NCBI GenBank assembly: GCA_031289775.1
Contig: JAITOY010000033.1
Span: 1-64,000 of the forward strand
Direction: 5' to 3'
DNA: 64,000 bases
From: Synergistaceae bacterium
Lineage (GTDB): Bacteria; Synergistota; Synergistia; Synergistales; Synergistaceae
The notes under the pieces were generated by a model. It saw only the letters and a list, made by a program, of their open reading frames with translations. It did not search any database and was not told the DNA's origin. How positions within the stretch are numbered: position 1 is the stretch's first letter; each line of letters begins with the position of its first letter. Positions 1 through 64,000 of this stretch are shown here, one piece after another. The position numbers and the translations under genes were made by a program.

Positions 1-132
1 GTAATGCCCGGGGACAACAGCACATTTGAGGTGAATCTGATAGCCCCGATAGCGATGGAGCCTGGCCTTCGTTTTGCGGTTCGCGAGGGCGGCCGTACTG
101 TGGGCGCTGGAGTTGTGACTGAGATCCTTTAG
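1..132 (+). CDS. tuf: Elongation factor Tu, C-terminal end (partial)
   Basis: The window opens inside a reading frame whose last 43 codons match the C-terminal beta-barrel (domain 3) of EF-Tu: a VMPGDN segment, a hydrophobic [10 protein letters not shown] strand, then the near-invariant [15 protein letters not shown] close to the C-terminus. EF-Tu brings aminoacyl-tRNA to the ribosomal A site as a GTP complex. The GTPase domain lies outside the window, so nothing can be said about its start. Its position directly before rpmG, tRNA-Trp, secE and nusG is a common bacterial arrangement and supports the call. Confidence 0.95.
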
Positions 133-274
133 TGAAGAGCTGATTAATTCGCCCCGGCGGCGTTTTTTCGCCCGGGAATACAGAGGCGGGCTGGATTTCA
201 ATCCTCACCCTGTAGGCTTCTAACGAATGAACCGGACTTTCCCATAGAGGGAAGACAGAGTTTAACGAACTTAC

Positions 275-316
275 GGGGGCGAGCCTCCGCTCTTTTGGAG
301 CGCCGCCCTGTTTTTT
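275..316 (+). terminator. Stem-loop and T-run between tuf and rpmG
   Basis: A GGGCG arm (277-281 region) can pair with CGCCC (303-308), with an inner CTCC/GGAG helix around 285-300. The hairpin is followed by TGTTTTTT. This looks like an intrinsic terminator behind tuf, or an attenuator ahead of rpmG. The rest of 133-382 holds no gene that I can see. Confidence 0.6.
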
Positions 317-382
317 GCTACGCTGGTTTTGGGCGATGCGGATCATCGCCTTTCTCTTTTGAGGGATAAGGAGGGAAATGGA

Positions 383-532
383 ATGGCGGAAATAGTCGGA
401 CTTCAGTGCAGCGAGTGCAAGCGTCGTAACTACGTGACGCTCGTGAACAAAAAAAAGGCGCAGAAGAAACTCGAGAAAAAGAAACATTGCAAGTGGTGCA
501 ACAAGCATACCTTGCACAAAGAGACGAAGTAG
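383..532 (+). CDS. rpmG: 50S ribosomal protein L33
   Basis: A 49-residue protein of the large ribosomal subunit. It contains two CxxC pairs (CSEC near residues 9-12, CKWC near residues 37-40), which mark the zinc-binding form of L33, and a lysine-rich centre for rRNA contact. The ATG at 383 follows an AAGGAGG ribosome binding site (about 368-374) at good distance. An in-frame upstream start at 329 would add 18 residues without family similarity, so I reject it. It lies ahead of tRNA-Trp and secE, the usual setting of rpmG in many bacteria. Confidence 0.93.
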
Positions 533-553
533 TGTAAAATACCCTTTGCGCGC

Positions 554-631
554 AGGTCCGTAGCTCGAACTGGTTAGAGCGCCGCACTCCAAATGCGGGG
601 GTTGAGGGTTCGAATCCTTCCGGGCCTGCCA
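554..631 (+). tRNA. tRNA-Trp (anticodon CCA)
   Basis: A full cloverleaf can be drawn. The acceptor arm AGGTCCG (554-560) pairs with CGGGCCT with one G-U pair, the anticodon stem CCGCA/TGCGG encloses the loop CTCCAAA with anticodon CCA at 589-591, the T arm carries GGTTCGAATCC, and the gene ends with discriminator G and an encoded CCA (629-631). The location between rpmG and secE is common for tRNA-Trp. Confidence 0.96.
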
Positions 632-719
632 TATGTAGATTTTTTTGGCGAGAATATGTTTTCCCACCGACTAAGGCGGGTGCAGCATATAATATTAATA
701 CAAATGAGGAGATCGGGGT

Positions 720-902
720 ATGGATAAGTTCCTCGACTTTATTAGGGAATCAAAAGCCGAGCTCAAAAAGGTCACGTGGCCTACAAAAAAACAGGTGCTT
801 TCTTCGACGCTTGTAGTGGTTGGCCTTACGGCGATTGTCGGTATTTACCTATTTGCGGTTGACTTTGTTTTGTCGGCCCTTGCCAACTTTATATTCAGTT
901 GA
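720..902 (+). CDS. secE: Preprotein translocase subunit SecE
   Basis: A 60-residue inner-membrane protein that clamps SecY in the SecYEG channel. The N-terminal amphipathic part contains the conserved ELKKVTWPT segment (residues about 15-23) and a single transmembrane helix spans about residues 31-56. This is the short one-helix form, not the three-helix form of E. coli. An ATG preceded by GAGGAGATCGGGGT gives a reasonable ribosome binding site. It is followed by nusG after 65 bases, as in most bacteria. Confidence 0.95.
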   Translation: MDKFLDFIRESKAELKKVTWPTKKQVLSSTLVVVGLTAIVGIYLFAVDFVLSALANFIFS

Positions 903-967
903 GTTCTGTGAAGAAATTTGTGAAGGTTCTATACAGGGGGTGCGGGGCTCTGTCCCGATAGCTGGAG

Positions 968-1519
968 ATGGCTGAATTTAACGAAAACTCGGATCGCCAG
1001 TGGTACGTGGTTCAAACATACTCAGGCTACGAGAACAAAGTAAGGGCAAACCTCGAACAGAGAATCGCCACTATGGGCATGGAGGACAGAATATTCCGCG
1101 TCCTTGTTCCTGTAGAGGAGAGGGTGTATAACAAGGAGGGAAAGGTCAAGCGCGTCAGGCGCAAGGTCTTCCCTAGCTATGTTTTAGTCGAAATGATCCT
1201 CGAAGACCAGTCATGGTACGTGGTTCGCCATACTCCAGGCGTTACCGGTTTTGTAGGCACTGGCAACCACCCTATCGCGCTCTCACCAAAAGAAGTTTCC
1301 GAAATAATGGCGAAGATCTCGAAAGATCAGTCAAAACCGAAGATTGAGATCGCGTTCGTGCCAGGTGATACGATTCGCGTGAAGAGCGGTCCGTTTGCGA
1401 ATCAGGTCGGCCCTGTGATAGAGGTCAGCGAAGAGAAGGGCAAAGTCAAGTTCAGTGTTACTGTTTTCGGCAGGGAGACGTTAGTGGAGGCCGACCACAT
1501 GGAGCTTGAGAAGCTGTAA
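968..1519 (+). CDS. nusG: Transcription termination/antitermination factor NusG
   Basis: A 183-residue protein of normal NusG length. The N-terminal NGN domain starts with QWYVVQTYSGYENKV (residues 11-25), and the RKVFPSYVLVEM segment follows at about 65-76. The C-terminal KOW domain contains PGDTIRVKSGPFANQVG at about residues 130-146. NusG binds RNA polymerase to modulate pausing and couples it to Rho or ribosomes. It lies in the secE-nusG-rplK-rplA order. The ATG at 968 is the only sensible start; it has only a weak purine stretch upstream. Confidence 0.96.
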   Translation: MAEFNENSDRQWYVVQTYSGYENKVRANLEQRIATMGMEDRIFRVLVPVEERVYNKEGKVKRVRRKVFPSYVLVEMILEDQSWYVVRHTPGVTGFVGTGNHPIALSPKEVSEIMAKISKDQSKPKIEIAFVPGDTIRVKSGPFANQVGPVIEVSEEKGKVKFSVTVFGRETLVEADHMELEKL

Positions 1520-1530
1520 TTTTTGTTTTT
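1503..1530 (+). terminator. Weak hairpin and T-run at the nusG stop
   Basis: AGCTT (1503-1507) and AAGCT (1511-1515) form a short 5-bp stem overlapping the nusG stop codon. It is followed by a T-rich run to 1530 interrupted by one G. The stem is short, so partial termination is the most that can be suggested. The following 1531-1743 stretch is an untranslated leader in front of rplK in which I recognise no known element. Confidence 0.3.
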
Positions 1531-1743
1531 TAGCGTACTTTGACCGTTAATGTTGAACATATTCCGCGAGGGAAGTCCCTGCGGTTTCAAATGAGGGAAG
1601 GAAGACAGGTTCTTGTATGGCTCAGCGCTGGGGCGTGTTTTGACGGTAAAAAGCCCAGAGCTCGTTCTCAGCGGTATGCGTTGTGCGCGAGAGACTATGG
1701 GAGTCGCTGATCAACTTCCCCAAATATTAAGGAGGTATTTGTA

Positions 1744-2169
1744 TTGGCGAAGAAAGTTATAGGGGAGCTGAAATTACAGCTTCCCGCAGGTAAAGCCACG
1801 CCCGCGCCCCCGGTAGGGCCGGCGCTAGGTCAGCGCGGCATCAACATCATGGAGTTCGTCAAGCAGTTCAACGCTAAGACGGCGGATCAAGTTGGCATGA
1901 TAGTTCCGGTCGTCATCACTGTTTATGCTGATCGCAGCTTCTCTTTTATAATGAAGACTCCTCCAGCGAGCGTCCTTCTCAAAAAGGCGGCTGGCAAGGA
2001 GAAGGGTTCGGGCGTACCGAACAAAAATTTCGTTGGCAAGGTCACGAGAAAGCAAGTACAGGAGATAGCGACCCTCAAGATGGTCGACCTGAACGCGGGT
2101 ACTTTGGAGGCGGCTGTGCGGATGATAGAGGGTACGGCTCGTTCTATGGGAGTCGAGATAGCTGGCTGA
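1744..2169 (+). CDS. rplK: 50S ribosomal protein L11
   Basis: A 141-residue protein of the GTPase-associated centre that binds 23S rRNA. Family hallmarks are visible: [29 protein letters not shown] in the N-terminal domain (in pieces over residues 10-38) and the C-terminal RNA-binding domain with [10 protein letters not shown] and the [14 protein letters not shown] segment. The start is TTG at 1744, placed 7-8 bases behind AAGGAGG. No ATG lies near, so the TTG start is well supported. It is co-transcribed with rplA. Confidence 0.96.
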
Positions 2170-2198
2170 CGTTTTCGGTTCGAATGGCCTAAAAATTA

Positions 2199-2237
2199 GT
2201 GGGAGGATGCCCTGAGAAGGGCTGCCGCCAATACCAC
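2199..2237 (+). promoter_or_regulatory. Probable L1 autoregulatory RNA element between rplK and rplA
   Basis: GTGG (2199-2202) pairs with CCAC (2234-2237), enclosing an asymmetric purine-rich internal loop (GAGGAT against CCGCCAATA) and a GCCC/GGGC hairpin. This shape resembles the L1-binding fold of 23S rRNA and leader sites through which L1 represses its own operon. Its place directly ahead of the rplA ribosome binding site fits. The identification rests on shape and position only. Confidence 0.5.
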
Positions 2238-2251
2238 GGGAGGTAATTGTG

Positions 2252-2959
2252 ATGTCGAAAAAGGGCAAGAGGTACAAGGCGATTCAAGAGAAGATTGACA
2301 GTGCGAGGGAGTACGCCCTGGAGGACGCGATAATTCTCGCCAAGGAGTGCGCTACAGCCAAGTTTGACGAGAGCATAGAGCTTCACGTCAAACTTGGCGT
2401 CGATCCGCGTCACGCGGATCAGCAGGTTCGAAGCACCGTCAGTCTTCCGCATGGCACGGGCCACACGAAGCGAGTCCTCGTAATTGCCGCGGGCGAGAAG
2501 GTGAAAGAGGCCGAGGATGCCGGCGCCGATTTCGTCGGGGGTGAGGAGAAGGTTGCGGAGATAGAGGGTGGCTGGATGGATTTCGACGCCGTCATAGCGA
2601 CGCCGGACGTCATGAAGACGGTTGGCAAGCTCGGCAAGGTTCTCGGCCCAAGGGGTTTGATGCCGAGCGCAAAGACTAACACCGTTACGTTCGACGTGGC
2701 AAGCGCCATAAAGGAGATTAAAGCGGGACGAGTGGAGTTCAGGGTTGACAAAGCCGGCATTATTCACAACGGGGTTGGTCTGGCCTCCTTCACTGCCGAG
2801 CAGCTCTCGAACAACATAAGAACCCTGATTCGCGCCATCGTGAAAGCGCGCCCGGCCGCCGTAAAGGGAACGTACATGAAAGGCATGGCCATTTCTTCTA
2901 CAATGGGCGCAGGAATAAAGATCGACCCGACCGCTGCGCAGAAGGACGTCACGGAGTGA
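2252..2959 (+). CDS. rplA: 50S ribosomal protein L1
   Basis: A 235-residue protein of the L1 stalk, involved in release of deacylated tRNA and a translational repressor of its own operon. The family signature is present around [12 protein letters not shown] and [11 protein letters not shown] (residues about 48-70), then [18 protein letters not shown] (about 126-143) and the C-terminal [15 protein letters not shown] codon lies one codon upstream at 2249, but the ATG at 2252 has the better distance to GGGAGG (about 2238-2243) and matches the usual MSKKGKR N-terminus. Confidence 0.96.
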
Positions 2960-2972
2960 AAGAAACGCCTAG

Positions 2973-2993
2973 ATAACCGCCCAGCGCGGTTAT
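2973..2993 (+). other. Perfect 8-bp stem-loop between rplA and rplJ
   Basis: ATAACCGC (2973-2980) and GCGGTTAT (2986-2993) form an uninterrupted stem with a 5-base loop. No T-run follows, so it is not a classical terminator. A role as an mRNA processing or stability element at the start of the L10 leader is possible. Confidence 0.45.
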
Positions 2994-3009
2994 ACAGAGT
3001 AATTATATG

Positions 3010-3117
3010 TTGAAGAGCTAAAGACAGCGGATGCCGCGCGCGAGCGGCAGCTTAAAGGTCAGCCGCGAACGACCGTCCGCCGAGGTTCGAAAGCGTGTTT
3101 ACGCGTCTTGTCGACTT
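3010..3117 (+). ncRNA. Ribosomal protein L10 leader RNA
   Basis: The untranslated region before rplJ contains AAGACAGCGGA (3021-3031) and TCCGCCGAGGTT (3076-3087). These are the conserved flanks of the L10 leader, pairing through GCGGA/TCCGC. Between them lie two further hairpin-forming segments. In known cases the L10-L12 complex binds this RNA and represses rplJL. The element ends in the terminator-like hairpin annotated next. Confidence 0.8.
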
Positions 3118-3150
3118 GCCGGGCTCTTTTTACAAGAGCGCCGGTTTTTT
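3118..3150 (+). terminator. Attenuator hairpin of the L10 leader
   Basis: GCCGGGCTCTT and AAGAGCGCCGG pair around a short T-rich loop and are followed by six T residues. The hairpin stands 27 bases ahead of the rplJ start, between leader and gene, as expected for transcription attenuation of rplJ-rplL. Confidence 0.75.
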
Positions 3151-3176
3151 ATTTGGTTCACGAGGGGGGTGAATTT

Positions 3177-3707
3177 ATGCCAACAGATGCAAAGCGCAAG
3201 GAGATAGACGTCTTGGTCGAGAAGGCGAAATCGAGCGCCGCTGTCTATATAGTCGAGTACAGGGGACTGACAGTTTCCAAATCGACGGCGTTACGCAAGT
3301 TAGTGAGGGCCTCCGGGGGCGAGATGAAGGTCACGAAGAACACGCTCATGAGGATCGCGCTTCGCGAGTCTGGGATGCCTACGGCCGACAAAATCGACTC
3401 CGGCCCGAACGCATATGTCTTCGCGCACAACGATGTCGCGGCGACAGCGAAGGCTCTGCGCGATTTCACAAAGGAGAGGGGCAACGAGGCCCTAATCATC
3501 AAAGGCGGTATCATGGGCGGCAAGACGCTTTCTCAGGATCAGGTCATCGCACTCGCTGACCTGCCGTCGCGCGACGTCCTGCTCTCGCAGCTTCTCGGCG
3601 TCATGAACGGCCCGATACGCGGATTTGTCACAGTGCTTTCCGGTCCAGCTCGCGGGCTCGTCACAGTTCTCTCGCATATCAAAGAGAAGAAGGAAGAAGC
3701 TGCGTAA
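3177..3707 (+). CDS. rplJ: 50S ribosomal protein L10
   Basis: A 176-residue base protein of the L7/L12 stalk. The N-terminal rRNA-binding domain shows the [13 protein letters not shown] segment and [16 protein letters not shown] (residues about 50-65), and the C-terminal helix that carries L7/L12 dimers ends in KEKKEEAA. The ATG at 3177 follows GAGGGGGGTG. An upstream in-frame start at 3108 would place coding sequence on the attenuator hairpin and is rejected. Expression is probably set by the leader and attenuator immediately upstream. Confidence 0.96.
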
Positions 3708-3753
3708 CGGCAAAGGCAAAAATTACATAATATATATTGAGGAGGAGTTTTTT

Positions 3754-4128
3754 ATGTCACGTGAAGAGTTGGTAAAAGCTATCGAAGAGATGTCGGTTCT
3801 CGATCTCTCCGAGCTCGTCAAGGAGTTGGAGGAGAAGTTCGGGGTTTCCGCCGCAGCCCCTGCGGCGGCAGTACAGGTAGTGCCGGCTTCGGCCTCTGCC
3901 GCGCCCGAGGAGGAGAAGACGGAGTTTGACGTCGTCCTCGTCGACCACGGCGTGAACAAGATCAACGTCATAAAAATCGTCCGCGAGATCACGGGGCTTG
4001 GCCTGAAAGAGGCAAAGGATCTCGTCGACAATCCTCCAAAGCCCATAAAAGAGGCCGCCTCGAAAGAGGAAGCCGAGGAGATCAAAAAGAAGGTCGAAGA
4101 GGCAGGAGCGAAGATCGAACTCAAGTAA
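3754..4128 (+). CDS. rplL: 50S ribosomal protein L7/L12
   Basis: A 124-residue stalk protein that recruits translation GTPases. It has an N-terminal dimerisation helix ([20 protein letters not shown]), an Ala-rich flexible hinge (about residues 33-52) and the C-terminal factor-binding domain with [30 protein letters not shown] and the [10 protein letters not shown] loop. The ATG at 3754 follows GAGGAGGAG with 6-7 bases spacing. It is the last gene of the ribosomal unit, closed by a strong terminator. Confidence 0.97.
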
Positions 4129-4144
4129 AAGCCCATGTAGTTTT

Positions 4145-4183
4145 AAAACGGCGCCGCTGCCATTCCGAATGGCGCCGTTTTTT
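4145..4183 (+). terminator. Rho-independent terminator after rplL
   Basis: AAAACGGCGCC (4145-4155) pairs with GGCGCCGTTTT (4171-4181) around a 15-base loop, and the stem runs into a T-run. This is a textbook intrinsic terminator closing the ribosomal protein operon. Confidence 0.93.
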
Positions 4184-4235
4184 ATTGCTTATTGCCGGTA
4201 TGGAATAACTGCAGGACGTCCATCTTTTTTTATGT

Positions 4236-4247
4236 TATATTGCTCAC
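4236..4247 (+). promoter_or_regulatory. Possible -10 box placing transcription at the ATG (leaderless)
   Basis: TATATT at 4236-4241 is a good -10 hexamer. Initiation about seven bases downstream would fall on the ATG at 4248. No Shine-Dalgarno sequence lies ahead of that ATG. The -35 region (around 4213-4218, AGGACG) is weak. Confidence 0.35.
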
Positions 4248-5114
4248 ATGAATATAAACAAAATCATAGATACTCACACCCACGTATACCCGCCAGATAT
4301 CATCTCGGACTGGCTGATGATAGCGGCGCGAGAGAGCGTCTTTGCCGCAGAGGTCTCCGGCAAGGCGCATAAGTGGGCCGCCGGAGAAGATATACTCGCC
4401 GCTATGGAAGAGGACGGGGTAGACGAGAGCTGGATCTGCGGGTTTGGCTTTACAGACCTTGCTCTCTGCCGGCTGTGCAACGACTACGTACTTGAGTGCG
4501 CGGCATCTTCGGGCGGAAGACTGAAAGCTCTCGCCGTGGTTCCGCCGCTTTCCAGGGGTGCGGCAGACGAGATAGCGCGATGCGCGGAGCTGGGCGCTGT
4601 CGGAGTCGGCGAAATATTGCCCGATGGACAGAATTTTTGCATAGAAAGGATAGACGAAACGTGGAGGTTCGCGGCGGCCTGTCACGAGAGCGGCCTGTTT
4701 GTCCTGCTTCACACGGCCGACCCTGTGGGGAGAGATTATCCAGGCAAGGGCAGGGCTGGCCCGATCGAGGCTTACGCGTTCGCGCTGAACCACCCGGAGC
4801 TGCATATCGTGCTCGCTCACTGTGGAGGCGGCCTTTTCCTTTACGAGCTGATGGAGGACGTGAAAATCGCGTTGAAAAACGTATGGTACGATACGGCGGC
4901 CGCGCCATTTCTTTATTCCCCATCCGTCTTCAACAGTATTTTGACCTCTAACGCGAGGGATAAATTTTTATACGGCTCGGACTTCCCTATACTTCGATTC
5001 CAGAGGTACAGGGGGATGATCGAGGGAAGCGCGTTTATTGACAAGGATCTGGACAGGTTGTTGTCCGGCAACGCGACGAGGCTTCTGAACTCGCTTGGGG
5101 CGCTCTCGCAATGA
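4248..5114 (+). CDS. TIM-barrel amidohydrolase (amidohydrolase 2 family)
   Basis: A 288-residue metal-dependent hydrolase of the amidohydrolase-related (PF04909-type) family. The metal-site motif DTHTHVYPP is at residues 8-16, the strand-end histidines are in LLHTADP and LAHCGGG (about residues 162 and 190), and the last active-site aspartate is in YGSDFP (about residue 245). Relatives are decarboxylases or hydrolases of small carbonyl compounds, so the substrate cannot be read from sequence. The ATG at 4248 has no ribosome binding site but sits just behind a -10-like box, suggesting a leaderless message. Its stop overlaps the ATG of a 29-codon micro-ORF. Confidence 0.85.
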   Translation: MNINKIIDTHTHVYPPDIISDWLMIAARESVFAAEVSGKAHKWAAGEDILAAMEEDGVDESWICGFGFTDLALCRLCNDYVLECAASSGGRLKALAVVPPLSRGAADEIARCAELGAVGVGEILPDGQNFCIERIDETWRFAAACHESGLFVLLHTADPVGRDYPGKGRAGPIEAYAFALNHPELHIVLAHCGGGLFLYELMEDVKIALKNVWYDTAAAPFLYSPSVFNSILTSNARDKFLYGSDFPILRFQRYRGMIEGSAFIDKDLDRLLSGNATRLLNSLGALSQ

Positions 5115-5200
5115 TGGTGAAGGCGAACGTCCGCTTACTGCTCTCTTTAGTAAAACTAATGATTGAAGCTCGGATAAAACGGCTGGAGGCGACATTGTGA
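5111..5200 (+). CDS. 29-residue micro-ORF linking two genes (hypothetical)
   Basis: An open frame runs from ATG 5111, overlapping the amidohydrolase stop as ATGA, to TGA 5198-5200, which overlaps the GTG start of the next gene. The peptide begins MMVKAN, is rich in Leu, Val, Lys and Arg and has a basic amphipathic look (LLLSLVKLMIEARIKRL). I do not recognise it. The exact overlaps at both ends suggest translational coupling, but a chance open frame of this size is possible and no separate ribosome binding site is seen. Confidence 0.35.
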   Translation: MMVKANVRLLLSLVKLMIEARIKRLEATL

Positions 5201-5739
5201 TGATGACTGAGTGGGAATTGGCACATGCCATAATAGGCGGCGTAGCCTCCTTTATTTTTCTTGTGCAGACATTTGGTTCAGCTGGCGATACCGACGGCGA
5301 TACCGACTCGCCTGGCGATGCTGGCACAGGCCTCGCCGATTATCTCTCCGTCCGCAACTTTGTCGCGTTTTTTATAGGTTATGGTTGGGTCGCTCTGGCG
5401 GCGCTCCTGTCGGGCGCGTCGCGCCCAACGGCCTCCTTTGCCGGCGTAGTGGCCGGACTTTCGTTCATAGTGGCGTCGCTCTTACTGTTAAAGACGTTCA
5501 TAAAGTTTCAGGAGGACGGGACTTTAAAACTGGAGACGCTTATTGGTCAGCGGGCGTCAGTCTACATCGCCATCGGCGCGTCCGGTTGTTCGTCTGGTAA
5601 AGTGCTTGTCGACACGATAACCGGGAGAGTTGAACTGCCCGCGCGCACGACTGGCGCGGAGGAGTTGCGCCCCGGCGGAAGCGTTATTATATCCGGAGTT
5701 GAAGGCGGCGTTCTCCTGGTAGAGAATGACCGAGACTAA
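5197..5739 (+). CDS. NfeD/YqiJ-like membrane protein with OB-fold tail
   Basis: A 180-residue protein with hydrophobic helices at about residues 8-24, 52-70 and 76-100, and an extramembrane acidic Gly-Asp-Thr-Asp loop between the first two. The soluble C-terminal part begins LIGQRASVYIAI and has the small beta-barrel pattern of NfeD-type proteins (GKVLVDTITGRVELPA, LRPGGSVIISGVEGGVLLVE). Such proteins are linked to membrane microdomains and stomatin or flotillin partners; no partner gene is adjacent here. GTG 5197 lies 7 bases behind GGAGG; ATG codons at 5200 and 5203 are alternative starts. Confidence 0.65.
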   Translation: MMMTEWELAHAIIGGVASFIFLVQTFGSAGDTDGDTDSPGDAGTGLADYLSVRNFVAFFIGYGWVALAALLSGASRPTASFAGVVAGLSFIVASLLLLKTFIKFQEDGTLKLETLIGQRASVYIAIGASGCSSGKVLVDTITGRVELPARTTGAEELRPGGSVIISGVEGGVLLVENDRD

Positions 5740-5885
5740 AAATACACAAAATATCCTCATTCAGCCGATGTCTGAGTAATTCAGCTCTGGCTGATTTCGA
5801 AGCTTTTAAGTTCGCTGTTAGTAAAAGCAGGCTCTATCATTTTCCCCGAAAAAAGTTTTAAAACAATTGAATTTCAACGCGAGGC

Positions 5886-5913
5886 TTGCAAATCGCGAAC
5901 AATGGCCTATAAT
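5886..5913 (+). promoter_or_regulatory. Promoter upstream of the Lrp-family gene
   Basis: TTGCAA (5886-5891) and TATAAT (5908-5913) are separated by 16 bases. A second TATAAT lies at 5928-5933 without a clear -35. The surrounding 5740-6065 stretch is AT-rich and holds no gene; it contains only this promoter region and the ribosome binding site TGGAGGGG before 6066. Autoregulation by the encoded protein would be typical for the family. Confidence 0.7.
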
Positions 5914-6065
5914 TACGAAATATTTAGTATAATTAACGCTAGTCTAATTAATAATAATCATGGAAGATCTGAACGCCATTCACTCTGGTCAAAAATGTTG
6001 GTATATGGCGTATTTTAGCGCGGCGGCGTCTCGTAACCCGCGCAGATATCTGGAGGGGAACAAGT

Positions 6066-6572
6066 ATGCATGACGAAAAATTGTTAGATGGGATAGGGCT
6101 GCAAATTTTGAGGATGCTTCAGGAAAACGCGCGCGTTTCGTTCAGCGAGTTGGGGAGGCGGGTTGGCCTTTCTTCGCCGGCGGTTGCGGAGCGAGTGCGT
6201 AGGATGGAGGAAGCCGGATACATCAACGGTTATAAGGCGGTTGTCGATAACGCGAGCCTTGGTTTTCCCATCACAGCGTACATAAGCATGAAGGCAAGCA
6301 TCGGCAAGCTCGCCGATGCGGACGAGCTTGCCCGTAAAATACCGGAGATCGTGGAGGGTTATCACCTGACGGGCGACGAAGGTACGCTGTTCAAAGTTAT
6401 ATCTCCATCAGTGAACCATCTGGAGCTGGTTATAAACCAACTGAGCGACTACGGCGCCACAACGACGTCAGTCGTGCTCTCCTCGCCGGTCTCCTCGCGA
6501 GTATTGTTCCCGGCTGGGGTGAAGGCGCCAGCTGATGAGACGTTCCCGGCCGGCGGCGGCTCAATTTCCTAA
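6066..6572 (+). CDS. Lrp/AsnC-family transcriptional regulator
   Basis: A 168-residue regulator. The N-terminal winged helix-turn-helix is clear: LDGIGLQILRMLQENARVSFSELGRRVGLSSPAVAERVRRMEEAGYI (in pieces over residues 7-53), with the recognition helix SSPAVAERVRRM. The C-terminal RAM ligand-binding domain follows (ITAYISMKAS, VEGYHLTGDEGTLFKV, LELVINQLSDYGATTTSVVLSSPV). Such proteins sense amino acids or related effectors. The effector here is unknown. The gene stands alone behind its own promoter, and its neighbour downstream is decayed sequence. Confidence 0.93.
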   Translation: MHDEKLLDGIGLQILRMLQENARVSFSELGRRVGLSSPAVAERVRRMEEAGYINGYKAVVDNASLGFPITAYISMKASIGKLADADELARKIPEIVEGYHLTGDEGTLFKVISPSVNHLELVINQLSDYGATTTSVVLSSPVSSRVLFPAGVKAPADETFPAGGGSIS

Positions 6573-7178
6573 ATGTCCCGTCAGGCGTCAGCTATGTACG
6601 AGTCGTCCAGAATTTTTCGGTATCACGGTCTCTTCGTCGAGCAGGACGCCCGGGTGATCCTCGCTCTATCCGTCAACCGGACAACAGAATTTGCAGGAAG
6701 CGGCGATGGGCTTGAATCCCGGAGTGGCCGACACAAACGCGACGCATCGGTACGTGGCGGATCAGGGTTTGCGCGGACATCAGGCCACGGCTGGCGCAAC
6801 AGTCGCAGCGGCGCAATCGAATTTTAAACCGATACAGACGGATCAGGGGATAATGCTTCTCGACCCCGAGACTGGACAAATAACTCCATACGGCTATAAC
6901 GCGCCGGCTAAAGGCGGGAGCGGTAATGATTGCCCTCGACGGTAGGGCAACCATGTGTTAAAATCCTTCCAATGGCATTAACTGATCACTCTCAGCATCT
7001 TGAGTACCAGATCAAGAAGTTTGAGAATCAGATCCGAGCAGAGGAGCAAGATTCCTTACTTTGGAGAGAAGGTCTTGCTCCTCTGTCTTTTTGTCGGGAA
7101 GGTTCATGGCGACACCTCCTCCCAGAGGGAAGACCTTATTTCTCCATCTCCCTGCTTTATCACATTAGGGCATTATGA
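6573..7178 (+). pseudogene. Decayed coding region of unknown, possibly mobile, origin
   Basis: Several short overlapping frames but no full gene. The frame around 6661-6945 has no start except TTG 6691 and reads like the middle of a protein (QNLQEAAMGLNPGV, then LLDPETGQITPYGYNAP); its Gln/Ala-rich composition is unlike the neighbours and reminds me of phage structural proteins. A second frame from ATG 6972 begins MALTDHSQHLEYQIKKFENQ, a polar coiled-coil-like start, and then runs through a large hairpin. I cannot name either piece. The stretch is probably a remnant of an inserted element next to the tRNA-Leu gene. Confidence 0.35.
7039..7092 (+). terminator. Long perfect hairpin with T-run
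   Basis: CAGAGGAGCAAGA (7039-7051) and TCTTGCTCCTCTG (7073-7085) form a 13-bp perfect stem with a 21-base loop, followed by TCTTTTT. This is a strong intrinsic terminator for rightward transcription, lying inside the decayed region. Confidence 0.75.
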
Positions 7179-7190
7179 ATCACAATAGGA

Positions 7191-7226
7191 ATGGCGCGAA
7201 GCTGGTTGTGGAGTGCTTCGCGCCAT
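7191..7226 (-). repeat. 12-bp perfect inverted repeat downstream of tRNA-Leu
   Basis: ATGGCGCGAAGC (7191-7202) and GCTTCGCGCCAT (7215-7226) pair perfectly around a 12-base loop. On the minus strand it lies just behind the tRNA-Leu gene, so it may stop or process that transcript, although no clear T-run follows. The words ATTAGGGCAT flank it on both sides (near 7165 and 7228), hinting at a small mobile or REP-like element. Confidence 0.5.
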
Positions 7227-7253
7227 ATTAGGGCATCTTAGGGAATTTAAAAA

Positions 7254-7339
7254 TGGTGCCGAGGGGGGGACTCGAACCCCCACAGGTTTGATCCCGGCGG
7301 ATTTTGAGTCCGCTGCGTCTACCATTCCGCCACCTCGGC
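7254..7339 (-). tRNA. tRNA-Leu (anticodon CAA)
   Basis: On the minus strand the gene starts GCCGAGG (7333-7339) and ends with its complement CCTCGGC... and an encoded CCA (7254-7256). The anticodon stem GCGGA/TCCGC encloses CTCAAAA with anticodon CAA (7304-7306). The T arm is GGGGGTTCGAGTCCCCC, and a long variable arm is present, as required for a leucine tRNA. It reads UUG codons. Confidence 0.96.
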
Positions 7340-7347
7340 GTCCAGAT

Positions 7348-7376
7348 AGTTTATATCACTGATTTACGTCTGTCAA
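7348..7376 (-). promoter_or_regulatory. Promoter of tRNA-Leu
   Basis: On the minus strand a perfect TTGACA (7371-7376) is followed after 15 or 17 bases by TATAAA (7350-7355) or TAAACT (7348-7353). Transcription would begin just ahead of the tRNA 5' end at 7339. Confidence 0.75.
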
Positions 7377-7570
7377 TTTCCTGATTGACTCGTAGGTCGA
7401 ACAGCACATGAACTTTTCGACAGTGTTTTTCGTGGGAAAAACTACAATGTATCGTCCTGCCAGTTGCAATAAAATATTTAAATGTTTTAAAGATCGACGG
7501 ACAGTCGGATTTGAATTATTATTTCTATGAAGCGCGCGTTAGGTCGTGTGTTATTTCGGAGGTGTTTGAT

Positions 7571-8920
7571 TTGAGTTTGTCCATATCGTCATGGCGCCAA
7601 AAGATATTTTTTCCCGGGGGCGCGCATGTACTGGCTATCGTCGCGGCGATTATCCTTTTTTGCGACGCCTCTTTCGCCGCCGATTACGTTGTTTGCGCAG
7701 AGGGCTATGGCGCTCCTTCGCTCGAGCGTTGCGTTGAAATCGCTCTTCTGAACCGTCCAAGCCTCGCGGAGACGAGGAGCGGGATAGAGTCACAGAAGGC
7801 TCGAGTTGCTCAAGAGGCATCCTCGCTGAGGACGCAGGGCAATTTGTCCCAGTCGTATGGTTTTTCGCGAAACGAAAACGTCGGTCAGGGAGGGCGTTTC
7901 TCGACGGAATTTTCGCTGAATCAGACTATCTCCGACTGGGGAAAGACGAACCTTTCTATCAAAGGGGCGCGACAGGAGCTCGAGGCGAGGGCGCTCGACG
8001 AGAGCGACAGAATTCAGGCGATCGTAGCCGATGTTTCGGACGCTTATTACGCGCTTGGCAGGAGCGGCCGCAACCTCGGGATCGTCTCGGAGCGCGTCGG
8101 CAATTACGAGAACAGGTTACAATGGGCGAAGGATTTTTACAAGGCCGGGGCGAAGGCTAAGATAGAGGTCACAAAGGCGGAGACCGACCTCGCTAAAGCG
8201 AAGCTGGATTTTGTTGTTGCGCGAGGCGCCCTGCAAAGGGCGGTATCGGGTCTCGCACACTCCATGGGTGTGCCGGACTGGTTGCCGGACGATATCGCCG
8301 GTTTCGAAAGCAGCCTTGACAGGCAGAGCCCCACCGGCGAGAGCGACGACATATCGCGTGACGAGGCAGTCGCGGCGGCGTTGTCCAACCGCTCTGACAT
8401 AATGGCGCAGGATGTTCGCACGGAGGCTGTCCGCACGAATCTCGCTCTGACCGCCAAGGGACTGTCGCCTACCCTCACTGGCGGCGCGGGTTATTCTTTT
8501 TCGGGCGTGGACGACCCTTTCGAAAGTCGGGAATGGCGGTTGTCAGTGGGGCTGAGCGTTCCAGTGATCGACGGCGGGCTAACTCGCGAGCGCGTCAAAC
8601 AGGCCGAGGCTGATCTCGCGACGGCGGAAGCGAGCGGCGAGGCAATGAGGCAAGACGTCATCCTTGCCGTTCACACGGCGCACTCCTCCCTCACTGAGGC
8701 GGCCGAGTCAGTTGCGGCGGCGCGAGAGGTGGAGCGTCAGGCTAAAGAGACTCTCGACCTGGCGCAAGGACGTTACAAAGCCGGAGTGGGCGAGTCGCTC
8801 GAAATCTCGGACGCCGTGGACGGCTACGCGCAGGCGAGGATACAGGTCGTGACGGCGCTCTACAACCTCAAGTCAGCAGAGATATCCCTAAAAAGGGTAA
8901 TGGGAGTAATTACAAAATGA
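7571..8920 (+). CDS. TolC-family outer-membrane efflux protein
   Basis: A 449-residue protein. After a cleavable signal peptide (hydrophobic stretch VLAIVAAIILFCDASFAA, about residues 20-37) it shows the two-repeat helical pattern of outer membrane efflux proteins, with LERCVEIALLNRPSLAETR near the start of repeat one and DEAVAAALSNRSDIMAQDVRT opening repeat two. The C-terminus carries the usual SAEISLKRVMGV. TTG 7571 follows GGAGGTG (7558-7564) by 6 bases and is preferred over TTG 7511. It overlaps the adaptor gene by 4 bases. It proves an outer membrane in this organism and forms the exit duct for the MacA-type adaptor and ABC pump that follow. Confidence 0.9.
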   Translation: MSLSISSWRQKIFFPGGAHVLAIVAAIILFCDASFAADYVVCAEGYGAPSLERCVEIALLNRPSLAETRSGIESQKARVAQEASSLRTQGNLSQSYGFSRNENVGQGGRFSTEFSLNQTISDWGKTNLSIKGARQELEARALDESDRIQAIVADVSDAYYALGRSGRNLGIVSERVGNYENRLQWAKDFYKAGAKAKIEVTKAETDLAKAKLDFVVARGALQRAVSGLAHSMGVPDWLPDDIAGFESSLDRQSPTGESDDISRDEAVAAALSNRSDIMAQDVRTEAVRTNLALTAKGLSPTLTGGAGYSFSGVDDPFESREWRLSVGLSVPVIDGGLTRERVKQAEADLATAEASGEAMRQDVILAVHTAHSSLTEAAESVAAAREVERQAKETLDLAQGRYKAGVGESLEISDAVDGYAQARIQVVTALYNLKSAEISLKRVMGVITK

Positions 8921-10116
8921 ACAACTCAAAAAATTCAAAAAGATTCAGGCGCTTCAAGAATTTTCTCATGTTTTTCATAATCGCTGTGGCGATTGCCTTT
9001 GGCGGCTGGAGTTACTTCCAGAGCGTGAAAGAGCCGCCGCTCAAGTTCCTTACGGCCTCCGCCGAGCGCGGTGACATGAGATCCGTCATTCTGGCCACGG
9101 GAAAGGTTCAGCCCGTCTCGCTCGTGAGCGTCGGCACGCAGATATCGGGAACTCTGAAGGCGCTATATGTAGACTATAACAGCGTCGTCACGAAAGGTCA
9201 GCTCATTGCGCTTATCGACCCTGAATCGCAGGAGGCGGATCTCGCGTCGGCCTCCGCGTCGCTGATCGCGGCGGAGGCCGACGTCGCTGAGGCCCAGGCG
9301 TCAATGAAAAACGCGGCCCAGAATGTGGCGCGTTCGCGCGAACTGTATGAGCGAGATCTTATAGCGCGCTCGACGCTCGATTCAGACGAGGCGAACCTCG
9401 CGACCGCGAAAGCCAGGCTCGCGGCATCCAGAGCGAGGGTTGAGCAGCAGCGCGCGAGCGTGCGCAAATCCAAGCTTCAGCTAGGCTACACGAGGATATA
9501 TTCGCCGGTGGACGGCGTGGTGGTCACGAAGAGCGTCGACGAGGGGCAGACAGTCGCGGCGAGCTTCAACACGCCGACGATAGCGGAGATCGCCGAAGAT
9601 CTGTCACGGATGCAGGTCGAGGTGAACATTGACGAGGCCGATATTGGCAGTGTGCGTGACGGGCAGAAGGTGGAGTTCAGCGTTGACGCCTTCCCAAACA
9701 GGCGTTTCACTGGATCCGTCACTCAGGTTCGTCTCTCGCCAACATCGGAGAACAACGTCATATCCTACAAGGCGATCGTCTCATTCGAAAACGAGCAGGT
9801 GGAGGGTCAGAACCTCATTCCGGGCATGACGGCCAATGTGACGTTGATAGTCGAGGAGAAGACTGACATTGTTATGGTTCCGAACGCGGCGCTGCGTTTT
9901 CGCCCAATCGTGTCATCCGGGGCGACCACTGGCGAGAGGAACGAGAACGCTGCTCCCAACAGGCGCGGGCCTGCTGTCTACAGGCTGCGGGACGGCAAAC
10001 CAGCTAAAATAGACGTCGAGACCGGCATCACGGACGGCGCGAACACTGAGATAACATCGGGGGTCGAACCCGGCGTCGATGTCATTGTGGGTGTCGACGT
10101 ACCGAGGGACTCTTGA
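8917..10116 (+). CDS. macA: MacA-like periplasmic adaptor (HlyD/RND-MFP family)
   Basis: A 399-residue membrane-fusion protein. An N-terminal anchor helix (about residues 15-32) is followed by the split lipoyl domain (VQPVSLVSVGTQISGTLKALYVDYNSVVTKGQLIALID, in pieces, and LGYTRIYSPVDGVVVTKSVDEGQTV), a coiled-coil hairpin between them (about residues 110-185, Ala-rich heptads), then beta-barrel and membrane-proximal domains. It bridges the ABC pump in the inner membrane to the TolC-like duct. It starts on an ATGA overlap with the duct gene, so the three components are probably translated in step. Confidence 0.92.
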   Translation: MNNSKNSKRFRRFKNFLMFFIIAVAIAFGGWSYFQSVKEPPLKFLTASAERGDMRSVILATGKVQPVSLVSVGTQISGTLKALYVDYNSVVTKGQLIALIDPESQEADLASASASLIAAEADVAEAQASMKNAAQNVARSRELYERDLIARSTLDSDEANLATAKARLAASRARVEQQRASVRKSKLQLGYTRIYSPVDGVVVTKSVDEGQTVAASFNTPTIAEIAEDLSRMQVEVNIDEADIGSVRDGQKVEFSVDAFPNRRFTGSVTQVRLSPTSENNVISYKAIVSFENEQVEGQNLIPGMTANVTLIVEEKTDIVMVPNAALRFRPIVSSGATTGERNENAAPNRRGPAVYRLRDGKPAKIDVETGITDGANTEITSGVEPGVDVIVGVDVPRDS

Positions 10117-10130
10117 GGGGAGCGGCTGAC

Positions 10131-10832
10131 ATGGCGCTGATAGAGCTCACGGACATCCGTAAAAGCTACATGATGGGGGAGGGCGACCTCGAGGTGTTGC
10201 ACGGCATCTCCATGAAAGTGGAGCGCGGCGATTTTATAGCGATGATGGGGCCGTCAGGCTCCGGCAAATCGACAACAATGAACATACTGGGATGTCTCGA
10301 TACTCCTACGTCGGGCGACTATGTCCTCGACGGCAGGGACGTGTCGAGCCTTGACGACGACGAGCTCGCTTCTGTGAGGAACAGCATGATAGGTTTCGTC
10401 TTTCAGGGCTTCAACCTCTTGCAGAGGACGTCCGCGATCGCTAACGTAGAGATGCCGATGCTTTACTCCGGCACGATGTCGAAGGAGCGCCACGCGCGCG
10501 CCAAAGAGGCGCTTGAAAGGATGGGGCTTGGCGACAGGATGCTGCATGACCCGAGTCAGCTTTCCGGAGGCCAGCAGCAGCGAGTGGCGATTGCGCGCGG
10601 CATCGTGAACCGCGCCCCCATACTCATGGCGGATGAGCCGACCGGCAACCTCGACAGCAAAACGAGCGACGAGATAATGGAACTTTTCCGCGAGCTGAAC
10701 GAAAATGAGGGCATGACCATTGTGCTGGTCACCCACGAGCCGGAAGTCGCTGCGTACGCGCGGCGCATCCTGCACTTCAGGGACGGCGAGATAACGAGCG
10801 ACGAGCTAAATGAAAACAGAAGGGGCTGGTAA
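10131..10832 (+). CDS. MacB/LolD-type ABC transporter ATPase
   Basis: A 233-residue nucleotide-binding subunit. Walker A GPSGSGKST is at about residues 40-48, the Q-loop is in FVFQGFNLLQRTSA, the ABC signature LSGGQQQRVAIARGI is at about residues 145-159, Walker B is ILMADEPTGNLDS, and the switch histidine is in LVTHEP. MacB in Proteobacteria is one fused protein; here ATPase and permease are separate genes, as in YknYZ of Bacillus. ATG 10131 (MALIEL) fits homologues better than TTG 10113, which overlaps the adaptor gene. Confidence 0.93.
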   Translation: MALIELTDIRKSYMMGEGDLEVLHGISMKVERGDFIAMMGPSGSGKSTTMNILGCLDTPTSGDYVLDGRDVSSLDDDELASVRNSMIGFVFQGFNLLQRTSAIANVEMPMLYSGTMSKERHARAKEALERMGLGDRMLHDPSQLSGGQQQRVAIARGIVNRAPILMADEPTGNLDSKTSDEIMELFRELNENEGMTIVLVTHEPEVAAYARRILHFRDGEITSDELNENRRGW

Positions 10833-10834
10833 AA

Positions 10835-12052
10835 ATGATTTCATTCGGAGAGATACTGAAAGTCGCGTTTAAGTCGCTTATGGTCAATAAAACTCGCTCC
10901 TTCCTGACAACGCTCGGCATCATAATAGGAGTGGCGGCCGTCATAGCCGCCTTCGCGGTCGGGCGCGGCGCGAACAAGGTCATCGACGACCAGATATCCA
11001 CGCTCGGCAGCAACTTCATGTTCGTTCACCCCGAGCGCGGTTCCGTTGGCTCGTATATGAATCCCCGCTATCTGACGATATCTGACGCGGAGGCCATCGA
11101 GCGCGAGTGCTCCGGCGCGGAGGCAGTCGCCCCCGTGACGGACGCGAGCGTTCAAGCGATATACGGCAACTCGAACTGGACGGCGACAGTGAATGGCAGC
11201 ACCCCAGCATTTTCGGTCGTCCGGAGCAATAAAATACGCCTCGGTAGGGATCTGCTCCAGAGTGACGTGCGCGCCGGGTCGAAGGTCTGTGTCCTTGGGC
11301 AGACCGTCGCAGACAAACTTTTCGATGGCGAGGATCCAATAGGGAAAATAATCAGGCTGCGCACCGCGCCATTCACCGTCGTGGGCGTCTTCGAGAGCAA
11401 GGGGCAGGCTATGGGCGGCATGGATCAGGACGACTTCATATTGGCGCCTATAACGACGACCCAGAGGCGGCTGACGCGAAACGCGAACACGGGGCGAGTG
11501 AACAGCATCATGGTAAAGGGCGTCTCGATGAAGGCGCTCGACTACCTCGAATTACAGATAACCGAGCTGCTCCGCGAGCGCCACCGCATACGCGCCGGGC
11601 AGCAGGATGACTTCAACGTTCGGAACATCAGCCAGATATTAGACGCGAGGCGCAACGCGACGCAGACAATGTCGTTCCTGCTGGGCTCCATAGCGGTGAT
11701 ATCCCTTGTCGTGGGCGGCATCGGAATAATGAACATAATGCTCGTCTCCGTGACGGAGCGGACGAGGGAGATAGGCATCCGGATGGCCATAGGCGCGAAG
11801 TCGAGCGACATAAGGCTGCAATTTTTGATCGAGGCCGTGACACTGTCGCTTTTGGGCGGCGCGATAGGAGTGGCGCTCGGGCTTGTCTCGGCGCACGGAC
11901 TCGCAAAGGTGATGCAGAGTCCGCCCATATTCGGCGTGGGCGTCATAGTGCTCGCGTTTCTTTTTTCGGCTTTCGTGGGAGTAGGTTTCGGCTTCTACCC
12001 GGCGTGGCGGGCGTCCCTCCTCAATCCGATAGACGCGCTCAAGTATGAATAA
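10835..12052 (+). CDS. MacB-type ABC transporter permease (FtsX-like)
   Basis: A 405-residue inner-membrane subunit. It has one N-terminal helix (TRSFLTTLGIIIGVAAVIAAFAVG, about residues 20-43), a large periplasmic MacB core domain (about 45-275), and three C-terminal helices of the FtsX type, including the GGIGIMNIMLVSVTERTREIGIRMAIGA segment. Such pumps move peptides, toxins or lipoproteins from the periplasm through the TolC-like duct by mechanotransmission. It starts two bases behind the ATPase gene and is the last gene of the efflux operon. Confidence 0.93.
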   Translation: MISFGEILKVAFKSLMVNKTRSFLTTLGIIIGVAAVIAAFAVGRGANKVIDDQISTLGSNFMFVHPERGSVGSYMNPRYLTISDAEAIERECSGAEAVAPVTDASVQAIYGNSNWTATVNGSTPAFSVVRSNKIRLGRDLLQSDVRAGSKVCVLGQTVADKLFDGEDPIGKIIRLRTAPFTVVGVFESKGQAMGGMDQDDFILAPITTTQRRLTRNANTGRVNSIMVKGVSMKALDYLELQITELLRERHRIRAGQQDDFNVRNISQILDARRNATQTMSFLLGSIAVISLVVGGIGIMNIMLVSVTERTREIGIRMAIGAKSSDIRLQFLIEAVTLSLLGGAIGVALGLVSAHGLAKVMQSPPIFGVGVIVLAFLFSAFVGVGFGFYPAWRASLLNPIDALKYE

Positions 12053-12118
12053 GCGGCGCGTCTAATCGCTTTTTCGCTCCCCGTTGCCGCGACGAAAATT
12101 TTTTTTCTGCGTGGCATG

Positions 12119-12127
12119 TGCTATAAT
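12119..12127 (+). promoter_or_regulatory. Extended -10 promoter before the recJ-rsh operon
   Basis: TGC followed by TATAAT (12122-12127) forms an extended -10 element. A T-rich stretch stands in place of a -35 box. It lies 35 bases ahead of the first gene of the operon (12162). Confidence 0.65.
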
Positions 12128-12161
12128 CCGCAATAATAATAGTGAAGGGGAGATCTTTTTG

Positions 12162-12584
12162 ATGAGCCACGTTATAGCGGTTGCGTTTGCCATTCTGTTC
12201 GCCGCTCTTTACTCCTATGAAAACGCCGGGGACATTTTTGTGAAGTTTCTCATGTTCGAACGGCAGTTCCCTCAGGGCGTATGGGAGGCAATGCTTTTTT
12301 CGGTCGGCGCGCTCATCATGTGGTTATTCTCGCTTTTTTCCTCGCTCGAGATCCGCTCGAAGTACAAATCCGCCGTCAAGGAGAGGGATAAGCGGATAGC
12401 GTCTCTCGAGGACGAGAAAAAATCTCTGATCGAGGCGCTGAGCCATCTGTCGTCGGCCTCGGTCACGGCGGTCTTGCCTGTCCCGGCCGCGGAAATTTCG
12501 AGCGAACCAGGGCCGCCGACCGAAGGAGATCCGGCCACTCTGGAGGAAACCGCTCTTGAGAAAACGGAGACAGCCTCGGTTTGA
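12162..12584 (+). CDS. LapA-like small membrane protein
   Basis: A 140-residue protein with two transmembrane helices (about residues 3-21 and 42-62), a short coiled coil rich in Lys, Glu and Arg (about 66-100) and a Pro/Glu-rich acidic tail. The layout agrees with the lipopolysaccharide assembly protein A / DUF1049 family, whose E. coli member helps control LPS synthesis. Similarity in sequence is only general. ATG 12162 follows GAAGGGGAGA. It is the first gene of the recJ operon and ends on a TTGA overlap with recJ. Confidence 0.6.
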   Translation: MSHVIAVAFAILFAALYSYENAGDIFVKFLMFERQFPQGVWEAMLFSVGALIMWLFSLFSSLEIRSKYKSAVKERDKRIASLEDEKKSLIEALSHLSSASVTAVLPVPAAEISSEPGPPTEGDPATLEETALEKTETASV

Positions 12585-14260
12585 TACCATCATGTCTTGA
12601 GGAAAAGCTGAGGGTCTGGGCGCCGGACGGTTCCATGGAACATCTCGCGAGGAAACTCAACTGCTCGTCCTTTATGGCCTCCTTGCTCTGGATGAGAGGT
12701 GTGGATCCCGTCGCGTCGTCATGCGAGCGTAAAAAGTGGATATCGCCCGAGCTTGCGGAGTGGCTTGACAACGTAGACATCGGCGCCGCGTCTCAGAAGG
12801 CCCGCGACATCTGGACGGGGATCGGCGAAGGGGATAACGTCGTCGTTTACGGCGACTACGACGTTGACGGCATCGCGTCCACAACGTTCATGATGGAGCT
12901 CGCTCTGCTCAGGAAAGCCAGAGTCAGGTATTACATTCCGCACAGGTACAATCAGGGATATGGTTTCCACGAGGGAGTTGTCCAGACCATCGCCGGCTCA
13001 GGCTGCAAGTGCGACTTGCTCGTCGTTGTGGACTGCGGCACCCAGAACGTCGAAGCTGCTGAAAAGGCGCGGGCGTGCGGGATACCTGTCATAATCTTCG
13101 ACCACCATCTTGCCCGAGGAGAACTTGCCGCGAGTGACGCTCTTATAAACCCGCATGTCGACGGAAACGACCTTGGCCGCGAGCTCTGCGCAGCCGGGGT
13201 CGTTTGGTGTTGGGCGTGGAAGAACGAGATCGCCCCCCGGGACTGGCTGCTTCAACGTCTCGACCTCGCCGCGCTCGCAACGATCGCCGATTGCGTCCCG
13301 ATGTCGTCCCCAGTGAACAGGGCGATTGTGAGGGAGGGCATAGTATCGATGCGCTCAACCCCGAGAAGGGGGCTTCATGCGCTGATGCGGGGCATGGATC
13401 TCGACCCGGCGTCTTTGGACAGCGACTCGCTCGCCATGAGGATCATTCCATGTCTGAACGCGGCAGGGCGTCTGGAGCTCGCCGACCTCGCGATGAAAAT
13501 CTTTTTTCCGACGGGCGACGTGGAGGAGCACGTACAGAAGATCATTTGCCTCAACAGGAGGCGCCGCGATATCTCGGCCCGCATAATAAACGACGTGGAG
13601 TCTGGGGTAGGAAACAACGCCCGCTACAGGCACGTTCTTTTCGGCGAAGACTGGCCCGCCGGCGTCCTGAGCAGCGTAGCGAGCCACGTCTGCGCGGCGC
13701 GCGACGTCCCTGTCGTTTTGGCGGCGCCTGCCCAGCCTCCGCTCATAAGGGGCACGCTCCGTGTGCCGGCCGGCGTCGACGCCGAGGCAATACTCGAGGC
13801 GATATCCAATGACTTGACGAGCTGGGGCGGACATCGAATGGCCGCCGGCTTCAGTGTAAACGTCGACAAGTGGGACGTCGTGCGCGACAAGCTGGAGGAA
13901 CTTCTCTCTACGGCAGACGCGCATGACGAGAAGGAGGACATCCTCCAATGGTCTCCGTCCGAACTTGATATAGTTGCGTGGAAGGACGCGGAGCGCCTTG
14001 GGCCGTTTGGCGTCGGCAATCCGCACCCCAGGCTCTATTGTGCGCACAAAGGCGATATATGCGCCGAACCGCTTGGCAGGAAGGGCAATCACGTCAGGAT
14101 ATTTGTGGACGGTTGCGAGCTGTTGGGTTTCAGGGGCGATCATCTGCTGAACTCCGACTGCGCTCCGTCCGGCTGGGTCTACAAGCCGAGGATAAATTTC
14201 TGGAGATACGCCGAAAACCTCCAGCTCGTCTTGGAGAAGATCGTTGTGAGCGGGGCATAA
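12581..14260 (+). CDS. recJ: Single-stranded-DNA-specific exonuclease RecJ
   Basis: A 559-residue DHH-superfamily nuclease that degrades single-stranded DNA 5' to 3' in recombination and mismatch repair. The core motifs are present: VVVYGDYDVDGIAST (about residues 87-101), VVVDCGTQN (about 147), IIFDHH (about 172) and ALINPH. The DHHA1 domain ends with WGGHRMAAGFSV (about residue 418-429), followed by an OB-fold C-terminal region. The length is normal. The TTG start overlaps the stop of the upstream gene (TTGA). Proximity to rsh and dtd is the usual context in many bacteria. Confidence 0.94.
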   Translation: MIPSCLEEKLRVWAPDGSMEHLARKLNCSSFMASLLWMRGVDPVASSCERKKWISPELAEWLDNVDIGAASQKARDIWTGIGEGDNVVVYGDYDVDGIASTTFMMELALLRKARVRYYIPHRYNQGYGFHEGVVQTIAGSGCKCDLLVVVDCGTQNVEAAEKARACGIPVIIFDHHLARGELAASDALINPHVDGNDLGRELCAAGVVWCWAWKNEIAPRDWLLQRLDLAALATIADCVPMSSPVNRAIVREGIVSMRSTPRRGLHALMRGMDLDPASLDSDSLAMRIIPCLNAAGRLELADLAMKIFFPTGDVEEHVQKIICLNRRRRDISARIINDVESGVGNNARYRHVLFGEDWPAGVLSSVASHVCAARDVPVVLAAPAQPPLIRGTLRVPAGVDAEAILEAISNDLTSWGGHRMAAGFSVNVDKWDVVRDKLEELLSTADAHDEKEDILQWSPSELDIVAWKDAERLGPFGVGNPHPRLYCAHKGDICAEPLGRKGNHVRIFVDGCELLGFRGDHLLNSDCAPSGWVYKPRINFWRYAENLQLVLEKIVVSGA

Positions 14261-14264
14261 CGCC

Positions 14265-16607
14265 ATGCAGGAGATGTCTGAGGACATAGCAAGGGATAAG
14301 TTCGCAGAGCTCAAGGATACGGAGGCAGAGGAGAAAAGACTCCTGATACCTGTCGGTCAGCCACCCGCGCTCACGCTGAATATTGATAGATCCATGCGCG
14401 CCCTCATGGAGAGCTACATAGGGCGGATACCGGAGGATCAGAGGGTTTCGAGCGTACGCATAGCGTGGCAGGAGCTCTGGGCAAGGACGTCCCGTTACCT
14501 GCAGAAGGAGGATCTCATGCAGGTCGGGGACGCGTTTGTTTTCGCGGCGGACGCCCACGGCAAGCAGCGCCGCTACAGCGGCGATCCATACATAATCCAC
14601 ACTCTTGGGGCTGCGTCCGTCCTCTCTGATATGCAGCTCGATACCCCGACGCTCATAGCGGCGCTCCTGCACGATGTCGTAGAGGACACGGACATAAAAG
14701 TCGAGCAACTCGGTCAGCTCTTCGGCGAGGATGTCGCGACTCTCGTGGACGGCGTGACGAAGCTGGGCAAGCTCCCGTTCAAAAACGTGCTCGATTATCA
14801 GGCTGAAAATCTGCGTAAGATGTTCCTCGTTATGGCGAAGGATATCCGCGTCGTCCTCATAAAGCTGGCCGATCGACTGCACAACATGAGCACAATCCAG
14901 GCCCACAGGCGGGAGAAACAAATATCTATCGCGCAGGAGACCCTTGAAATTTACGCGCCGCTGGCCCATCGTCTCGGCATATATCACATAAAACGAGAGC
15001 TGGAGGATCTGTCGTTCCGGGTCATAGACCCGGAAATGTACTACGACATCCGCAGACGCGTGCGCAAGAAAATGCCGGAGAGCGAAAACGTCATAAAAAA
15101 GGGCATGGAGGTACTTGGCGAGCGGATGAAGGCGGAGGGTGTCGAGTTCCAGATCAACGGGCGTCCGAAGCACTATTACAGCATCTATGAGAAAATGAAC
15201 CGGAAAAACCTCTCGCTCGACCAGATATATGACCTGCTCGCGATGCGAGTCATCGTGGGCACGCTTGGCGAGTGTTATCAGGTTCTGGGCCTCGTGCACA
15301 CTATTTGGAAGCCGATACCAGGGCAGTTCGATGACTACATAGCGAATCCGAAGGGCAACATGTACCAGTCGTTGCATACGACCATCGTCGGCCCGAACGG
15401 AGAGCCGCTTGAGGTTCAGATACGCACGTGGGAGATGCACCGCCTCGCCGAGTACGGCATAGCGGCGCACTGGCAGTACAAGGAAAAAGGCAAGACGAGC
15501 GACCTCGACGTGAAGCTCTCGTGGATCCGCAAAGCGCTGGAGGGCCAGAACGAGTCGTCGGAGCCGTCGGAGTTCCTCGAACACATCAAGACGGACGTTC
15601 TCACCACAGAAGTGTTTGTCTTCACGCCGCAGGGCAAGGTCATATCCGTCCCGAACGGCTCCACGCCCATAGATTTCGCGTATTCCGTCCATACTCAGGT
15701 TGGCCACAAGTGCGTCGGCGCGATGGTCAACGGGCGAATAGTTCCAATGGACTACGCGCTTCAAAACGGCGACATAGTCCGCATACTCACTTCGCCGCAG
15801 GGGAAGCCCTCGCGCGACTGGCTGAAGATTGCGAAGTCGAACAGAACTCGCAACAAGATCCGCTCATATTTCAGGCAGGTAGACAGGGCCGAGCGCGAGG
15901 ATAAGATCGATCGGGGCCGTGAGCTGCTCGAGCGCGAGATACAGCGCAGATATCCCGGAGAGGGACGCGGAATAGAGAACTTCACCTCACAGCTCAGTCA
16001 AGTTTCGAATGACCTCGGTTATGTCGGGGTCGAGGATCTGATACTTTCGATCGGCAGCGCCCACCAGACGGCGCAGGGCGTTATGATAAGGGTTGAGGGG
16101 CATAAGTCCAGGGAGGACGCCGCCCCGCAGGCGAGACAACCAGCGAAACCGGTGAAACCTACAAAAGAGGTCGACTCTGCCGTAATTGTCGAGGGCGCCG
16201 ACGGGGTTTTGGTATCGCTCGCGATGTGTTGCTGTCCAGTGCCTGGCGATAAGATATCCGGCCTCGTCACCCAGAGCAGGGGCATTACGATACACCGCAG
16301 GGAGTGCGCAAATTTGGAGCGAGCCCAGGACGACAAGAGGGTACCAGTGACGTGGGGGAAAAAGGGCGACACTCGCTACACGGCGCGCCTTCGCGTCGAA
16401 GCGAGCGACAGAGTCGGGGTCTTTGCGGATCTCGGGCAGGCCATAAACATGACGGACGGGCAGATCGTGAACATCCGAGGCAGCGTTGTGAACGGGACGA
16501 GGACAAGGTTTGTTATAGAACTTCAGGTATGGAATCTCGAACATCTTTACAGAGTGATCGCCAGAATAAACAGTATCGCCGGCATGATAGAGATAACGAG
16601 AGGATGA
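14265..16607 (+). CDS. relA: RelA/SpoT-family (p)ppGpp synthetase/hydrolase
   Basis: A 780-residue Rsh protein controlling the stringent response. Domains in order: hydrolase with HGKQRRYSG (98-106), the metal-binding HDVVEDT (136-142) and KLADRLHNM; synthetase with KHYYSIYEKM and DDYIANPKGNMYQSLHT (from residue 356); TGS domain (about 444-505); and C-terminal ACT domain (about 705-780). All hydrolase hallmarks are intact, so it is predicted bifunctional. The synthetase loop reads QFDD (354-357), closer to the EXDD of RelA than to the RXKD usual in bifunctional enzymes. ATG 14265 or 14274 may serve as start. It lies 4 bases behind recJ. Confidence 0.95.
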   Translation: MQEMSEDIARDKFAELKDTEAEEKRLLIPVGQPPALTLNIDRSMRALMESYIGRIPEDQRVSSVRIAWQELWARTSRYLQKEDLMQVGDAFVFAADAHGKQRRYSGDPYIIHTLGAASVLSDMQLDTPTLIAALLHDVVEDTDIKVEQLGQLFGEDVATLVDGVTKLGKLPFKNVLDYQAENLRKMFLVMAKDIRVVLIKLADRLHNMSTIQAHRREKQISIAQETLEIYAPLAHRLGIYHIKRELEDLSFRVIDPEMYYDIRRRVRKKMPESENVIKKGMEVLGERMKAEGVEFQINGRPKHYYSIYEKMNRKNLSLDQIYDLLAMRVIVGTLGECYQVLGLVHTIWKPIPGQFDDYIANPKGNMYQSLHTTIVGPNGEPLEVQIRTWEMHRLAEYGIAAHWQYKEKGKTSDLDVKLSWIRKALEGQNESSEPSEFLEHIKTDVLTTEVFVFTPQGKVISVPNGSTPIDFAYSVHTQVGHKCVGAMVNGRIVPMDYALQNGDIVRILTSPQGKPSRDWLKIAKSNRTRNKIRSYFRQVDRAEREDKIDRGRELLEREIQRRYPGEGRGIENFTSQLSQVSNDLGYVGVEDLILSIGSAHQTAQGVMIRVEGHKSREDAAPQARQPAKPVKPTKEVDSAVIVEGADGVLVSLAMCCCPVPGDKISGLVTQSRGITIHRRECANLERAQDDKRVPVTWGKKGDTRYTARLRVEASDRVGVFADLGQAINMTDGQIVNIRGSVVNGTRTRFVIELQVWNLEHLYRVIARINSIAGMIEITRG

Positions 16608-16632
16608 GCCGCCTGACCGGCGAGGCTGGAAT

Positions 16633-17094
16633 ATGAGGCTTGTGGCGCAGCGCGTTTCGTCAGCGCGAGTGACCGTCGGCGGCGACGTAGTCGGCGAGAT
16701 AGCCCAGGGGCTCTGCGTGCTCGTCGGGGTGGCAGGCAGCGACGCTATGAGTGACGCGGATCGGCTGGCTGAGAAGATCGTGGTTCTGAGGATATTTTCC
16801 AGGCCCGGCGAATCCGGCTTTGGCGGCAGGTTGGAGTCGTCTCTCATAGACATAGACGGGTCGATGTTAGTCGTATCCCAGTTTACGCTCTACGCCGACT
16901 GCAAAAAAGGCCGTCGCCCGTCGTTTACAGACGCCGCCGCGCCTGGACTTGGAATGGAGCTCTACGGGCGATTCGTCGAGCGAGTCAGGGCGCTTGGGGT
17001 GAACGTAAACACCGGCGTCTTTGGCGCGGACATGAGGGTGGAGATCGTTGGCGAGGGGCCGGTGACCATAATATTGGACTCCGCTGAAATATAA
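16633..17094 (+). CDS. dtd: D-aminoacyl-tRNA deacylase
   Basis: A 153-residue enzyme that removes D-amino acids from mischarged tRNAs. It shows the N-terminal MRLVAQRVSSARVTV, the active-site SQFTLYAD segment (about residues 82-89) followed by KKGRRPSF, and the cross-subunit GPVTIILDS near the C-terminus (about 141-149). The length is that of the DTD1 family. It follows rsh closely in the recJ-rsh-dtd order typical of many bacteria. Confidence 0.95.
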   Translation: MRLVAQRVSSARVTVGGDVVGEIAQGLCVLVGVAGSDAMSDADRLAEKIVVLRIFSRPGESGFGGRLESSLIDIDGSMLVVSQFTLYADCKKGRRPSFTDAAAPGLGMELYGRFVERVRALGVNVNTGVFGADMRVEIVGEGPVTIILDSAEI

Positions 17095-17152
17095 AAGAAA
17101 CGTCAATGAGTAAGTTTTTATAACAATTTTATACGTTTGAGAGGTGTTGTTT

Positions 17153-17791
17153 TTGGATATCAAAAGTTTCCCCGTAGGCGCGTTGTGGACAAATTGTTAC
17201 GTTGTTTATAACGATTCCAGGGACGCGATCATTGTAGACCCAGGCGGTTCGATGGGGGAGGTTCGTGAGTTTCTCACGGCAAATGACCTCAAATTGCGCT
17301 GGATACTGATAACGCACGGGCACAGCGACCATATCTTGGGTCTCGGGGAGGTTCGGGCGCTCGCCAGCGATGGGATAGCTATTCACTCCGAGGACTCCGC
17401 CTGCCTGACAGACGCGAACAAGAATCTCTCCTCCCTGCTTGGATATCCGACGACCTTCGACTCCGCCGAGCGCGTAGTGAAGGACGGCGATGAATTTGAC
17501 GTTGGGAGCATGAAGATTCGGGTGCTGTTCACTCCAGGCCACACGAGCGGCGGATGTTGTTTCTACGTTACAGAGGGCGCCGAAGAGCTTCTACTGTCGG
17601 GGGACACGCTTTTCGCCCGCACTATAGGCCGCACAGACCTGCCAGGCGGCGACGAGGGCGTCCTTATTCGCTCCCTCGAGAAGCTCTCCATCCTGCCGGA
17701 CTCGCTCTGCGTGTATCCAGGCCATGGGCCGGATACCACGATAGGGGACGAGAGACGGCTGAATCCTTACTGGCCGCGTTCGACGACGTGA
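17153..17791 (+). CDS. Metallo-beta-lactamase-fold hydrolase (glyoxalase II-like)
   Basis: A 212-residue MBL-fold enzyme. The binuclear metal site is complete: THGHSDH (residues 54-60, HxHxDH), the later histidine in PGHTSGG (about 125-131), the aspartate in LSGDTLF (about 146-152) and the last histidine in YPGHGPDTT (about 191-199). The family includes hydroxyacylglutathione hydrolase-like thioesterases; the real substrate is unknown. TTG 17153 follows GAGAGG by 8 bases; GTG 17144 would overlap the binding site. It ends on a GTGA overlap with the LpxB-like gene. Confidence 0.88.
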   Translation: MDIKSFPVGALWTNCYVVYNDSRDAIIVDPGGSMGEVREFLTANDLKLRWILITHGHSDHILGLGEVRALASDGIAIHSEDSACLTDANKNLSSLLGYPTTFDSAERVVKDGDEFDVGSMKIRVLFTPGHTSGGCCFYVTEGAEELLLSGDTLFARTIGRTDLPGGDEGVLIRSLEKLSILPDSLCVYPGHGPDTTIGDERRLNPYWPRSTT

Positions 17792-18993
17792 CAGTAAAGG
17801 ACTCGGACGTAACCCTCGATCTGTACATCACAGCGAACTCTCCCGGCGAGATAGCCGGATGGGTGGCGCCTGTCGTTCGTGATGTCCGCCTCAGAGTCTG
17901 GAACTGCCGCATAACGCTAGTTGTTCTCCCGTGCCAGTACGCGAGCGGAGCGGAGCTCGCCATCGGCTCGGAGTGCGGGGTCGACCGGTGTGTCAGGATG
18001 GGCGAGACCGGCGCACTGACGCTCTCCGGCGCAAAAAGACTCGTCCTGCGAATGGGCGGTGATTTTTTCTTCTCAGTCTACCTGTCGAAAAAATTGCGCG
18101 CGAAGCTGTGGGCATATTCGACGCGGCCCCGCTGGGGCAGGTTCGTCGACCGTTTCTTCGTGCCGGACGAATCTGCCGAACGCAGATTTGCCCTCTTTGA
18201 CCTGACGCCTGACAGGTACGAGCGGGTCGGGCAGATAGCCCTCGACAGCGTCGTCCTGAGCGAAAGCGAGGAGGAGACGAGGGCGTTCCTCTCCCTCGCC
18301 CCTGACGAGCCCGTGATTTCCTGCCTTATCGGCAGCAGGCCGATAGAATACAGGGAGGGCGCCCCGTTTTTCGCCCGCGCGGTTTCGCTCGTCACTGAAA
18401 AATTTCCGGATCACAGAGTTCTGTTTCCACTTGCCCCGACCGTCCAGGAGGACGCGCTGAAAGAGACGCTCTCCCGCGCCGGCATCGAATGGAGGGGGGA
18501 GATGAGAGTGCACGCGATAGACCTCGGTGGAGGTCGATGGGCAACCGTCGTTCGAGGCAGGACGCTCGAAGCTCTCGCCTGCAGCAAACTCGCGATACTC
18601 GTCCCTGGCACGAACAACCTTCAGGCTGCGGCGCTCTACGTCCCGTTCGTTATGGTTCTTCCGCTCGAACACGCCGACGAGTATCCTCTCGACGGCCTGC
18701 CAGGCCTCCTGCCACTCTGGCTGCCGGGCATCAGGAAGCTCAAGAAAAACTACATAGTCAGGCTGAACGAAAGGACGGAATTCCTCAGCCTTCCCAACAA
18801 AATGGCCGGGAGGATGATCGTCCCGGAGATTCGCGGCATGATCGGCCCCGAGGATGTAGCCGAAAAAGCGATCAGCCTTCTCGGTTCGCCGCAGGAACTT
18901 TCGCGGATCTCCCGCGCGTTCTGGGAGATCACCCACGAGCGCGGCGCATCCGCCAGACTCGCCGCGCGTATCGCGGAGTGGGCGAAAAGCTGA
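17788..18993 (+). CDS. LpxB-like lipid-A-disaccharide synthase-related glycosyltransferase
   Basis: A 401-residue protein with the GT-B look of the LpxB family. An N-terminal LYITANSPGEIAGWV strand-loop and a long first Rossmann half are followed by a C-terminal half with VPGTNNLQAAALYVPFV and the LpxB hallmark LPNKMAGRMIVPEI (about residues 330-345). LpxB joins UDP-diacylglucosamine to lipid X in lipid A synthesis. This copy is divergent and not next to other lpx genes, so it may use another lipid sugar. GTG 17788 overlaps the upstream stop codon. An earlier in-frame start at 17554 lies inside the MBL gene and is rejected. Confidence 0.75.
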   Translation: MTVKDSDVTLDLYITANSPGEIAGWVAPVVRDVRLRVWNCRITLVVLPCQYASGAELAIGSECGVDRCVRMGETGALTLSGAKRLVLRMGGDFFFSVYLSKKLRAKLWAYSTRPRWGRFVDRFFVPDESAERRFALFDLTPDRYERVGQIALDSVVLSESEEETRAFLSLAPDEPVISCLIGSRPIEYREGAPFFARAVSLVTEKFPDHRVLFPLAPTVQEDALKETLSRAGIEWRGEMRVHAIDLGGGRWATVVRGRTLEALACSKLAILVPGTNNLQAAALYVPFVMVLPLEHADEYPLDGLPGLLPLWLPGIRKLKKNYIVRLNERTEFLSLPNKMAGRMIVPEIRGMIGPEDVAEKAISLLGSPQELSRISRAFWEITHERGASARLAARIAEWAKS

Positions 18994-19040
18994 GGCTGCG
19001 GAAACCGCAAAATAAACAGAGGGCCGCGTTTCCGTGTTTC

Positions 19041-19069
19041 TTGATTTCCTTCGTCCCGACGAATATAAT
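19041..19069 (+). promoter_or_regulatory. Strong promoter of the 19109 gene
   Basis: TTGATT (19041-19046) and a perfect TATAAT (19064-19069) are separated by 17 bases, about 40 bases ahead of the ATG at 19109. Confidence 0.8.
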
Positions 19070-19108
19070 GACTGCGAAAAAACATTTTTTAATAATGGGG
19101 GACGTTCT

Positions 19109-19594
19109 ATGGATACCGGTATTATAGAGCACCGCATAAAACTGCTGGCGGGCAGCACGGACAGCCTCATATCCAGGCTCGACACGCTTTCCGGGCGTAT
19201 AGATACGGCGCGGTCGAACGAAAATCAGGAGCTGACGGAATACTACGAGAGGCAGTTCGCCGAGGCGTCCGTGGAGTTCATGAACGGGGTCGAGACGATA
19301 CTTGACGAGTGGTACGCCCTCAAGGGGATTAAGCGTCCTCCGTCTGACGAGGAGATAATAGAGCCGGAGATATTGGACGAGATACACAATACCGTCGTGT
19401 CGATCGTGCAGGGTCTGCCGCTTTCGGCAGGGGCCGCGACGAAGCTGTTGGAGGAGAACGCGTCCCTTGCGCCGTCGCAGCCGGAGATTATCGTGGACGC
19501 GGAGTTTGCGCTCGAAGAAGGAACTGCTCCACAGGCGTCTGACGCGCCAAAAGCCCCAAAAGCTTCCGGCGGCAAGGTGGACGTCAAAGGCTGA
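19109..19594 (+). CDS. Hypothetical acidic helical protein
   Basis: A 161-residue soluble protein that I do not recognise. The first 75 residues look helical, with a heptad-like pattern (IEHRIKLLAGSTDSLISRLDTL); the middle is very acidic (PPSDEEIIEPEILDEIH); the C-terminus is an Ala/Pro/Lys-rich tail. No signal peptide or membrane helix is seen. ATG 19109 is preceded by GGGGGAC and a strong promoter. Its last 11 bases overlap the end of the convergent EamA gene. Function cannot be assigned. Confidence 0.75.
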   Translation: MDTGIIEHRIKLLAGSTDSLISRLDTLSGRIDTARSNENQELTEYYERQFAEASVEFMNGVETILDEWYALKGIKRPPSDEEIIEPEILDEIHNTVVSIVQGLPLSAGAATKLLEENASLAPSQPEIIVDAEFALEEGTAPQASDAPKAPKASGGKVDVKG

Positions 19595-20507
19595 CGGATA
19601 TAGACCCGAGTATAACGAGGCCCACTCCTATGTTTTGGAGTTTAGTGAGCTTTTCCCTGTAGAAAAATCTCGATATGAGAACAGTGACAAAGGGACTCGA
19701 CGATGTTATGGGGGTCACGACGGACACTGGAAGGACTTCGATGCACACACCGAAGAAGATCCCTCCCAGCGCCAGTCCCACGCAGCCGGCTGCAAAAAAC
19801 GCCCAAAAAGTCTTCGGCCTCATTTTATGAAAAGGCATCAATATGTGCGGAATCCTCAAGTTTTCGAAGCCGCGAAGCGACCAGACCAGGACAATATAGA
19901 CGAGGCTGCGCAGGAAATATAATTGGATAGGGTTCCATCCCCCCTGAATCATCAGCACTTTTACGAATGGCGTGTTGACGCCGTAGCACAGCGCCGCGCC
20001 AAGAGCCAGGGCAAAACCGGTCAGTACTGTCCTGACGGCGTATTTGTCCTTTCTGCTCATCTCGACTCCCTTGTGTTTTCCACCTGGAGAGTGCGTGATC
20101 ACTATTATGCCGAGTATGAGGAGCACTGTTCCGACCCATATAAGGGGCGTGATAGTTTCGTTCAGGACGAGGAGAGACACGAACGTCGTGATGAGCGGAT
20201 AAACATTGCTGACCGAAACTGCCAGGCTCGCCCCGATTTTGTTTATGGAGTAGATGTAGAGCTGGTCTCCCAGGACTGTGGACGTTCCGACGTTCAGGAT
20301 GAGGCCTAAAAGCGCCGCTATGCGAACCTGGGGCATAACGCCGCCCGTTACGAGCATGACGACTATCATGGTGAGGAGGAAGCCAAACGACCTTATGGGG
20401 TTGACCTCATTCGGGCCGGCTCTCCTCATGCCCACCTTCATCAGTATGGGCGAAACAGCCCAACAGACAGCAGTTGCCAAAGACAGCAGAAAACCCCATA
20501 CAGGCAC
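19584..20507 (-). CDS. EamA-family (DMT) transporter
   Basis: A 307-residue membrane protein with about ten transmembrane helices arranged as two EamA repeats (residues about 5-140 and 165-305), each ending in a Gly-rich helix such as WVGTVLLILGIIVITH and NIGVGLVILGSISV. A charged cytoplasmic linker (GGKHKGVEMSRKDKYAVR) joins the halves. Members export amino acids, metabolites or nucleosides; the substrate is not predictable. It starts with GTG at 20505-20507 behind an AAGGAGG site and is the only protein gene on the minus strand. It converges on, and overlaps by 11 bases, the 19109 gene. Confidence 0.9.
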   Translation of the reverse strand: MPVWGFLLSLATAVCWAVSPILMKVGMRRAGPNEVNPIRSFGFLLTMIVVMLVTGGVMPQVRIAALLGLILNVGTSTVLGDQLYIYSINKIGASLAVSVSNVYPLITTFVSLLVLNETITPLIWVGTVLLILGIIVITHSPGGKHKGVEMSRKDKYAVRTVLTGFALALGAALCYGVNTPFVKVLMIQGGWNPIQLYFLRSLVYIVLVWSLRGFENLRIPHILMPFHKMRPKTFWAFFAAGCVGLALGGIFFGVCIEVLPVSVVTPITSSSPFVTVLISRFFYREKLTKLQNIGVGLVILGSISVSL

Positions 20508-20559
20508 GGCACTTCCTCCTTAATATTTTACAGCTTATGTAACGCGGTTAAATCTAACC

Positions 20560-20587
20560 TTGACAGAGTCGAGCCGACTGGGATAAT
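20560..20587 (+). promoter_or_regulatory. Promoter of the 33-residue membrane peptide gene
   Basis: A perfect TTGACA (20560-20565) and GATAAT (20582-20587) are separated by 16 bases. The small gene begins 66 bases downstream. Confidence 0.75.
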
Positions 20588-20652
20588 TTAAGCGTGGGTT
20601 GAAGTCGTTGTCAATGTTTCAATATGCCGCATCGCCCTCAGGAGGAAGATTC

Positions 20653-20754
20653 GTGAAAAAACTGCTCGAACTAATATTTGCCATCGCGACAATAGCTTTG
20701 ATAGCCGGTTTTTTGCACTTTTTTGGCGAAAGGTTTAGTGGTTTTCATGCTTGA
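20653..20754 (+). CDS. 33-residue single-helix membrane peptide
   Basis: GTG 20653 follows an excellent ribosome binding site (AGGAGGAAG, 20640-20648) and the frame ends at TGA 20752-20754. The peptide begins with Lys-Lys, then has one hydrophobic stretch (LLELIFAIATIALIAGFLHFF) and a short polar tail (GERFSGFHA). It is predicted to be a one-pass inner-membrane micro-protein with the N-terminus in the cytoplasm. The promoter and ribosome binding site argue that it is translated. I know no family for it. It could be a regulatory leader peptide for the downstream gene or a small toxin-like or stress protein. Confidence 0.55.
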   Translation: MKKLLELIFAIATIALIAGFLHFFGERFSGFHA

Positions 20755-20773
20755 CATTTGCCATGACGCTTGC

Positions 20774-20802
20774 TTGACAAATATCCTCCTGAGTGATAAA
20801 AA
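20774..20802 (+). promoter_or_regulatory. Possible promoter of the NYN gene
   Basis: A perfect TTGACA (20774-20779) is followed after 15-17 bases by GATAAA or TAAAAA (20795-20802). A second TTGACA word occurs at 20751-20756. Initiation near 20808 would give a leader of about 90 bases ahead of 20897. Confidence 0.5.
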
Positions 20803-20837
20803 TGTTTTAGCTCCTCAGGAGCGAAAAAATAATTCTA

Positions 20838-20880
20838 GCCGGATGAGGTGCTACGAAGGCACGTCAGCCGGCAATTTTTT
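20838..20880 (+). terminator. Terminator-like hairpin in the leader of the NYN gene
   Basis: A 14-bp stem with two mismatches, GCCGGATGAGGTGC (20838-20851) against GCACGTCAGCCGGC (20859-20872), has the loop TACGAAG and runs into AATTTTTT. It ends only 16 bases ahead of the NYN start codon, so it is more likely an attenuator than the end of an upstream operon. Upstream, CTCCTGAG (20786-20793) and CTCAGGAG (20814-20821) are complementary and overlap the palindrome GCTCCTCAGGAGC, which allows alternative folds. Confidence 0.65.
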
Positions 20881-20896
20881 GCAGGTGGAATAGTAA

Positions 20897-21640
20897 ATGG
20901 ATAAAGTAGCGATTTTTGTAGATTGGCAGAACCTTTACGGTTGTCTGTCCGTAACGCTCAGAAAGGATAGATCACTTGTCTTTGACTGCAACAACATGCA
21001 GCACCTCACGTATTTTTTTCACTCGTTCCTTCTCCCCAATGAACGCCTTTTCCGCATTTTCCTTTATACGGCCCTCCCCATGACTGCGGATGAGGTTGAG
21101 TCGTTCTGCATAAATTCCCGAAGGTACATAGGCACCTCGGAGCTTGGGTTGTTTCAGAAATATTGGTTCACGCCAGAGGTCAACGGCAATTCGAACAGTT
21201 CCCCTAAGGCGAAGCACGAGTACACATACGAGATGGCGAGGGGTTTTCAGGAAAACCTGATGAAGAGCGACTACTTTTCTCTGCGGCTTGGCCAGCAGCG
21301 GTGCCAGAATCTCGAGTCGAACGGACGCCCGAATCTCGTTCAAAAACAGGTCGATATGCTCATAGGCCTCGATATTTCGCACGTCTCGTTTCATCGCCAG
21401 GTCGACGCAATCATAGTCTTCTCGAAGGACACCGACATGGTTCCGGTCTTGAACGTCGCGAGGACGTCCGGGCTCCATACGATAGTTGCTACCATAAAGG
21501 AGTCGGGCTTTCCAGACATCAAGCTGCAGCAGTACTCGGACTTCAGGCGCATACTGCCGCTGAAGATGATCGACGCAGAGGGGCAGAGGGACTCGTGGGA
21601 TCACGAGACAATAAAGAGAGTGACGCTGGATTTCAGATAA
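20897..21640 (+). CDS. NYN-domain (PIN-like) nuclease-family protein
   Basis: A 247-residue protein of the NYN/LabA (DUF88) group, a PIN-like RNase fold. The acidic residues of the fold are in AIFVDWQNLYG (residues 5-15), KQVDMLIGLDI (about 150-160) and VFSKDTDMVPVLNVA (about 173-187), and a last strand IVATI follows. The family is predicted to cleave RNA with a divalent metal; the target is unknown. The gene is monocistronic as far as can be seen and its ATG follows AGGTGG at 8 bases. A terminator-like hairpin directly in front points to conditional expression. Confidence 0.85.
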   Translation: MDKVAIFVDWQNLYGCLSVTLRKDRSLVFDCNNMQHLTYFFHSFLLPNERLFRIFLYTALPMTADEVESFCINSRRYIGTSELGLFQKYWFTPEVNGNSNSSPKAKHEYTYEMARGFQENLMKSDYFSLRLGQQRCQNLESNGRPNLVQKQVDMLIGLDISHVSFHRQVDAIIVFSKDTDMVPVLNVARTSGLHTIVATIKESGFPDIKLQQYSDFRRILPLKMIDAEGQRDSWDHETIKRVTLDFR

Positions 21641-21946
21641 ATATCAATAACTCCGGCTGTTGTGAAAAACCCTGAAAACAATCCAGCTCGTCGCGCCAAG
21701 GGGATCGCTATCTCAAAAAACAGGCTGTTTCCCGCTTTTTCTCAAATCCAGGAGATTGAAACGCCGACACCACGCCGGGTATTGCCGTTTCTTGCGTTAT
21801 GGTCTTGGGTTTTTTACTTTTTTCACTGGCTTTGCCCTGATTGCGTTTTGCCCTGGTTATAAAGATTGTCGAGATCATTGTTTTGGAAATATGTGATAGA
21901 ATTTCCAGTGATGATTTTTTTAATTACCTTGAGGAGGCACGCGGTA
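21641..21946 (+). other. Gene-free spacer before the GGDEF/HD-GYP gene
   Basis: About 300 bases without a convincing gene. It is rich in T and C runs. The closest thing to a promoter is TAGAAT around 21896-21901, without a good -35. I see no terminator after the NYN gene and no recognised RNA element. Confidence 0.4.
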
Positions 21947-23800
21947 TTGCCCAAAATTGCCGGAAATTTAACAGACGAGAAGGTTGAAGGAACTGCGGCG
22001 GGCATGCCTTTCATATCAGATGAGCTGATGCGATTCGTGAAGGATTTGAACGAGATAGCTTTCGTGGTCGACATGAACAGGGTCATCGTCGCGGCTTCCG
22101 GCGTGGCGCTGCAGCTTCTAGATATACCAGGGTACGCCGACGGAGAGATATTGATAGACGATTTTTTGCCAAAAATATACCTCGACGCGATTTTTAGCAG
22201 GATCAAGGCCGATGGCATAAAAAAGACGCCTATCACGTTCCCTGTCAGAGGCGCCGACGGCAGGGAGATACTCCTCGAAACTCGTTTCAACTGGTCCAGG
22301 GCCGGAGACTCGGACGTCGTACTCATGACGTGTCGCGATATAAACGCTTACTCCGAGACAATATCCGACCTCACGGAGCGCGAGGATAGATATAGGACGA
22401 TATTTCACGAGTCGCCGCTCGGTTTTATTCATGTAAACAGCGACGGCTACATTACTGACTGCAACTCGGCGTTCCTGAAGATATTCGGCTTCGAACGATT
22501 CGATGTCATAAACGTATGCCTCGCTGAGGAGAACACGTTGCGGGTTTACCAGCGCTTTAAGAGATCTGCCATGGACGCGGTGATCGGGGTGAGCTCGCGC
22601 CACGAGTCGCAGTTTCAAAACTCGGAGGATGGCCGCGCTGGCTGGGTTCGCGTCGCGTTCAGCCCTGTCCGCAGCGACAACAAAGTCTTCCTCGGCGCAA
22701 TAGGCATAGTTGAGGATATCACTGAGACAAAACGAGCAATGGAGGAGATCAGCTTCGTCAGTAGTCACGACGATCTGACAGGCCTCTATAACAGGGCTGC
22801 GTGCGAGAACGCGCTGATACTTTTCGACAAGCCAGAGTGCTTTCCGCTCAGCATCATATATGCGGATCTGAACTGCCTCAAGCTGGCGAACGACGCCTTT
22901 GGCCATCACGAGGGAGACAAGCTTCTCCGCTCGATATCGACCATCCTGAAGGAAAATATCGGAGAAGGCGGATTCGCTTATCGCTGGGGCGGGGACGAGT
23001 TCATCATACTGCTCCGCCACACCGATTTAGACCTCGTAACAGAAAGGGTGAACGCTATAAGAGATGTGTGCGCCCGCTGGAAAGGCGAGGGTCTCGTTCA
23101 CCCGAGCGTCGCGCTCGGATACGCCACGAAGTCGTTCGTCGAGCAGGATGTGCACGAGGTGATGAAGGCGGCCGAGGACGAGATGTACGCAAACAAGCTG
23201 CACGACGGCAAAGCTGTGCGACAGGCCATTTTGGCGGAACTCGAGGTCAGGTTTCACGATATGATGGACGGCGCGGTCGGCAAGCGATGCAGGCGAATGA
23301 ACCAGTGGGCGCAGTGGGTCTCAGAGAACATGAATCTCGGATGTGACGTGGAAGAATTCCGCCTCTTATGCAGATATCATGACATAGGATTACTTGCTTC
23401 ATCCGACGAACTGGATATAATAAGGGCCGACCAATCGAGGGACAGGGTCGCGCCCCCGATGCAGCATATGGCTGTAGGTTACAGGATAACCAGGAGCATA
23501 GCCGAGATATCGAGCGCAGCCGAGAACATCCTCGCGCACCACGAGTGGTGGGACGGCATGGGGTACCCAAACCAGCTCAGCGGCGAGGATATCCCCTACG
23601 CGGCTAGGCTAATGTCGATCTTGGACGCCGTGGAAGGGATGACAGCGCTGGCCCTGCCGGGCGACTTGGAGACGTTAGGTGACGCGCTCGAATCGGTGAA
23701 ATCCTGTGCGGGCAGGCAATTCGACCCGACGCTTGTGGATGAGTTCATGTGTAAGCTACTTGAGGCGCCACCCGAATTTATTGGTGATATGGAGGATTGA
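21947..23800 (+). CDS. PAS-PAS-GGDEF-HD-GYP c-di-GMP signalling protein
   Basis: A 617-residue cytoplasmic sensor. Two PAS domains (about residues 20-120 and 130-255; HESPLGFIHVNSDGYITDCN opens the second) precede a diguanylate cyclase domain with DDLTGLYNR and an intact GGDEF motif (348-352), then an HD-GYP phosphodiesterase domain with HDIG (478-481) and HHEWWDGMGYP (531-541). Both catalytic signatures are kept, so it may both make and degrade c-di-GMP. The Lys that usually follows HDIG is Leu. TTG 21947 lies behind GAGGAGG by 9 bases and is preferred over upstream ATG codons lacking a binding site. No membrane helix is seen. Confidence 0.9.
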   Translation: MPKIAGNLTDEKVEGTAAGMPFISDELMRFVKDLNEIAFVVDMNRVIVAASGVALQLLDIPGYADGEILIDDFLPKIYLDAIFSRIKADGIKKTPITFPVRGADGREILLETRFNWSRAGDSDVVLMTCRDINAYSETISDLTEREDRYRTIFHESPLGFIHVNSDGYITDCNSAFLKIFGFERFDVINVCLAEENTLRVYQRFKRSAMDAVIGVSSRHESQFQNSEDGRAGWVRVAFSPVRSDNKVFLGAIGIVEDITETKRAMEEISFVSSHDDLTGLYNRAACENALILFDKPECFPLSIIYADLNCLKLANDAFGHHEGDKLLRSISTILKENIGEGGFAYRWGGDEFIILLRHTDLDLVTERVNAIRDVCARWKGEGLVHPSVALGYATKSFVEQDVHEVMKAAEDEMYANKLHDGKAVRQAILAELEVRFHDMMDGAVGKRCRRMNQWAQWVSENMNLGCDVEEFRLLCRYHDIGLLASSDELDIIRADQSRDRVAPPMQHMAVGYRITRSIAEISSAAENILAHHEWWDGMGYPNQLSGEDIPYAARLMSILDAVEGMTALALPGDLETLGDALESVKSCAGRQFDPTLVDEFMCKLLEAPPEFIGDMED

Positions 23801-23804
23801 ATCG

Positions 23805-24758
23805 ATGTCGAGCGATATGGTTGAAAACGGCAGTGGAGAAAATGTCAGGGATCTTATTGACGAGATGTTGGCGGAGGACGATTTCGACAAACGTTCCGAG
23901 TTGGCGGATAAGGTTCTTTCCATCGACAGGGAAAACCCGATTGCGAAATATACGAAGTGGCAGCTTCTTGATGAAAACGAATCCATGGAGCAGGTGAGTC
24001 TTCTCCGGGACTCGGTGAACATTTTGAGATCCTCCATAGAGAGCCACGAGGAGAACGTCGACGAGGAGACATATACGACCTACCTCGCGATGCTGGCGGA
24101 TTTCACGTCTATCCTGTACTTCAAAGGCGAGAAGGACGCCGCGTTCAAGGCGGCGCAGGAGCTCATCGACCTCGACGACGACGGATTCATTCAGGGGCGT
24201 ATAGTCTACTACTCGGTTCTTATCGAGAGGGGCGAGTACCAGAGGGTCATAGACGCGGTCGAGGCCGATATATGCGAGACCCCGGTCGGCGGATACTGCC
24301 GCGCCATTGCGCTCCTCGAGCTGGGCGGTGAGGCGGATGACGCCTCCGACGCCGTGCTCCAGGCCATCTCGCTAGACCCGGATATGGCGTTTTACGTTAC
24401 CGACATCTGGACGCTCGACGAGTCTGAGATCGAGGAGATGTTCGACGACGACATGTACATAGACTCGCTTATCATGCAGACCTTCGTCCTGACGGATCTA
24501 TGGTCCTCCAGCGACGAGCGTCTCGAATTTCTGAGCTCGATAGTCTTCACGTTCGGATACCTGACCGGGAGGGTGACTGAGCCGGAGGATCTCGCCGCCT
24601 TCGAGGAGAAGTACAAGAATGCCGGCTGCCTCGATGAGATGCGCGAAGCCCGAGACACAATCCACGCCATGCAGGCCGACGGCAAGGAGCAGGACGAGGT
24701 AGACGAGGAGGCTCTGCTCCTCTTCAAGGATATGAGGGACAGAGGTCTTTTCTCGTAG
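23805..24758 (+). CDS. TPR-like acidic helical protein
   Basis: A 317-residue soluble, strongly acidic protein built of paired helices. Segments such as FKAAQELIDLDDDGFIQGR, QRVIDAVEADICETPVGG and DDASDAVLQAISLDPDMAFY have the spacing of tetratricopeptide-like repeats. No catalytic motif is seen. ATG 23805 follows TGGAGGA, four bases after the GGDEF/HD-GYP stop, so the two are surely co-transcribed. It may act as a scaffold for the signalling protein, which is inference from position only. sbcD follows after a short gap. Confidence 0.7.
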   Translation: MSSDMVENGSGENVRDLIDEMLAEDDFDKRSELADKVLSIDRENPIAKYTKWQLLDENESMEQVSLLRDSVNILRSSIESHEENVDEETYTTYLAMLADFTSILYFKGEKDAAFKAAQELIDLDDDGFIQGRIVYYSVLIERGEYQRVIDAVEADICETPVGGYCRAIALLELGGEADDASDAVLQAISLDPDMAFYVTDIWTLDESEIEEMFDDDMYIDSLIMQTFVLTDLWSSSDERLEFLSSIVFTFGYLTGRVTEPEDLAAFEEKYKNAGCLDEMREARDTIHAMQADGKEQDEVDEEALLLFKDMRDRGLFS

Positions 24759-24798
24759 GAGCGCGTCATAGCGCCCGAAAATGGTCCTGCGCGCACAG

Positions 24799-26109
24799 AT
24801 GAAGATACTCCACACGTCCGACTGGCATCTCGGGCGCGCTTTTTACGGGCGCAAGAGGAACGACGAACACGAGGCGTTCCTCGGATGGCTTGTCTCCGTA
24901 GTGAACGAACATAACATAGACGCGGTTCTTGTAGCCGGAGACATCTTTGACAACGGATCGCCGAGCAACAAGGCACAGGCGTTGTACTACAGCTTCATCC
25001 GTGAAGTCGCGGCTTCGTCGTGCCGGCACGTCGTCATAATCGGCGGGAACCACGACTCGCCTTCCTTCCTCGACGCTCCCAAGGAGCTTCTGAGGATATT
25101 TAATGTTCATGTCGTGAGCTGCGTCCCTGACGACCCGATGGACGAAGTTCTGCTCCTGGAGGACGATGACGGGCGCCCTGAGCTCGTCGTATGCGCTGTG
25201 CCATACCTGCGGGACTGGGATGTGCGCCTCTCTGGAGCTGGCGAGAGCGCATCCGACAAGGAGGCGCTTCAGGCGAAAGGGACGGCGGAGCACTACGCTG
25301 TTGTAGAAGCCGCGGCGGAGTCGCTTCGCGAAAAGCTGGGCAAAAACGGCACAAAAATCCCGGTCGTCGTCATGGGGCACATCTTCGCGGCAGGCGGCGT
25401 GCCGGGAGACACGGAGAAGGCGGCATATGTCGGCACGCTGCCGCAGGTTCCGCATGGCATTTTCAGCCAGAGGGTCATGCCGGATTACGTGGCCCTCGGG
25501 CACCTTCACACGCCTCAGGTCGTAGGAGGCGACGAGACAGTCAGATACAGCGGGTCGCCGCTATCCATCAGCTTCGCGGAGGCTGGACAGAAAAAATTTG
25601 TCCACATCGTCGAGTTTGGAGAGAATGGGACGAACGTCACGCCGCTCGAGGCGCCGGCATTCAGGCGAGTCGTCAGCCTTCGAGGCGGCTGGCGCGAAAT
25701 CAGAGAGCAAACAGCGGCGCTTCGCCCTTCCAGCGAACAGGATAAAGCCGGATTCAGTGAAATATGGGCGGAGGTCGTATACGAAGGCAACGATATAAAT
25801 GGAGATCTTCGTTCGCTCGTAGAGGCCGAGGTTGAGACATTTAACTTAGAATGCTCGGCGAAACCATCAGGCCCGACGCTGGACGTGCTTCGCGTGAGAG
25901 ATAAAAGCGCGGGCAAAACGGTCGTCTCCAGGCTCGCCGGAGGAGAGATACTGGGAGAGCTGGATCCAAGGGATATTTTCAGGCGTCTCATGGACGCGAA
26001 CGACGTTCCTGAGGATCACAGGGAAGGCCTCATGACCACTTATGAGGAGGTTCTGCTCTCTCTGGAGGGCCTGGCCGACGCTGCTCCCGGACGGGAGGCA
26101 GATTTATGA
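24799..26109 (+). CDS. sbcD: Exonuclease SbcCD subunit D
   Basis: A 436-residue Mre11-family nuclease. The metallophosphoesterase motifs are all present: LHTSDWHLGR (4-13), VAGDIFDNG (about 48), IIGGNHDSP (about 80), VVMGHIF and LGHLHTPQ (about 235). With SbcC it opens hairpins and blocked DNA ends at replication forks. ATG 24799 gives the usual MKILHTSDWH N-terminus; ATG 24781 is an alternative with six more residues, and neither has a strong ribosome binding site. It overlaps sbcC by 4 bases (ATGA). Confidence 0.94.
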   Translation: MKILHTSDWHLGRAFYGRKRNDEHEAFLGWLVSVVNEHNIDAVLVAGDIFDNGSPSNKAQALYYSFIREVAASSCRHVVIIGGNHDSPSFLDAPKELLRIFNVHVVSCVPDDPMDEVLLLEDDDGRPELVVCAVPYLRDWDVRLSGAGESASDKEALQAKGTAEHYAVVEAAAESLREKLGKNGTKIPVVVMGHIFAAGGVPGDTEKAAYVGTLPQVPHGIFSQRVMPDYVALGHLHTPQVVGGDETVRYSGSPLSISFAEAGQKKFVHIVEFGENGTNVTPLEAPAFRRVVSLRGGWREIREQTAALRPSSEQDKAGFSEIWAEVVYEGNDINGDLRSLVEAEVETFNLECSAKPSGPTLDVLRVRDKSAGKTVVSRLAGGEILGELDPRDIFRRLMDANDVPEDHREGLMTTYEEVLLSLEGLADAAPGREADL

Positions 26110-29100
26110 GGATACTCAGCATGAGGCTTAAAAATCTGAACTCTCTTGTCGGCGAGTGGCGGATAGATTTCACGAACAAGGTCTACACGGACGGCGGCGT
26201 TTTTGTCGTTACCGGGCCGACCGGGGCTGGAAAAACAACCATCCTCGACGCGATATGCCTCGCCCTCTATGGCAAGACACCTCGCCTCGAAAGCGTGAAC
26301 AAGAGCTCTAACGAAATAATCAGCCGCTGGACGTCCGACTGCTACGCCGAGGTCACGTTCGAGACGAGGAACGGAAAGTACAGATGTCACTGGCGCCAGT
26401 CGAAGGTGCGCGGTAAGGCGGACGGCAGCCTGAAAGATCCAATTCGGGAGATCGTGGACGCGACGACGCTGGAGATCATAGCGTCCGGAATACGCGACGT
26501 GGAAAAGTGTGTGAACCGGATAGTCGGGATGGATTTTACCCAGTTCACGCGCTCCATACTTCTCGCCCAGGGTGATTTCGACCAGTTTCTGAAGGCGAAA
26601 CCGACGGAGAGGGGAGAGATTCTCGAGCGTATATCCGGCGCAGACCTTTACACAAAAATATCAAAAAAAACTCACGAGATAAAAAGCGCGCTCAATAAAA
26701 AACTTGAGGTACTCCGCGCCGAGAGATCCGGGATAGTGGTTTTGGACGACGGAGAGCGCGCTTCCATTGAGATGAGGCTCGGAGAGCTTCGCGCCGTCGC
26801 AGCGCGGTTTGCCGGCGATATAGAGAAAAACAGCGCCTCACTCGCCTGGCTTGATGGTCTTGCCCGCATCGAGGGCGAGCTCGCGAGCATCTCGCAGAGG
26901 GCCTGCGACTTATCGGCGCGAATGGCAGCGTTCGAACCCAATCGTACCAGACTCGAACGCGCGGCGCGAGCCCTGGAGGCATCGGCCGCTTACGCCGAGC
27001 TTGGTCTCTTGAGGAGGGTACAGCGCGATGATTTGGACGCGCTCGAGGAGTGCTCGAACGCCCGCCCCGCCGCCGAGGCCTCTCACACCGATGCCCTCTC
27101 GGCCGAGTCGCGCGCGAACATCTCGCTCGAAGCCTCGAAAAAAGAACTTGCTGCAGCGTCTGACGTAATACGCGCCGTCCGGCAGTTGGACATCAGGATT
27201 ACCGAAAAATCGTCACAGGCCGAAGCCGCCCAAAGGTCGATAGACGACCATAACGCCGCGCTCAATCTCCTTCGAGCGTCGCAGGGCGCCGAGGAGGAGG
27301 AGAGGGAGTCGTCGAGGGCGAGACACGCCTCCCTCTCCGAAGAACTCGAGTCGAGCCTGAAAGACGATGCGCTTGTGGAGCGTCTGGCGCTGGTTGGCGA
27401 GATATGCGGCGCAATAGGCCGCATCCGAGCAAAGGCGGCCGAGAAGACCGAAGAACTTTCAAACCGCGAAAAGGCATCCGCCTCCTGCGCCCGGATTCTC
27501 GAGGATCGTGAAAGAGAGCTTTCGGAGCGCCAAAGCAACCTCGACGCCGATTTAGCCAGGTGTGCCGCGAAAGAGAGCGAGCTCGCGGCGATGCTTGCCG
27601 GGCCAATTTCGGAGCTTCGTCTCTCCTACGCGCGGTCGCTTGCCGGAAGCTCCGCAGCGACAACGGCGCTCGCCGACGCCAGATCCTTCGCCGAGGCCTC
27701 GGACGCGTTTGAGAAACACGATGGGATGATACCAGAAATTGAAACGAACCTCGTATCGCTGCGTGACGGGATCGAGGCGGGCGAAACATCAGTCGCTGCG
27801 CTCGAGGAAGAGGAGCGTCAAGCGATAGAAGACCGGCAAAGGACCGCAGCGATAATGGGTTTTGACGAGGCGAGGCGGAAGCTCCGAGGCGGCGAACCCT
27901 GCCCACTCTGTGGCGCGACCGAACATCCGTTCGCCGGTCATGGCCGCGATTTCGACCAGAGGGGCGTCGGCGACGAGTTAAAGACTCTCTCCGCGCGACT
28001 GAAGGATGAGAGGGAATCTCTCTCGGACAAGAGGATCATTCTCGCCGGGCTAGTGAAGGAGCTTGAACTGACCATTGAGAGGCGGAGCGAGGCGTCGCGC
28101 GGGATGGACGCCGCCAGGGCGGCCTTTGAAAAACGCGACGCCGCCCTTCCACGTATTGAGGTCTGGGACATTGACGCCCTGGAATCGCTCCGGCGTTCAC
28201 TCGACAACGAAGTGAGCGAACTCTCCCGGACGTTGGATGGCGCGGAGTCTTTGGAGGCGGATATACGGCTGCTCCGATCGTCCATCGAGTCGTCGAGGGA
28301 CGCCATAGACATCGCGCTGCGCGAACATGCGAGAGCCAAGGGCGACAAAGAGTCGGCGCTCTTGGGGTTCGAACGCGTAGCATCAGACATTGCGTCGCTG
28401 TTTGGGGAAGCGGCTCTGAACATGTCCAGGCTGAAGGAGGAGATCGCCCCTTATTGCCTGAAATCGACGAAAAAAACGCACTCTTTGGAGTCAGGTCATC
28501 TCCGCGTCGTGGAGGAAATACCTGCGCCGAAGGTTCTTGAAAAGATAATGAACGAATTGTCTGCCCGCCGCGATTCGAGAATCGCAAAAAGGACTGAGAC
28601 GGAATATCTCCGAGGGAGGGTCGAGATCCTGTCCGCGAGCATTAAAAGCCGCTTTGAGGAGATTGGGCGCGGCGAGGCGGATAGCCGCTCTAGACAGGTT
28701 GTGCGGGACGCCCTGTCGGGCGAGCTAGCGAAGCTTCGCAGTGAGCGCGGAGAGCTGTTCGGGGATCGCGCCCCGGACGTCGAGGAGTCCAGGGTAACGA
28801 AAGCGGTCGATGTGGCGCGCGTCGAGCTCGAATCATCGACTGTTGAGCGAAGCCGGACGTCCGTCGCGCTCGAGAAGCTTTTGGATAGAATGAGCGAGCT
28901 GGAAAAAGGAATAGCCGCAAGGAGCGGGGTTCTGGAGAGCAGAGAGGATGCCTTCGCGAAAAGGATAACGTCCCTCGGTTTTTCCGGCGAAGAGGAATAC
29001 AGGTCGGCCGAGATGCCGGACGAAGAACGCGCCCGTGTAAGATCGAGCGCGGCCGTCCTTGACGACGAGAGAGCCGCCCTCTCGTCTATGGAGGCCGAAG

Positions 29101-29849
29101 CCAGGAAAAACCTCGACGCGGAGGTAAAAAAACATATCACTGGCCTGGGCAGAGAGGAAGTAGCGGCCTTGTTGGGGGAGCTCGAGGAAAAAGAGAAAGA
29201 AGCCCATCTCGAAACTGGCCATCTGGCTCAGCGCCTGAATGATGACGCCGCCGCCAGAGCGGCGTGGGTGGAGCGCTCGGAGGTCATCAGGATCGAGGAG
29301 GAGGAGTGCGCGCGATGGGACGCGCTTCACAGGCTCATCGGCGCCATGGACGGGAAGAAGTATCGCGATTTCGTGCAGGGCCTGACATTCGGCATAATGA
29401 TAGACTACGCGAACGCCGCCCTCAGCGGAATTACGGACAGATACCTTTTGACGGGCTTGCCGAACAATCCGGACTCGTCTATGTCGAGCGCGCTCGATCT
29501 GCTGGTGATAGACAACTACCAGGCGGGTGTGACGCGTTCCACCAGAAACTTGTCCGGCGGAGAGAGCTTCCTCGTCAGCATGGCTTTGGCGCTCGCCCTC
29601 TCGCGCATGGCGAGCAACAACGTGCAAGTGGACTCGCTTTTCCTCGACGAGGGTTTTGGTTCGCTGGACGAGGAGACTCTGGAAACAGTGCTTTACGCCC
29701 TTTCTACACTGAGACGCGACGGGAAGCTCATCGGCGTCATCTCCCACATCCCGGCGCTGACGGAGCGGTTAGGCGTCCAGATAAAAATCGTCCCGCGCGG
29801 ACGCGGAAGGAGTTCCGTCTCCGGCCCAGGTTGCACAGGCAGTACGTAA
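26106..29849 (+). CDS. sbcC: Exonuclease SbcCD subunit C (SMC-like ATPase)
   Basis: A 1247-residue Rad50-type ATPase. Walker A GPTGAGKTT is at 37-45, two very long coiled-coil arms (about 190-590 and 620-1040) flank the zinc hook CPLC (599-602), the ABC signature LSGGE is at 1149-1153 and Walker B with LFLDEG is at about 1178-1183. It controls access of SbcD to DNA ends. The coiled-coil arms are rich in Arg, Glu, Ser and Ala and generate many false open frames on the other strand. The size is at the long end of the usual range of about 1000-1200. Confidence 0.95.
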   Translation: MRILSMRLKNLNSLVGEWRIDFTNKVYTDGGVFVVTGPTGAGKTTILDAICLALYGKTPRLESVNKSSNEIISRWTSDCYAEVTFETRNGKYRCHWRQSKVRGKADGSLKDPIREIVDATTLEIIASGIRDVEKCVNRIVGMDFTQFTRSILLAQGDFDQFLKAKPTERGEILERISGADLYTKISKKTHEIKSALNKKLEVLRAERSGIVVLDDGERASIEMRLGELRAVAARFAGDIEKNSASLAWLDGLARIEGELASISQRACDLSARMAAFEPNRTRLERAARALEASAAYAELGLLRRVQRDDLDALEECSNARPAAEASHTDALSAESRANISLEASKKELAAASDVIRAVRQLDIRITEKSSQAEAAQRSIDDHNAALNLLRASQGAEEEERESSRARHASLSEELESSLKDDALVERLALVGEICGAIGRIRAKAAEKTEELSNREKASASCARILEDRERELSERQSNLDADLARCAAKESELAAMLAGPISELRLSYARSLAGSSAATTALADARSFAEASDAFEKHDGMIPEIETNLVSLRDGIEAGETSVAALEEEERQAIEDRQRTAAIMGFDEARRKLRGGEPCPLCGATEHPFAGHGRDFDQRGVGDELKTLSARLKDERESLSDKRIILAGLVKELELTIERRSEASRGMDAARAAFEKRDAALPRIEVWDIDALESLRRSLDNEVSELSRTLDGAESLEADIRLLRSSIESSRDAIDIALREHARAKGDKESALLGFERVASDIASLFGEAALNMSRLKEEIAPYCLKSTKKTHSLESGHLRVVEEIPAPKVLEKIMNELSARRDSRIAKRTETEYLRGRVEILSASIKSRFEEIGRGEADSRSRQVVRDALSGELAKLRSERGELFGDRAPDVEESRVTKAVDVARVELESSTVERSRTSVALEKLLDRMSELEKGIAARSGVLESREDAFAKRITSLGFSGEEEYRSAEMPDEERARVRSSAAVLDDERAALSSMEAEARKNLDAEVKKHITGLGREEVAALLGELEEKEKEAHLETGHLAQRLNDDAAARAAWVERSEVIRIEEEECARWDALHRLIGAMDGKKYRDFVQGLTFGIMIDYANAALSGITDRYLLTGLPNNPDSSMSSALDLLVIDNYQAGVTRSTRNLSGGESFLVSMALALALSRMASNNVQVDSLFLDEGFGSLDEETLETVLYALSTLRRDGKLIGVISHIPALTERLGVQIKIVPRGRGRSSVSGPGCTGST

Positions 29850-29856
29850 CATTATG

Positions 29857-29889
29857 GAAACCGATTCGGAGAAAGGCGTCCTCGGTTTC
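29857..29889 (+). other. Perfect 8-bp stem-loop after sbcC
   Basis: GAAACCGA (29857-29864) and TCGGTTTC (29882-29889) can pair around a 17-base loop. No T-run follows, so termination is uncertain. It may protect the 3' end of the sbcDC message. Confidence 0.35.
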
Positions 29890-29903
29890 AAATAGCAGAA
29901 AAT

Positions 29904-30173
29904 TAAATGTGATCACATTAAAAATATAGACTCAAAAAGTATCCAGCTTTCTCACTTTAACTTCACGAAAAATCATCCCCTCGAACTTCCTCTTTAATCA
30001 CTGTCATATGGCGTTACGAATTTTTCAAAATAGCTTCCCTCCTGCCCTGTTGTGACTCGTATGAGCTACTGAGTCGGTGGTAGGTCGATGACAATTAGTC
30101 GCGGTTTAAATGTAAATTTGTATACTAAATGTGATATATTATTTTCAAAACTTTTGTGGCTTGTAAATGTGAT
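29904..30173 (+). repeat. Three copies of TAAATGTGAT upstream of mraZ
   Basis: The decamer TAAATGTGAT occurs at 29904-29913, 30126-30135 and 30164-30173, always on the plus strand. The first copy is part of a perfect 14-base palindrome AATGTGATCACATT (29906-29919), and the third is within GTGATCCGTCAC. The 29850-30265 stretch holds no gene and is much more AT-rich than its surroundings, so this looks like a regulatory region for the dcw operon with sites for an unknown regulator. Confidence 0.5.
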
Positions 30174-30213
30174 CCGTCACCCTTGCAAATATATAAATTC
30201 CGTGTTACTGTTC

Positions 30214-30249
30214 GTGGGAGGAAGTGGTAGATAATGTTTTAAAGTGGTA
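30214..30249 (+). promoter_or_regulatory. Probable MraZ operator boxes
   Basis: GTGGGA (30214-30219), GTGGTA (30224-30229) and GTGGTA (30244-30249) stand in the same orientation with a 10-base period, the 30234 position being degenerate. MraZ is known to bind direct GTGGG-like repeats with 10-base spacing ahead of its own gene and so autoregulate the dcw operon. The boxes end 17 bases before the mraZ start. Confidence 0.65.
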
Positions 30250-30265
30250 GACAGGGGGACAGGAT

Positions 30266-30700
30266 GTGCCTAAGGGTCTGTATGGCAGCTACGCTCACAA
30301 GCTTGACAGTAAAAGTCGCGTCGTATTACCGGCGCGCTTCAGGGATGAGCTTGGGCAGTCAGTCATGGCGACCATCGGCATCGAGAAGTGCATCTTCGCT
30401 TACCCCCTGCCGCAGTGGGAGGCGCTGCAGGAGCGCCTTTCAGCGATGCGAACCGGTTCAGCCAATGAAAGAAAGCTTCGCATGATAATAATGACCTCCG
30501 CTCAGGAGTTGGAGGTTGACACAGTTGGCCGTATTCTTTTACCACAAAAATTAAGGGATTATGCAAATATAAATCAGGAGGTGAGCATCAACGGAACGGG
30601 CGATCGCCTCGAAATATGGGATCTCTCCGCGTGGAACGAGTTCTGGCAGACTACGGCGGAAAATATTCAGGAGATCGCGGAAGGGGTCGGTTGGCTGTGA
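30266..30700 (+). CDS. mraZ: Transcriptional regulator MraZ
   Basis: A 144-residue AbrB-like DNA-binding protein with two MraZ repeats. The first begins GSYAHKLDSKSRVVLPARFRDEL (in pieces, residues 7-29), the second QELEVDTVGRILLPQKLRDYA (about 80-100). The doubled DxxGR/SR-LP pattern is the family signature. It represses the dcw operon that it heads, most likely through the GTGG boxes just upstream. The GTG at 30266 follows GGGGGACAGGAT. It ends with a GTGA overlap into rsmH. Confidence 0.95.
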   Translation: MPKGLYGSYAHKLDSKSRVVLPARFRDELGQSVMATIGIEKCIFAYPLPQWEALQERLSAMRTGSANERKLRMIIMTSAQELEVDTVGRILLPQKLRDYANINQEVSINGTGDRLEIWDLSAWNEFWQTTAENIQEIAEGVGWL

Positions 30701-31638
30701 GCGATTTGAACGAGCGCGAAGCGCATGGCGCTCACATTCCGGTGATGACGAGCGAGGTTCTCGAAATTTTTGGGGAGCGTGTTTCGGATTCAGCGCTTTT
30801 TATTGACGCGACGCTCGGCGCTGGCGGGCATACGTCCGAGTTGCTCGATAAGTTTCCACGCTCGCGGGTCGTAGCTTTCGACCAGGACGGACAGGCAAGG
30901 ACGCTCGCGGCACAGAAGCTGTCGCGATTCGGAGACAGAGTAAGGATTGTAGGCGCCAATTTCCGCGAGCTCGCGGCGCTGTCCGGGGAGGACGGTTGGA
31001 CGGGGGCGGACGGTATCCTCTTTGATCTCGGGGTGTCGAGCATGCAGCTCGTAATGGCGGATCGCGGATTTTCGTTTCAGGAGGACGGGCCGCTCGACAT
31101 GAGAATGGATCCCGACGGGGACGGCCCCACCGCAAGAGAGGTGCTCGCTGAACTGAACGCGAGCGAACTGGCGAAAATTTTCAGGGATTACGGTGAGGAG
31201 CGCCACGCCTGGCGAATAGCGAAGGCAATAGAGAGGACGGCGAAGACTGGCGAGGGGTTGGAGAGGACGATGGATCTTGTCTCGTTGATACGAAGGATCC
31301 TGCCGGCCCCGGTTCAGAGGAAAATGGGGGGCCATCCGGCAAGGAGGGTCTTTCAAGCACTCAGAATAGCTGTGAATTCCGAACTCGATGCCCTCGACGA
31401 GGGTCTCGACGGCGCGCTTTCCGCCGCAGGGAGTTTGTGTGTGATTATAGCTATTTCATATCACTCCCTCGAGGACAGGATGATAAAAAGACGCTTTCTC
31501 AAATGGGCTGGCGAGGGACATGGAAACGTACTCACAAGACGTCCGCTCACTCCCGGAGAGGAGGAAACGGAGTCGAACCGAAGCTCGAGAAGCGCAAAAC
31601 TCAGGGCTTTTATAACTGAAGGTACGGAGAATCGCTGA
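30697..31638 (+). CDS. rsmH: 16S rRNA (cytosine-1402-N4)-methyltransferase
   Basis: A 313-residue SAM-dependent methyltransferase (formerly MraW). The family opening HIPVMTSEVLEIF is at about residues 11-23, the SAM-binding loop is DATLGAGGHTSELL (about 37-50), then VVAFDQDGQA and the FDLGVSSMQL segment, and the C-terminus has ISYHSLEDRMIK. It methylates the P-site region of 16S rRNA. GTG 30697 overlaps the mraZ stop and has AAGGGG ahead of it. A longer frame from 30616 lies inside mraZ and is rejected. Confidence 0.95.
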   Translation: MSDLNEREAHGAHIPVMTSEVLEIFGERVSDSALFIDATLGAGGHTSELLDKFPRSRVVAFDQDGQARTLAAQKLSRFGDRVRIVGANFRELAALSGEDGWTGADGILFDLGVSSMQLVMADRGFSFQEDGPLDMRMDPDGDGPTAREVLAELNASELAKIFRDYGEERHAWRIAKAIERTAKTGEGLERTMDLVSLIRRILPAPVQRKMGGHPARRVFQALRIAVNSELDALDEGLDGALSAAGSLCVIIAISYHSLEDRMIKRRFLKWAGEGHGNVLTRRPLTPGEEETESNRSSRSAKLRAFITEGTENR

Positions 31639-31808
31639 TTCAGAGAAACGCCCGTAAAAATCCAGACGACCTGTTGACGTCTGGCGCGCGCGCAGGCGCG
31701 CGGGATTTTAGCTCTATTCGCGGAACATCTGGCTAAGACCGGCATAATCACAACAGCGCGCGGCAAGGAAGCTGCGTGGTTTTAAAAGAAAGGGGAGTGT
31801 CACGGATT

Positions 31809-32210
31809 ATGAAAGCTCCGGCAGCGAGACACGAGCGAACTGGATCTCAATCCACCATCTGCGTTGTATGTCTTCTTGGCGTTCTCATTTCGGCAATGTC
31901 ACTTGGAAGCCTGCGCCTGTACGGCTTATATCTTGAGCACAGGCTGGCGTACGTGATGGTGAGAATTGAAGCGTTCAACGACAGAAACGCGGCTCTGGAG
32001 GAGCGCTATTCCTCAATGCTTTCGCCATCTCGAATTTATAACTATGCGAAGTCAGAGTTGAACATGATGACCGCCGGCGAGATCACGACGATCAAAGTCG
32101 GAGGAGCTTCGGCCGCCGTGGCGGATCTGAACGGTACGAGCGCGGTTTATGTCGAGGCGCCAGGGATTTTCGAGAGTTTATTTACGGGGATGGCCAATGC
32201 CCAAGATTAG
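31809..32210 (+). CDS. ftsL: FtsL-like cell division protein
   Basis: A 133-residue bitopic protein with a short basic cytoplasmic N-terminus, one transmembrane helix (about residues 17-38) and a periplasmic helical segment of coiled-coil type (HRLAYVMVRIEAFNDRNAALEERY), followed by a region with SPSRIYNYAKSELNM, the weakly conserved end of the FtsL fold. Sequence alone is not decisive; the position between rsmH and ftsI and the membrane layout are. FtsL links FtsQ and FtsB to FtsWI. ATG 31809 is favoured with GGGGAG 12 bases upstream; GTG 31797 and GTG 31776 are alternatives. The 31639-31808 spacer holds a GC-rich inverted repeat. Confidence 0.7.
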   Translation: MKAPAARHERTGSQSTICVVCLLGVLISAMSLGSLRLYGLYLEHRLAYVMVRIEAFNDRNAALEERYSSMLSPSRIYNYAKSELNMMTAGEITTIKVGGASAAVADLNGTSAVYVEAPGIFESLFTGMANAQD

Positions 32211-33888
32211 GGACAGGATACAGAGGGAATCATGGCACTCCAAGAGCGCATGGGGCGCCGTCTTTATAGTCATACTCATGCTCGCCGCGCAGACGGTTCG
32301 GGTGCACGCGTTCCCGGACGCGCGAGTGAGCCGTCAATCACAGAGACAGTATTGGGCACAGGTGCCGATATCGACATCGCGCGGCGATGTCCGTGACCGA
32401 AACGATATACCGCTCGCGATCTCCGTGCCGTCCGTGAGCTTTTTCATCGACCCGCTTTATTGGAAGCCTGCGAGCGCGGACGAGCTTGCCCAGTATTTCG
32501 GCAAGAACATCGCCGACAAATTTTCGCGCCAACTCGCAGGGCGCTTTCACTGGGTCGTCCGTAAAGTGCCGATCGAAATAGCGCAGCCGCTTGTAGATAA
32601 AAAGGTTCCCGGGCTTTTCACCATCAGGGAGAGCCAGAGAATGTACCCTCACGGAGAGCTCGCGTCGCATGTGATAGGCTTTTGCGATATAGACGGCTAT
32701 GGGCTCTCTGGAGTCGAGCGCGAGTGGAACAACGTCCTTTTTTCACCGCCGCAGACCAGGCTTTTCGTAAGGGACGCTCGCGGCAATCTCCTCGACCTGA
32801 TAGGGAGAAACGCCGGCACTCTCAAAACCGGCGCCGGTTCGATAAAGCTGACGATTGACTCCAAGGTGCAGCAGATAGTCGAGTGGAAGCTCCGAGAGGG
32901 CGCTCTGAACAACGACGCGAAGTGGGGCGCGGGGGTATGCGTGGATCCAAGAACCGGCGAGATTTTAGCGATGGCGAGCTATCCCTGGATTGACCTGAAC
33001 GCCAGGGCAAGTTTCGGCAACGTCGAGGCGCTTCGCAACAACGTTATAGGAAGGGTGTATGAACCTGGCTCAACTTTCAAACCCATAATGCTCGGCATAG
33101 CGAAGGAAATGGGCCTGACCCCGCCCGGCGAGAAGTTCTTCTGCCGCGGCAAGGCCGCGATAGCGGACGGCGTCATAAGGGACGTCAGCGCCCATGGCAA
33201 CCTGGATCAGGAGGGGCTTCTGATAAAGTCATGCAATACTGGTATGGCCACTATCGGGAACCGCATGAACCCGCACAGGGCCTATGGGATGCTCAGACAA
33301 TTTGGTTTTGGGATGAAATCAGACGTCGAGATATCAGGCGAGGAGGAGGGGCTTCTCCGCTCGCCCGAGGAGTGGCTGGGCATGGCGAAGGCTAACGTCG
33401 CTATAGGCCAAGGCCTCGCGGTGACGCCGCTTCAGCTCGCAATGGGCATCAGCGCCATAGCTAACGGCGGAGAACTCCTCAAACCCTACATCATAGCCGA
33501 GGTGAGGAACGCAAACGGCAAAGTGATTCACCAGGGCAGGAGAAGAGTGCGAAACGCTGTGCTCAACACCGATACGAGCACATGGATAAGAAACGCGCTC
33601 CAGAAAACGGTTGATATTGGAACCGGGAAATCGGCCCGCGTCGAGGGTGTCGACGTCGCCGGCAAAACCGGCACAGCGCAGATAGCAACGCAGGGAACAT
33701 ACATGAAGGGGCGCTACGTCAGCTCGTTCGTCGGGTTCTGGCCGCACGGCAAACCGGAGTACGTCATGCTCATAGTTCTCGGCGAGCCGAGAGGCGGGCG
33801 TTATTACGGCGGAGAGATCGCGGCGCCGGTGTTTAAAGCGATTGTCGAGGACATGTCGAGGCTTTCGATCATGTCCGCCAAGAAATAA
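32197..33888 (+). CDS. ftsI: Penicillin-binding protein FtsI (PBP3/PBP2B type)
   Basis: A 563-residue septal peptidoglycan transpeptidase. An N-terminal transmembrane helix (about residues 17-35) is followed by the pedestal domain starting SRGDVRDRNDIPLA and the transpeptidase domain with the three active-site motifs STFK (292-295), SCN (345-347) and KTG (490-492). It works with FtsW in the divisome. ATG 32197 overlaps the ftsL end by 14 bases. No PASTA domain is present at the C-terminus. Confidence 0.95.
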   Translation: MPKIRDRIQRESWHSKSAWGAVFIVILMLAAQTVRVHAFPDARVSRQSQRQYWAQVPISTSRGDVRDRNDIPLAISVPSVSFFIDPLYWKPASADELAQYFGKNIADKFSRQLAGRFHWVVRKVPIEIAQPLVDKKVPGLFTIRESQRMYPHGELASHVIGFCDIDGYGLSGVEREWNNVLFSPPQTRLFVRDARGNLLDLIGRNAGTLKTGAGSIKLTIDSKVQQIVEWKLREGALNNDAKWGAGVCVDPRTGEILAMASYPWIDLNARASFGNVEALRNNVIGRVYEPGSTFKPIMLGIAKEMGLTPPGEKFFCRGKAAIADGVIRDVSAHGNLDQEGLLIKSCNTGMATIGNRMNPHRAYGMLRQFGFGMKSDVEISGEEEGLLRSPEEWLGMAKANVAIGQGLAVTPLQLAMGISAIANGGELLKPYIIAEVRNANGKVIHQGRRRVRNAVLNTDTSTWIRNALQKTVDIGTGKSARVEGVDVAGKTGTAQIATQGTYMKGRYVSSFVGFWPHGKPEYVMLIVLGEPRGGRYYGGEIAAPVFKAIVEDMSRLSIMSAKK

Positions 33889-33908
33889 CGGGCGACGCGG
33901 GGAGAGTG

Positions 33909-35441
33909 ATGGCCTTGAAGCTCGAAGTTCTTTTTCGTGAGATAAGCGGTGAGAAAAGATTGGCAGGCGTCCATTCACCGGATGTCGAGATCGGCGAAAT
34001 CGTCTACGACAGCAGGAACGTCTCGTCCTGCCGTGTCGGAGTTTTGTTCGCCTGCGCGCGCGGCAGCCGAGTCGACGGCCATGATTTCGCGGCGAGCGCT
34101 ATTGACTCGGGCGCCGTCGCCCTTCTCGCCGAGCGCGAATTGTCCTTCGATGACGCGGGGTCGAAAGGAGTTCCGCAGATAATAGTTCCGGACGTAAGAG
34201 CCGCCATGGGCGAAGCCGCGTCCGTACTTTACGGCAGGCCGTCCGACAAACTGACTATGATCGGCCTGACCGGCACAAACGGGAAAACGACGACAGCTTA
34301 CATCACGAGGTCGATAATACGCGCCTCCGGGCGAGTTTGCGGGATGCTGGGGACGGTCGTATATGACGACTGTTCGAGCGAGGAGGCGGCCTCGCGCACG
34401 ACGCCCGAGGGGCCCGATATCCAGAGGTCACTGTGCTCGATGGTGCGAAACGGGGCGACATGCTGCGTGATGGAGGCGTCGTCTCACGGTTTGGCGCAGG
34501 GAAGGCTGGAAGGCTGTTCGTTCGACAGGGTTGCCTTTGGCAACCTGACGTTTGAGCACCTCGAGTACCATGGCGACATGGAGAACTATTTTGCTGCCAA
34601 ACGCCTGCTTTTTTCTAATCACGTCAAGCGAGACTGGGCTGCGGTCATAAATGCGGATGACGATTACGGCGTCCGTCTTCTGGCCGAATACAGCGGCAGC
34701 GCGTTTGGGTTCTCCATTCGCCGTGAGCCGGAACGAGGGCTGTACTGCTGCGTTGGCGTGAGGACGTCGATAGAGGGAACGGAGCTTGACGTGACGTACC
34801 CGGACGGGGAGAGTCAGAGCATCCGGTCGCCGCTGATAGGGTTTCACAACGCGCAGAACGTGATGGAGGCGATAGCTCTCGCCGACTCGCTCTCTATCCC
34901 GAGGGATGTAATTCATAAAGGGATATTGGAATGCCGGCGGGTTCCGGGACGCCTCGAGCGTTACGCGCTCGCCAGAGGAGCGGCAGCTTTCGTCGACTAC
35001 GCTCACAGCCCTGACGGCCTCGAAAAAGTCCTTTCAACACTCTCGGCGTTAAAGACAGGACGATTGTGGGTGCTTTGGGGCGCCGGCGGGGACAGAACAG
35101 CCGCGAAACGCCCGCTTGCGGGCGCGGTCATGGCAAGGCTCGCGGACAGGGTGATAATAACAACCGACAACCCGAGGAGCGAACGTCCGGCCGATATAGC
35201 GAGTCAGGTGGAGTCTGGCGTCATCTCCTCAGGAGAGGGCATCCCTTGCGAGATCATCCTCGACAGGGGCGAGGCTATCCGCTCCGCCCTCGATCGCGCC
35301 GAGTCCGGCGACGTTGTCCTCGTGGCCGGGAAAGGGCCGGAGAACTATATTGAATACGCGGATAGCCGTGTTCCGTTCAGTGACACTGGAATAGTGTTGG
35401 AGTGGATCGAGGAGCGCGGCCTCTGGGGTGACCAAACATGA
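33909..35441 (+). CDS. murE: UDP-MurNAc-tripeptide synthetase MurE
   Basis: A 510-residue Mur ligase that adds the third amino acid of the peptidoglycan stem. The N-terminal UDP-binding domain has VYDSRNV (about 32-38), the ATPase domain has TGTNGKTT (121-128) and MEASSHGL, and the C-terminal domain carries DNPRSE (420-425). A DNPR motif is typical of enzymes that add meso-diaminopimelate, so an A1gamma DAP wall is predicted. ATG 33909 follows GGGGAG better than GTG 33906. It overlaps the next gene by 4 bases. Confidence 0.95.
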   Translation: MALKLEVLFREISGEKRLAGVHSPDVEIGEIVYDSRNVSSCRVGVLFACARGSRVDGHDFAASAIDSGAVALLAERELSFDDAGSKGVPQIIVPDVRAAMGEAASVLYGRPSDKLTMIGLTGTNGKTTTAYITRSIIRASGRVCGMLGTVVYDDCSSEEAASRTTPEGPDIQRSLCSMVRNGATCCVMEASSHGLAQGRLEGCSFDRVAFGNLTFEHLEYHGDMENYFAAKRLLFSNHVKRDWAAVINADDDYGVRLLAEYSGSAFGFSIRREPERGLYCCVGVRTSIEGTELDVTYPDGESQSIRSPLIGFHNAQNVMEAIALADSLSIPRDVIHKGILECRRVPGRLERYALARGAAAFVDYAHSPDGLEKVLSTLSALKTGRLWVLWGAGGDRTAAKRPLAGAVMARLADRVIITTDNPRSERPADIASQVESGVISSGEGIPCEIILDRGEAIRSALDRAESGDVVLVAGKGPENYIEYADSRVPFSDTGIVLEWIEERGLWGDQT

Positions 35442-36553
35442 GCGAACTTAACGAACTTCTTGCCCTGGCGGGCGAGCGAATATCGGAGCTGTCCGCGACG
35501 GTTGTCGGCATAACGGGAAGCGTTGGGAAAAGCGCTGTCAGGCAGTTCATTTTCGAGGCTATGAGCGGTTCATTCAGAGTTCACTCTCTGGCCGTGGGTA
35601 TGGATTCGCTGAACGAATCCTGCAGGGCGATAGCCGATACGCCGGACGGCGCCAATGTCATCCTGCTCGAGTTCCGGACGCGTCAGAAGGGCGAAATAGG
35701 CGAACTCGCGAGGATGTTCCATGTCTCCTGCGGGGTTATAACCGACGACGGGATGTTGGCCGGCGGCGCTGAAATCGCCGAGTCGCCAGCTCTCGCGCGC
35801 CTGTTTTTCAATAAGGATCACGAGGCCCTCGCTCGCGCGGTAGCGGCCATCGAGGACGACGGCGGCAGGATAAAAAAATTCGGCGCGGGTTTTGCAGACG
35901 CTGACGTGAAAATCTCAGATGTAAGGCAGAGCGTGTCGAAAAGCGGGGCGCCAGAGCTATCGGTACTCCTTGCTCACAAGGGTGAAAAATATGGATGTTG
36001 CGCCAAAATCCTCGGCAGGCAGAACGCTAGGAACATAGCTCTCGCGTTTTCGGTCGCTGTCGAGCTTGGCGCGAATCCTGGCGATATTTGCTCGCGTATG
36101 GCCTCTGTTCAGCTTCCGAACGGAAGCGGCAGAATTCACAGGACGGCTGGAGGCGGTTTTTTGATTGACGAGTCCTGCGGCGCGTCCCCGGACTCGGTGT
36201 CGTATTCGCTGAAAAATATAATCGAACTCGAAACCCCGAACGAACTTCCAAAGTTTGCGATACTTGGCGGGATGCGCGAGCTGGGCCTCAATTCGCTCTA
36301 CTGGCACGAGGTCATTATGAGCCGCGCCAGCCTTCTTGACGGAGTGTACCTCATCGGAAGCGAGTGGGATGGTGTAGTGACCGAACAGTCATCTCTCAGG
36401 GGCAGATGGAGGGACGCGGACGAATTCATGGGCGATTTCGACCCGAGGTCGCTGGGCGGTTCCGTGACCCTGCTCAAGGGCTCGAAGCACTATGGCATGG
36501 GCAGGATATTGAACCTGCTCTACGAGCCGCTGGAGGCGAGAGAATGCCTCTGA
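35438..36553 (+). CDS. murF: Divergent, N-terminally short MurF-like ligase
   Basis: A 371-residue protein in the place of murF, which adds D-Ala-D-Ala. The core order is recognisable: P-loop GITGSVGKS (24-32), EFRTRQKGEIGEL (78-90), AILGGMRELG (274-283) with H290, and LLKGSKHYGM near the end. Yet the usual N-terminal UDP-sugar domain of about 80-100 residues is missing and several conserved motifs differ: GSVGKS for GSNGKT, GRQN for GRHN (193-196) and DESCGASPDS for DDSYNANPDS (244-253). Whether it is active is open. No other murF lies in the window. Confidence 0.75.
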   Translation: MSELNELLALAGERISELSATVVGITGSVGKSAVRQFIFEAMSGSFRVHSLAVGMDSLNESCRAIADTPDGANVILLEFRTRQKGEIGELARMFHVSCGVITDDGMLAGGAEIAESPALARLFFNKDHEALARAVAAIEDDGGRIKKFGAGFADADVKISDVRQSVSKSGAPELSVLLAHKGEKYGCCAKILGRQNARNIALAFSVAVELGANPGDICSRMASVQLPNGSGRIHRTAGGGFLIDESCGASPDSVSYSLKNIIELETPNELPKFAILGGMRELGLNSLYWHEVIMSRASLLDGVYLIGSEWDGVVTEQSSLRGRWRDADEFMGDFDPRSLGGSVTLLKGSKHYGMGRILNLLYEPLEARECL

Positions 36554-37518
36554 AAATACTCTGTCTCTCGCTCGCCTTTTTCGCGGCCGCTTTGTACTGC
36601 CAGCGCCTCTGGATAACCTGGATGCGCAGGTACGGTCTCGGCGAGGCCATAAAGGAATACGGGCCGCAGTCGCACATAAAAAAGAGGGGCACGCCGAGCA
36701 TGGGCGGGGTTGTCGCGCTTGTGCTCGTCCCAATAATCGTTCTCTCCGCGAAAGCCGCCGGTTTGAGCGGGCTGAAGGAGATGGCCTGTATATGGATATA
36801 CCCGGTTCTCGGAGCTTTCGTCGGCCTTTTGGACGATCTACTGAAGAAGCTGAGAAAATCGAGCGAAGGTCTGAAAAGCCTGCAAAAGCTTGCGTTCCAG
36901 ATTGCGGTGACGGCGCCATGGGCGTGGTGGGCGGCTCGCGGCGGCGTTTACCTGACGCCGGAGTTTGCTCTAGCTCCGTTTCATGGCGCGGCGTCGCTTC
37001 TTTTCATCGGGGTAGGGCTGCTGAACGCCGTGAACGTTACTGACGGTCTCGACGGGCTCGCCGGAAGCATAGTGGCTATTTCGCTCTCCGCGCTGCTCAT
37101 CTCGTCGTCTTTTGTGCCGGCGCGCCTGTCGGCGGCGGCCGGATTAGCTATCGTGTCCGCATTCCTGTGGCACAACTCGAATCCGGCGGAGCTTTTTATG
37201 GGCGACGTCGGCGCGCACCTCTGGGCAGGGCTGCTTCTGGCGCTGTGTCTGGAGTCGCGTTTCCTGCTTCTCGTATTCCCCGTTGGTTTTCTCTTCGGCG
37301 TGGAGATCGCGACTGTGGCGATACAGATAACCGCTATAAAGAAGTTTGGCAGGAAGGTGTTTCTCATGAGTCCGCTTCACCATCACTTCGAGCTCTGCGG
37401 CTGGAAGGAGCCGAAGATAGTATCGAGATTTTGCCTGGCGCACCTTGTTGGTATGGCCGCGCTGTTTATATTTGTTTTGGCGCTCTGTGGGGGGGGTGTC
37501 TCGAATGTACGCCCATAA
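36544..37518 (+). CDS. mraY: Phospho-MurNAc-pentapeptide transferase MraY
   Basis: A 324-residue polytopic membrane enzyme that makes lipid I from UDP-MurNAc-pentapeptide and undecaprenyl phosphate. About ten helices are predicted. Conserved cytoplasmic motifs are present: HIKKRGTPSMGG (about 44-55), the catalytic aspartates in FVGLLDDLLKK (about 92-102), NVTDGLDGLA (about 164-173), MGDVGAH (about 219-225) and MSPLHHHFEL. ATG 36544 overlaps the end of the murF-like gene by 10 bases; the longer frame from 36364 is a shadow inside it. Confidence 0.96.
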   Translation: MPLKILCLSLAFFAAALYCQRLWITWMRRYGLGEAIKEYGPQSHIKKRGTPSMGGVVALVLVPIIVLSAKAAGLSGLKEMACIWIYPVLGAFVGLLDDLLKKLRKSSEGLKSLQKLAFQIAVTAPWAWWAARGGVYLTPEFALAPFHGAASLLFIGVGLLNAVNVTDGLDGLAGSIVAISLSALLISSSFVPARLSAAAGLAIVSAFLWHNSNPAELFMGDVGAHLWAGLLLALCLESRFLLLVFPVGFLFGVEIATVAIQITAIKKFGRKVFLMSPLHHHFELCGWKEPKIVSRFCLAHLVGMAALFIFVLALCGGGVSNVRP

Positions 37519-38908
37519 CGAGAAAGCGTCTCTTTCGGGCGAGAGGATCGCGGTGCTGGGCGGAGGCGTGAGCGGGACGTCGCTGGCGCTCCTCGCGGCG
37601 AAAAAAGGGGCGGACGTGCTCCTCTCCGACGCGAAAAAAATTCCGGATACTACGGTCGGCGCCATGAAGGCGTCCGGCGTCGCGTATGAGGAGTTTGGGC
37701 ACACGGACGCCGTATTGGCTTGCGACAGGGCTGTAACCAGCTCCGGTTTTCCTCCGTCCGCGGACATAATAAAGAGGATAATAGATCGCGGCCTGCCAAT
37801 TACAGGCGAGCTTGACTTCGTTGCTCCATATTTGAAGGGACGGTTCATCGGAGTCACCGGCAGCAACGGCAAAACGACGACGACGTCGCTGTTAGGCTGG
37901 CTTCTGAGACGTTTGGATCCGGGCGGATTCAAAGTGGCTACAGTCGGCAACATCGGCAGCGCTATAGCGGACATCGCCGGCGAGGAGCACTCGTACATAG
38001 TGGCGGAACTCAGCAGTTTCCAACTGTATTGGTCACGCTCGCTCGTCTTGGACGGCGCAATAGTTACGAACATCGCGCCCGACCACATAGACTGGCACGG
38101 TTCTTATAAAAATTATACCGCCGCAAAGGCGAAGATACTCTCTTTTGTCAGGCCTGAGAAAAACGGGGCGTCCGGTTTCACGATAACGAGAGAGAGCGAG
38201 CTCGATATCCTGAAGCCCGATCGCGGAAGGTCTTTGTCGCTTGCGTGGGGTGAACCTCGCGAAAAAGGAACGCCCGGACACATTCTCCTCTCTTCTGCCC
38301 TGCGAAGAGCCTGCCTCGATGACGAAGAGCTTTTCCGCTTCGATGACACGTCGCTGTTAGGCGGGCACAACATGGAAAACGTCGCAATGGCAATGGCTGC
38401 CGTCTCGGCGCTGGGCGTCAACCCGAAGACGGCTCGAAATGGGCTCGCCTCTTACGTTCCGCCGCCGCACCGGTGCAGTATGGCGCTCGTCGCCGGGGGA
38501 GTGAAATATATAGATGACTCGAAGGGGACAAATGTCGCGGCGACGGTTACGGCATTATCATCGATAGATGGCAGGAAAATAATAATACTCGGCGGAAGGG
38601 GGAAGGGCGAGGACTACGGCGCGCTCGTAGCTCCGCTCCTCATGTACGCTAAGTCCGCCATCCTGATAGGGGAGGCCTCCGGGGAGATAGCGAACGCGCT
38701 TGAAAAAGGCGGGTATAAAAATTTCACGATCGCTTCGGGCATGGAGGAGGCGGTGAGAAGCGCTCACAGCTCGGCCGCGCCGGGTGACGTAGTGCTCCTC
38801 TCGCCAGCCTGCACGAGCTGGGACGCGTATAATAATTACGGCGAGCGCGGAGAACATTTTGCGTCGTTGGTAAGGGAGATAGCTGGTGGTAAAGATGCGC
38901 GAAACTGA
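37505..38908 (+). CDS. murD: UDP-MurNAc-L-alanine:D-glutamate ligase MurD
   Basis: A 467-residue Mur ligase. The N-terminal domain has IAVLGGGVSGTSLA (about 15-28), the ATPase domain TGSNGKTTTTS (about 119-129), and the typical FQLYWSRSL and NIAPDHIDWHGS follow. The C-terminal domain has YIDDSKGTN and LLSPACTSWDAYNNYGERG. It adds D-Glu to UDP-MurNAc-L-Ala in the cytoplasm. ATG 37505 lies 14 bases inside mraY behind a run of eight G residues that may serve as ribosome binding site. Confidence 0.95.
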   Translation: MYAHNEKASLSGERIAVLGGGVSGTSLALLAAKKGADVLLSDAKKIPDTTVGAMKASGVAYEEFGHTDAVLACDRAVTSSGFPPSADIIKRIIDRGLPITGELDFVAPYLKGRFIGVTGSNGKTTTTSLLGWLLRRLDPGGFKVATVGNIGSAIADIAGEEHSYIVAELSSFQLYWSRSLVLDGAIVTNIAPDHIDWHGSYKNYTAAKAKILSFVRPEKNGASGFTITRESELDILKPDRGRSLSLAWGEPREKGTPGHILLSSALRRACLDDEELFRFDDTSLLGGHNMENVAMAMAAVSALGVNPKTARNGLASYVPPPHRCSMALVAGGVKYIDDSKGTNVAATVTALSSIDGRKIIILGGRGKGEDYGALVAPLLMYAKSAILIGEASGEIANALEKGGYKNFTIASGMEEAVRSAHSSAAPGDVVLLSPACTSWDAYNNYGERGEHFASLVREIAGGKDARN

Positions 38909-40052
38909 GGCCGTTTACGTTTCGCCGCGCCGGTCAGTCGATTTTGGCGAGGCTAGATCGTCGGGACAGGCATTGAAAGTCGACTCCCTTTTATGGCTGA
39001 TCCCGCTCATTTTGAGCGGGATAGGCCTCCTTATGGTCACGTCGACGACGAGCCCGCTCTCCTTTGAAATTTCAGGGACTCCATTCATAATGGGAGCAAG
39101 ACAGCTCAAATGGCTGGGGCTTGGCGTCTCAGTCATGTTGTTCTCGTACTGCGTGCCAGTAAAAGTCTGGTTTAAAACTAGCGGCGTCTTTTGGCTTCTT
39201 TCGCTTGTCGCTACGATAGCGACGCTCATACCGGGAATTGGTACGGCGGTTGGCGGCGCGCAGCGGTGGATCAGAATAGCAGGGATTTCCATACAGCCCT
39301 CGGAGATACTTACGCTCTCCGTCGTTATTATCGTCGCGAAACTCTCTGTGAGGAACGAGATGAACCCGGAGAGGTGTTTCAGCCGGATTATGTTCCTGCT
39401 GTTTGTGTCTGCCATCCCGCTCATGGCTCAGCCGGATCTTGGCTCGACGATCCTGATCGTGATGATATGCATGGGAATGTACGTCGAGCGGTTTGGGTGG
39501 AGGCTGCCGATTTTTACAGGGATGTGCGGGAGCGTGCTGCTGGCATTCGTGATAATTTTCGAGCCGTACAGGATGAGAAGGATCATGGCGTTTTTAAACC
39601 CGTGGCTCGACCCGCTCGACACCGGTTTCCAGACTATACAGGGGCTTATCGCTTTTGCGAACGGCGGGACGTGGGGGGCCGGGCTCGGACACGGTTTCCA
39701 GAAGCTCCAGTACCTGCCGGCCGCGTACACCGACTTTATATATGCCGCGTTAGGGGAGGAGATGGGCCTTATCGGGACGCTCGGGATACTGGCGCTCTGC
39801 CTGATGTGGATCTGGCGGTGCAGGCTTCTCTACAATCGTGTCGACGAGGGTTTCGAGACATCTTTAGTCTGGGGCGTGACCCTCACAATAGCTGTCCCGT
39901 TTTTTATCAACGTCGCCGGGGTGACGAAACTGATGCCGCTTACCGGGATGCCGCTTCCTTTTATAAGCTACGGAGGCAGCGCGCTCGTCATGATGTGGAT
40001 GAGGGTTGGCCTGCTCCTGCGGATGCACAAGGAGTTCGCCGAGTCGTCATGA
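38886..40052 (+). CDS. ftsW: Lipid II polymerase FtsW
   Basis: A 388-residue SEDS-family membrane protein with about ten helices. Family marks include GGAQRWIRIAGISIQPSEI (in pieces, about 120-140), MAQPDLGSTIL, the NGGTWGAGLGHG segment, the catalytic-region YTDFIYAALGEEMGL and PLPFISYGGSAL near the end. It polymerises glycan strands with FtsI. GTG 38886 has GGGAG 7 bases ahead; ATG 38895 is an alternative. It overlaps murD by 23 bases. Confidence 0.95.
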   Translation: MVKMRETEAVYVSPRRSVDFGEARSSGQALKVDSLLWLIPLILSGIGLLMVTSTTSPLSFEISGTPFIMGARQLKWLGLGVSVMLFSYCVPVKVWFKTSGVFWLLSLVATIATLIPGIGTAVGGAQRWIRIAGISIQPSEILTLSVVIIVAKLSVRNEMNPERCFSRIMFLLFVSAIPLMAQPDLGSTILIVMICMGMYVERFGWRLPIFTGMCGSVLLAFVIIFEPYRMRRIMAFLNPWLDPLDTGFQTIQGLIAFANGGTWGAGLGHGFQKLQYLPAAYTDFIYAALGEEMGLIGTLGILALCLMWIWRCRLLYNRVDEGFETSLVWGVTLTIAVPFFINVAGVTKLMPLTGMPLPFISYGGSALVMMWMRVGLLLRMHKEFAESS

Positions 40053-41140
40053 GCGCGCCGAGGAGGATTTTACTAGTTGCGGGGGGGACAGGCGGACATA
40101 TACTGCCTGCCGCCGCTTTTGGCGACTGGATCATACGCAACCATCCCGGCGTCGAGGTGTATTACATGTCTGGCAGAAGACCGATAGAGCTCGAGATATA
40201 TCGATCCCTGAAAATTGAACCGCGTCTCGTGCCGCTCGACGGGTCGCCCATTGGCGCTCCCGCGGGGAAAAAGCTCTCGCGATGGTTCAGTCTGTTCAGC
40301 GCCTGTCTCGAGGCCTCGGTTATTTTTAAGCGCGAACGACCGGAGCTTTGCGTTCTTTTCGGCGGGTACGTCTCGGCGGTCGCGCTTTTTATATCGCTTA
40401 TAAAAAGAATACCGATGGTCGCACACGAGCAGAACGCGAGCGCAGGAAGGACAACGAAGCTCGCGAGGCGCGTTGGAGTCTCGGTTGCGTCCGGGTGGGA
40501 GATATGCGCCCCTCTTCCTGAGGGGAGCTTCAGGAGAGTAGGAGTTCCAGTGCGCCCGCTCGAGGGGATGGACAAAAAAACGGCGCTTGACAGGTTGGGT
40601 TTACCCCATCTATCGGAGGGCGACGTAACCGTCGGCGTAATGACCGGCTCGCTTGGAAGCGACAGGCTCCTGGAGGTAATCGGCCGGATTTCCGGCCTCG
40701 AAGAATTTGCCTCGTGGAACTTCCTGGCAATAAGCGGGAGCGTCGACTCTCCGCGAGATATTTCGAGGAACCTGTTCCACCTGCCGAAGATGTGGGACAT
40801 CGCCCCGCTTTTTAACGCGTCGGACATTCTGGTGACGAGGGGCGGCGCGTCTACGCTCTCCGAGGTGGAGGCGAGCGGCATTGAAGCTGTCGTCGTCCCC
40901 TGGCGCAAAGCTGCTTCCGACCATCAGATGAAAAACGCTATGGCTGTCGAAAAAAGCGGAAAAATTGAGATATGGGACGAGGGAAAAGACGAAAGCGATC
41001 TCGCCCTTAAATTGCGGAATCTATGCGGATCTTCTCCCACTGCGAGGAGAGATATTGGCAAAAAGATGTATAATGCCTCTGGAAATATAAGCGGTAGACT
41101 ATGGAATTTTTGCTGCGGTCTCCAGAAAGGGAGAGATTGA
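40049..41140 (+). CDS. murG: UDP-GlcNAc:lipid I GlcNAc transferase MurG
   Basis: A 363-residue GT-B glycosyltransferase that makes lipid II at the inner face of the membrane. The first glycine loop GGTGGHILPA is at about residues 12-21, then HEQNASAGRTT (about 131-141), and the UDP-GlcNAc site RGGASTLSEVEASG with DHQMKNA (about 266-296). The second glycine loop GGSQG of most MurG proteins reads TGSLGS here. It starts on an ATGA overlap with ftsW. Confidence 0.95.
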   Translation: MSAPRRILLVAGGTGGHILPAAAFGDWIIRNHPGVEVYYMSGRRPIELEIYRSLKIEPRLVPLDGSPIGAPAGKKLSRWFSLFSACLEASVIFKRERPELCVLFGGYVSAVALFISLIKRIPMVAHEQNASAGRTTKLARRVGVSVASGWEICAPLPEGSFRRVGVPVRPLEGMDKKTALDRLGLPHLSEGDVTVGVMTGSLGSDRLLEVIGRISGLEEFASWNFLAISGSVDSPRDISRNLFHLPKMWDIAPLFNASDILVTRGGASTLSEVEASGIEAVVVPWRKAASDHQMKNAMAVEKSGKIEIWDEGKDESDLALKLRNLCGSSPTARRDIGKKMYNASGNISGRLWNFCCGLQKGRD

Positions 41141-41141
41141 G

Positions 41142-42575
41142 TTGGCGCCAACCGAGGCCTTTATGGACATAAAAAAAAGAATAAACATACACTTGATGGG
41201 GATAGGCGGCGCCGGCATGAGCGGACTGGCGCTTCTGCTTGACGCGATGGGCCATAATGTGAGCGGCTGCGATGTCGATGACACGTCCTATTTGCGCAGG
41301 CTACGCCAGGTCGGCGTCAAGGTCGAGATGAAGCACAACAAGGAGCATCTGGACGTTTTTTCGCCGGATCTCATCATACATACAAGCGCGATAGCGCAGG
41401 ATCATCCCGAACTCATAGAAGCGAGGAAACGTGGCATCCCGGTCGCTCGAAGGGCCGAGATACTCAGCCTCATTTTCAACGACAGAAGGGGCATAGGAAT
41501 AGCCGGCACTCATGGCAAGACCACTACGTCTTCGATGATCTCGCTCATCGCGGAACATGCCGGCCTTTATCCAACTGTCGCCGTTGGAGGCGAATCCTCC
41601 GACATCGGCTGCAACGCCAAGCTTGGCCTCGGCGAGTACATGGTGGCGGAGCTCGACGAAAGCGACGGCTCATTTGAACTTTTTTCGCCCGAAGTTGAGG
41701 TCATTACAAACGTGGACTGGGATCATGTCGACTATTACCCGGCTTTCGACGGCGTCGTGAAGGCTTTTGGGCGCTTTATCGACGGCCGCAAGAGCGGAGC
41801 GTTGGTCGTGATCTGCGGCGAGGATGCAGGGACGCAGCGGCTCATCTCGCCCGATATGGTCACATATGGATGGGGCGTTGGCTGGGACTGGGGCGCTACA
41901 GATGTGCGCTTCATAGACGGAGGAGGCATCGCCTACAGGGCCAACAGACGCGGCGAACCCCTCGGCGACGTCAGACTCAGGTTGTCGGGAGAGCACAACG
42001 TGCTGAACTCGCTCGCCTCGATCGCGGCAGCGGATGCTATGGGGATATCTTTTGAGATCGCTGTAAAAGCGCTTGGCATATTCAAGGGCGCCAAGAGGCG
42101 ACTCCAGTATACTGGCGAGGCCGGCGGGGTCATAGTGTACGACGACTATGGGCACCATCCGCGCGAAATAGCGGTCACGATGGCGGCCCTCTCGGGCGCG
42201 TTCGGTAATCGCAGGATCCACGTCGTATTTCAGCCCCACAGGTACACGAGGACGCAGGCGCTTTACCGCGAATTCGCGAAAGTCCTCCGAGTGGCGGACA
42301 GAATATACCTGCTTCCGATTTATTCGGCCGACGAGCCCACGATAGCCGGAGTCTCGTCGTTCATGATAGCTGACGAGCTTGTTTTGTCCGGCAGGACGGA
42401 CGCCACAGTCTGCGGCGATTTCCAGGAAGCTTCAGACCTTGTGTGCGCCCGTGCGCGCCCTGGCGATATAGTCCTCACTATCGGCGCGGGCAACGTCGAT
42501 GAGATTGGAAGGCAGATACTTGACTGCCTCGGGAGAAGGGCTACCGTCACCAATGCGGCGGCTGTCGGCGTTTGA
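41142..42575 (+). CDS. murC: UDP-MurNAc:L-alanine ligase MurC
   Basis: A 477-residue Mur ligase for the first amino acid of the stem. It has HLMGIGGAGMSGLA (about 17-30), the P-loop AGTHGKTTTSSM (about 122-133), VAELDESDGSF and the C-terminal VYDDYGHHPREI (about 328-339), all typical for MurC. TTG 41142 lies 8 bases behind GGGAG and one base after the murG stop; ATG 41163 is an alternative seven codons in. Confidence 0.95.
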   Translation: MAPTEAFMDIKKRINIHLMGIGGAGMSGLALLLDAMGHNVSGCDVDDTSYLRRLRQVGVKVEMKHNKEHLDVFSPDLIIHTSAIAQDHPELIEARKRGIPVARRAEILSLIFNDRRGIGIAGTHGKTTTSSMISLIAEHAGLYPTVAVGGESSDIGCNAKLGLGEYMVAELDESDGSFELFSPEVEVITNVDWDHVDYYPAFDGVVKAFGRFIDGRKSGALVVICGEDAGTQRLISPDMVTYGWGVGWDWGATDVRFIDGGGIAYRANRRGEPLGDVRLRLSGEHNVLNSLASIAAADAMGISFEIAVKALGIFKGAKRRLQYTGEAGGVIVYDDYGHHPREIAVTMAALSGAFGNRRIHVVFQPHRYTRTQALYREFAKVLRVADRIYLLPIYSADEPTIAGVSSFMIADELVLSGRTDATVCGDFQEASDLVCARARPGDIVLTIGAGNVDEIGRQILDCLGRRATVTNAAAVGV

Positions 42576-43476
42576 GGGAATCGAGCGATTGATAAGGCGC
42601 GGCGCGCCGATCTCGGCCCTCACTACGTGGGGCGTAGGCGGCACAGCGGAGACGCTTTTTACCCCGAAGAGCGAGGATGAGCTTGCGCTTATACTGAAGC
42701 GGCTTTATTCTGAAGGGCTTGTTTCGTACGTCATTGGCGGCGGATCAAACACCTTGGCGGCGGATGGAATTATTGACGTCCCTGTGATTTTGACGAAGGG
42801 GATGGACGGCATCGACGTTTCGCGTCGAGGCGGGGACATCTTCATGACCTGCGGCGCCGGAGTCGGGCTTGGGAAAATTTTCTCATATTGTGTTTGCGGC
42901 GGTTGGAGCGGTATGGAGTTCGCGGCTGGGATCCCTGGCACAATCGGGGGCGCTTTGATGGGCAATGCAGGGACGTCGGGCGGAGATATCGCCTCGGCAG
43001 TGAAAAGCGTCAGAGTGCTGGACTCGCGCGGCGTCGCCGTGGAACTCGAGAAAGACGATATAAAGTGGGGCTACAGAAAAAGCAGCCTCTCTGTCAGTGC
43101 GCTTTTTATTTCGTCAGTCGTTCTGAGGTTTCGCCCATCGACAAAGGAGGCTGTGGCCGAGGGCGCGAAAAAGGCTGCGGAGACGAGAAATTCCCAGCCA
43201 TTGGGCGCAAGAACCGCCGGATGCGTCTTCAAGAACCCGAGCGGCGACAAAGCTGGCAGACTGCTTGAGATGTCGGGCTGCAAGGAGCTATCCATAGGTG
43301 GGGCAAGGGTGTCGCCGCTTCACGCCAACTTTATTGAGAACCACGCGGACGCGTCCGCCATGGATATAGCCTGCCTCGCAAGAGAATGTAGGCGGAGGGT
43401 GCGCGACAAATTCGGCCTTCTGCTTGATTTCGAGATAAAATCCTTCGGTTTTCCCGATGGGTTTATGCAGGGCTGA
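42553..43476 (+). CDS. murB: UDP-N-acetylenolpyruvoylglucosamine reductase MurB
   Basis: A 307-residue flavoprotein that reduces UDP-GlcNAc-enolpyruvate. The FAD-binding segments IGGGSNTLAADG, GAGVGLGK and GMEFAAGIPGTIGGALMGNAG are clear, and the C-terminal domain has the catalytic segment GCVFKNP with Cys224 where the proton donor is Ser in E. coli, followed by RLLEMSGCK and HANFIEN. The short form lacking the extra loop belongs to type II MurB. ATG 42553 lies 23 bases inside murC. Confidence 0.94.
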   Translation: MRRLSAFEGIERLIRRGAPISALTTWGVGGTAETLFTPKSEDELALILKRLYSEGLVSYVIGGGSNTLAADGIIDVPVILTKGMDGIDVSRRGGDIFMTCGAGVGLGKIFSYCVCGGWSGMEFAAGIPGTIGGALMGNAGTSGGDIASAVKSVRVLDSRGVAVELEKDDIKWGYRKSSLSVSALFISSVVLRFRPSTKEAVAEGAKKAAETRNSQPLGARTAGCVFKNPSGDKAGRLLEMSGCKELSIGGARVSPLHANFIENHADASAMDIACLARECRRRVRDKFGLLLDFEIKSFGFPDGFMQG

Positions 43477-43477
43477 A

Positions 43478-44272
43478 ATGCGCGGCATGAGGTGGAAGGC
43501 AAAATTCATTCTATTTAGTATCCTGTGCGGGGTTTTGTACTTCGTCGAACAGAGATATGATTTTTTCCGGCTTCGTGAGATAGACGTAGTCCCGGTTGGC
43601 ATTCTGCCGGACTCGATAGTGTGGGGAGCGATCCCGGTATCGTGTGAGCATTTTTGGCTCTCTCTTTTCCTAGGGGGACGTGAATTTGCTGGAAATATAG
43701 AGAATTTTTACCCGGTTGAGTTAAGCGTAAAAATTTCCGGGTGGGGCAGGTACAGGGTTCATATTAAGCCGCTCGAGCCTATACTGTACGTGTCATGGAG
43801 ATCGAATATGTGGCTTTTGTCAAAAAACGGACGCATGTGGCTGGCAAGTCATCCTTCGAACCTCGCTGTCAAAGGGATGGTCTTTCCGAAAAAACCGATC
43901 CTGGCGTGGGATTCTGGGCTGGCGCTTCCGATTGACCCAGAGAGTCGGAAGGGCGATATTTTCCCGTCCAGCCTCCCGATGGCAAAGATAAAAAAGTGGT
44001 ACGATGAGATCGAAAGGATAGGCTGGGAGGAAGATATATACTGCGTCTTGGCCAAGAAGCTGGACGGCAGGCCGGTTGTGCAGCTTTTGCTGGGGTCGGG
44101 CGAAAAAATATCGAGCGAGATAGTAGTAAAAGATGACACGGCCGACTGGGCCTCGCTCGCCGCGGCTCTCGCGGAAGTTTTTCCAGGGGCCGGAAACAGG
44201 ATTCCTGGCGGGTTGGTTGTGAACGCCACTTTCACGGATAAATTTACCGTTACAAGCAAGGATAATCGGTGA
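43478..44272 (+). CDS. ftsQ: FtsQ/DivIB-position cell division protein
   Basis: A 264-residue bitopic protein with a short basic N-terminus, one transmembrane helix (about residues 5-22) and a periplasmic domain that begins FFRLREIDVVPVG, the usual start of a POTRA-like strand. The remainder is divergent from known FtsQ. Identification rests on layout and position between murB and ftsA. It would recruit FtsL/FtsB to the septum. ATG 43478 follows murB after one base. Confidence 0.7.
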   Translation: MRGMRWKAKFILFSILCGVLYFVEQRYDFFRLREIDVVPVGILPDSIVWGAIPVSCEHFWLSLFLGGREFAGNIENFYPVELSVKISGWGRYRVHIKPLEPILYVSWRSNMWLLSKNGRMWLASHPSNLAVKGMVFPKKPILAWDSGLALPIDPESRKGDIFPSSLPMAKIKKWYDEIERIGWEEDIYCVLAKKLDGRPVVQLLLGSGEKISSEIVVKDDTADWASLAAALAEVFPGAGNRIPGGLVVNATFTDKFTVTSKDNR

Positions 44273-44312
44273 GATATCTTTAAAAGATTATTATTGATGG
44301 GGGGACCCCGCA

Positions 44313-45668
44313 TTGTTCAAAAAAACTTCAACTTCATCCGGCTACAGGGATCCGGAAGTTCTGGTGGGGTTAGATTTGGGTACAAGCAAGGTCACTGTGG
44401 TCGTTGCCGAGCGCGACGGGCCAAGCGGAGAGGCGCAGATAATCGGCATTGGCCAGTCGCCATCGCATGGCATCAGGAAAGGGCTCATAGTACATCTCGA
44501 TCAGGCGGTGCGTTCCGTTCGGCAGGCGGTAAGCGACGCGGAAAACATGGTAGGTCTCGAGCTTACCGACGCGACGGTCTCCTTCAGCGGCGGAGATGTG
44601 CAAAGCGTCAGGTCGAAGGGACTTATAACGCTAGGGAGATCGCCGCGAACCGTGATGCAGCTCGACGTAGGGCGCGTAATAGAGTCCGCGCAGGCGAACG
44701 TCGCGGTTCCGGCCAACCAAATGATATTACATACTATCCCGGTCGAGTATTCGCTCGACGGCAACAGCGGCATAGATGACCCTCTCGGCATGACGGGGAT
44801 GCGACTCGACATAGATCTCGAGTCGGTGATAGTCCCTCTAGCCACTGTGCAGAACGTCTACAATTGTGTGGACAGGGCGGGACTGAACGTCACCGGTTTT
44901 GTCATAAAACCGCTCGCGTCCGCTCTCGGAGCCATAACGCCAGAGGAGGGAATGGCTGGCGTCGCCATAGTCGATATTGGCGGCGGCACTTGCGGAGTTG
45001 CCGTGTTCGCGGAGAGCAGGCCGAAACATCTGGCTGTCCTCTCGGTGGGCGGTGACCATATAACAAACGACGTCGCGTCAGTCCTTAAAATTCCGATAGG
45101 CAAGGCCGAGGAGCTGAAAAGAGAGGTCGACCTCTTCGCTGACGATTCGCAGAACCTGTCGGAGAGACTGGAATTCGACCACAACGGCAGGAACTATTCC
45201 TACTCGCTTATTGAACTGACTGAGATTGTCCAGTGCAGAGTGGACGAGCTATTCGCCTCCCTTGTGAGGGGAGAGATGGGGAACGCGGGCGTCGCCATGC
45301 TTCCAGCTGGAATTGTCCTGACCGGCGGCGTTTCGCGAAGCGCCGGCATAGATCAGTATCTGTCGCGAACCATGGACATGCCGGTGCGGGTGGCGCCTCC
45401 TATCGATTCGAACCGAATGCCGCCTGGCAGGAATGGCCCGGAGTACACATGCGCTTCAGGTATCATACGATACGCTCTCGAGCAGGAGAGAGATCCGTTC
45501 AGGTACATAGAACAGCCGCTCGACCAACTGAAGATAGTGAGGACTCCTGGAATCAGCGGCGGGATTAAGCCCGGGCGAAGGTCGGACGCCGATGGCGGAG
45601 GCGAACCAAGGGTAAGCGGAGGGTCGATCATACAGTCAATAAAGGATGTTTTAAAGGAGCTTTTTTAA
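44313..45668 (+). CDS. ftsA: Cell division protein FtsA
   Basis: A 451-residue actin-fold ATPase that tethers FtsZ to the membrane. Motifs include VGLDLGTSKVTVVV (phosphate 1, about 18-31), the SHUTA subdomain (about residues 95-170), VDIGGGTCGVAV (phosphate 2, about 220) and LTGGVSRSAG. The C-terminal IIQSIKDVLKELF is the amphipathic membrane-targeting helix. The TTG start at 44313 is preceded by a GGGGGGA site. It leads into ftsZ after 12 bases. Confidence 0.95.
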   Translation: MFKKTSTSSGYRDPEVLVGLDLGTSKVTVVVAERDGPSGEAQIIGIGQSPSHGIRKGLIVHLDQAVRSVRQAVSDAENMVGLELTDATVSFSGGDVQSVRSKGLITLGRSPRTVMQLDVGRVIESAQANVAVPANQMILHTIPVEYSLDGNSGIDDPLGMTGMRLDIDLESVIVPLATVQNVYNCVDRAGLNVTGFVIKPLASALGAITPEEGMAGVAIVDIGGGTCGVAVFAESRPKHLAVLSVGGDHITNDVASVLKIPIGKAEELKREVDLFADDSQNLSERLEFDHNGRNYSYSLIELTEIVQCRVDELFASLVRGEMGNAGVAMLPAGIVLTGGVSRSAGIDQYLSRTMDMPVRVAPPIDSNRMPPGRNGPEYTCASGIIRYALEQERDPFRYIEQPLDQLKIVRTPGISGGIKPGRRSDADGGGEPRVSGGSIIQSIKDVLKELF

Positions 45669-45680
45669 GGAGAGATAAAC

Positions 45681-46904
45681 ATGCCGGATATTTTTCAACT
45701 TGACAGACCTTACCGAGCAAGCCGCGAAGTAATAAAGGTGGTTGGAGTTGGCGGAGGCGGGAACAACGCGCTAAACCACATTATTCGGGGGGGAGTCGGC
45801 GGAGTGGATTTCATAGCCGCCAACACAGATCAGGCCCATCTGGAGCTCTCGGAGGCCCAGATCAAGATAACGCTGGGGCGTGAACTGACTCGCGGCCTCG
45901 GGGCCGGTTCGGAACCGTCAGTCGGCCAGAAAGCGGCCGTCGAGTCGCGCGAGGAGCTGCGCGCGGCCCTCGACGGTGCGGACATGGTGTTTTTAGCCGC
46001 CGGTATGGGCGGCGGCACCGGGACTGGCGCGTCGCCTGTGATAGCGAACATCGCAAAGGAGACGGGCGCGCTTGTCGTGGCGGTCGTGACGCGACCGTTC
46101 CAGTTCGAGGGCCGCAGACGTCTCGGTCACGCCGCAGACGGAATAAACCGCCTCAGAGAAGAGGTCGACGCCCTGATCGTGATACCGAACGACAGGCTAC
46201 TTACGATCTCCGACCGCAGGACGCCGTTGAGCGACGCGTTCAAACTAGCCGATAACGTATTGCATCAGGCGGTTCAAGGCGTGACGGATCTCATTCTGAG
46301 GCCTGGGCTCGTGAACGTCGACTTTGCGGACGTCCGCACAATAATGAGCAACGCCGGCTCCGCGATAATGGGCATTGGCGAGGGTTACGGCGAAAACAGG
46401 GTCACGACCGCGGCTCACAACGCGATAAACAGCCCACTGATGGAGACGCCGATGATTGGCGCGAAAGGGGTGCTCTTCAACGTCTCGGGCGGGGCCAATA
46501 TCGGCATCCACGAGGTTGAGGACGCCGCCGAGATAATAAACAACGCGAGCGACGAGGACGCGTTCATAATATGGGGGCATGTCTATGACCCTGAGATGGA
46601 CGACGCTGTAAAAATCACGGTAATAGCTACTGGTTTCGACGAGGTCGCTCCGGCGAAACCGGCAACGCCGGCGGTCTCGAAAAGCTTTTCGGCCCCGTCT
46701 AAAGTGATTGTATCAGGGGCCGCGACAACTCCGCAGGCGCCTACGCAGTCCGCCCCCGCGGCGCCAGCCCAGACGAGGGCAAGAGCGGAACTCGGCGAAA
46801 CAGACGTACGTCTCGCCGGGCTTGAATCGGAGGATCTTTTCCGCGCGAGCGGGGCGCCGACGAACCAGTTGGACATACCGGCGTACCTGAGGAAGAAAAA
46901 ATAA
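45681..46904 (+). CDS. ftsZ: Cell division protein FtsZ
   Basis: A 407-residue tubulin-like GTPase that forms the division ring. It has [14 protein letters not shown] (about 21-34), NTDQAHL, the tubulin signature GGGTGTG (110-116), NDRLL, and the T7 loop NVDFADVR (about 211-218). A Pro/Ala-rich linker (about 325-390) leads to the C-terminal conserved peptide [11 protein letters not shown] that binds FtsA. A GGAGA site precedes the ATG. Its stop codon TAA overlaps a possible AUA start of the next gene. Confidence 0.97.
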
Positions 46905-47026
46905 GAACCGTAACAGAGTGGGCAAGCTGGGCCGATTACAGGAAAAGCGAGCGCGCCGCGGCGGATCTGGTTTCAGGCGGGGACATACCGGCAGCGTTAT
47001 TTTTCCCGGCCGACTACTCTGTAGGG

Positions 47027-48400
47027 ATGGCGAACCTTGGCTATCATTATATATATAGAAGACTTCGAGAATTAGGAGCGTCAGTAGAGAGGTTTTTCGC
47101 GTCCCCTGTTCCATACAGATCCGTCGAGGGGGACGTTATGCTCGAGAGATTTCCAATCGTTATGGCTGCGGTGGCGTACGAGGGAGATGTTCCGGTTTTA
47201 GCGAAGTGGCTGGCGAGAGGCGGCATTTCGCCGTCGCGGGAACGGCGGGACAGGGACGGTTTCCCTCTTGTCGGCGCGGGAGGGGCGATAACATATATCA
47301 ACCCTCTCTCCCTCGCGGGCGTATGTGACTTCATAGTCCTTGGGGACGGACTTCCTGTTCTTCCGCATATAGTGGATACGCTTCGGAGCGCGGGAGGACG
47401 TTCGGAAACCCTAAAAAAGCTCGCCGAGCATCCGTCGATACTGATTCCAGCGCTGCACCTCGACGGACATGCGCGACTTGAAGTATCGAAGCGGGCGGAT
47501 TTGTCCGACGATTTTGGGCATGGCAACTGGATAGCCCCGATGTCGGCGTTCGGAGACACACTTTTGGTAGAGCTTCAGCGCGGATGCGAGAGGGGATGTG
47601 GGTTTTGCGTGCTTCCATCCTGCTTCGCTCCTCTGAGGCGGAGACGTTCTGATGTTGTGAGTGGGGACGTGAAAAACGTCTCAGAGAGGGTGGAATTCGC
47701 TCAGGTGGGCCTCGTGACTCCCGAGGCTGGCGACTATCCGAGGCTCGATCGGTTGCTGGAGGACGTGGAGTTCCTGGGAAAAGGAGTCTCGTTCGCCTCG
47801 CTCAGGGTGGATGGATTGACACGGAACGTTGTAAAGGCCCTTGCAAGGGGAGGAAGGCACAGTCTCACAATAGCCCCTGAAACCGGAGACGACGAGTTCA
47901 GGGCTTCATGCGGCAAACGTTTCACGAACGACCGCATAATTGACGCGCTGGCTATGGCGAAAGAGGAGGGTATTGCAAAGGTTAAGCTTTATTTTATGAT
48001 AGGCCTTCCGGGCGAGAGCGATGGGGAGATTCTCTCCATAGCGGCACTGTGCGGCAGAATACGCAGGGAGACGGGGCTCAGACTTACTGCGACTGTATCG
48101 CCGTTCATTCCGAAGCCGGGCGCCGCCTGGCAGTGCGAAAGCTTCACCGGAGAGAGAGAGTTGAAGGCAAAACTCGCGCTTCTGAGAAGCTCCGCCGGAG
48201 GAATCCCGGGAGTCTCGATACAAAACGCGAGTGTCAAGGAAGCGTCGCTGGAATACGCCTTGTCGTGGGCGTCATTGGATACGTCAAAAAAAATAGCGGA
48301 AGCCGCGGAATATTCGGTTTCCATAAAAATAAAGTCCGCTTTTGTTGACAGGGACGCAGCGACCCGTGAGCTTTCGAGTCTCGGGCTTTTTACAAAATGA
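47027..48400 (+). CDS. Radical SAM protein (TIGR03960-like layout), N-terminus uncertain
   Basis: 457 residues from the first ATG. The cluster motif CERGCGFC (C187, C191, C194) binds the 4Fe-4S cluster for S-adenosylmethionine cleavage, and SLTIAPETGDDEFRASCGK and KVKLYFMIGLPGE fit the barrel of this family. The N-terminal part resembles the Rossmann-like domain of methylthiotransferase or B12-type relatives without an obvious cobalamin motif. Coding-like sequence continues upstream of ATG 47027 to 46901 (WADYRKSERAAADL, then PAALFFPADYSVGMANLGY), with no ATG, GTG or TTG, so translation may start at ATA 46901, behind GAGGA. The substrate is unknown. Confidence 0.85.
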   Translation: MANLGYHYIYRRLRELGASVERFFASPVPYRSVEGDVMLERFPIVMAAVAYEGDVPVLAKWLARGGISPSRERRDRDGFPLVGAGGAITYINPLSLAGVCDFIVLGDGLPVLPHIVDTLRSAGGRSETLKKLAEHPSILIPALHLDGHARLEVSKRADLSDDFGHGNWIAPMSAFGDTLLVELQRGCERGCGFCVLPSCFAPLRRRRSDVVSGDVKNVSERVEFAQVGLVTPEAGDYPRLDRLLEDVEFLGKGVSFASLRVDGLTRNVVKALARGGRHSLTIAPETGDDEFRASCGKRFTNDRIIDALAMAKEEGIAKVKLYFMIGLPGESDGEILSIAALCGRIRRETGLRLTATVSPFIPKPGAAWQCESFTGERELKAKLALLRSSAGGIPGVSIQNASVKEASLEYALSWASLDTSKKIAEAAEYSVSIKIKSAFVDRDAATRELSSLGLFTK

Positions 48401-48425
48401 ATACTTTCATAAAGGGGGTAACGTT

Positions 48426-49109
48426 ATGACGGCTACGAGCAGGAGATCAAGGAACTACAAAGAGAGGAATTCAATGCTTGCGTTTGGGCACTTTGCGTTG
48501 CCGGTGGCGGCTATGGTCGCCCTTGGACTGTTGTTCGTGGGCATAAAGCTCTTTTTTCTGACGCCCGTGACCCGCCACGGCGGAGTCGAGCTGGGAGGTC
48601 CAATAGCCCAGGGACAGCAGGAAAGCGAGTACAAATTCGCGGATGAAATACCTATCGAACCAGCGCAGGGACAGTTCGCCGTAATGAATGTCCAGGAGTC
48701 TGACGCGGCGAGGTTCGAGGCTGGAACGCGGCTCGCCGGGCCCATGACGACAAATGACTCCGGCGGGAGGGTGCAGGCGCCGAAACCGGCTCAGGCATCA
48801 AAGCCGCAGGCGAGCGCAAAGCCGAGCACAAAACCGAGCGCCACGACGAAAAAAGTCCAGAATACCCCGACAAACGGAAAATGGTCCGTCCAAATCGGCG
48901 CGTTTTCAAACGCCGCCGGAGCGAGCACCGTGGTAAGCGAGATGAAAAAGCAGGGTTATACCGCAAGTATATCGCAAAGCAGCGCCGCGTCCGGATCGAC
49001 GTTTCACAGAGTCCGGGTTGCCGCTGGAAACTCGAAGGAAGAAGCTGGCAGACTGGCTGCGGAGCTGGAGAAAAAGGGTTATCCAGTCCTCGTAGTCCCG
49101 ACTAACTGA
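48426..49109 (+). CDS. SPOR-domain membrane protein
   Basis: A 227-residue bitopic protein with a basic cytoplasmic N-terminus, one transmembrane helix (about residues 20-42), a low-complexity Pro/Ala/Lys/Ser/Thr linker (about 115-150) and a C-terminal SPOR domain (WSVQIGAFSNAAGASTVV, then FHRVRVAAGNSKEEAGRLA). SPOR domains bind glycan denuded of stem peptides at the septum, so a division role like FtsN is likely, in keeping with the nearby ftsZ. ATG 48426 follows AAAGGGGG. It stands 25 bases behind the radical SAM gene. Confidence 0.85.
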   Translation: MTATSRRSRNYKERNSMLAFGHFALPVAAMVALGLLFVGIKLFFLTPVTRHGGVELGGPIAQGQQESEYKFADEIPIEPAQGQFAVMNVQESDAARFEAGTRLAGPMTTNDSGGRVQAPKPAQASKPQASAKPSTKPSATTKKVQNTPTNGKWSVQIGAFSNAAGASTVVSEMKKQGYTASISQSSAASGSTFHRVRVAAGNSKEEAGRLAAELEKKGYPVLVVPTN

Positions 49110-49131
49110 GGGACGCCCGGGCCGCTCGTTC

Positions 49132-50151
49132 ATGCAGCGCCCGATAGAGAGAGACCCGGCTCGGGCCAACCGGGGCGAAATAATCGACGATATCGGGCGC
49201 AGGATAAACTACGCCCGAATATCTGTTACGGACAGGTGCAACTATCGCTGTTCATACTGTATGCCGGAGGACGGCGTGTCGGGTCTGCGTCATGACGAGA
49301 TAATGAGATACGAGGACATAACTTTTCTCTGTCGAGTCCTCGAAGGCCTCGGCGTACGCAAGTTCAGGTTTACAGGCGGAGAACCGCTCGTCAGGAAGGG
49401 CATGATAACCTTCCTGAGGGGTTTCAGGAGAGATTTCCCAAACGCCGCGCTAGCGCTCACCACTAATGCCTCGCTTCTGGGAAAATATTCCGCCGATCTC
49501 GCAGGCATAGGTCTTGCGAGCTTGAACATCAGCCTCGACACCTTGAACCCGGAAAAATTCAGGCGGATAACGAGGGTTGGCGACCTTCGTGACGTCGTAG
49601 CTGGCGTCGGCGCCGCGCGCGCGGCCGGAGTTCCAACCATCAAGACGAACACAGTCCTGATCAGGGGGTTCAACGACGATGAGCTGCCGGCGATATTGTC
49701 TTTTGCCTGGGATAATGGGTTTATGCCAAGAATAATAGAATTTATGCCTCTCGATGGCGCGCTTTGGCGCGAGGACAAATTTATCTCCGCCAGGGAGGTT
49801 CTCGGCGCGTCCCCGTTCTATGAGCCCTGGCGCCCGACGGCGCCTGAAGGAACTGGAGAAGTGCCATCCGGCCCGGCCGCTTACTATATCGACAATCGAA
49901 ACAGGGTAGTAGGGATTATCGACGCTGTGTCGAAGCATTTTTGCGCCTCTTGCAACAGACTGAGGGTAAGCGCGTCCGGATGCCTCAGGGCGTGTCTCTT
50001 TGGCGCCGCGGATGTTCGTCTTCTGGATATGCTCAGGGAGAGGGACGAGGTTCTCCTGAGGGAGGCGGTACTCACTGGAATGATGACGAAACCGGAGCAT
50101 TGGGACGTCTCGTCTTTTGGCGCCGGTAATATGTCGGGCATTGGAGGCTGA
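49132..50151 (+). CDS. moaA: GTP 3',8-cyclase MoaA
   Basis: A 339-residue radical SAM enzyme that starts molybdopterin synthesis from GTP. The N-terminal cluster motif CNYRCSYC (C36, C40, C43), the GGEPLVRKG loop, the second cluster site with C271, C274 and C288, and the C-terminal Gly-Gly needed for activity are all present. No strong ribosome binding site lies at ATG 49132. It forms an operon with moaC and a moaB-like gene. Confidence 0.95.
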   Translation: MQRPIERDPARANRGEIIDDIGRRINYARISVTDRCNYRCSYCMPEDGVSGLRHDEIMRYEDITFLCRVLEGLGVRKFRFTGGEPLVRKGMITFLRGFRRDFPNAALALTTNASLLGKYSADLAGIGLASLNISLDTLNPEKFRRITRVGDLRDVVAGVGAARAAGVPTIKTNTVLIRGFNDDELPAILSFAWDNGFMPRIIEFMPLDGALWREDKFISAREVLGASPFYEPWRPTAPEGTGEVPSGPAAYYIDNRNRVVGIIDAVSKHFCASCNRLRVSASGCLRACLFGAADVRLLDMLRERDEVLLREAVLTGMMTKPEHWDVSSFGAGNMSGIGG

Positions 50152-50157
50152 TATCGC

Positions 50158-50646
50158 GTGACGGAGTGGACGCACTTTGACGAGTCCGGCCGGCCGATGA
50201 TGGTCGACGTTGGCGCAAAAAACGATACCGTGAGGAAAGCCCTCGCCGAGGCGTGGGTGGAGCTGCCGGAATCTGTGTTCGTGGCTGTGAGGGACGGCGA
50301 TATGACAAAAGGAAACCCTATCTCGATAGCGGAGCTGGGCGGAATAATGGGAGCGAAAAAAACGCCGGATCTCATACCGCTCTGTCACGGCATAAGGCTG
50401 GATAGTCTGAAGGTGAGCTGCGAGCTGCACGACGAAAAAAAATCCCTCAGAATATTGTGCGAGGCCTCTGCCCGCGACGTCACAGGAGTCGAAATGGAGG
50501 CGCTGACAGGCGTCTCCGTCGCGGCTCTTGTATTTTACGATATGTGCAAGGGCGTCGATAAAGGTATGATAATAAGGAGCGTCAGGCTCCTCGAAAAATC
50601 CGGCGGGAAAAGCGGCGAGTGGGCGTGGGAGGAGAAGAATGGATGA
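50158..50646 (+). CDS. moaC: Cyclic pyranopterin monophosphate synthase MoaC
   Basis: A 162-residue enzyme acting after MoaA. It has MVDVGAKNDTVRKA near the N-terminus, the active-site IPLCHGIRLDSL (about residues 73-84), and GVEMEALTGVSVAALVFYDMCKG with the conserved Met-Glu-Ala-Leu-Thr and Asp-Met-Cys-Lys. GTG 50158 lies 10 bases behind GGAGG. It overlaps the next gene by 4 bases (ATGA). Confidence 0.95.
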   Translation: MTEWTHFDESGRPMMVDVGAKNDTVRKALAEAWVELPESVFVAVRDGDMTKGNPISIAELGGIMGAKKTPDLIPLCHGIRLDSLKVSCELHDEKKSLRILCEASARDVTGVEMEALTGVSVAALVFYDMCKGVDKGMIIRSVRLLEKSGGKSGEWAWEEKNG

Positions 50647-51461
50647 GCGACAGGATTTTAGGGCTTTATAACGCGGATTCAAAAGAATGGGATAAGTTGG
50701 TTTACCTTCACAACAACTCAAAGGGAAGCGTCTGCGTAAACGGCGCCCCTGCGGTTCTCGTTTTAAACAGGCCTGGCGACGCCGTCGCGAGTGACGCGGG
50801 TTATGTGATTGTCGTTCCGCAGGATTTTGAGGCGCCCAATGAGCGATATATAACGATAGGGGACGGCGACTGTATGCTTTGGCTGGATTCGGATGGCGTT
50901 CTCGGCGTCTGTAACTCCGGTTTTGCCGGCGTCTCCTCGAGATTGACGATTTCGCGCCGCATAAGCGCCTGTGTGCTCACCGTCAGCGATAAGGCCTCCC
51001 GGGGAGAGCGCGTGGATACGGCGGGCCCCATGCTTGCCGATATGGCCGAAGCTATCGGCGCGAAAGTGGAGGAACGAGCCACGGTTCCGGACAAGAGAGA
51101 CCTCATAGCGCAAAAACTAACGGAGTGGGCGGATAAAGGTTTTCAGCTAGTACTCACAACCGGCGGCACTGGAATCTCACGCAGAGACGTGACACCTGAG
51201 GCGCTTATGGACGTTCACGATAAAATCGTTCCGGGGTTCGGCGAGATCATGAGAAACAGGTCGATGGCCTACACGACGAGGGGTTTTCTCACGAGGAGCC
51301 TCGCGGTCACGAGAGGCGGCGCTCTCATAATAGCCTTCCCCGGCAGCGAGAGAGCCGTACGCCAGTGCTTCGAGGCGATTGCCCCTTCCATAAGGCACGC
51401 GGTAGAAATACTCGTCGGCTGGGATGTCGAGTGCGGCGGTCATTACAGGGGGGAGAAGTGA
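50643..51461 (+). CDS. MoaB/MogA-family molybdopterin adenylyltransferase with N-terminal extension
   Basis: A 272-residue protein. Residues about 110-272 form a MoaB/MogA domain with ACVLTVSDKASRGERVD, the LTTGGTGISRRDVTPEA molybdopterin-binding loop, and IAFPGSERAV. The first 105 residues (from MSDRILGLYNADSKEWDKLVYL, in pieces) are not part of that domain; they look like a small beta-rich unit, perhaps MOSC-like, but I do not recognise it. Free MoaB is usually about 165-190 residues. The protein should adenylate molybdopterin before metal insertion. It starts inside the moaC stop. Confidence 0.85.
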   Translation: MSDRILGLYNADSKEWDKLVYLHNNSKGSVCVNGAPAVLVLNRPGDAVASDAGYVIVVPQDFEAPNERYITIGDGDCMLWLDSDGVLGVCNSGFAGVSSRLTISRRISACVLTVSDKASRGERVDTAGPMLADMAEAIGAKVEERATVPDKRDLIAQKLTEWADKGFQLVLTTGGTGISRRDVTPEALMDVHDKIVPGFGEIMRNRSMAYTTRGFLTRSLAVTRGGALIIAFPGSERAVRQCFEAIAPSIRHAVEILVGWDVECGGHYRGEK

Positions 51462-51463
51462 CG

Positions 51464-52342
51464 ATGGCGGACAGACGCGTGGAAAGGTGCGTTTTAATCA
51501 GCGGCCTCTCCGGCGCCGGCAAAACAACGGCCCTCAAAACCCTTGAGGATCAGGGGTTCTTCGCCGTCGACAACGTTCCTCCAACTATGATGTCCGAGCT
51601 TATGACGGTGCTCTCCCGCAGCGGGTCAGCCGTAGACGTCGGCGTTGCGATAGTGGCGGATGCCAGGGGCGATGCGCTCCTCGACGATCTCCTGAGTACC
51701 CTCGACGAGCTCGAGAGCGTGCTGCCGAGTGTAACCCTTCTGTTCCTCGACGCGTCTGACGAGTCGCTCGTCATGAGATTTGAGACGACCCGGCGCAGAC
51801 ATCCGCTGGGCGACGGCGTCACTATAATCGACGGCATAACGAAGGAGCGTCGTCTGCTCGCCAGCGTGATATCCCGAGCCGATATATTGATAGACACGTC
51901 GTTTCTCCTGCCAAGCGAACTCAGGGCGATGATTCTCTCGGAGCTTGGCGAGGCCGAGTCTCCAATCTCGGTTGTGGTGAGCTCTTTCGGGTTTAAAAAT
52001 GGCATCCCGATCGACTGCGATTACCTGTTTGACGTTCGTTTCCTTCCAAACCCGAACTATGTCCCTGAGCTGCAAATGCTCTCCGGCAAAGACCAGGCGA
52101 TACGAGATTACCTGGACAGGGATGATCGCAAAAAAACATTCGTCGGCAGGCTTGAGTCTCTGGTTGAGTTTGTGTTAAGCGGCTACGAAAACACGTCTAA
52201 AAAACACGTGCACATCGCTGTAGGGTGTACTGGCGGCAGACACAGATCCGTCGCCATAGCCGAGGAACTTGCCTCGCTTCTTTCAGCCTCGGGCCGTCTC
52301 GTGACAGTATCGCACAGGGACATCGACCTGGAGGCAGGATGA
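51464..52342 (+). CDS. rapZ: RNase adapter/nucleotide-binding protein RapZ
   Basis: A 292-residue P-loop protein (YvcJ/RapZ). Walker A GLSGAGKTT is at residues 14-22, then FFAVDNVPP, the FLDASDESLVMRFETTRRRHPL segment, and the C-terminal domain with RFLPNPNYVPEL and HIAVGCTGGRHRSVAIAE. In E. coli it targets a small RNA of amino-sugar synthesis; in Gram-positives its role is less clear. ATG 51464 follows GGGGAGAA. It heads the rapZ-yvcK-whiA set and overlaps yvcK. Confidence 0.95.
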   Translation: MADRRVERCVLISGLSGAGKTTALKTLEDQGFFAVDNVPPTMMSELMTVLSRSGSAVDVGVAIVADARGDALLDDLLSTLDELESVLPSVTLLFLDASDESLVMRFETTRRRHPLGDGVTIIDGITKERRLLASVISRADILIDTSFLLPSELRAMILSELGEAESPISVVVSSFGFKNGIPIDCDYLFDVRFLPNPNYVPELQMLSGKDQAIRDYLDRDDRKKTFVGRLESLVEFVLSGYENTSKKHVHIAVGCTGGRHRSVAIAEELASLLSASGRLVTVSHRDIDLEAG

Positions 52343-53466
52343 TGCCCGATCACACCGTCTGGATAGCGACGGCCGCGGGTTTTCTCGTCGGATGCGCGCT
52401 GACGGCGCTTCTGCCCGACAGGAACCTCAGGAAGATGAAACCGCCTGGCGGCGGCTACAAGCGCCGCGACGTGATGGGAAACGCGATAGAGCATCGCCTC
52501 CTTCAAGGGCCTCGTTTCGTGTGCGTTGGAGGCGGAACCGGCCTCTCGACGCTCCTCGCCGGACTTAAAAGTTTTACCCGAAACATAACGGCCGTCGTGG
52601 CAGTGACGGACGAGGGAGGAAGCTCGGGGCGACTTCGTCAGGAGTGGGGCGTGCTGCCCCCTGGCGATGTAAGAAACTGCCTTGTCGCGCTTGCCGAGAA
52701 CGATAACTCTCTTAACAGGCTATTGAACTTCAGGTTCGACAGGGGAGAACTTAACGGGCACAGCCTCGGCAACCTCATTCTGCTCGCGGCCTGCGAGCTT
52801 GTCGGCGACTTCAGTAAAGCGGTCGAGGAGATGAACAGGCTGCTCGCCATAAGGGGAAGGGTGCTGCCTGTGACGACCGAGACAGTCGTCCTTCACGGCG
52901 AGACCCTCGACGGGAAGCTCGTGCACGGGGAGCTCGACGTGTCCGACAACGGAAGCGAGATGAAGAGAATGTGGCTCGAGCCCTCATCCGCTAAGCCGCT
53001 GGCTGACGTAATCGACGCCATCCCGGACGCCGATATTATAGTCCTCGGTCCCGGCAGCCTGTTCACAAGCATACTTCCAAACCTGCTCCTCGAGGAGGCG
53101 GCGAGCGCCATCAGGAAATCGCCAGCTCCAAAGGTCTACGTCGCCAACCTCATGACGCAGACGAGGGAGACGGAGGGAATGAACATAACGTCCCACCTGG
53201 ACTGGATCGCGAGCGTCCTTGGGGCCATGCCGGACTACGTAGTCGCGAACCAGACGCCGATACCTGCGGATTACTTGGAGCGTTATCGCGAAAAGGGCGC
53301 CGAGCCCCTTTATCTTTCGAGGGATGAAGAGCGCTATCTCGAGGGCAAGGGCTGCGCGATAGTCTATGCGGACTTGGTCAACATAAAAGACGGGAAATAC
53401 CTGAGACACCACTCCCAGAACCTGGCCGAGATACTGATGCGTATAGCCAGAGACTCGCGAGACTGA
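52342..53466 (+). CDS. yvcK: YvcK/CuvA-family protein with N-terminal membrane anchor
   Basis: A 374-residue protein of the CofD-like family needed for growth on gluconeogenic carbon and for cell shape in Bacillus. The core has VCVGGGTGLSTLLAGLK (about residues 54-70), VTDEGGSSGRLR, PPGDVRNCL and the GPGSLFTSILPNLL loop. Ahead of the core is a hydrophobic helix (VWIATAAGFLVGCALTALL, about residues 6-24) that the B. subtilis protein lacks, so this version is probably membrane bound. ATG 52342 is 7 bases behind GGAGG; ATG 52339 overlaps the rapZ stop. Confidence 0.92.
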   Translation: MPDHTVWIATAAGFLVGCALTALLPDRNLRKMKPPGGGYKRRDVMGNAIEHRLLQGPRFVCVGGGTGLSTLLAGLKSFTRNITAVVAVTDEGGSSGRLRQEWGVLPPGDVRNCLVALAENDNSLNRLLNFRFDRGELNGHSLGNLILLAACELVGDFSKAVEEMNRLLAIRGRVLPVTTETVVLHGETLDGKLVHGELDVSDNGSEMKRMWLEPSSAKPLADVIDAIPDADIIVLGPGSLFTSILPNLLLEEAASAIRKSPAPKVYVANLMTQTRETEGMNITSHLDWIASVLGAMPDYVVANQTPIPADYLERYREKGAEPLYLSRDEERYLEGKGCAIVYADLVNIKDGKYLRHHSQNLAEILMRIARDSRD

Positions 53467-53496
53467 GATTGAAATATTGAAAATTATCAGCGGACA

Positions 53497-54363
53497 ATGG
53501 AAAAAATAAGCACAATAATATGGGATGAATTGATAAATCTGCCGGTTGCGAACCCCGCCGCGGAGTTGAGTGGTTTCTTCGACGCGCTTCCACGCGTATG
53601 TTCGGACGAGAGCGTCCTCGTCTCATGTCCCAGGCTCATCGTCGGCAGGAGGTTGTTGAAACTCAGGAAGGGCTTGAATGAAAACCTTTTTGATGCGAAA
53701 ATTAGAGAGGGAGACGGTGCGCTTGAACTGGATAAAAAACTCGGTCGGGCCGCCTTCAAGCTTTCTCGCGAGCTTTTCGCCGCGATATCCGGGAGGAGGC
53801 GGCGCTGGGGCGAAAAGTGGGCGTGGTTTCGCGGACTTTGGGGCGGGTGCGGCGCTTTTTACCTTCCGCAGAGCGGGTATTACATGTCCCTGCGGCTGAA
53901 GGATGGCAGTGAAACCTGCCGTCTCGCGGCAGGGGTTTTAAACTCAGCCGGAGTGGCCTTCGGAAGCAGGAAAAGCCGCGTAAACGTCGAGTATACGATC
54001 CGCGACCAGGAAGGAATAGTCACGTGTCTCTCGGCGATGGGGCTCGTGAGGAGCTCTCTGGCGCTGGAAGAGACGGCGATAGTCCGCTCGATAAAAAATA
54101 GGGTGAACAAGCTGATGAACTGCGATTCCGCCAACATAAGCAAAAGCGTCGACGCGGCCGTCTTTCAGCTTGCCCTGGTCGACAGGATAGATTCCGGTGG
54201 CCTTTGGCATCGGCTCACGCCGCTTCAGATCGAACTTGCCGCCGCTCGGAGGGCAAACCCCAGCGCCTCGCTCGGCGAACTCGGTCAGATGCTCGCCAAG
54301 CCGGTGAGCAAGAGCACTGTCGAGTACAGGTGGAGAAAGCTGGCTATGATCATAGACGAATAA
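53497..54363 (+). CDS. whiA: DNA-binding protein WhiA
   Basis: A 288-residue protein combining a degenerate LAGLIDADG-like domain (FRGLWGGCGAFYLP, then GYYMSLRL) with a C-terminal helix-turn-helix (IKNRVNKLMNCDSANISKS, and ASLGELGQML with KSTVEYRWRKLA). WhiA controls sporulation in Streptomyces and cell division in Bacillus. The order rapZ-yvcK-whiA is conserved in Gram-positive bacteria and some diderms. The ATG at 53497 lies 30 bases behind yvcK without a strong ribosome binding site. Confidence 0.93.
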   Translation: MEKISTIIWDELINLPVANPAAELSGFFDALPRVCSDESVLVSCPRLIVGRRLLKLRKGLNENLFDAKIREGDGALELDKKLGRAAFKLSRELFAAISGRRRRWGEKWAWFRGLWGGCGAFYLPQSGYYMSLRLKDGSETCRLAAGVLNSAGVAFGSRKSRVNVEYTIRDQEGIVTCLSAMGLVRSSLALEETAIVRSIKNRVNKLMNCDSANISKSVDAAVFQLALVDRIDSGGLWHRLTPLQIELAAARRANPSASLGELGQMLAKPVSKSTVEYRWRKLAMIIDE

Positions 54364-54466
54364 CCGTTCTGTGCTCGACTCATTAGGCATTGGCTCAATA
54401 TGTTTCGCGGATAGTCGCGCTACGGTCGGATAATTCAAAAATTTAAACTGGAAGGGGATGGTTCCA

Positions 54467-56461
54467 ATGTACCTGGGTAAAGCGGATGTAAACACATACG
54501 ATAAAGGGGCGGAGCGAGAATTTCTGGTCTCCAACGGGACAGGCAGCTACGGGTCCTCCACCGTCATAGGGGCAAACACGAGAAGCGAACATGGGCTTCT
54601 TGTCGTCCGCTCGCAGGATTCGGCCCAGCACACTGTCCTCGCGAGCAAACTTGAGGAGACTCTTTACGCCCACAACAAGAAATACCAACTCTCCACCAAT
54701 AGATACAAGGATCTCATCTACCCGGACGGATACAGATATTTGCAGGAATATCAGGGAACTCCATTTCCGAGTATGCTTTTCGTCATCCACAGTATTTTTC
54801 TCAAGAAATCAATATTCATGCCGCAGGGCGGGTCGAGCGCGATAATCAAGTACGAGCTCATCGCGTCTCCCGAGACCGTGCGCATGGACATACGGCCGTT
54901 ATTCGCGCACCGCTCAAATAACGAGGTTCCTCAGGCGCCTGACAGGGGAGTCTTTGAGTCGTCGCCATCGTCAGGCTCGATAGGCGTCAGGGGTCGCGGT
55001 TTCATAAGCCACGTCTCGTTTACTACCTCGGACGACTCCCAACCTGCGAAGTGGTCTGGAAAACCGCTCTGGTTCGAGAACGTGATCTACGAGAAAAACG
55101 AAAGCCCGGATGGCCCGTCCATCGACTGTCTCTGGTCGCCCGGTTTCGGCACGATTAACATGAAGAAGGGAGACACGGTCTACGTCGTTTTATCCGAGGA
55201 GCCAGTCTCATATACAAAAGAAGAGATAGAGGCGCTCGAGCGCGAAACGGTGGAGCGTATAGGGGAATTTGTGCGGCAGGTCTCTATTGACTCGCACTAC
55301 AGCTCCGTTCACGACATGATCCAGTCCTCGTGCCATCTCGTCGCGGAGACAAAAGGCGCGTCGCCGACAATATTCTCCGGTTTCCCCTCAGTCGAACAGC
55401 GAGCGAGGGATACATTTATAGCCTTGCCCGGCCTCACAATTGTAACAGGCAGGACAAAAACTGCCGCTGGCATATTGGACAACTGGCTCAAACTCGCGGG
55501 CGCCGGCGGCCTGATGCCATCGTCTATAGACCACAACGGCAGCCCGAGGTTCGGCGATATTGACGCCGGCCTCTGGTTCCTCTACGCTGCCGATAAATTT
55601 TTTACGTCTTCGCCGGAGGGACGGGATTTCGCCTCGTCAAACTATGGCGCAATAAAGGCCGTCCTGGAGGCATACACGAAAGACCTCGATGTTCTTGGCG
55701 CCGTCATGGACCCCGGTACGAAGCTCGTGAAACACTTCAACCGCAAGGAGACTCGCCATTGGATGTCAGGGGACGCCGGCGGCGAGCCGCTTGTCGACCG
55801 CAGGGGCTACCTCGTGGAGATAAACGCCCTCTGGCATAACGCGCTCCTTTTTTTGAAGGACGTGTCCGACGAGGCCGGCGACTCCGAATCATCCGGGAGA
55901 TTCGACCAGTTAGCCTCTGAGTGCCGTGAGTCGTTCATGAAAGTTTTCTGGAACGAGTCGGCAAAATACCTCTTCGACTGGGTAGATCCCTCGAACGGCG
56001 AACGCGACGAGGCCATACGCCCGAACGCCATACTCGCCGTCTCGCTTCCGCGCCCAGTTCTTTCGGACGAGAGAGGGCGTCAGGTCTTCGCGACGAGCTG
56101 GAACGAGCTTTATACAACGTATGGTCTTCGCACGCTTGACCCGCGCCACGAGAAATTCAAAGGCAGGGCCGAGGGACGTCCCGACCAGAAAAAAAAGGCG
56201 AAACTTCGCGGAATGGCTTGGCCGTGGCTGCTTGGCCAGTTTATATCAGCCTACATGAGGTATAACCCCGAAGCGTTCGAGATCGGCTGGTCGTTTGTCC
56301 GTCCATTCACCTCACACCTCCGCAGAGGATGCATCGGCGGCGTGGCCGAATATTTCGATGGGATGATGCCCTACATGCCAAACGGCGACGTCCTGAGCGC
56401 GATATCGCTAGGCGAGCTTATAAGGACCATTCACGACGACCTCGACGCGGGTGGCGTATAA
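54467..56461 (+). CDS. Amylo-alpha-1,6-glucosidase (glycogen debranching enzyme)
   Basis: A 664-residue cytoplasmic glycoside hydrolase. The N-terminal GDE_N-type beta domain starts REFLVSNGTGSYGSSTVIGANTRSEHGLLV (in pieces, about residues 18-47). The C-terminal (alpha/alpha)6 barrel shows FIALPGLTIVTGR, DIDAGLWFLYAADKF, LVEINALWHNAL and RPNAILAVSLP, which fit the GDE_C family. It removes branch points from glycogen. ATG 54467 stands 9 bases behind GAAGGGG; ATG 54458 overlaps that site. No other glycogen gene is in the window. Confidence 0.9.
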   Translation: MYLGKADVNTYDKGAEREFLVSNGTGSYGSSTVIGANTRSEHGLLVVRSQDSAQHTVLASKLEETLYAHNKKYQLSTNRYKDLIYPDGYRYLQEYQGTPFPSMLFVIHSIFLKKSIFMPQGGSSAIIKYELIASPETVRMDIRPLFAHRSNNEVPQAPDRGVFESSPSSGSIGVRGRGFISHVSFTTSDDSQPAKWSGKPLWFENVIYEKNESPDGPSIDCLWSPGFGTINMKKGDTVYVVLSEEPVSYTKEEIEALERETVERIGEFVRQVSIDSHYSSVHDMIQSSCHLVAETKGASPTIFSGFPSVEQRARDTFIALPGLTIVTGRTKTAAGILDNWLKLAGAGGLMPSSIDHNGSPRFGDIDAGLWFLYAADKFFTSSPEGRDFASSNYGAIKAVLEAYTKDLDVLGAVMDPGTKLVKHFNRKETRHWMSGDAGGEPLVDRRGYLVEINALWHNALLFLKDVSDEAGDSESSGRFDQLASECRESFMKVFWNESAKYLFDWVDPSNGERDEAIRPNAILAVSLPRPVLSDERGRQVFATSWNELYTTYGLRTLDPRHEKFKGRAEGRPDQKKKAKLRGMAWPWLLGQFISAYMRYNPEAFEIGWSFVRPFTSHLRRGCIGGVAEYFDGMMPYMPNGDVLSAISLGELIRTIHDDLDAGGV

Positions 56462-56488
56462 TCGCCACTTGAAAGCCATAATAGATTC

Positions 56489-56521
56489 GTTCTCCTCGGC
56501 GCGACTATAGTCGGGGAGAAC
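56489..56521 (+). other. 12-bp stem-loop between the debranching enzyme and the GYF-RDD gene
   Basis: GTTCTCCTCGGC (56489-56500) pairs with GTCGGGGAGAAC (56510-56521), including two G-U pairs, around a 9-base loop. No T-run follows; the ribosome binding site of the next gene lies 10 bases downstream. It may be a weak terminator or a regulatory hairpin. Confidence 0.5.
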
Positions 56522-56543
56522 GTCATGTTTAGGAGGGTTCATA

Positions 56544-57254
56544 ATGATGTACGATTGGTACTGCGTCCAGAACGGCCAGTCTGTCGGTCCATTCTCCGAA
56601 GATATACTGAGGGAGATGGTCAGGAATCGCGAATTGACGCCCGAGGCACTCGTCTGGAGTTCGGAGGCGGATAAAGACGGACGTGGTTGGCTGCCGGCGG
56701 CGGAAACCGAAATCGCCGCGCTTTTCGCCGAGGCTGAGAGCGCCTCGCTTTTCGGCGAAACCGATGATTTTTCGCGGCCAAAACGGGCGTACGCGCCCCA
56801 GCCCAGCATTGCGTCGCAGCAGCCGGCGCCCGTACCAGCCCTCGCCAAACGCTCCAGCCGTTTCTGGGCATATTTATTGGACGGTTTACTAAAAACCGTA
56901 GCTTCCGGCATAATCGCCCTGAGGTATTTGTACACGGGTTTTTCGACATTGTTTACCGGTCTGGGCGTATTTTCCCTCCTTTTATTGACATGTATCAATG
57001 TTTATTACCTCTACGAGAGCGGACAGTCGATTGGCAAGAAGGTGATCGGGATCATGATAGCCGGTCCAGACGGGGAAAAAGCGCCGCTGTGGCGGATAAT
57101 TTTCCTGCGCTCGGCGCTGTTTTGGGTTTTATCGGTGATTCCTGGGGTGAACGCTATCGTGGGCTTGGCCGACATCTGTTTTCTGTTTTTTCGCGACGAC
57201 AGGAGGATGCTTCACGACGTCGTCGCCGGGACTACCGTATTGGAAGTTTCCTGA
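56544..57254 (+). CDS. GYF-RDD membrane protein
   Basis: A 236-residue protein. Residues about 3-55 form a GYF_2 (DUF4339) module with DWYCVQNGQSVGPFSED and ELTPEALVW. A Pro/Ala linker follows, and residues about 105-235 form an RDD domain with three or four helices, the family pattern in RFWAYLLDGLL, SIGKKVIGIMI and RRMLHDVVAGT. RDD proteins are sometimes Na+/H+ antiporters or partners of secretion systems; GYF modules bind Pro-rich peptides. The function is unknown. ATG 56544 lies behind AGGAGGG. Confidence 0.85.
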   Translation: MMYDWYCVQNGQSVGPFSEDILREMVRNRELTPEALVWSSEADKDGRGWLPAAETEIAALFAEAESASLFGETDDFSRPKRAYAPQPSIASQQPAPVPALAKRSSRFWAYLLDGLLKTVASGIIALRYLYTGFSTLFTGLGVFSLLLLTCINVYYLYESGQSIGKKVIGIMIAGPDGEKAPLWRIIFLRSALFWVLSVIPGVNAIVGLADICFLFFRDDRRMLHDVVAGTTVLEVS

Positions 57255-57328
57255 TTCAGTACATGTCGCCCGTCTCGTCGAGAGCGTCCATCAGTATCGA
57301 GTAAAATCGGCGTTTCGATGGGGGCTTC

Positions 57329-57358
57329 TTGACATTTGACTTCCTCATGGGGTATGAT
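57329..57358 (+). promoter_or_regulatory. Promoter upstream of the purine operon
   Basis: TTGACA (57329-57334) and TATGAT (57353-57358) are separated by 18 bases. The 57255-57615 stretch has no gene; it is AT-rich around 57370-57425 and I see no purine riboswitch or other known RNA in the roughly 250-base leader that would follow. Confidence 0.6.
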
Positions 57359-57615
57359 TTCCCATAATACGCAGGTTTTTATAGATAATTAATATACATT
57401 GTCAATATAAAATATTGTTGCAAATCCTCCTGAATTTACGAAGCGCGCGCATGGGCGGCGTTTGTCGATCTGGGGGTAAATAAACGAAGCGCTGATTAAA
57501 TCGCTCAAACGAAATTTTCCGTTTGGGAATGCGGGGGCTGTCTGGTTTTTAATCGTTACCATTTGTGCCTCTGACGATACATCAGCCCTTCCTGAACTGC
57601 GGAGGCGACGAAGAT

Positions 57616-59385
57616 ATGCCATTTGACGAGGGACTTATTCGGACGGCGCTTGGGCGCGAGCCGGCGGATGTCGTCATAAAAAACGGGAAGCTCGTGAACG
57701 TGAACTCGGGGGAGATATACGCGGCGGACATCGCGATCAGGGGTTCGCGCGTCGCCTCCATCGGCCCTCTGCCGGAGGGCGTGGTCGGCGCGGAGACAAA
57801 GGTCATCGACGCGACGGGTTTTTACTTGGCGCCCGGTTTTATCGACGCCCATATCCACATCGAGAGCAGTATGCTCACGTACACTGAGTTCGCGAAGATG
57901 GTCGCGCCTCGCGGCACTACTGCCGTCGCGAGCGACCTGATGGAGGTGACTATCGTCTCCGGGCTCGACGGGATGAGGGAGCTGCTGGCGGAGGCGAGAC
58001 ATACGCCGGTGCGCCTTTATTACCCTATACCGTCGTTTATGGACGACTCGCCGGACATCCAGACGACCGGAAGCGAGCTGAGCCCCGACGCTGTGCGCGA
58101 ACTGCTGGAGTTGCCGGAGGCGATAGGGCTCGCCGAAGTGCTCGCTCCGCCTGTTCTGGCCGAGAGCCCGAAGCTCGCTGAAACTTTGGAGTACGCGAGG
58201 CGTCGAGGCAAAACTCTCGAAGGACACGCTCCCGCCCTGCGTGGGGAGGCGCTCAACGCGTACGCCGGCGTCGGCATCCGTTCGGATCACGAGACAACGA
58301 GCCATGAGGAGGCGCTGGAGAAACTGAGGGTTGGACTTCGTCTGCTCCTGCGGGAGGGCTCCGCGTCGGCGGATCTGCTGGAAGGAATAAAAATTGTCAC
58401 GTGCGAAGGAGTCTCGACGCGGAATATATCGCTCGTCAGCGATGACATCGACGCGCTGCACATCGCCCGTTTCGGGCATATGGATCATAAGGTGAGAATG
58501 GCGATAAAAGCCGGCGTTCCGCCTGTCGAGGCCATTCAAATGGCTACGATAAACCCCGCGGAGAGCCTGAAGATCGACGGCGACTGCGGCAGCATATCGC
58601 CTGGCAAATTCGCCGACATAGTTTTCCTGTCCTCTCTGGAGGACTGCACTGTGAAACGAGTCATTTCGAGGGGCGAGACGGTCGTGGAGGACTCGAAACT
58701 AGTCCGGGCTATCAACAAACCAAAGTACAGCGACAAGCTGCTTCACACCGTTCGCCTGAAAAAGCCCGTGACGGCCGACGACATGGCGATCAAAGGACCC
58801 GATGGCAGTAAAAAGGCGAGGGTCAGAGTTATCGCCGCGTCCGGTTACAGCCTTTTGACCGGCGCCGAGGAGGCGGAAGTTTTAGTTCAAAATGGAATTA
58901 TTTCAAGCGACGCGTCAAACGATGTCCTCCATATAGCTTGCGTCGAGCGCTATGGAAAGGACGGCGGAATCGGCAGGTCGTTCATAAGCGGCGTTGGGCT
59001 GAAGGAAGGCGCGATAGCCATCTCGGTCGGGCATGATCACCACAACGTCACTGTCGTCGGGTGCGAGCCGTACGACATGGCAAAAGCCGTAAATCGCGTG
59101 GCCGAGCTCGACGGCGGCGTCGTTTTCGTCAGGGGCGGGGAGGTTCGCTCGGAGATACCTCTTCCCGTCTGCGGCCTGCTCTCGAACGAAAACGGCGAGG
59201 AAGTGGCGGAGAAACTGCGATGTATGATTCTGGCGCTCGAGGAGGCCGGTTGCGAGCTGCCATCCCCAAACGTCACACTTTCGTTTATCACGCTCATATT
59301 CATCCCGGAGCTCGCCATCACGGATAAGGGGCTTTTTGACGTCAGGTTGTTCAAGATAGTGGATCCCATTATCTCGCTATCGTAA
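57616..59385 (+). CDS. ade: Adenine deaminase family amidohydrolase
   Basis: A 589-residue enzyme expected to convert adenine to hypoxanthine. Visible family parts: metal motif DAHIHIESSM (77-86), GLAEVLAPP, LEGHAPALRGEALNAY with SDHETT, FGHMDHKVRMAI, and the C-terminal VGHDHHNVTVVG and GGVVFVRGGEV. The segment after the metal motif, usually close to DPHEIANV, reads DLMEVTIV (107-114), so one normally conserved His is Met. Substrate specificity may therefore differ. ATG 57616 follows GGAGG by 10 bases. It heads an operon with a BMP-type nucleoside importer, which supports a role in purine salvage. Confidence 0.87.
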   Translation: MPFDEGLIRTALGREPADVVIKNGKLVNVNSGEIYAADIAIRGSRVASIGPLPEGVVGAETKVIDATGFYLAPGFIDAHIHIESSMLTYTEFAKMVAPRGTTAVASDLMEVTIVSGLDGMRELLAEARHTPVRLYYPIPSFMDDSPDIQTTGSELSPDAVRELLELPEAIGLAEVLAPPVLAESPKLAETLEYARRRGKTLEGHAPALRGEALNAYAGVGIRSDHETTSHEEALEKLRVGLRLLLREGSASADLLEGIKIVTCEGVSTRNISLVSDDIDALHIARFGHMDHKVRMAIKAGVPPVEAIQMATINPAESLKIDGDCGSISPGKFADIVFLSSLEDCTVKRVISRGETVVEDSKLVRAINKPKYSDKLLHTVRLKKPVTADDMAIKGPDGSKKARVRVIAASGYSLLTGAEEAEVLVQNGIISSDASNDVLHIACVERYGKDGGIGRSFISGVGLKEGAIAISVGHDHHNVTVVGCEPYDMAKAVNRVAELDGGVVFVRGGEVRSEIPLPVCGLLSNENGEEVAEKLRCMILALEEAGCELPSPNVTLSFITLIFIPELAITDKGLFDVRLFKIVDPIISLS

Positions 59386-59433
59386 CGGCAATTTTTGGAA
59401 AAAAATAAAAATATTGGAGGACTGAGATTTAAA

Positions 59434-60537
59434 ATGAGGAAAGATATTTTTGTTTCGTTTCTGAGCGTTATTATCTCGACCGTTCTTATTTTTGGCGCAC
59501 TGGGCGAGTTGAAGGCGGCGAACGCGGAGCTCAAACCTATCGCGAAAGAGGACATAAAAGCGGCTTTCATTTACGGAAGCCCTGTCGGCAAGGAGGGTTA
59601 CGCCTTCGCACACGACAAGGGCCGCCGCGCGCTCGAGCAGTTGGGCTACAAGGCGACCGCTCTCGAGGGCATCCCGGAGACGACTCAGTTTGAAAAATCC
59701 GTGCGCGACCTGATTGAGCAGGGCTACAACGTCATCTACGCGACGAGTTTCGGCTACGGCCGTTACGTCGAGAGGCTGGCGGATCAGTACCCGAACGTAT
59801 ATTTCAACCACGCCACGGGAGACGTGACGAAAACCAACCTCGCGACCTACATGGGCAGGCTGTACCAGTCTCAGTACCTCGCGGGAATCGCGGCGGCGCT
59901 TAAGACAAAAAGCGACAAGATCGGCTACGTAGTTTCGTTCCCCATCCCCGAGGTCGTCAGCCAGGTGAACGCCTTCACGCTCGGCGCGCGCTCCGTCAAT
60001 CCGAAGGCCGTCGTAGAGGTGAAGTGGACGAACTCCTGGTACGACCCGGTCGCGGAGAGCGGAGCGGGCCTCGAACTCGTCAACACCGGGTCTGACGTCA
60101 TAATGGCATATCTCGACACGATGAGCGCGCAGATCGCGGCGGCGGAGAAGGGCGCGTTCGCCATAGGATGCAGTTCGTCCGGCGCCGAAGCGCTTCCCAA
60201 GGCATATCTCACGGCCCCAATATTCGACTGGGCGAAGTTTTACACGGCCGACATCGAGAGGGTCGTCAAAGGCACGTGGAAAGGCGAGTTTCAGTTCTTC
60301 GGTTTAGAGAGCGGCGTAGTCGAGATCGACGCGCTTACCGACAACAACGCCGACAGCGCTCGCGAGGCCGTCCAAAAAGCGCATGACGCGATAGCCTCAG
60401 GCTTGCTCGACGTCTTCGCCGGCGAGATAAAGGACAACGCGGGCAAGGTTCGCGTCGAGGCCGGACGTTCGCTCACGGACGAGCAAATTTTGACGCTGGA
60501 CTGGTTCGTCGAGGGAGTTGTCGGCTCTATCAAATAA
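59434..60537 (+). CDS. BMP-family substrate-binding protein
   Basis: A 367-residue periplasmic binding protein of the BMP/PnrA family, which binds purine nucleosides. A signal peptide (about residues 1-28, SVIISTVLIFGALGELKA) has no lipobox cysteine, unlike most members. The mature protein shows FIYGSPVGKEGYAFAHDKGR, YATSFGYG, YFNHATGD and IGYVVSFPIPEVVSQVNAF. ATG 59434 follows GGAGG at a rather long 13 bases. It lies between the deaminase and the ATPase of the same operon. Confidence 0.9.
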   Translation: MRKDIFVSFLSVIISTVLIFGALGELKAANAELKPIAKEDIKAAFIYGSPVGKEGYAFAHDKGRRALEQLGYKATALEGIPETTQFEKSVRDLIEQGYNVIYATSFGYGRYVERLADQYPNVYFNHATGDVTKTNLATYMGRLYQSQYLAGIAAALKTKSDKIGYVVSFPIPEVVSQVNAFTLGARSVNPKAVVEVKWTNSWYDPVAESGAGLELVNTGSDVIMAYLDTMSAQIAAAEKGAFAIGCSSSGAEALPKAYLTAPIFDWAKFYTADIERVVKGTWKGEFQFFGLESGVVEIDALTDNNADSAREAVQKAHDAIASGLLDVFAGEIKDNAGKVRVEAGRSLTDEQILTLDWFVEGVVGSIK

Positions 60538-60540
60538 AAC

Positions 60541-62091
60541 ATGGATGAACTCGCCTATGTCGAATTAAAAGGCATCGTCAAGACTTTCGGCGCGCTTCGC
60601 GCGAACGACGGAGTCGATTTTCGCGTCAACAGGGGCGAGATACACGCCCTGCTCGGCGAAAACGGCTCCGGAAAAACAACGCTAATGAACATCCTGACTG
60701 GTTTATATCGGCAGGACGCAGGCGATGTTTTTGTCGACGGGCGAAGGGTTTTTTTTCGTACGCCGAAGGATGCCATCGACTCCGGCATAGGCATGATACA
60801 TCAACACGCCAACCTGGTGGACGCGCTCAGCGTTGAGGAGAACATCGCGGCAGGGACGGAGCGTACGTTCTGGATCGACAAAAAAAAGCTGCGAGTCAGG
60901 ATCAGCGAGATAGCCGAGTCATACCGGATGTTGGCGCGTCCTGCCGCTAAGATATACAGCCTCTCCGTCGGCGAAAAGCAAGCCGTCGAGATACTGAAGG
61001 CATTTTATCGGGGCGTTACGACGCTTGTACTCGACGAACCGACGTCTGTGCTGACCCCATCGGAGGCGGACGCGCTTTTCTTGAACCTGAGGAGGATGAG
61101 GGAGTGCGGACATGCCATCGTCCTCATCACCCACAAACTGAACGAGGTATTCGATATAAGCGACCGCGTCACGGTTCTCAGAAAAGGGAATTCCATCTTC
61201 ACATCGCCGATCGGGGCGACAAACCGGACGGAGCTGACAGAAAAGATGGTCGGACGGGCGATATCCCTCAACATCCCCCGGACGGCCGCTCCGCCAGCGA
61301 GAGAGACCTCGCGTCCGCCGCTGCTCGACATTTGCGAAATAGTGGCCGGCGACGGGCGGGGCCGGTTCCTTGATCGCGTCTCGCTTCAGGTGGAGTCCGG
61401 CGAGATCCACGGAATAGCGGGTGTCGCCGGCAGCGGGCAGAGGGAGCTGTGCGACGCGATAGCGGGCCTGACGCTGGTAACGTCTGGCAGCGTCAGATTG
61501 AACGGGCGCGACATCCGCGGAATGGGCCCGGGCCGTCAGCGGGCGTACGGGGTGAAAATTGGCTACGTGCCCGAGGATCGGATGGAGATGGGGCTTGCGG
61601 GCGACATGAGCATATCGGGAAACGTGATGCTCCGAGACTTTTTAACTGGTTTAACCGGCTCGAACGGCCCTGGGAAAATTTTTTTCAACGCGGACGAGGC
61701 CGACGCGCTGGCCGATAGGATAATCAAAAAATACGACATCAGCGCGCCAGGCCCGGCCGAACCGGTTAAAAACCTCTCTGGCGGCAATATCCAGAAAGTG
61801 CTGCTCGGGCGCGAGATAGAGCGGCGCCCCGATCTGCTGATCACGGCGTATCCGGTGCGCGGCCTCGATATCGGCGCGTCCACGTATATTTTCGAGCTTT
61901 TAAATCGAGAGAAGGAAAACGGCGTCGGGATATTATTTATCGGCGAGGATCTCGATATCCTGCTGGGGTTATGCGACCGAGTTTCCGTGATGCGCTCACA
62001 TAAGCTCGTCGCAACTCTGGACGCCCGGACGGCCGCAAAAACTGAGATCGGGGCGCTTATGGCCGGGCACAGCGGGGCGCCGGCGCTGTGA
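60541..62091 (+). CDS. Nucleoside ABC importer ATPase (two ABC domains)
   Basis: A 516-residue tandem ATPase of the sugar/nucleoside importer type (YufO/NupA-like). Domain one has Walker A GENGSGKTT (about 38-46), signature LSVGEKQAVEI and Walker B LVLDEPTSVLTPSEA. Domain two has the degenerate Walker A GVAGSGQREL without Lys, as is usual in the family, signature LSGGNIQKVLLGRE, and ITAYPVRGLDIGAS. The degenerate second site is normal. It starts three bases behind the binding-protein gene and overlaps the first permease by 4 bases. Confidence 0.93.
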   Translation: MDELAYVELKGIVKTFGALRANDGVDFRVNRGEIHALLGENGSGKTTLMNILTGLYRQDAGDVFVDGRRVFFRTPKDAIDSGIGMIHQHANLVDALSVEENIAAGTERTFWIDKKKLRVRISEIAESYRMLARPAAKIYSLSVGEKQAVEILKAFYRGVTTLVLDEPTSVLTPSEADALFLNLRRMRECGHAIVLITHKLNEVFDISDRVTVLRKGNSIFTSPIGATNRTELTEKMVGRAISLNIPRTAAPPARETSRPPLLDICEIVAGDGRGRFLDRVSLQVESGEIHGIAGVAGSGQRELCDAIAGLTLVTSGSVRLNGRDIRGMGPGRQRAYGVKIGYVPEDRMEMGLAGDMSISGNVMLRDFLTGLTGSNGPGKIFFNADEADALADRIIKKYDISAPGPAEPVKNLSGGNIQKVLLGREIERRPDLLITAYPVRGLDIGASTYIFELLNREKENGVGILFIGEDLDILLGLCDRVSVMRSHKLVATLDARTAAKTEIGALMAGHSGAPAL

Positions 62092-63176
62092 TCTCGTTTC
62101 AGAAAAGAGCGGGGACGTCAAAGGGCCGTGCCTGGACGAGGCAATTTATATCGATTATAGTCGCGCTGCTTACATGCGCCGCCGTGATAGCGCTGCTCGG
62201 GTATAACCCGCTAGAGGTCTACAGACAAATTTTCGCCGGGTCGCTCGGCAGTCTCTACAGCTTTAAAGAGATGATCCTCACTATGATCCCGCTTTCCCTG
62301 CTGTCGCTCGGCGTGATATTTTGCCTTCGGATACAGTTCGTAAACATCGGCGCGGAGGGACAGTTCTACGCCGGCGCTCTTGCCGCGTCGTATTTAGCAC
62401 TGCGTCACCCCGATATGTCGGCGGCCGGCCTGCTTCCGCTCATGTTCGCCGCGTCCATCGCTGGGGGCGGGCTCTGGTGCGCCATTCCAGCGCTGCTTAA
62501 GCTGAAGCTCGACGTCAACGAGACGCTCGTAACCCTCATGATGAATTATATAATCATCAAAATAATAGCGTGGCTGCAGTTCGGGCCGTGGAAGGACCCG
62601 ACGATCAAGGGCTACCCGGTCATGCCGGCGTTCTCCGACTCTGCCATTCTGCCCTCCGTGCTCGGGATTCACTCGGGGTGGGTCATAGCGCTCGCGCTCT
62701 TTGCGGCGGCGGTTATCGTTCTGGGACGGACGAGGTTCGGGTATCAGCTCGCCGTTATGGGGTCGAGCCCTCAGACCGCCAGATACGCCGGATTTAAAAC
62801 AGGTCTCCTTTTGATGGCGGCGACTGCCATTGGGGGCGGGTTCTGCGGCGTCGCAGGTTTCATACAGGCCTCGGCGATAGAAAATTCGCTCACGTACCAG
62901 ATGTCGAACGGCTGGGGCTTCACAGCGATCGCCGTCGCGTGGCTTGCCGGGCTCAGGCCAGCGCAGGCGCTTCTCGTCTCGGCCCTTTTCGCCATTTTGC
63001 TTCAGGGCTGCGCCTATATTCAGATTTCGCTCGGCATACCGTTTTTCATGTCTAACATCATACAGGGGATAATTCTGTTTTTTGTCCTCGGCAGCGATGT
63101 CTTTACAAATTACAGGCTTGTGATCAGACGCACAAAGGACACGCAAAACGCGCTGAGCGAAAGGGGCGGAAAATGA
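62088..63176 (+). CDS. Nucleoside ABC importer permease 1
   Basis: A 362-residue inner-membrane permease of the BPD_transp_2 type with about nine helices. It has FVNIGAEGQFYAGALAA (about 85-100), LKLDVNETLVTLMMNYI, and the coupling-helix region LAVMGSSPQTARYAGFK (about 225-241). It corresponds to the larger of the two permeases (YufP/NupB-like). GTG 62088 overlaps the ATPase stop and the gene overlaps permease 2 by 4 bases. Confidence 0.93.
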   Translation: MISFQKRAGTSKGRAWTRQFISIIVALLTCAAVIALLGYNPLEVYRQIFAGSLGSLYSFKEMILTMIPLSLLSLGVIFCLRIQFVNIGAEGQFYAGALAASYLALRHPDMSAAGLLPLMFAASIAGGGLWCAIPALLKLKLDVNETLVTLMMNYIIIKIIAWLQFGPWKDPTIKGYPVMPAFSDSAILPSVLGIHSGWVIALALFAAAVIVLGRTRFGYQLAVMGSSPQTARYAGFKTGLLLMAATAIGGGFCGVAGFIQASAIENSLTYQMSNGWGFTAIAVAWLAGLRPAQALLVSALFAILLQGCAYIQISLGIPFFMSNIIQGIILFFVLGSDVFTNYRLVIRRTKDTQNALSERGGK

Positions 63177-64000
63177 CTCTGCTGGACATAGCGCTTTTCG
63201 GACAGACGGCCGTTTTGATGGGAACGCCGCTGCTTCTGGCCGCCCTGGGGGAGATATTGACGGAGAAGGCCGGGCACATGAACCTCGGCGTCGAGGGGAT
63301 GATGCTCGCCGGGGCAGCCGCCGGATTCATCGCTGGGTTCTACACAAACAGCCCGGCGCTGGCGTTCGCCGCCGCCGGCGCCGCCGGAGCGGCCGGCGCG
63401 CTCATCTACGCCGTCCTCACCGTCTCGCTGAGGGCAAATCAGATCGTAACCGGTTTCGTGTTGACTATTTTTCTGAGCGGCGTCGCAAATTTTGTCGGGA
63501 GCGATCTTGGCAACAGCACGCTCGGAGACGGATTCACGAGCGTGGGGGATGGAGGCAGTTTTTTTTCCTCTATACCGTTTTTCGGCCCAGTTCTGTTCGA
63601 GCAGAGCCGCTACGTGCACTTCAGCCTCATAATGGCGGCGGCCGTCTGGATTTATCTCAACAAAACGAGCCCGGGGCTCTCCCTTAGAATGGTTGGGGAG
63701 AATCCGTCCTCAGCTGACGCCGCTGGCATACCGGTTACGTTTTATAAATATTCCCACATCCTGGCCGGCGGTTTTCTCTGCGGCGCGGGCGGCGCGTGCC
63801 TTACGCTCGTCATAGTGAAGCGATGGCAGGAGTCAGCTACGGCCGGCATGGGTTGGATAGCCATAGCCCTCGTCATATTCGCGGCGTGGGGCCCGCTCAA
63901 GGCCGTGTTCGGCGCGTATTTGTTCGGCGCGCTTCGTGGCCTCTCATTCAAAATACAGAATGCGCCCATATCGATAGGAGGACGCTCACTTTCTGTCCCG
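63173..64000 (+). CDS. Nucleoside ABC importer permease 2 (partial, 3' end outside)
   Basis: The first 276 codons of the second BPD_transp_2 permease (YufQ/NupC-like). It shows LGEILTEKAGHMNLGVEGMMLAGA (in pieces, about 24-47), LRANQIVTGFVLTIF, LRMVGENPSSADAAGI and the helix GWIAIALVIFAAW. The frame is open to the last base of the window, so the end lies outside. ATG 63173 overlaps the stop of permease 1. With it the deaminase-importer operon has all components of a BMP-type uptake system. Confidence 0.92.
   Translation, partial: MTLLDIALFGQTAVLMGTPLLLAALGEILTEKAGHMNLGVEGMMLAGAAAGFIAGFYTNSPALAFAAAGAAGAAGALIYAVLTVSLRANQIVTGFVLTIFLSGVANFVGSDLGNSTLGDGFTSVGDGGSFFSSIPFFGPVLFEQSRYVHFSLIMAAAVWIYLNKTSPGLSLRMVGENPSSADAAGIPVTFYKYSHILAGGFLCGAGGACLTLVIVKRWQESATAGMGWIAIALVIFAAWGPLKAVFGAYLFGALRGLSFKIQNAPISIGGRSLSVP

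Follow-up and report, generated by a model that had tools for sequence, protein, structure and literature searches.

In the dcw cluster of a Synergistaceae bacterium (GenBank assembly GCA_031289775.1), a short gene takes the place of murF, the gene for a wall-building step that counts as essential, almost universal, and a drug target. This short gene probably encodes a MurF-derived pseudoenzyme that persisted after the D-Ala-D-Ala branch of cell wall synthesis had apparently passed to a separate gene module. The DNA analyzed here (the window) comprises 64,000 nucleotides of the forward strand of contig JAITOY010000033.1 (positions 1 to 64,000). The features of the short gene, its neighbors, and the module are listed in Table 1.

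Table 1. Features of the short murF-derived gene, its flanking genes, and the module outside the window
Feature	Coordinates	Strand	Evidence or remark
Short murF-derived gene (putative pseudo-MurF), 371 aa	35438..36553	+	ORF; TIGR01143 match below cut-off; murF slot of dcw cluster
ATP-binding middle domain remnant, residues 1-225, without N-terminal UDP-sugar domain	35438..36112	+	PF08245, 28.6 bits; AF2/Foldseek
P-loop GSVGKS, residues 27-32, with Lys31	35516..35533	+	Alignments
Site where MurF catalytic His (HLEG) and carbamylated Lys (AK) are missing	35744..35767	+	Alignment to E. coli MurF and 9 full-length relatives
GRQNARN, residues 193-199	36014..36034	+	Conserved in short clade; near family standard GRQ(H/N)A(R/K)N
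C-terminal domain, residues 226-371, best conserved part; contains RASLLDGVYLIGSEWDGVVTEQSSLRGRW (296-324)	36113..36550	+	
CGASP, residues 247-251, in place of YNANP	36176..36190	+	Y and N lost in 5/5 short proteins
murE, complete	33906..35441	+	TIGR01085, 451 bits; stop overlaps start of short murF
mraY	36544..37518	+	Start overlaps end of short murF
Three-gene module: alpha/beta hydrolase, membrane-anchored MurF, long D-Ala-D-Ala ligase (Ddl)	G000:C74:9383-13056		Outside window

As the original prediction had claimed, an open reading frame for a 371-residue MurF-like protein lies between murE and mraY, and the N-terminal domain is absent from its product. The P-loop starts at residue 24 (GSVGKS from residue 27), the N-domain PF01225 gave no match in the Pfam profile search, and the match to the murF profile TIGR01143 (118 bits) covers only profile positions 58-418, without reaching the cut-off of 288.6. 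The only Pfam match was the weak one to Mur_ligase_M (Table 1). The start codon of the gene shares an ATGA with the murE stop codon, and the 3′ end of the gene extends over the mraY ATG, so there is no space for an N-terminal domain; no additional gene is present between murE and mraY at this locus. The profile matches of the adjacent MurE, MurD, and MurC were normal. The short protein matched the MurF of T. maritima at 1.4e-19 (phmmer), and the predicted segments GEIGEL, MRELG, and LLKGS were indeed found, at residues 85, 279, and 345, along with GRQN at residue 193 and CGASP at residue 247. An AF2 model based on the alignment of five sequences (pLDDT 67, pTM 0.63) had the MurF crystal structures 3zl8 and 4cvk as its best Foldseek matches (E 1e-19 to 1e-18). 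Because the model matches MurF structures best, the short protein is predicted to retain the MurF fold in domains 2 and 3.

The invariant residues of Mur ligases are the P-loop Lys and a Glu, His, Arg, and Asp, and the Lys of the 'AK' motif is carbamylated in these enzymes. An alignment compared five short MurFs (the window protein and four relatives described below) with nine full-length relatives and the MurF of E. coli. All five short proteins have lost the His of HLEG, the carbamyl-Lys of 'AK', and the Arg of PxGR (R230S in the window protein). These decisive losses were absent from the motif list of the original prediction. Of the changes it did list, the replacement of YNANP by CGASP held, with Y and N gone in all five short MurFs. 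The other two proved to be ordinary for the lineage: GRQ(H/N) and GSVGKT are standard in its full-length MurFs, with only T to S differing in the window P-loop, so neither GRQN nor GSVGK is a sign of altered catalysis. The P-loop Lys is present in the window copy but lost in all four relatives, where the motif reads GSFG-G, GGFGRA, GGYGSS, and GGYG-R. Since the window protein keeps Lys31, Glu78, and Asp244, it may still bind ATP. Among the 105 columns that are invariant in eleven full-length family MurFs, 40 were kept and 22 lost in all five short MurFs. In residues 1-110, 8 such columns were kept and 13 lost, and in residues 206-371, 22 of 38 were kept and 6 lost. The remnant of the middle domain (residues 1-225) is the least conserved part within the short clade.

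The same short gene occupies the identical slot in four more Synergistaceae MAGs (G109, G175, G176, and G177; records JAISYM010000137, JAIROA010000084, JAISFV010000156, and JAIRNC010000001), which appear from their isolate names to be of termite-gut origin. Compared with full-length MurFs from sister genera, the window protein shows about 40-48% identity. The five short MurFs form one clade with support 100/100, nested among full-length MurFs, and the five genomes also form one clade in a tree of concatenated MurE/MraY/MurD/FtsW/MurC. Given a single clade in both trees, one truncation event would suffice to explain all five proteins. The original prediction had reckoned with an assembly error, to be recognized by orthologs with an intact N-terminal domain. 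The four other MAGs share the truncation with the same junction, and the five form one clade, which rules out an assembly error or a frameshift as the cause of the short gene. The stem of the short MurF clade is 4 times longer than in the concatenated five-gene tree (0.70 versus 0.17), and its tips are 1.4 to 3.6 times longer.

Selection on the short gene was estimated with pairwise codon models and a likelihood ratio (LR) against omega = 1. Synonymous changes are near saturation in the more distant pairs, so the closest pair, G176-G177, is the most reliable; here, omega was 0.23 (LR 90), compared to 0.11 for MurE and 0.09 for MurD. For all six short murF pairs, omega was 0.10-0.30 (LR 62-166), and the C-terminal part was under the strongest constraint (omega 0.06-0.21). 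When drift without selection was simulated to 0.3 substitutions per site, 0 of 2000 frames stayed open. The short MurF branch is accelerated yet constrained, and these sequence comparisons fit a protein whose constraint is relaxed but still real. The short MurF combines the traits of a pseudoenzyme: homology to an enzyme, loss of catalytic residues, and retention by selection. This pattern of selection makes a new or regulatory role for the window copy, as the original prediction had offered, plausible.

On contig C74, the genome also encodes a second MurF, in which the P-loop and the HLE, AK, Arg, and YN motifs are all intact; its gene lies between those for an alpha/beta hydrolase and a D-Ala-D-Ala ligase. 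This second MurF matched TIGR01143 at positions 71-367 with 223 bits, and hydrophobic segments (membrane helices) stand in place of its N-terminal domain. The expectation of a real murF elsewhere in the genome was thus borne out in part: a catalytically equipped MurF exists, but not a full-length one. As this membrane MurF also lacks the N-terminal domain, loss of the domain alone is no proof of inactivity. A whole-genome search of the window genome found no second canonical full-length murF, with the C74 membrane form as the best match. The genome is 82.6% complete, so an additional murF could lie in the missing part; a canonical murF is, however, absent from all five short-murF genomes (80-93% complete), which makes a missed copy unlikely. 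The module to which the membrane MurF belongs (Table 1) was found across the Synergistota families f1, f2, and f11, in place of the native MurF and, where examined, of the native Ddl. The module Ddl is 27-30% identical to the native Ddl, and it was the only Ddl above the cut-off in the module genomes examined.

Relatives of the membrane MurF at E below 1e-100 were present in 23 of the 188 genomes of the phylum. Counts from match tables of 121 genomes gave 10 with the module only, 105 with canonical MurF only (one of them cut by a contig end), none with both, and 6 with neither (Fisher 6e-11, a p-value that overstates the evidence because the genomes are related). The mraY locus was read in 16 module genomes, and in each of them mraY comes immediately after murE. 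The exception to the exclusion is G179, which carries a full-length canonical MurF as well as the membrane MurF-Ddl module (G179:C192, G179:C154), with no native-type Ddl above the cut-off. The contamination of this bin is 6%, and G179 may be either a true intermediate or a contaminated bin. In G109, neither the module MurF nor a real Ddl was detected, which probably reflects an assembly gap. Together, the second equipped MurF, the near mutual exclusion, and the murE-mraY junction in the 16 module genomes argue that the module took over the D-Ala-D-Ala step. With such a takeover, the window gene most probably encodes a pseudoenzyme that has been retained.

The short gene evolves faster than its neighbors, overlaps murE and mraY at its start and stop, and is losing residues that are conserved in working MurF. 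All this would also be expected of a decaying relic, a functionless protein whose frame is held only by translation running from murE to mraY in the overlapping operon. Selection acts at the amino-acid level, however, as the low omega of the closest pair and of the C-terminal part indicates, and all five short MurFs still share 40 of the 105 residues that are invariant in the family. Moreover, 16 other genomes do without the gene, with murE adjoining mraY. A relic is hence an unlikely explanation. Even less probable is a new catalytic or ligand-binding role, in which the short protein would act on or sense a lipid-linked or D-Ala-D-Ala-containing ligand. Such a role would be in line with the conservation being highest in the C-terminal, amino-acid-binding domain, and it has a precedent in MurT, which is also without the N-terminal domain. 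The P-loop, however, is destroyed in four of the five short MurFs, so they have no ATP chemistry in common, and the model (pLDDT 67) is too poor for judging a pocket.

The original prediction had also considered a minimal MurF, that is, that the short protein still makes UDP-MurNAc-pentapeptide without the N-terminal domain. We regard this as very improbable. The window copy does retain the P-loop Lys, Glu78, Asp244, and the GRQN loop, and a two-domain Mur ligase can work, as MurT does (PMC6113224). Against this, none of the five short proteins retains the active-site His, carbamyl-Lys, or Arg, four of them are also without the P-loop Lys, and a catalytically equipped MurF is encoded elsewhere in the genome.

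For the retained pseudoenzyme, we propose that an ancestor of these termite-gut Synergistaceae handed the D-Ala-D-Ala branch over to the three-gene membrane module, with the membrane MurF of the C74 type presumably performing the ligation. The resident murF, released from catalysis, would then have lost the UDP-sugar domain and the active-site residues, and its middle-domain remnant and C-terminal domain would have been maintained as a protein under selection. Most module lineages would have deleted murF; the short-murF lineage would have kept a trimmed, catalytically stripped copy. Most plausibly, this copy would have remained in use as a docking, scaffold, or regulatory subunit of the membrane-proximal Mur-MraY-MurG complex. 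In several species, MurF is a direct binding partner of MreB, and Mur enzymes interact with MraY and MurG (PMC4929429), so a retained docking or regulatory function would fit the selection pattern. A bolder version, in which D-Ala-D-Ala addition moved from the cytosol to the membrane and the old MurF became a noncatalytic organizer or regulator of the wall-precursor complex, is suggested by analogy and is rather doubtful. MurT acts on lipid II and is without the UDP-binding domain, and such a domain has been argued to clash with the membrane (PMC6113224). Speculatively, the membrane MurF may likewise add D-Ala-D-Ala to a lipid-linked tripeptide.

Among known systems, the closest to the short protein is MurF itself (TIGR01143), from which it descends directly and with which it shares both the murE-mraY interval as its place in the cluster and the fold in domains 2 and 3. 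It differs from MurF in lacking the N-terminal domain, the active-site His, Lys, and Arg, and the YN motif, in scoring below the cut-off, and in coexisting with another MurF. With MurT of the MurT/GatD lipid II amidotransferase, it shares the absence of the UDP-binding N-terminal domain (PMC6113224). MurT, however, has a working ATP site, which is lost in four of the five short proteins, and these are orthologs of MurF, not of MurT. PAP11, a MurE homolog in the plastid RNA polymerase, is a further case of a Mur ligase homolog as a component of a complex, and its role there is exerted partly through its C-terminal domain (PMC12681378). In contrast to the short MurF, PAP11 is derived from MurE, is not truncated in this way, and works in plastid transcription. 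The membrane MurF, in turn, resembles murF_I, the van-cluster MurF of Desulfitobacterium (vanI), in being a second MurF outside the dcw cluster that is linked to D-Ala-D-X dipeptide genes (PMC4229326). Whereas murF_I accompanies a resistance cluster, the membrane MurF has helices, adjoins a Ddl, and replaces the native MurF.

These genomes offer a natural experiment in which the catalytic function of MurF is separated from any noncatalytic one, the chemistry being apparently performed by the membrane-anchored MurF and the old protein remaining under selection. The long-discussed scaffold role of Mur ligases thereby becomes directly testable, and the whole D-Ala-D-Ala branch (Ddl and MurF) appears to be exchangeable as a module. 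A literature search that covered few subscription journals returned no description of a MurF or Mur-ligase pseudoenzyme, of MurF displacement, or of a swap of the D-Ala-D-Ala branch.

Some further observations concern the module and its genomes. The module Ddl retains the omega-loop Tyr, which we take to be the D-Ala-D-Lac specificity residue of Ddl, and D-Ala-D-Lac specificity is not favored for this reason. In two of the short-murF genomes (G176:C68, G177:C165), the module Ddl is located on a different contig from the membrane MurF, and the module seems to be split there. In G154 (C28:15536-16465), the MurF match lies within a 954-aa open frame, a possible fusion, and in G003:C201, MurF matches occur in two adjacent frames of 239 and 499 aa. 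Of note, in those f1 and f2 genomes that were searched, MraY did not reach the 192-bit cut-off of TIGR00445 (most scores were 134-175) with either MurF type, unlike MraY of f11.
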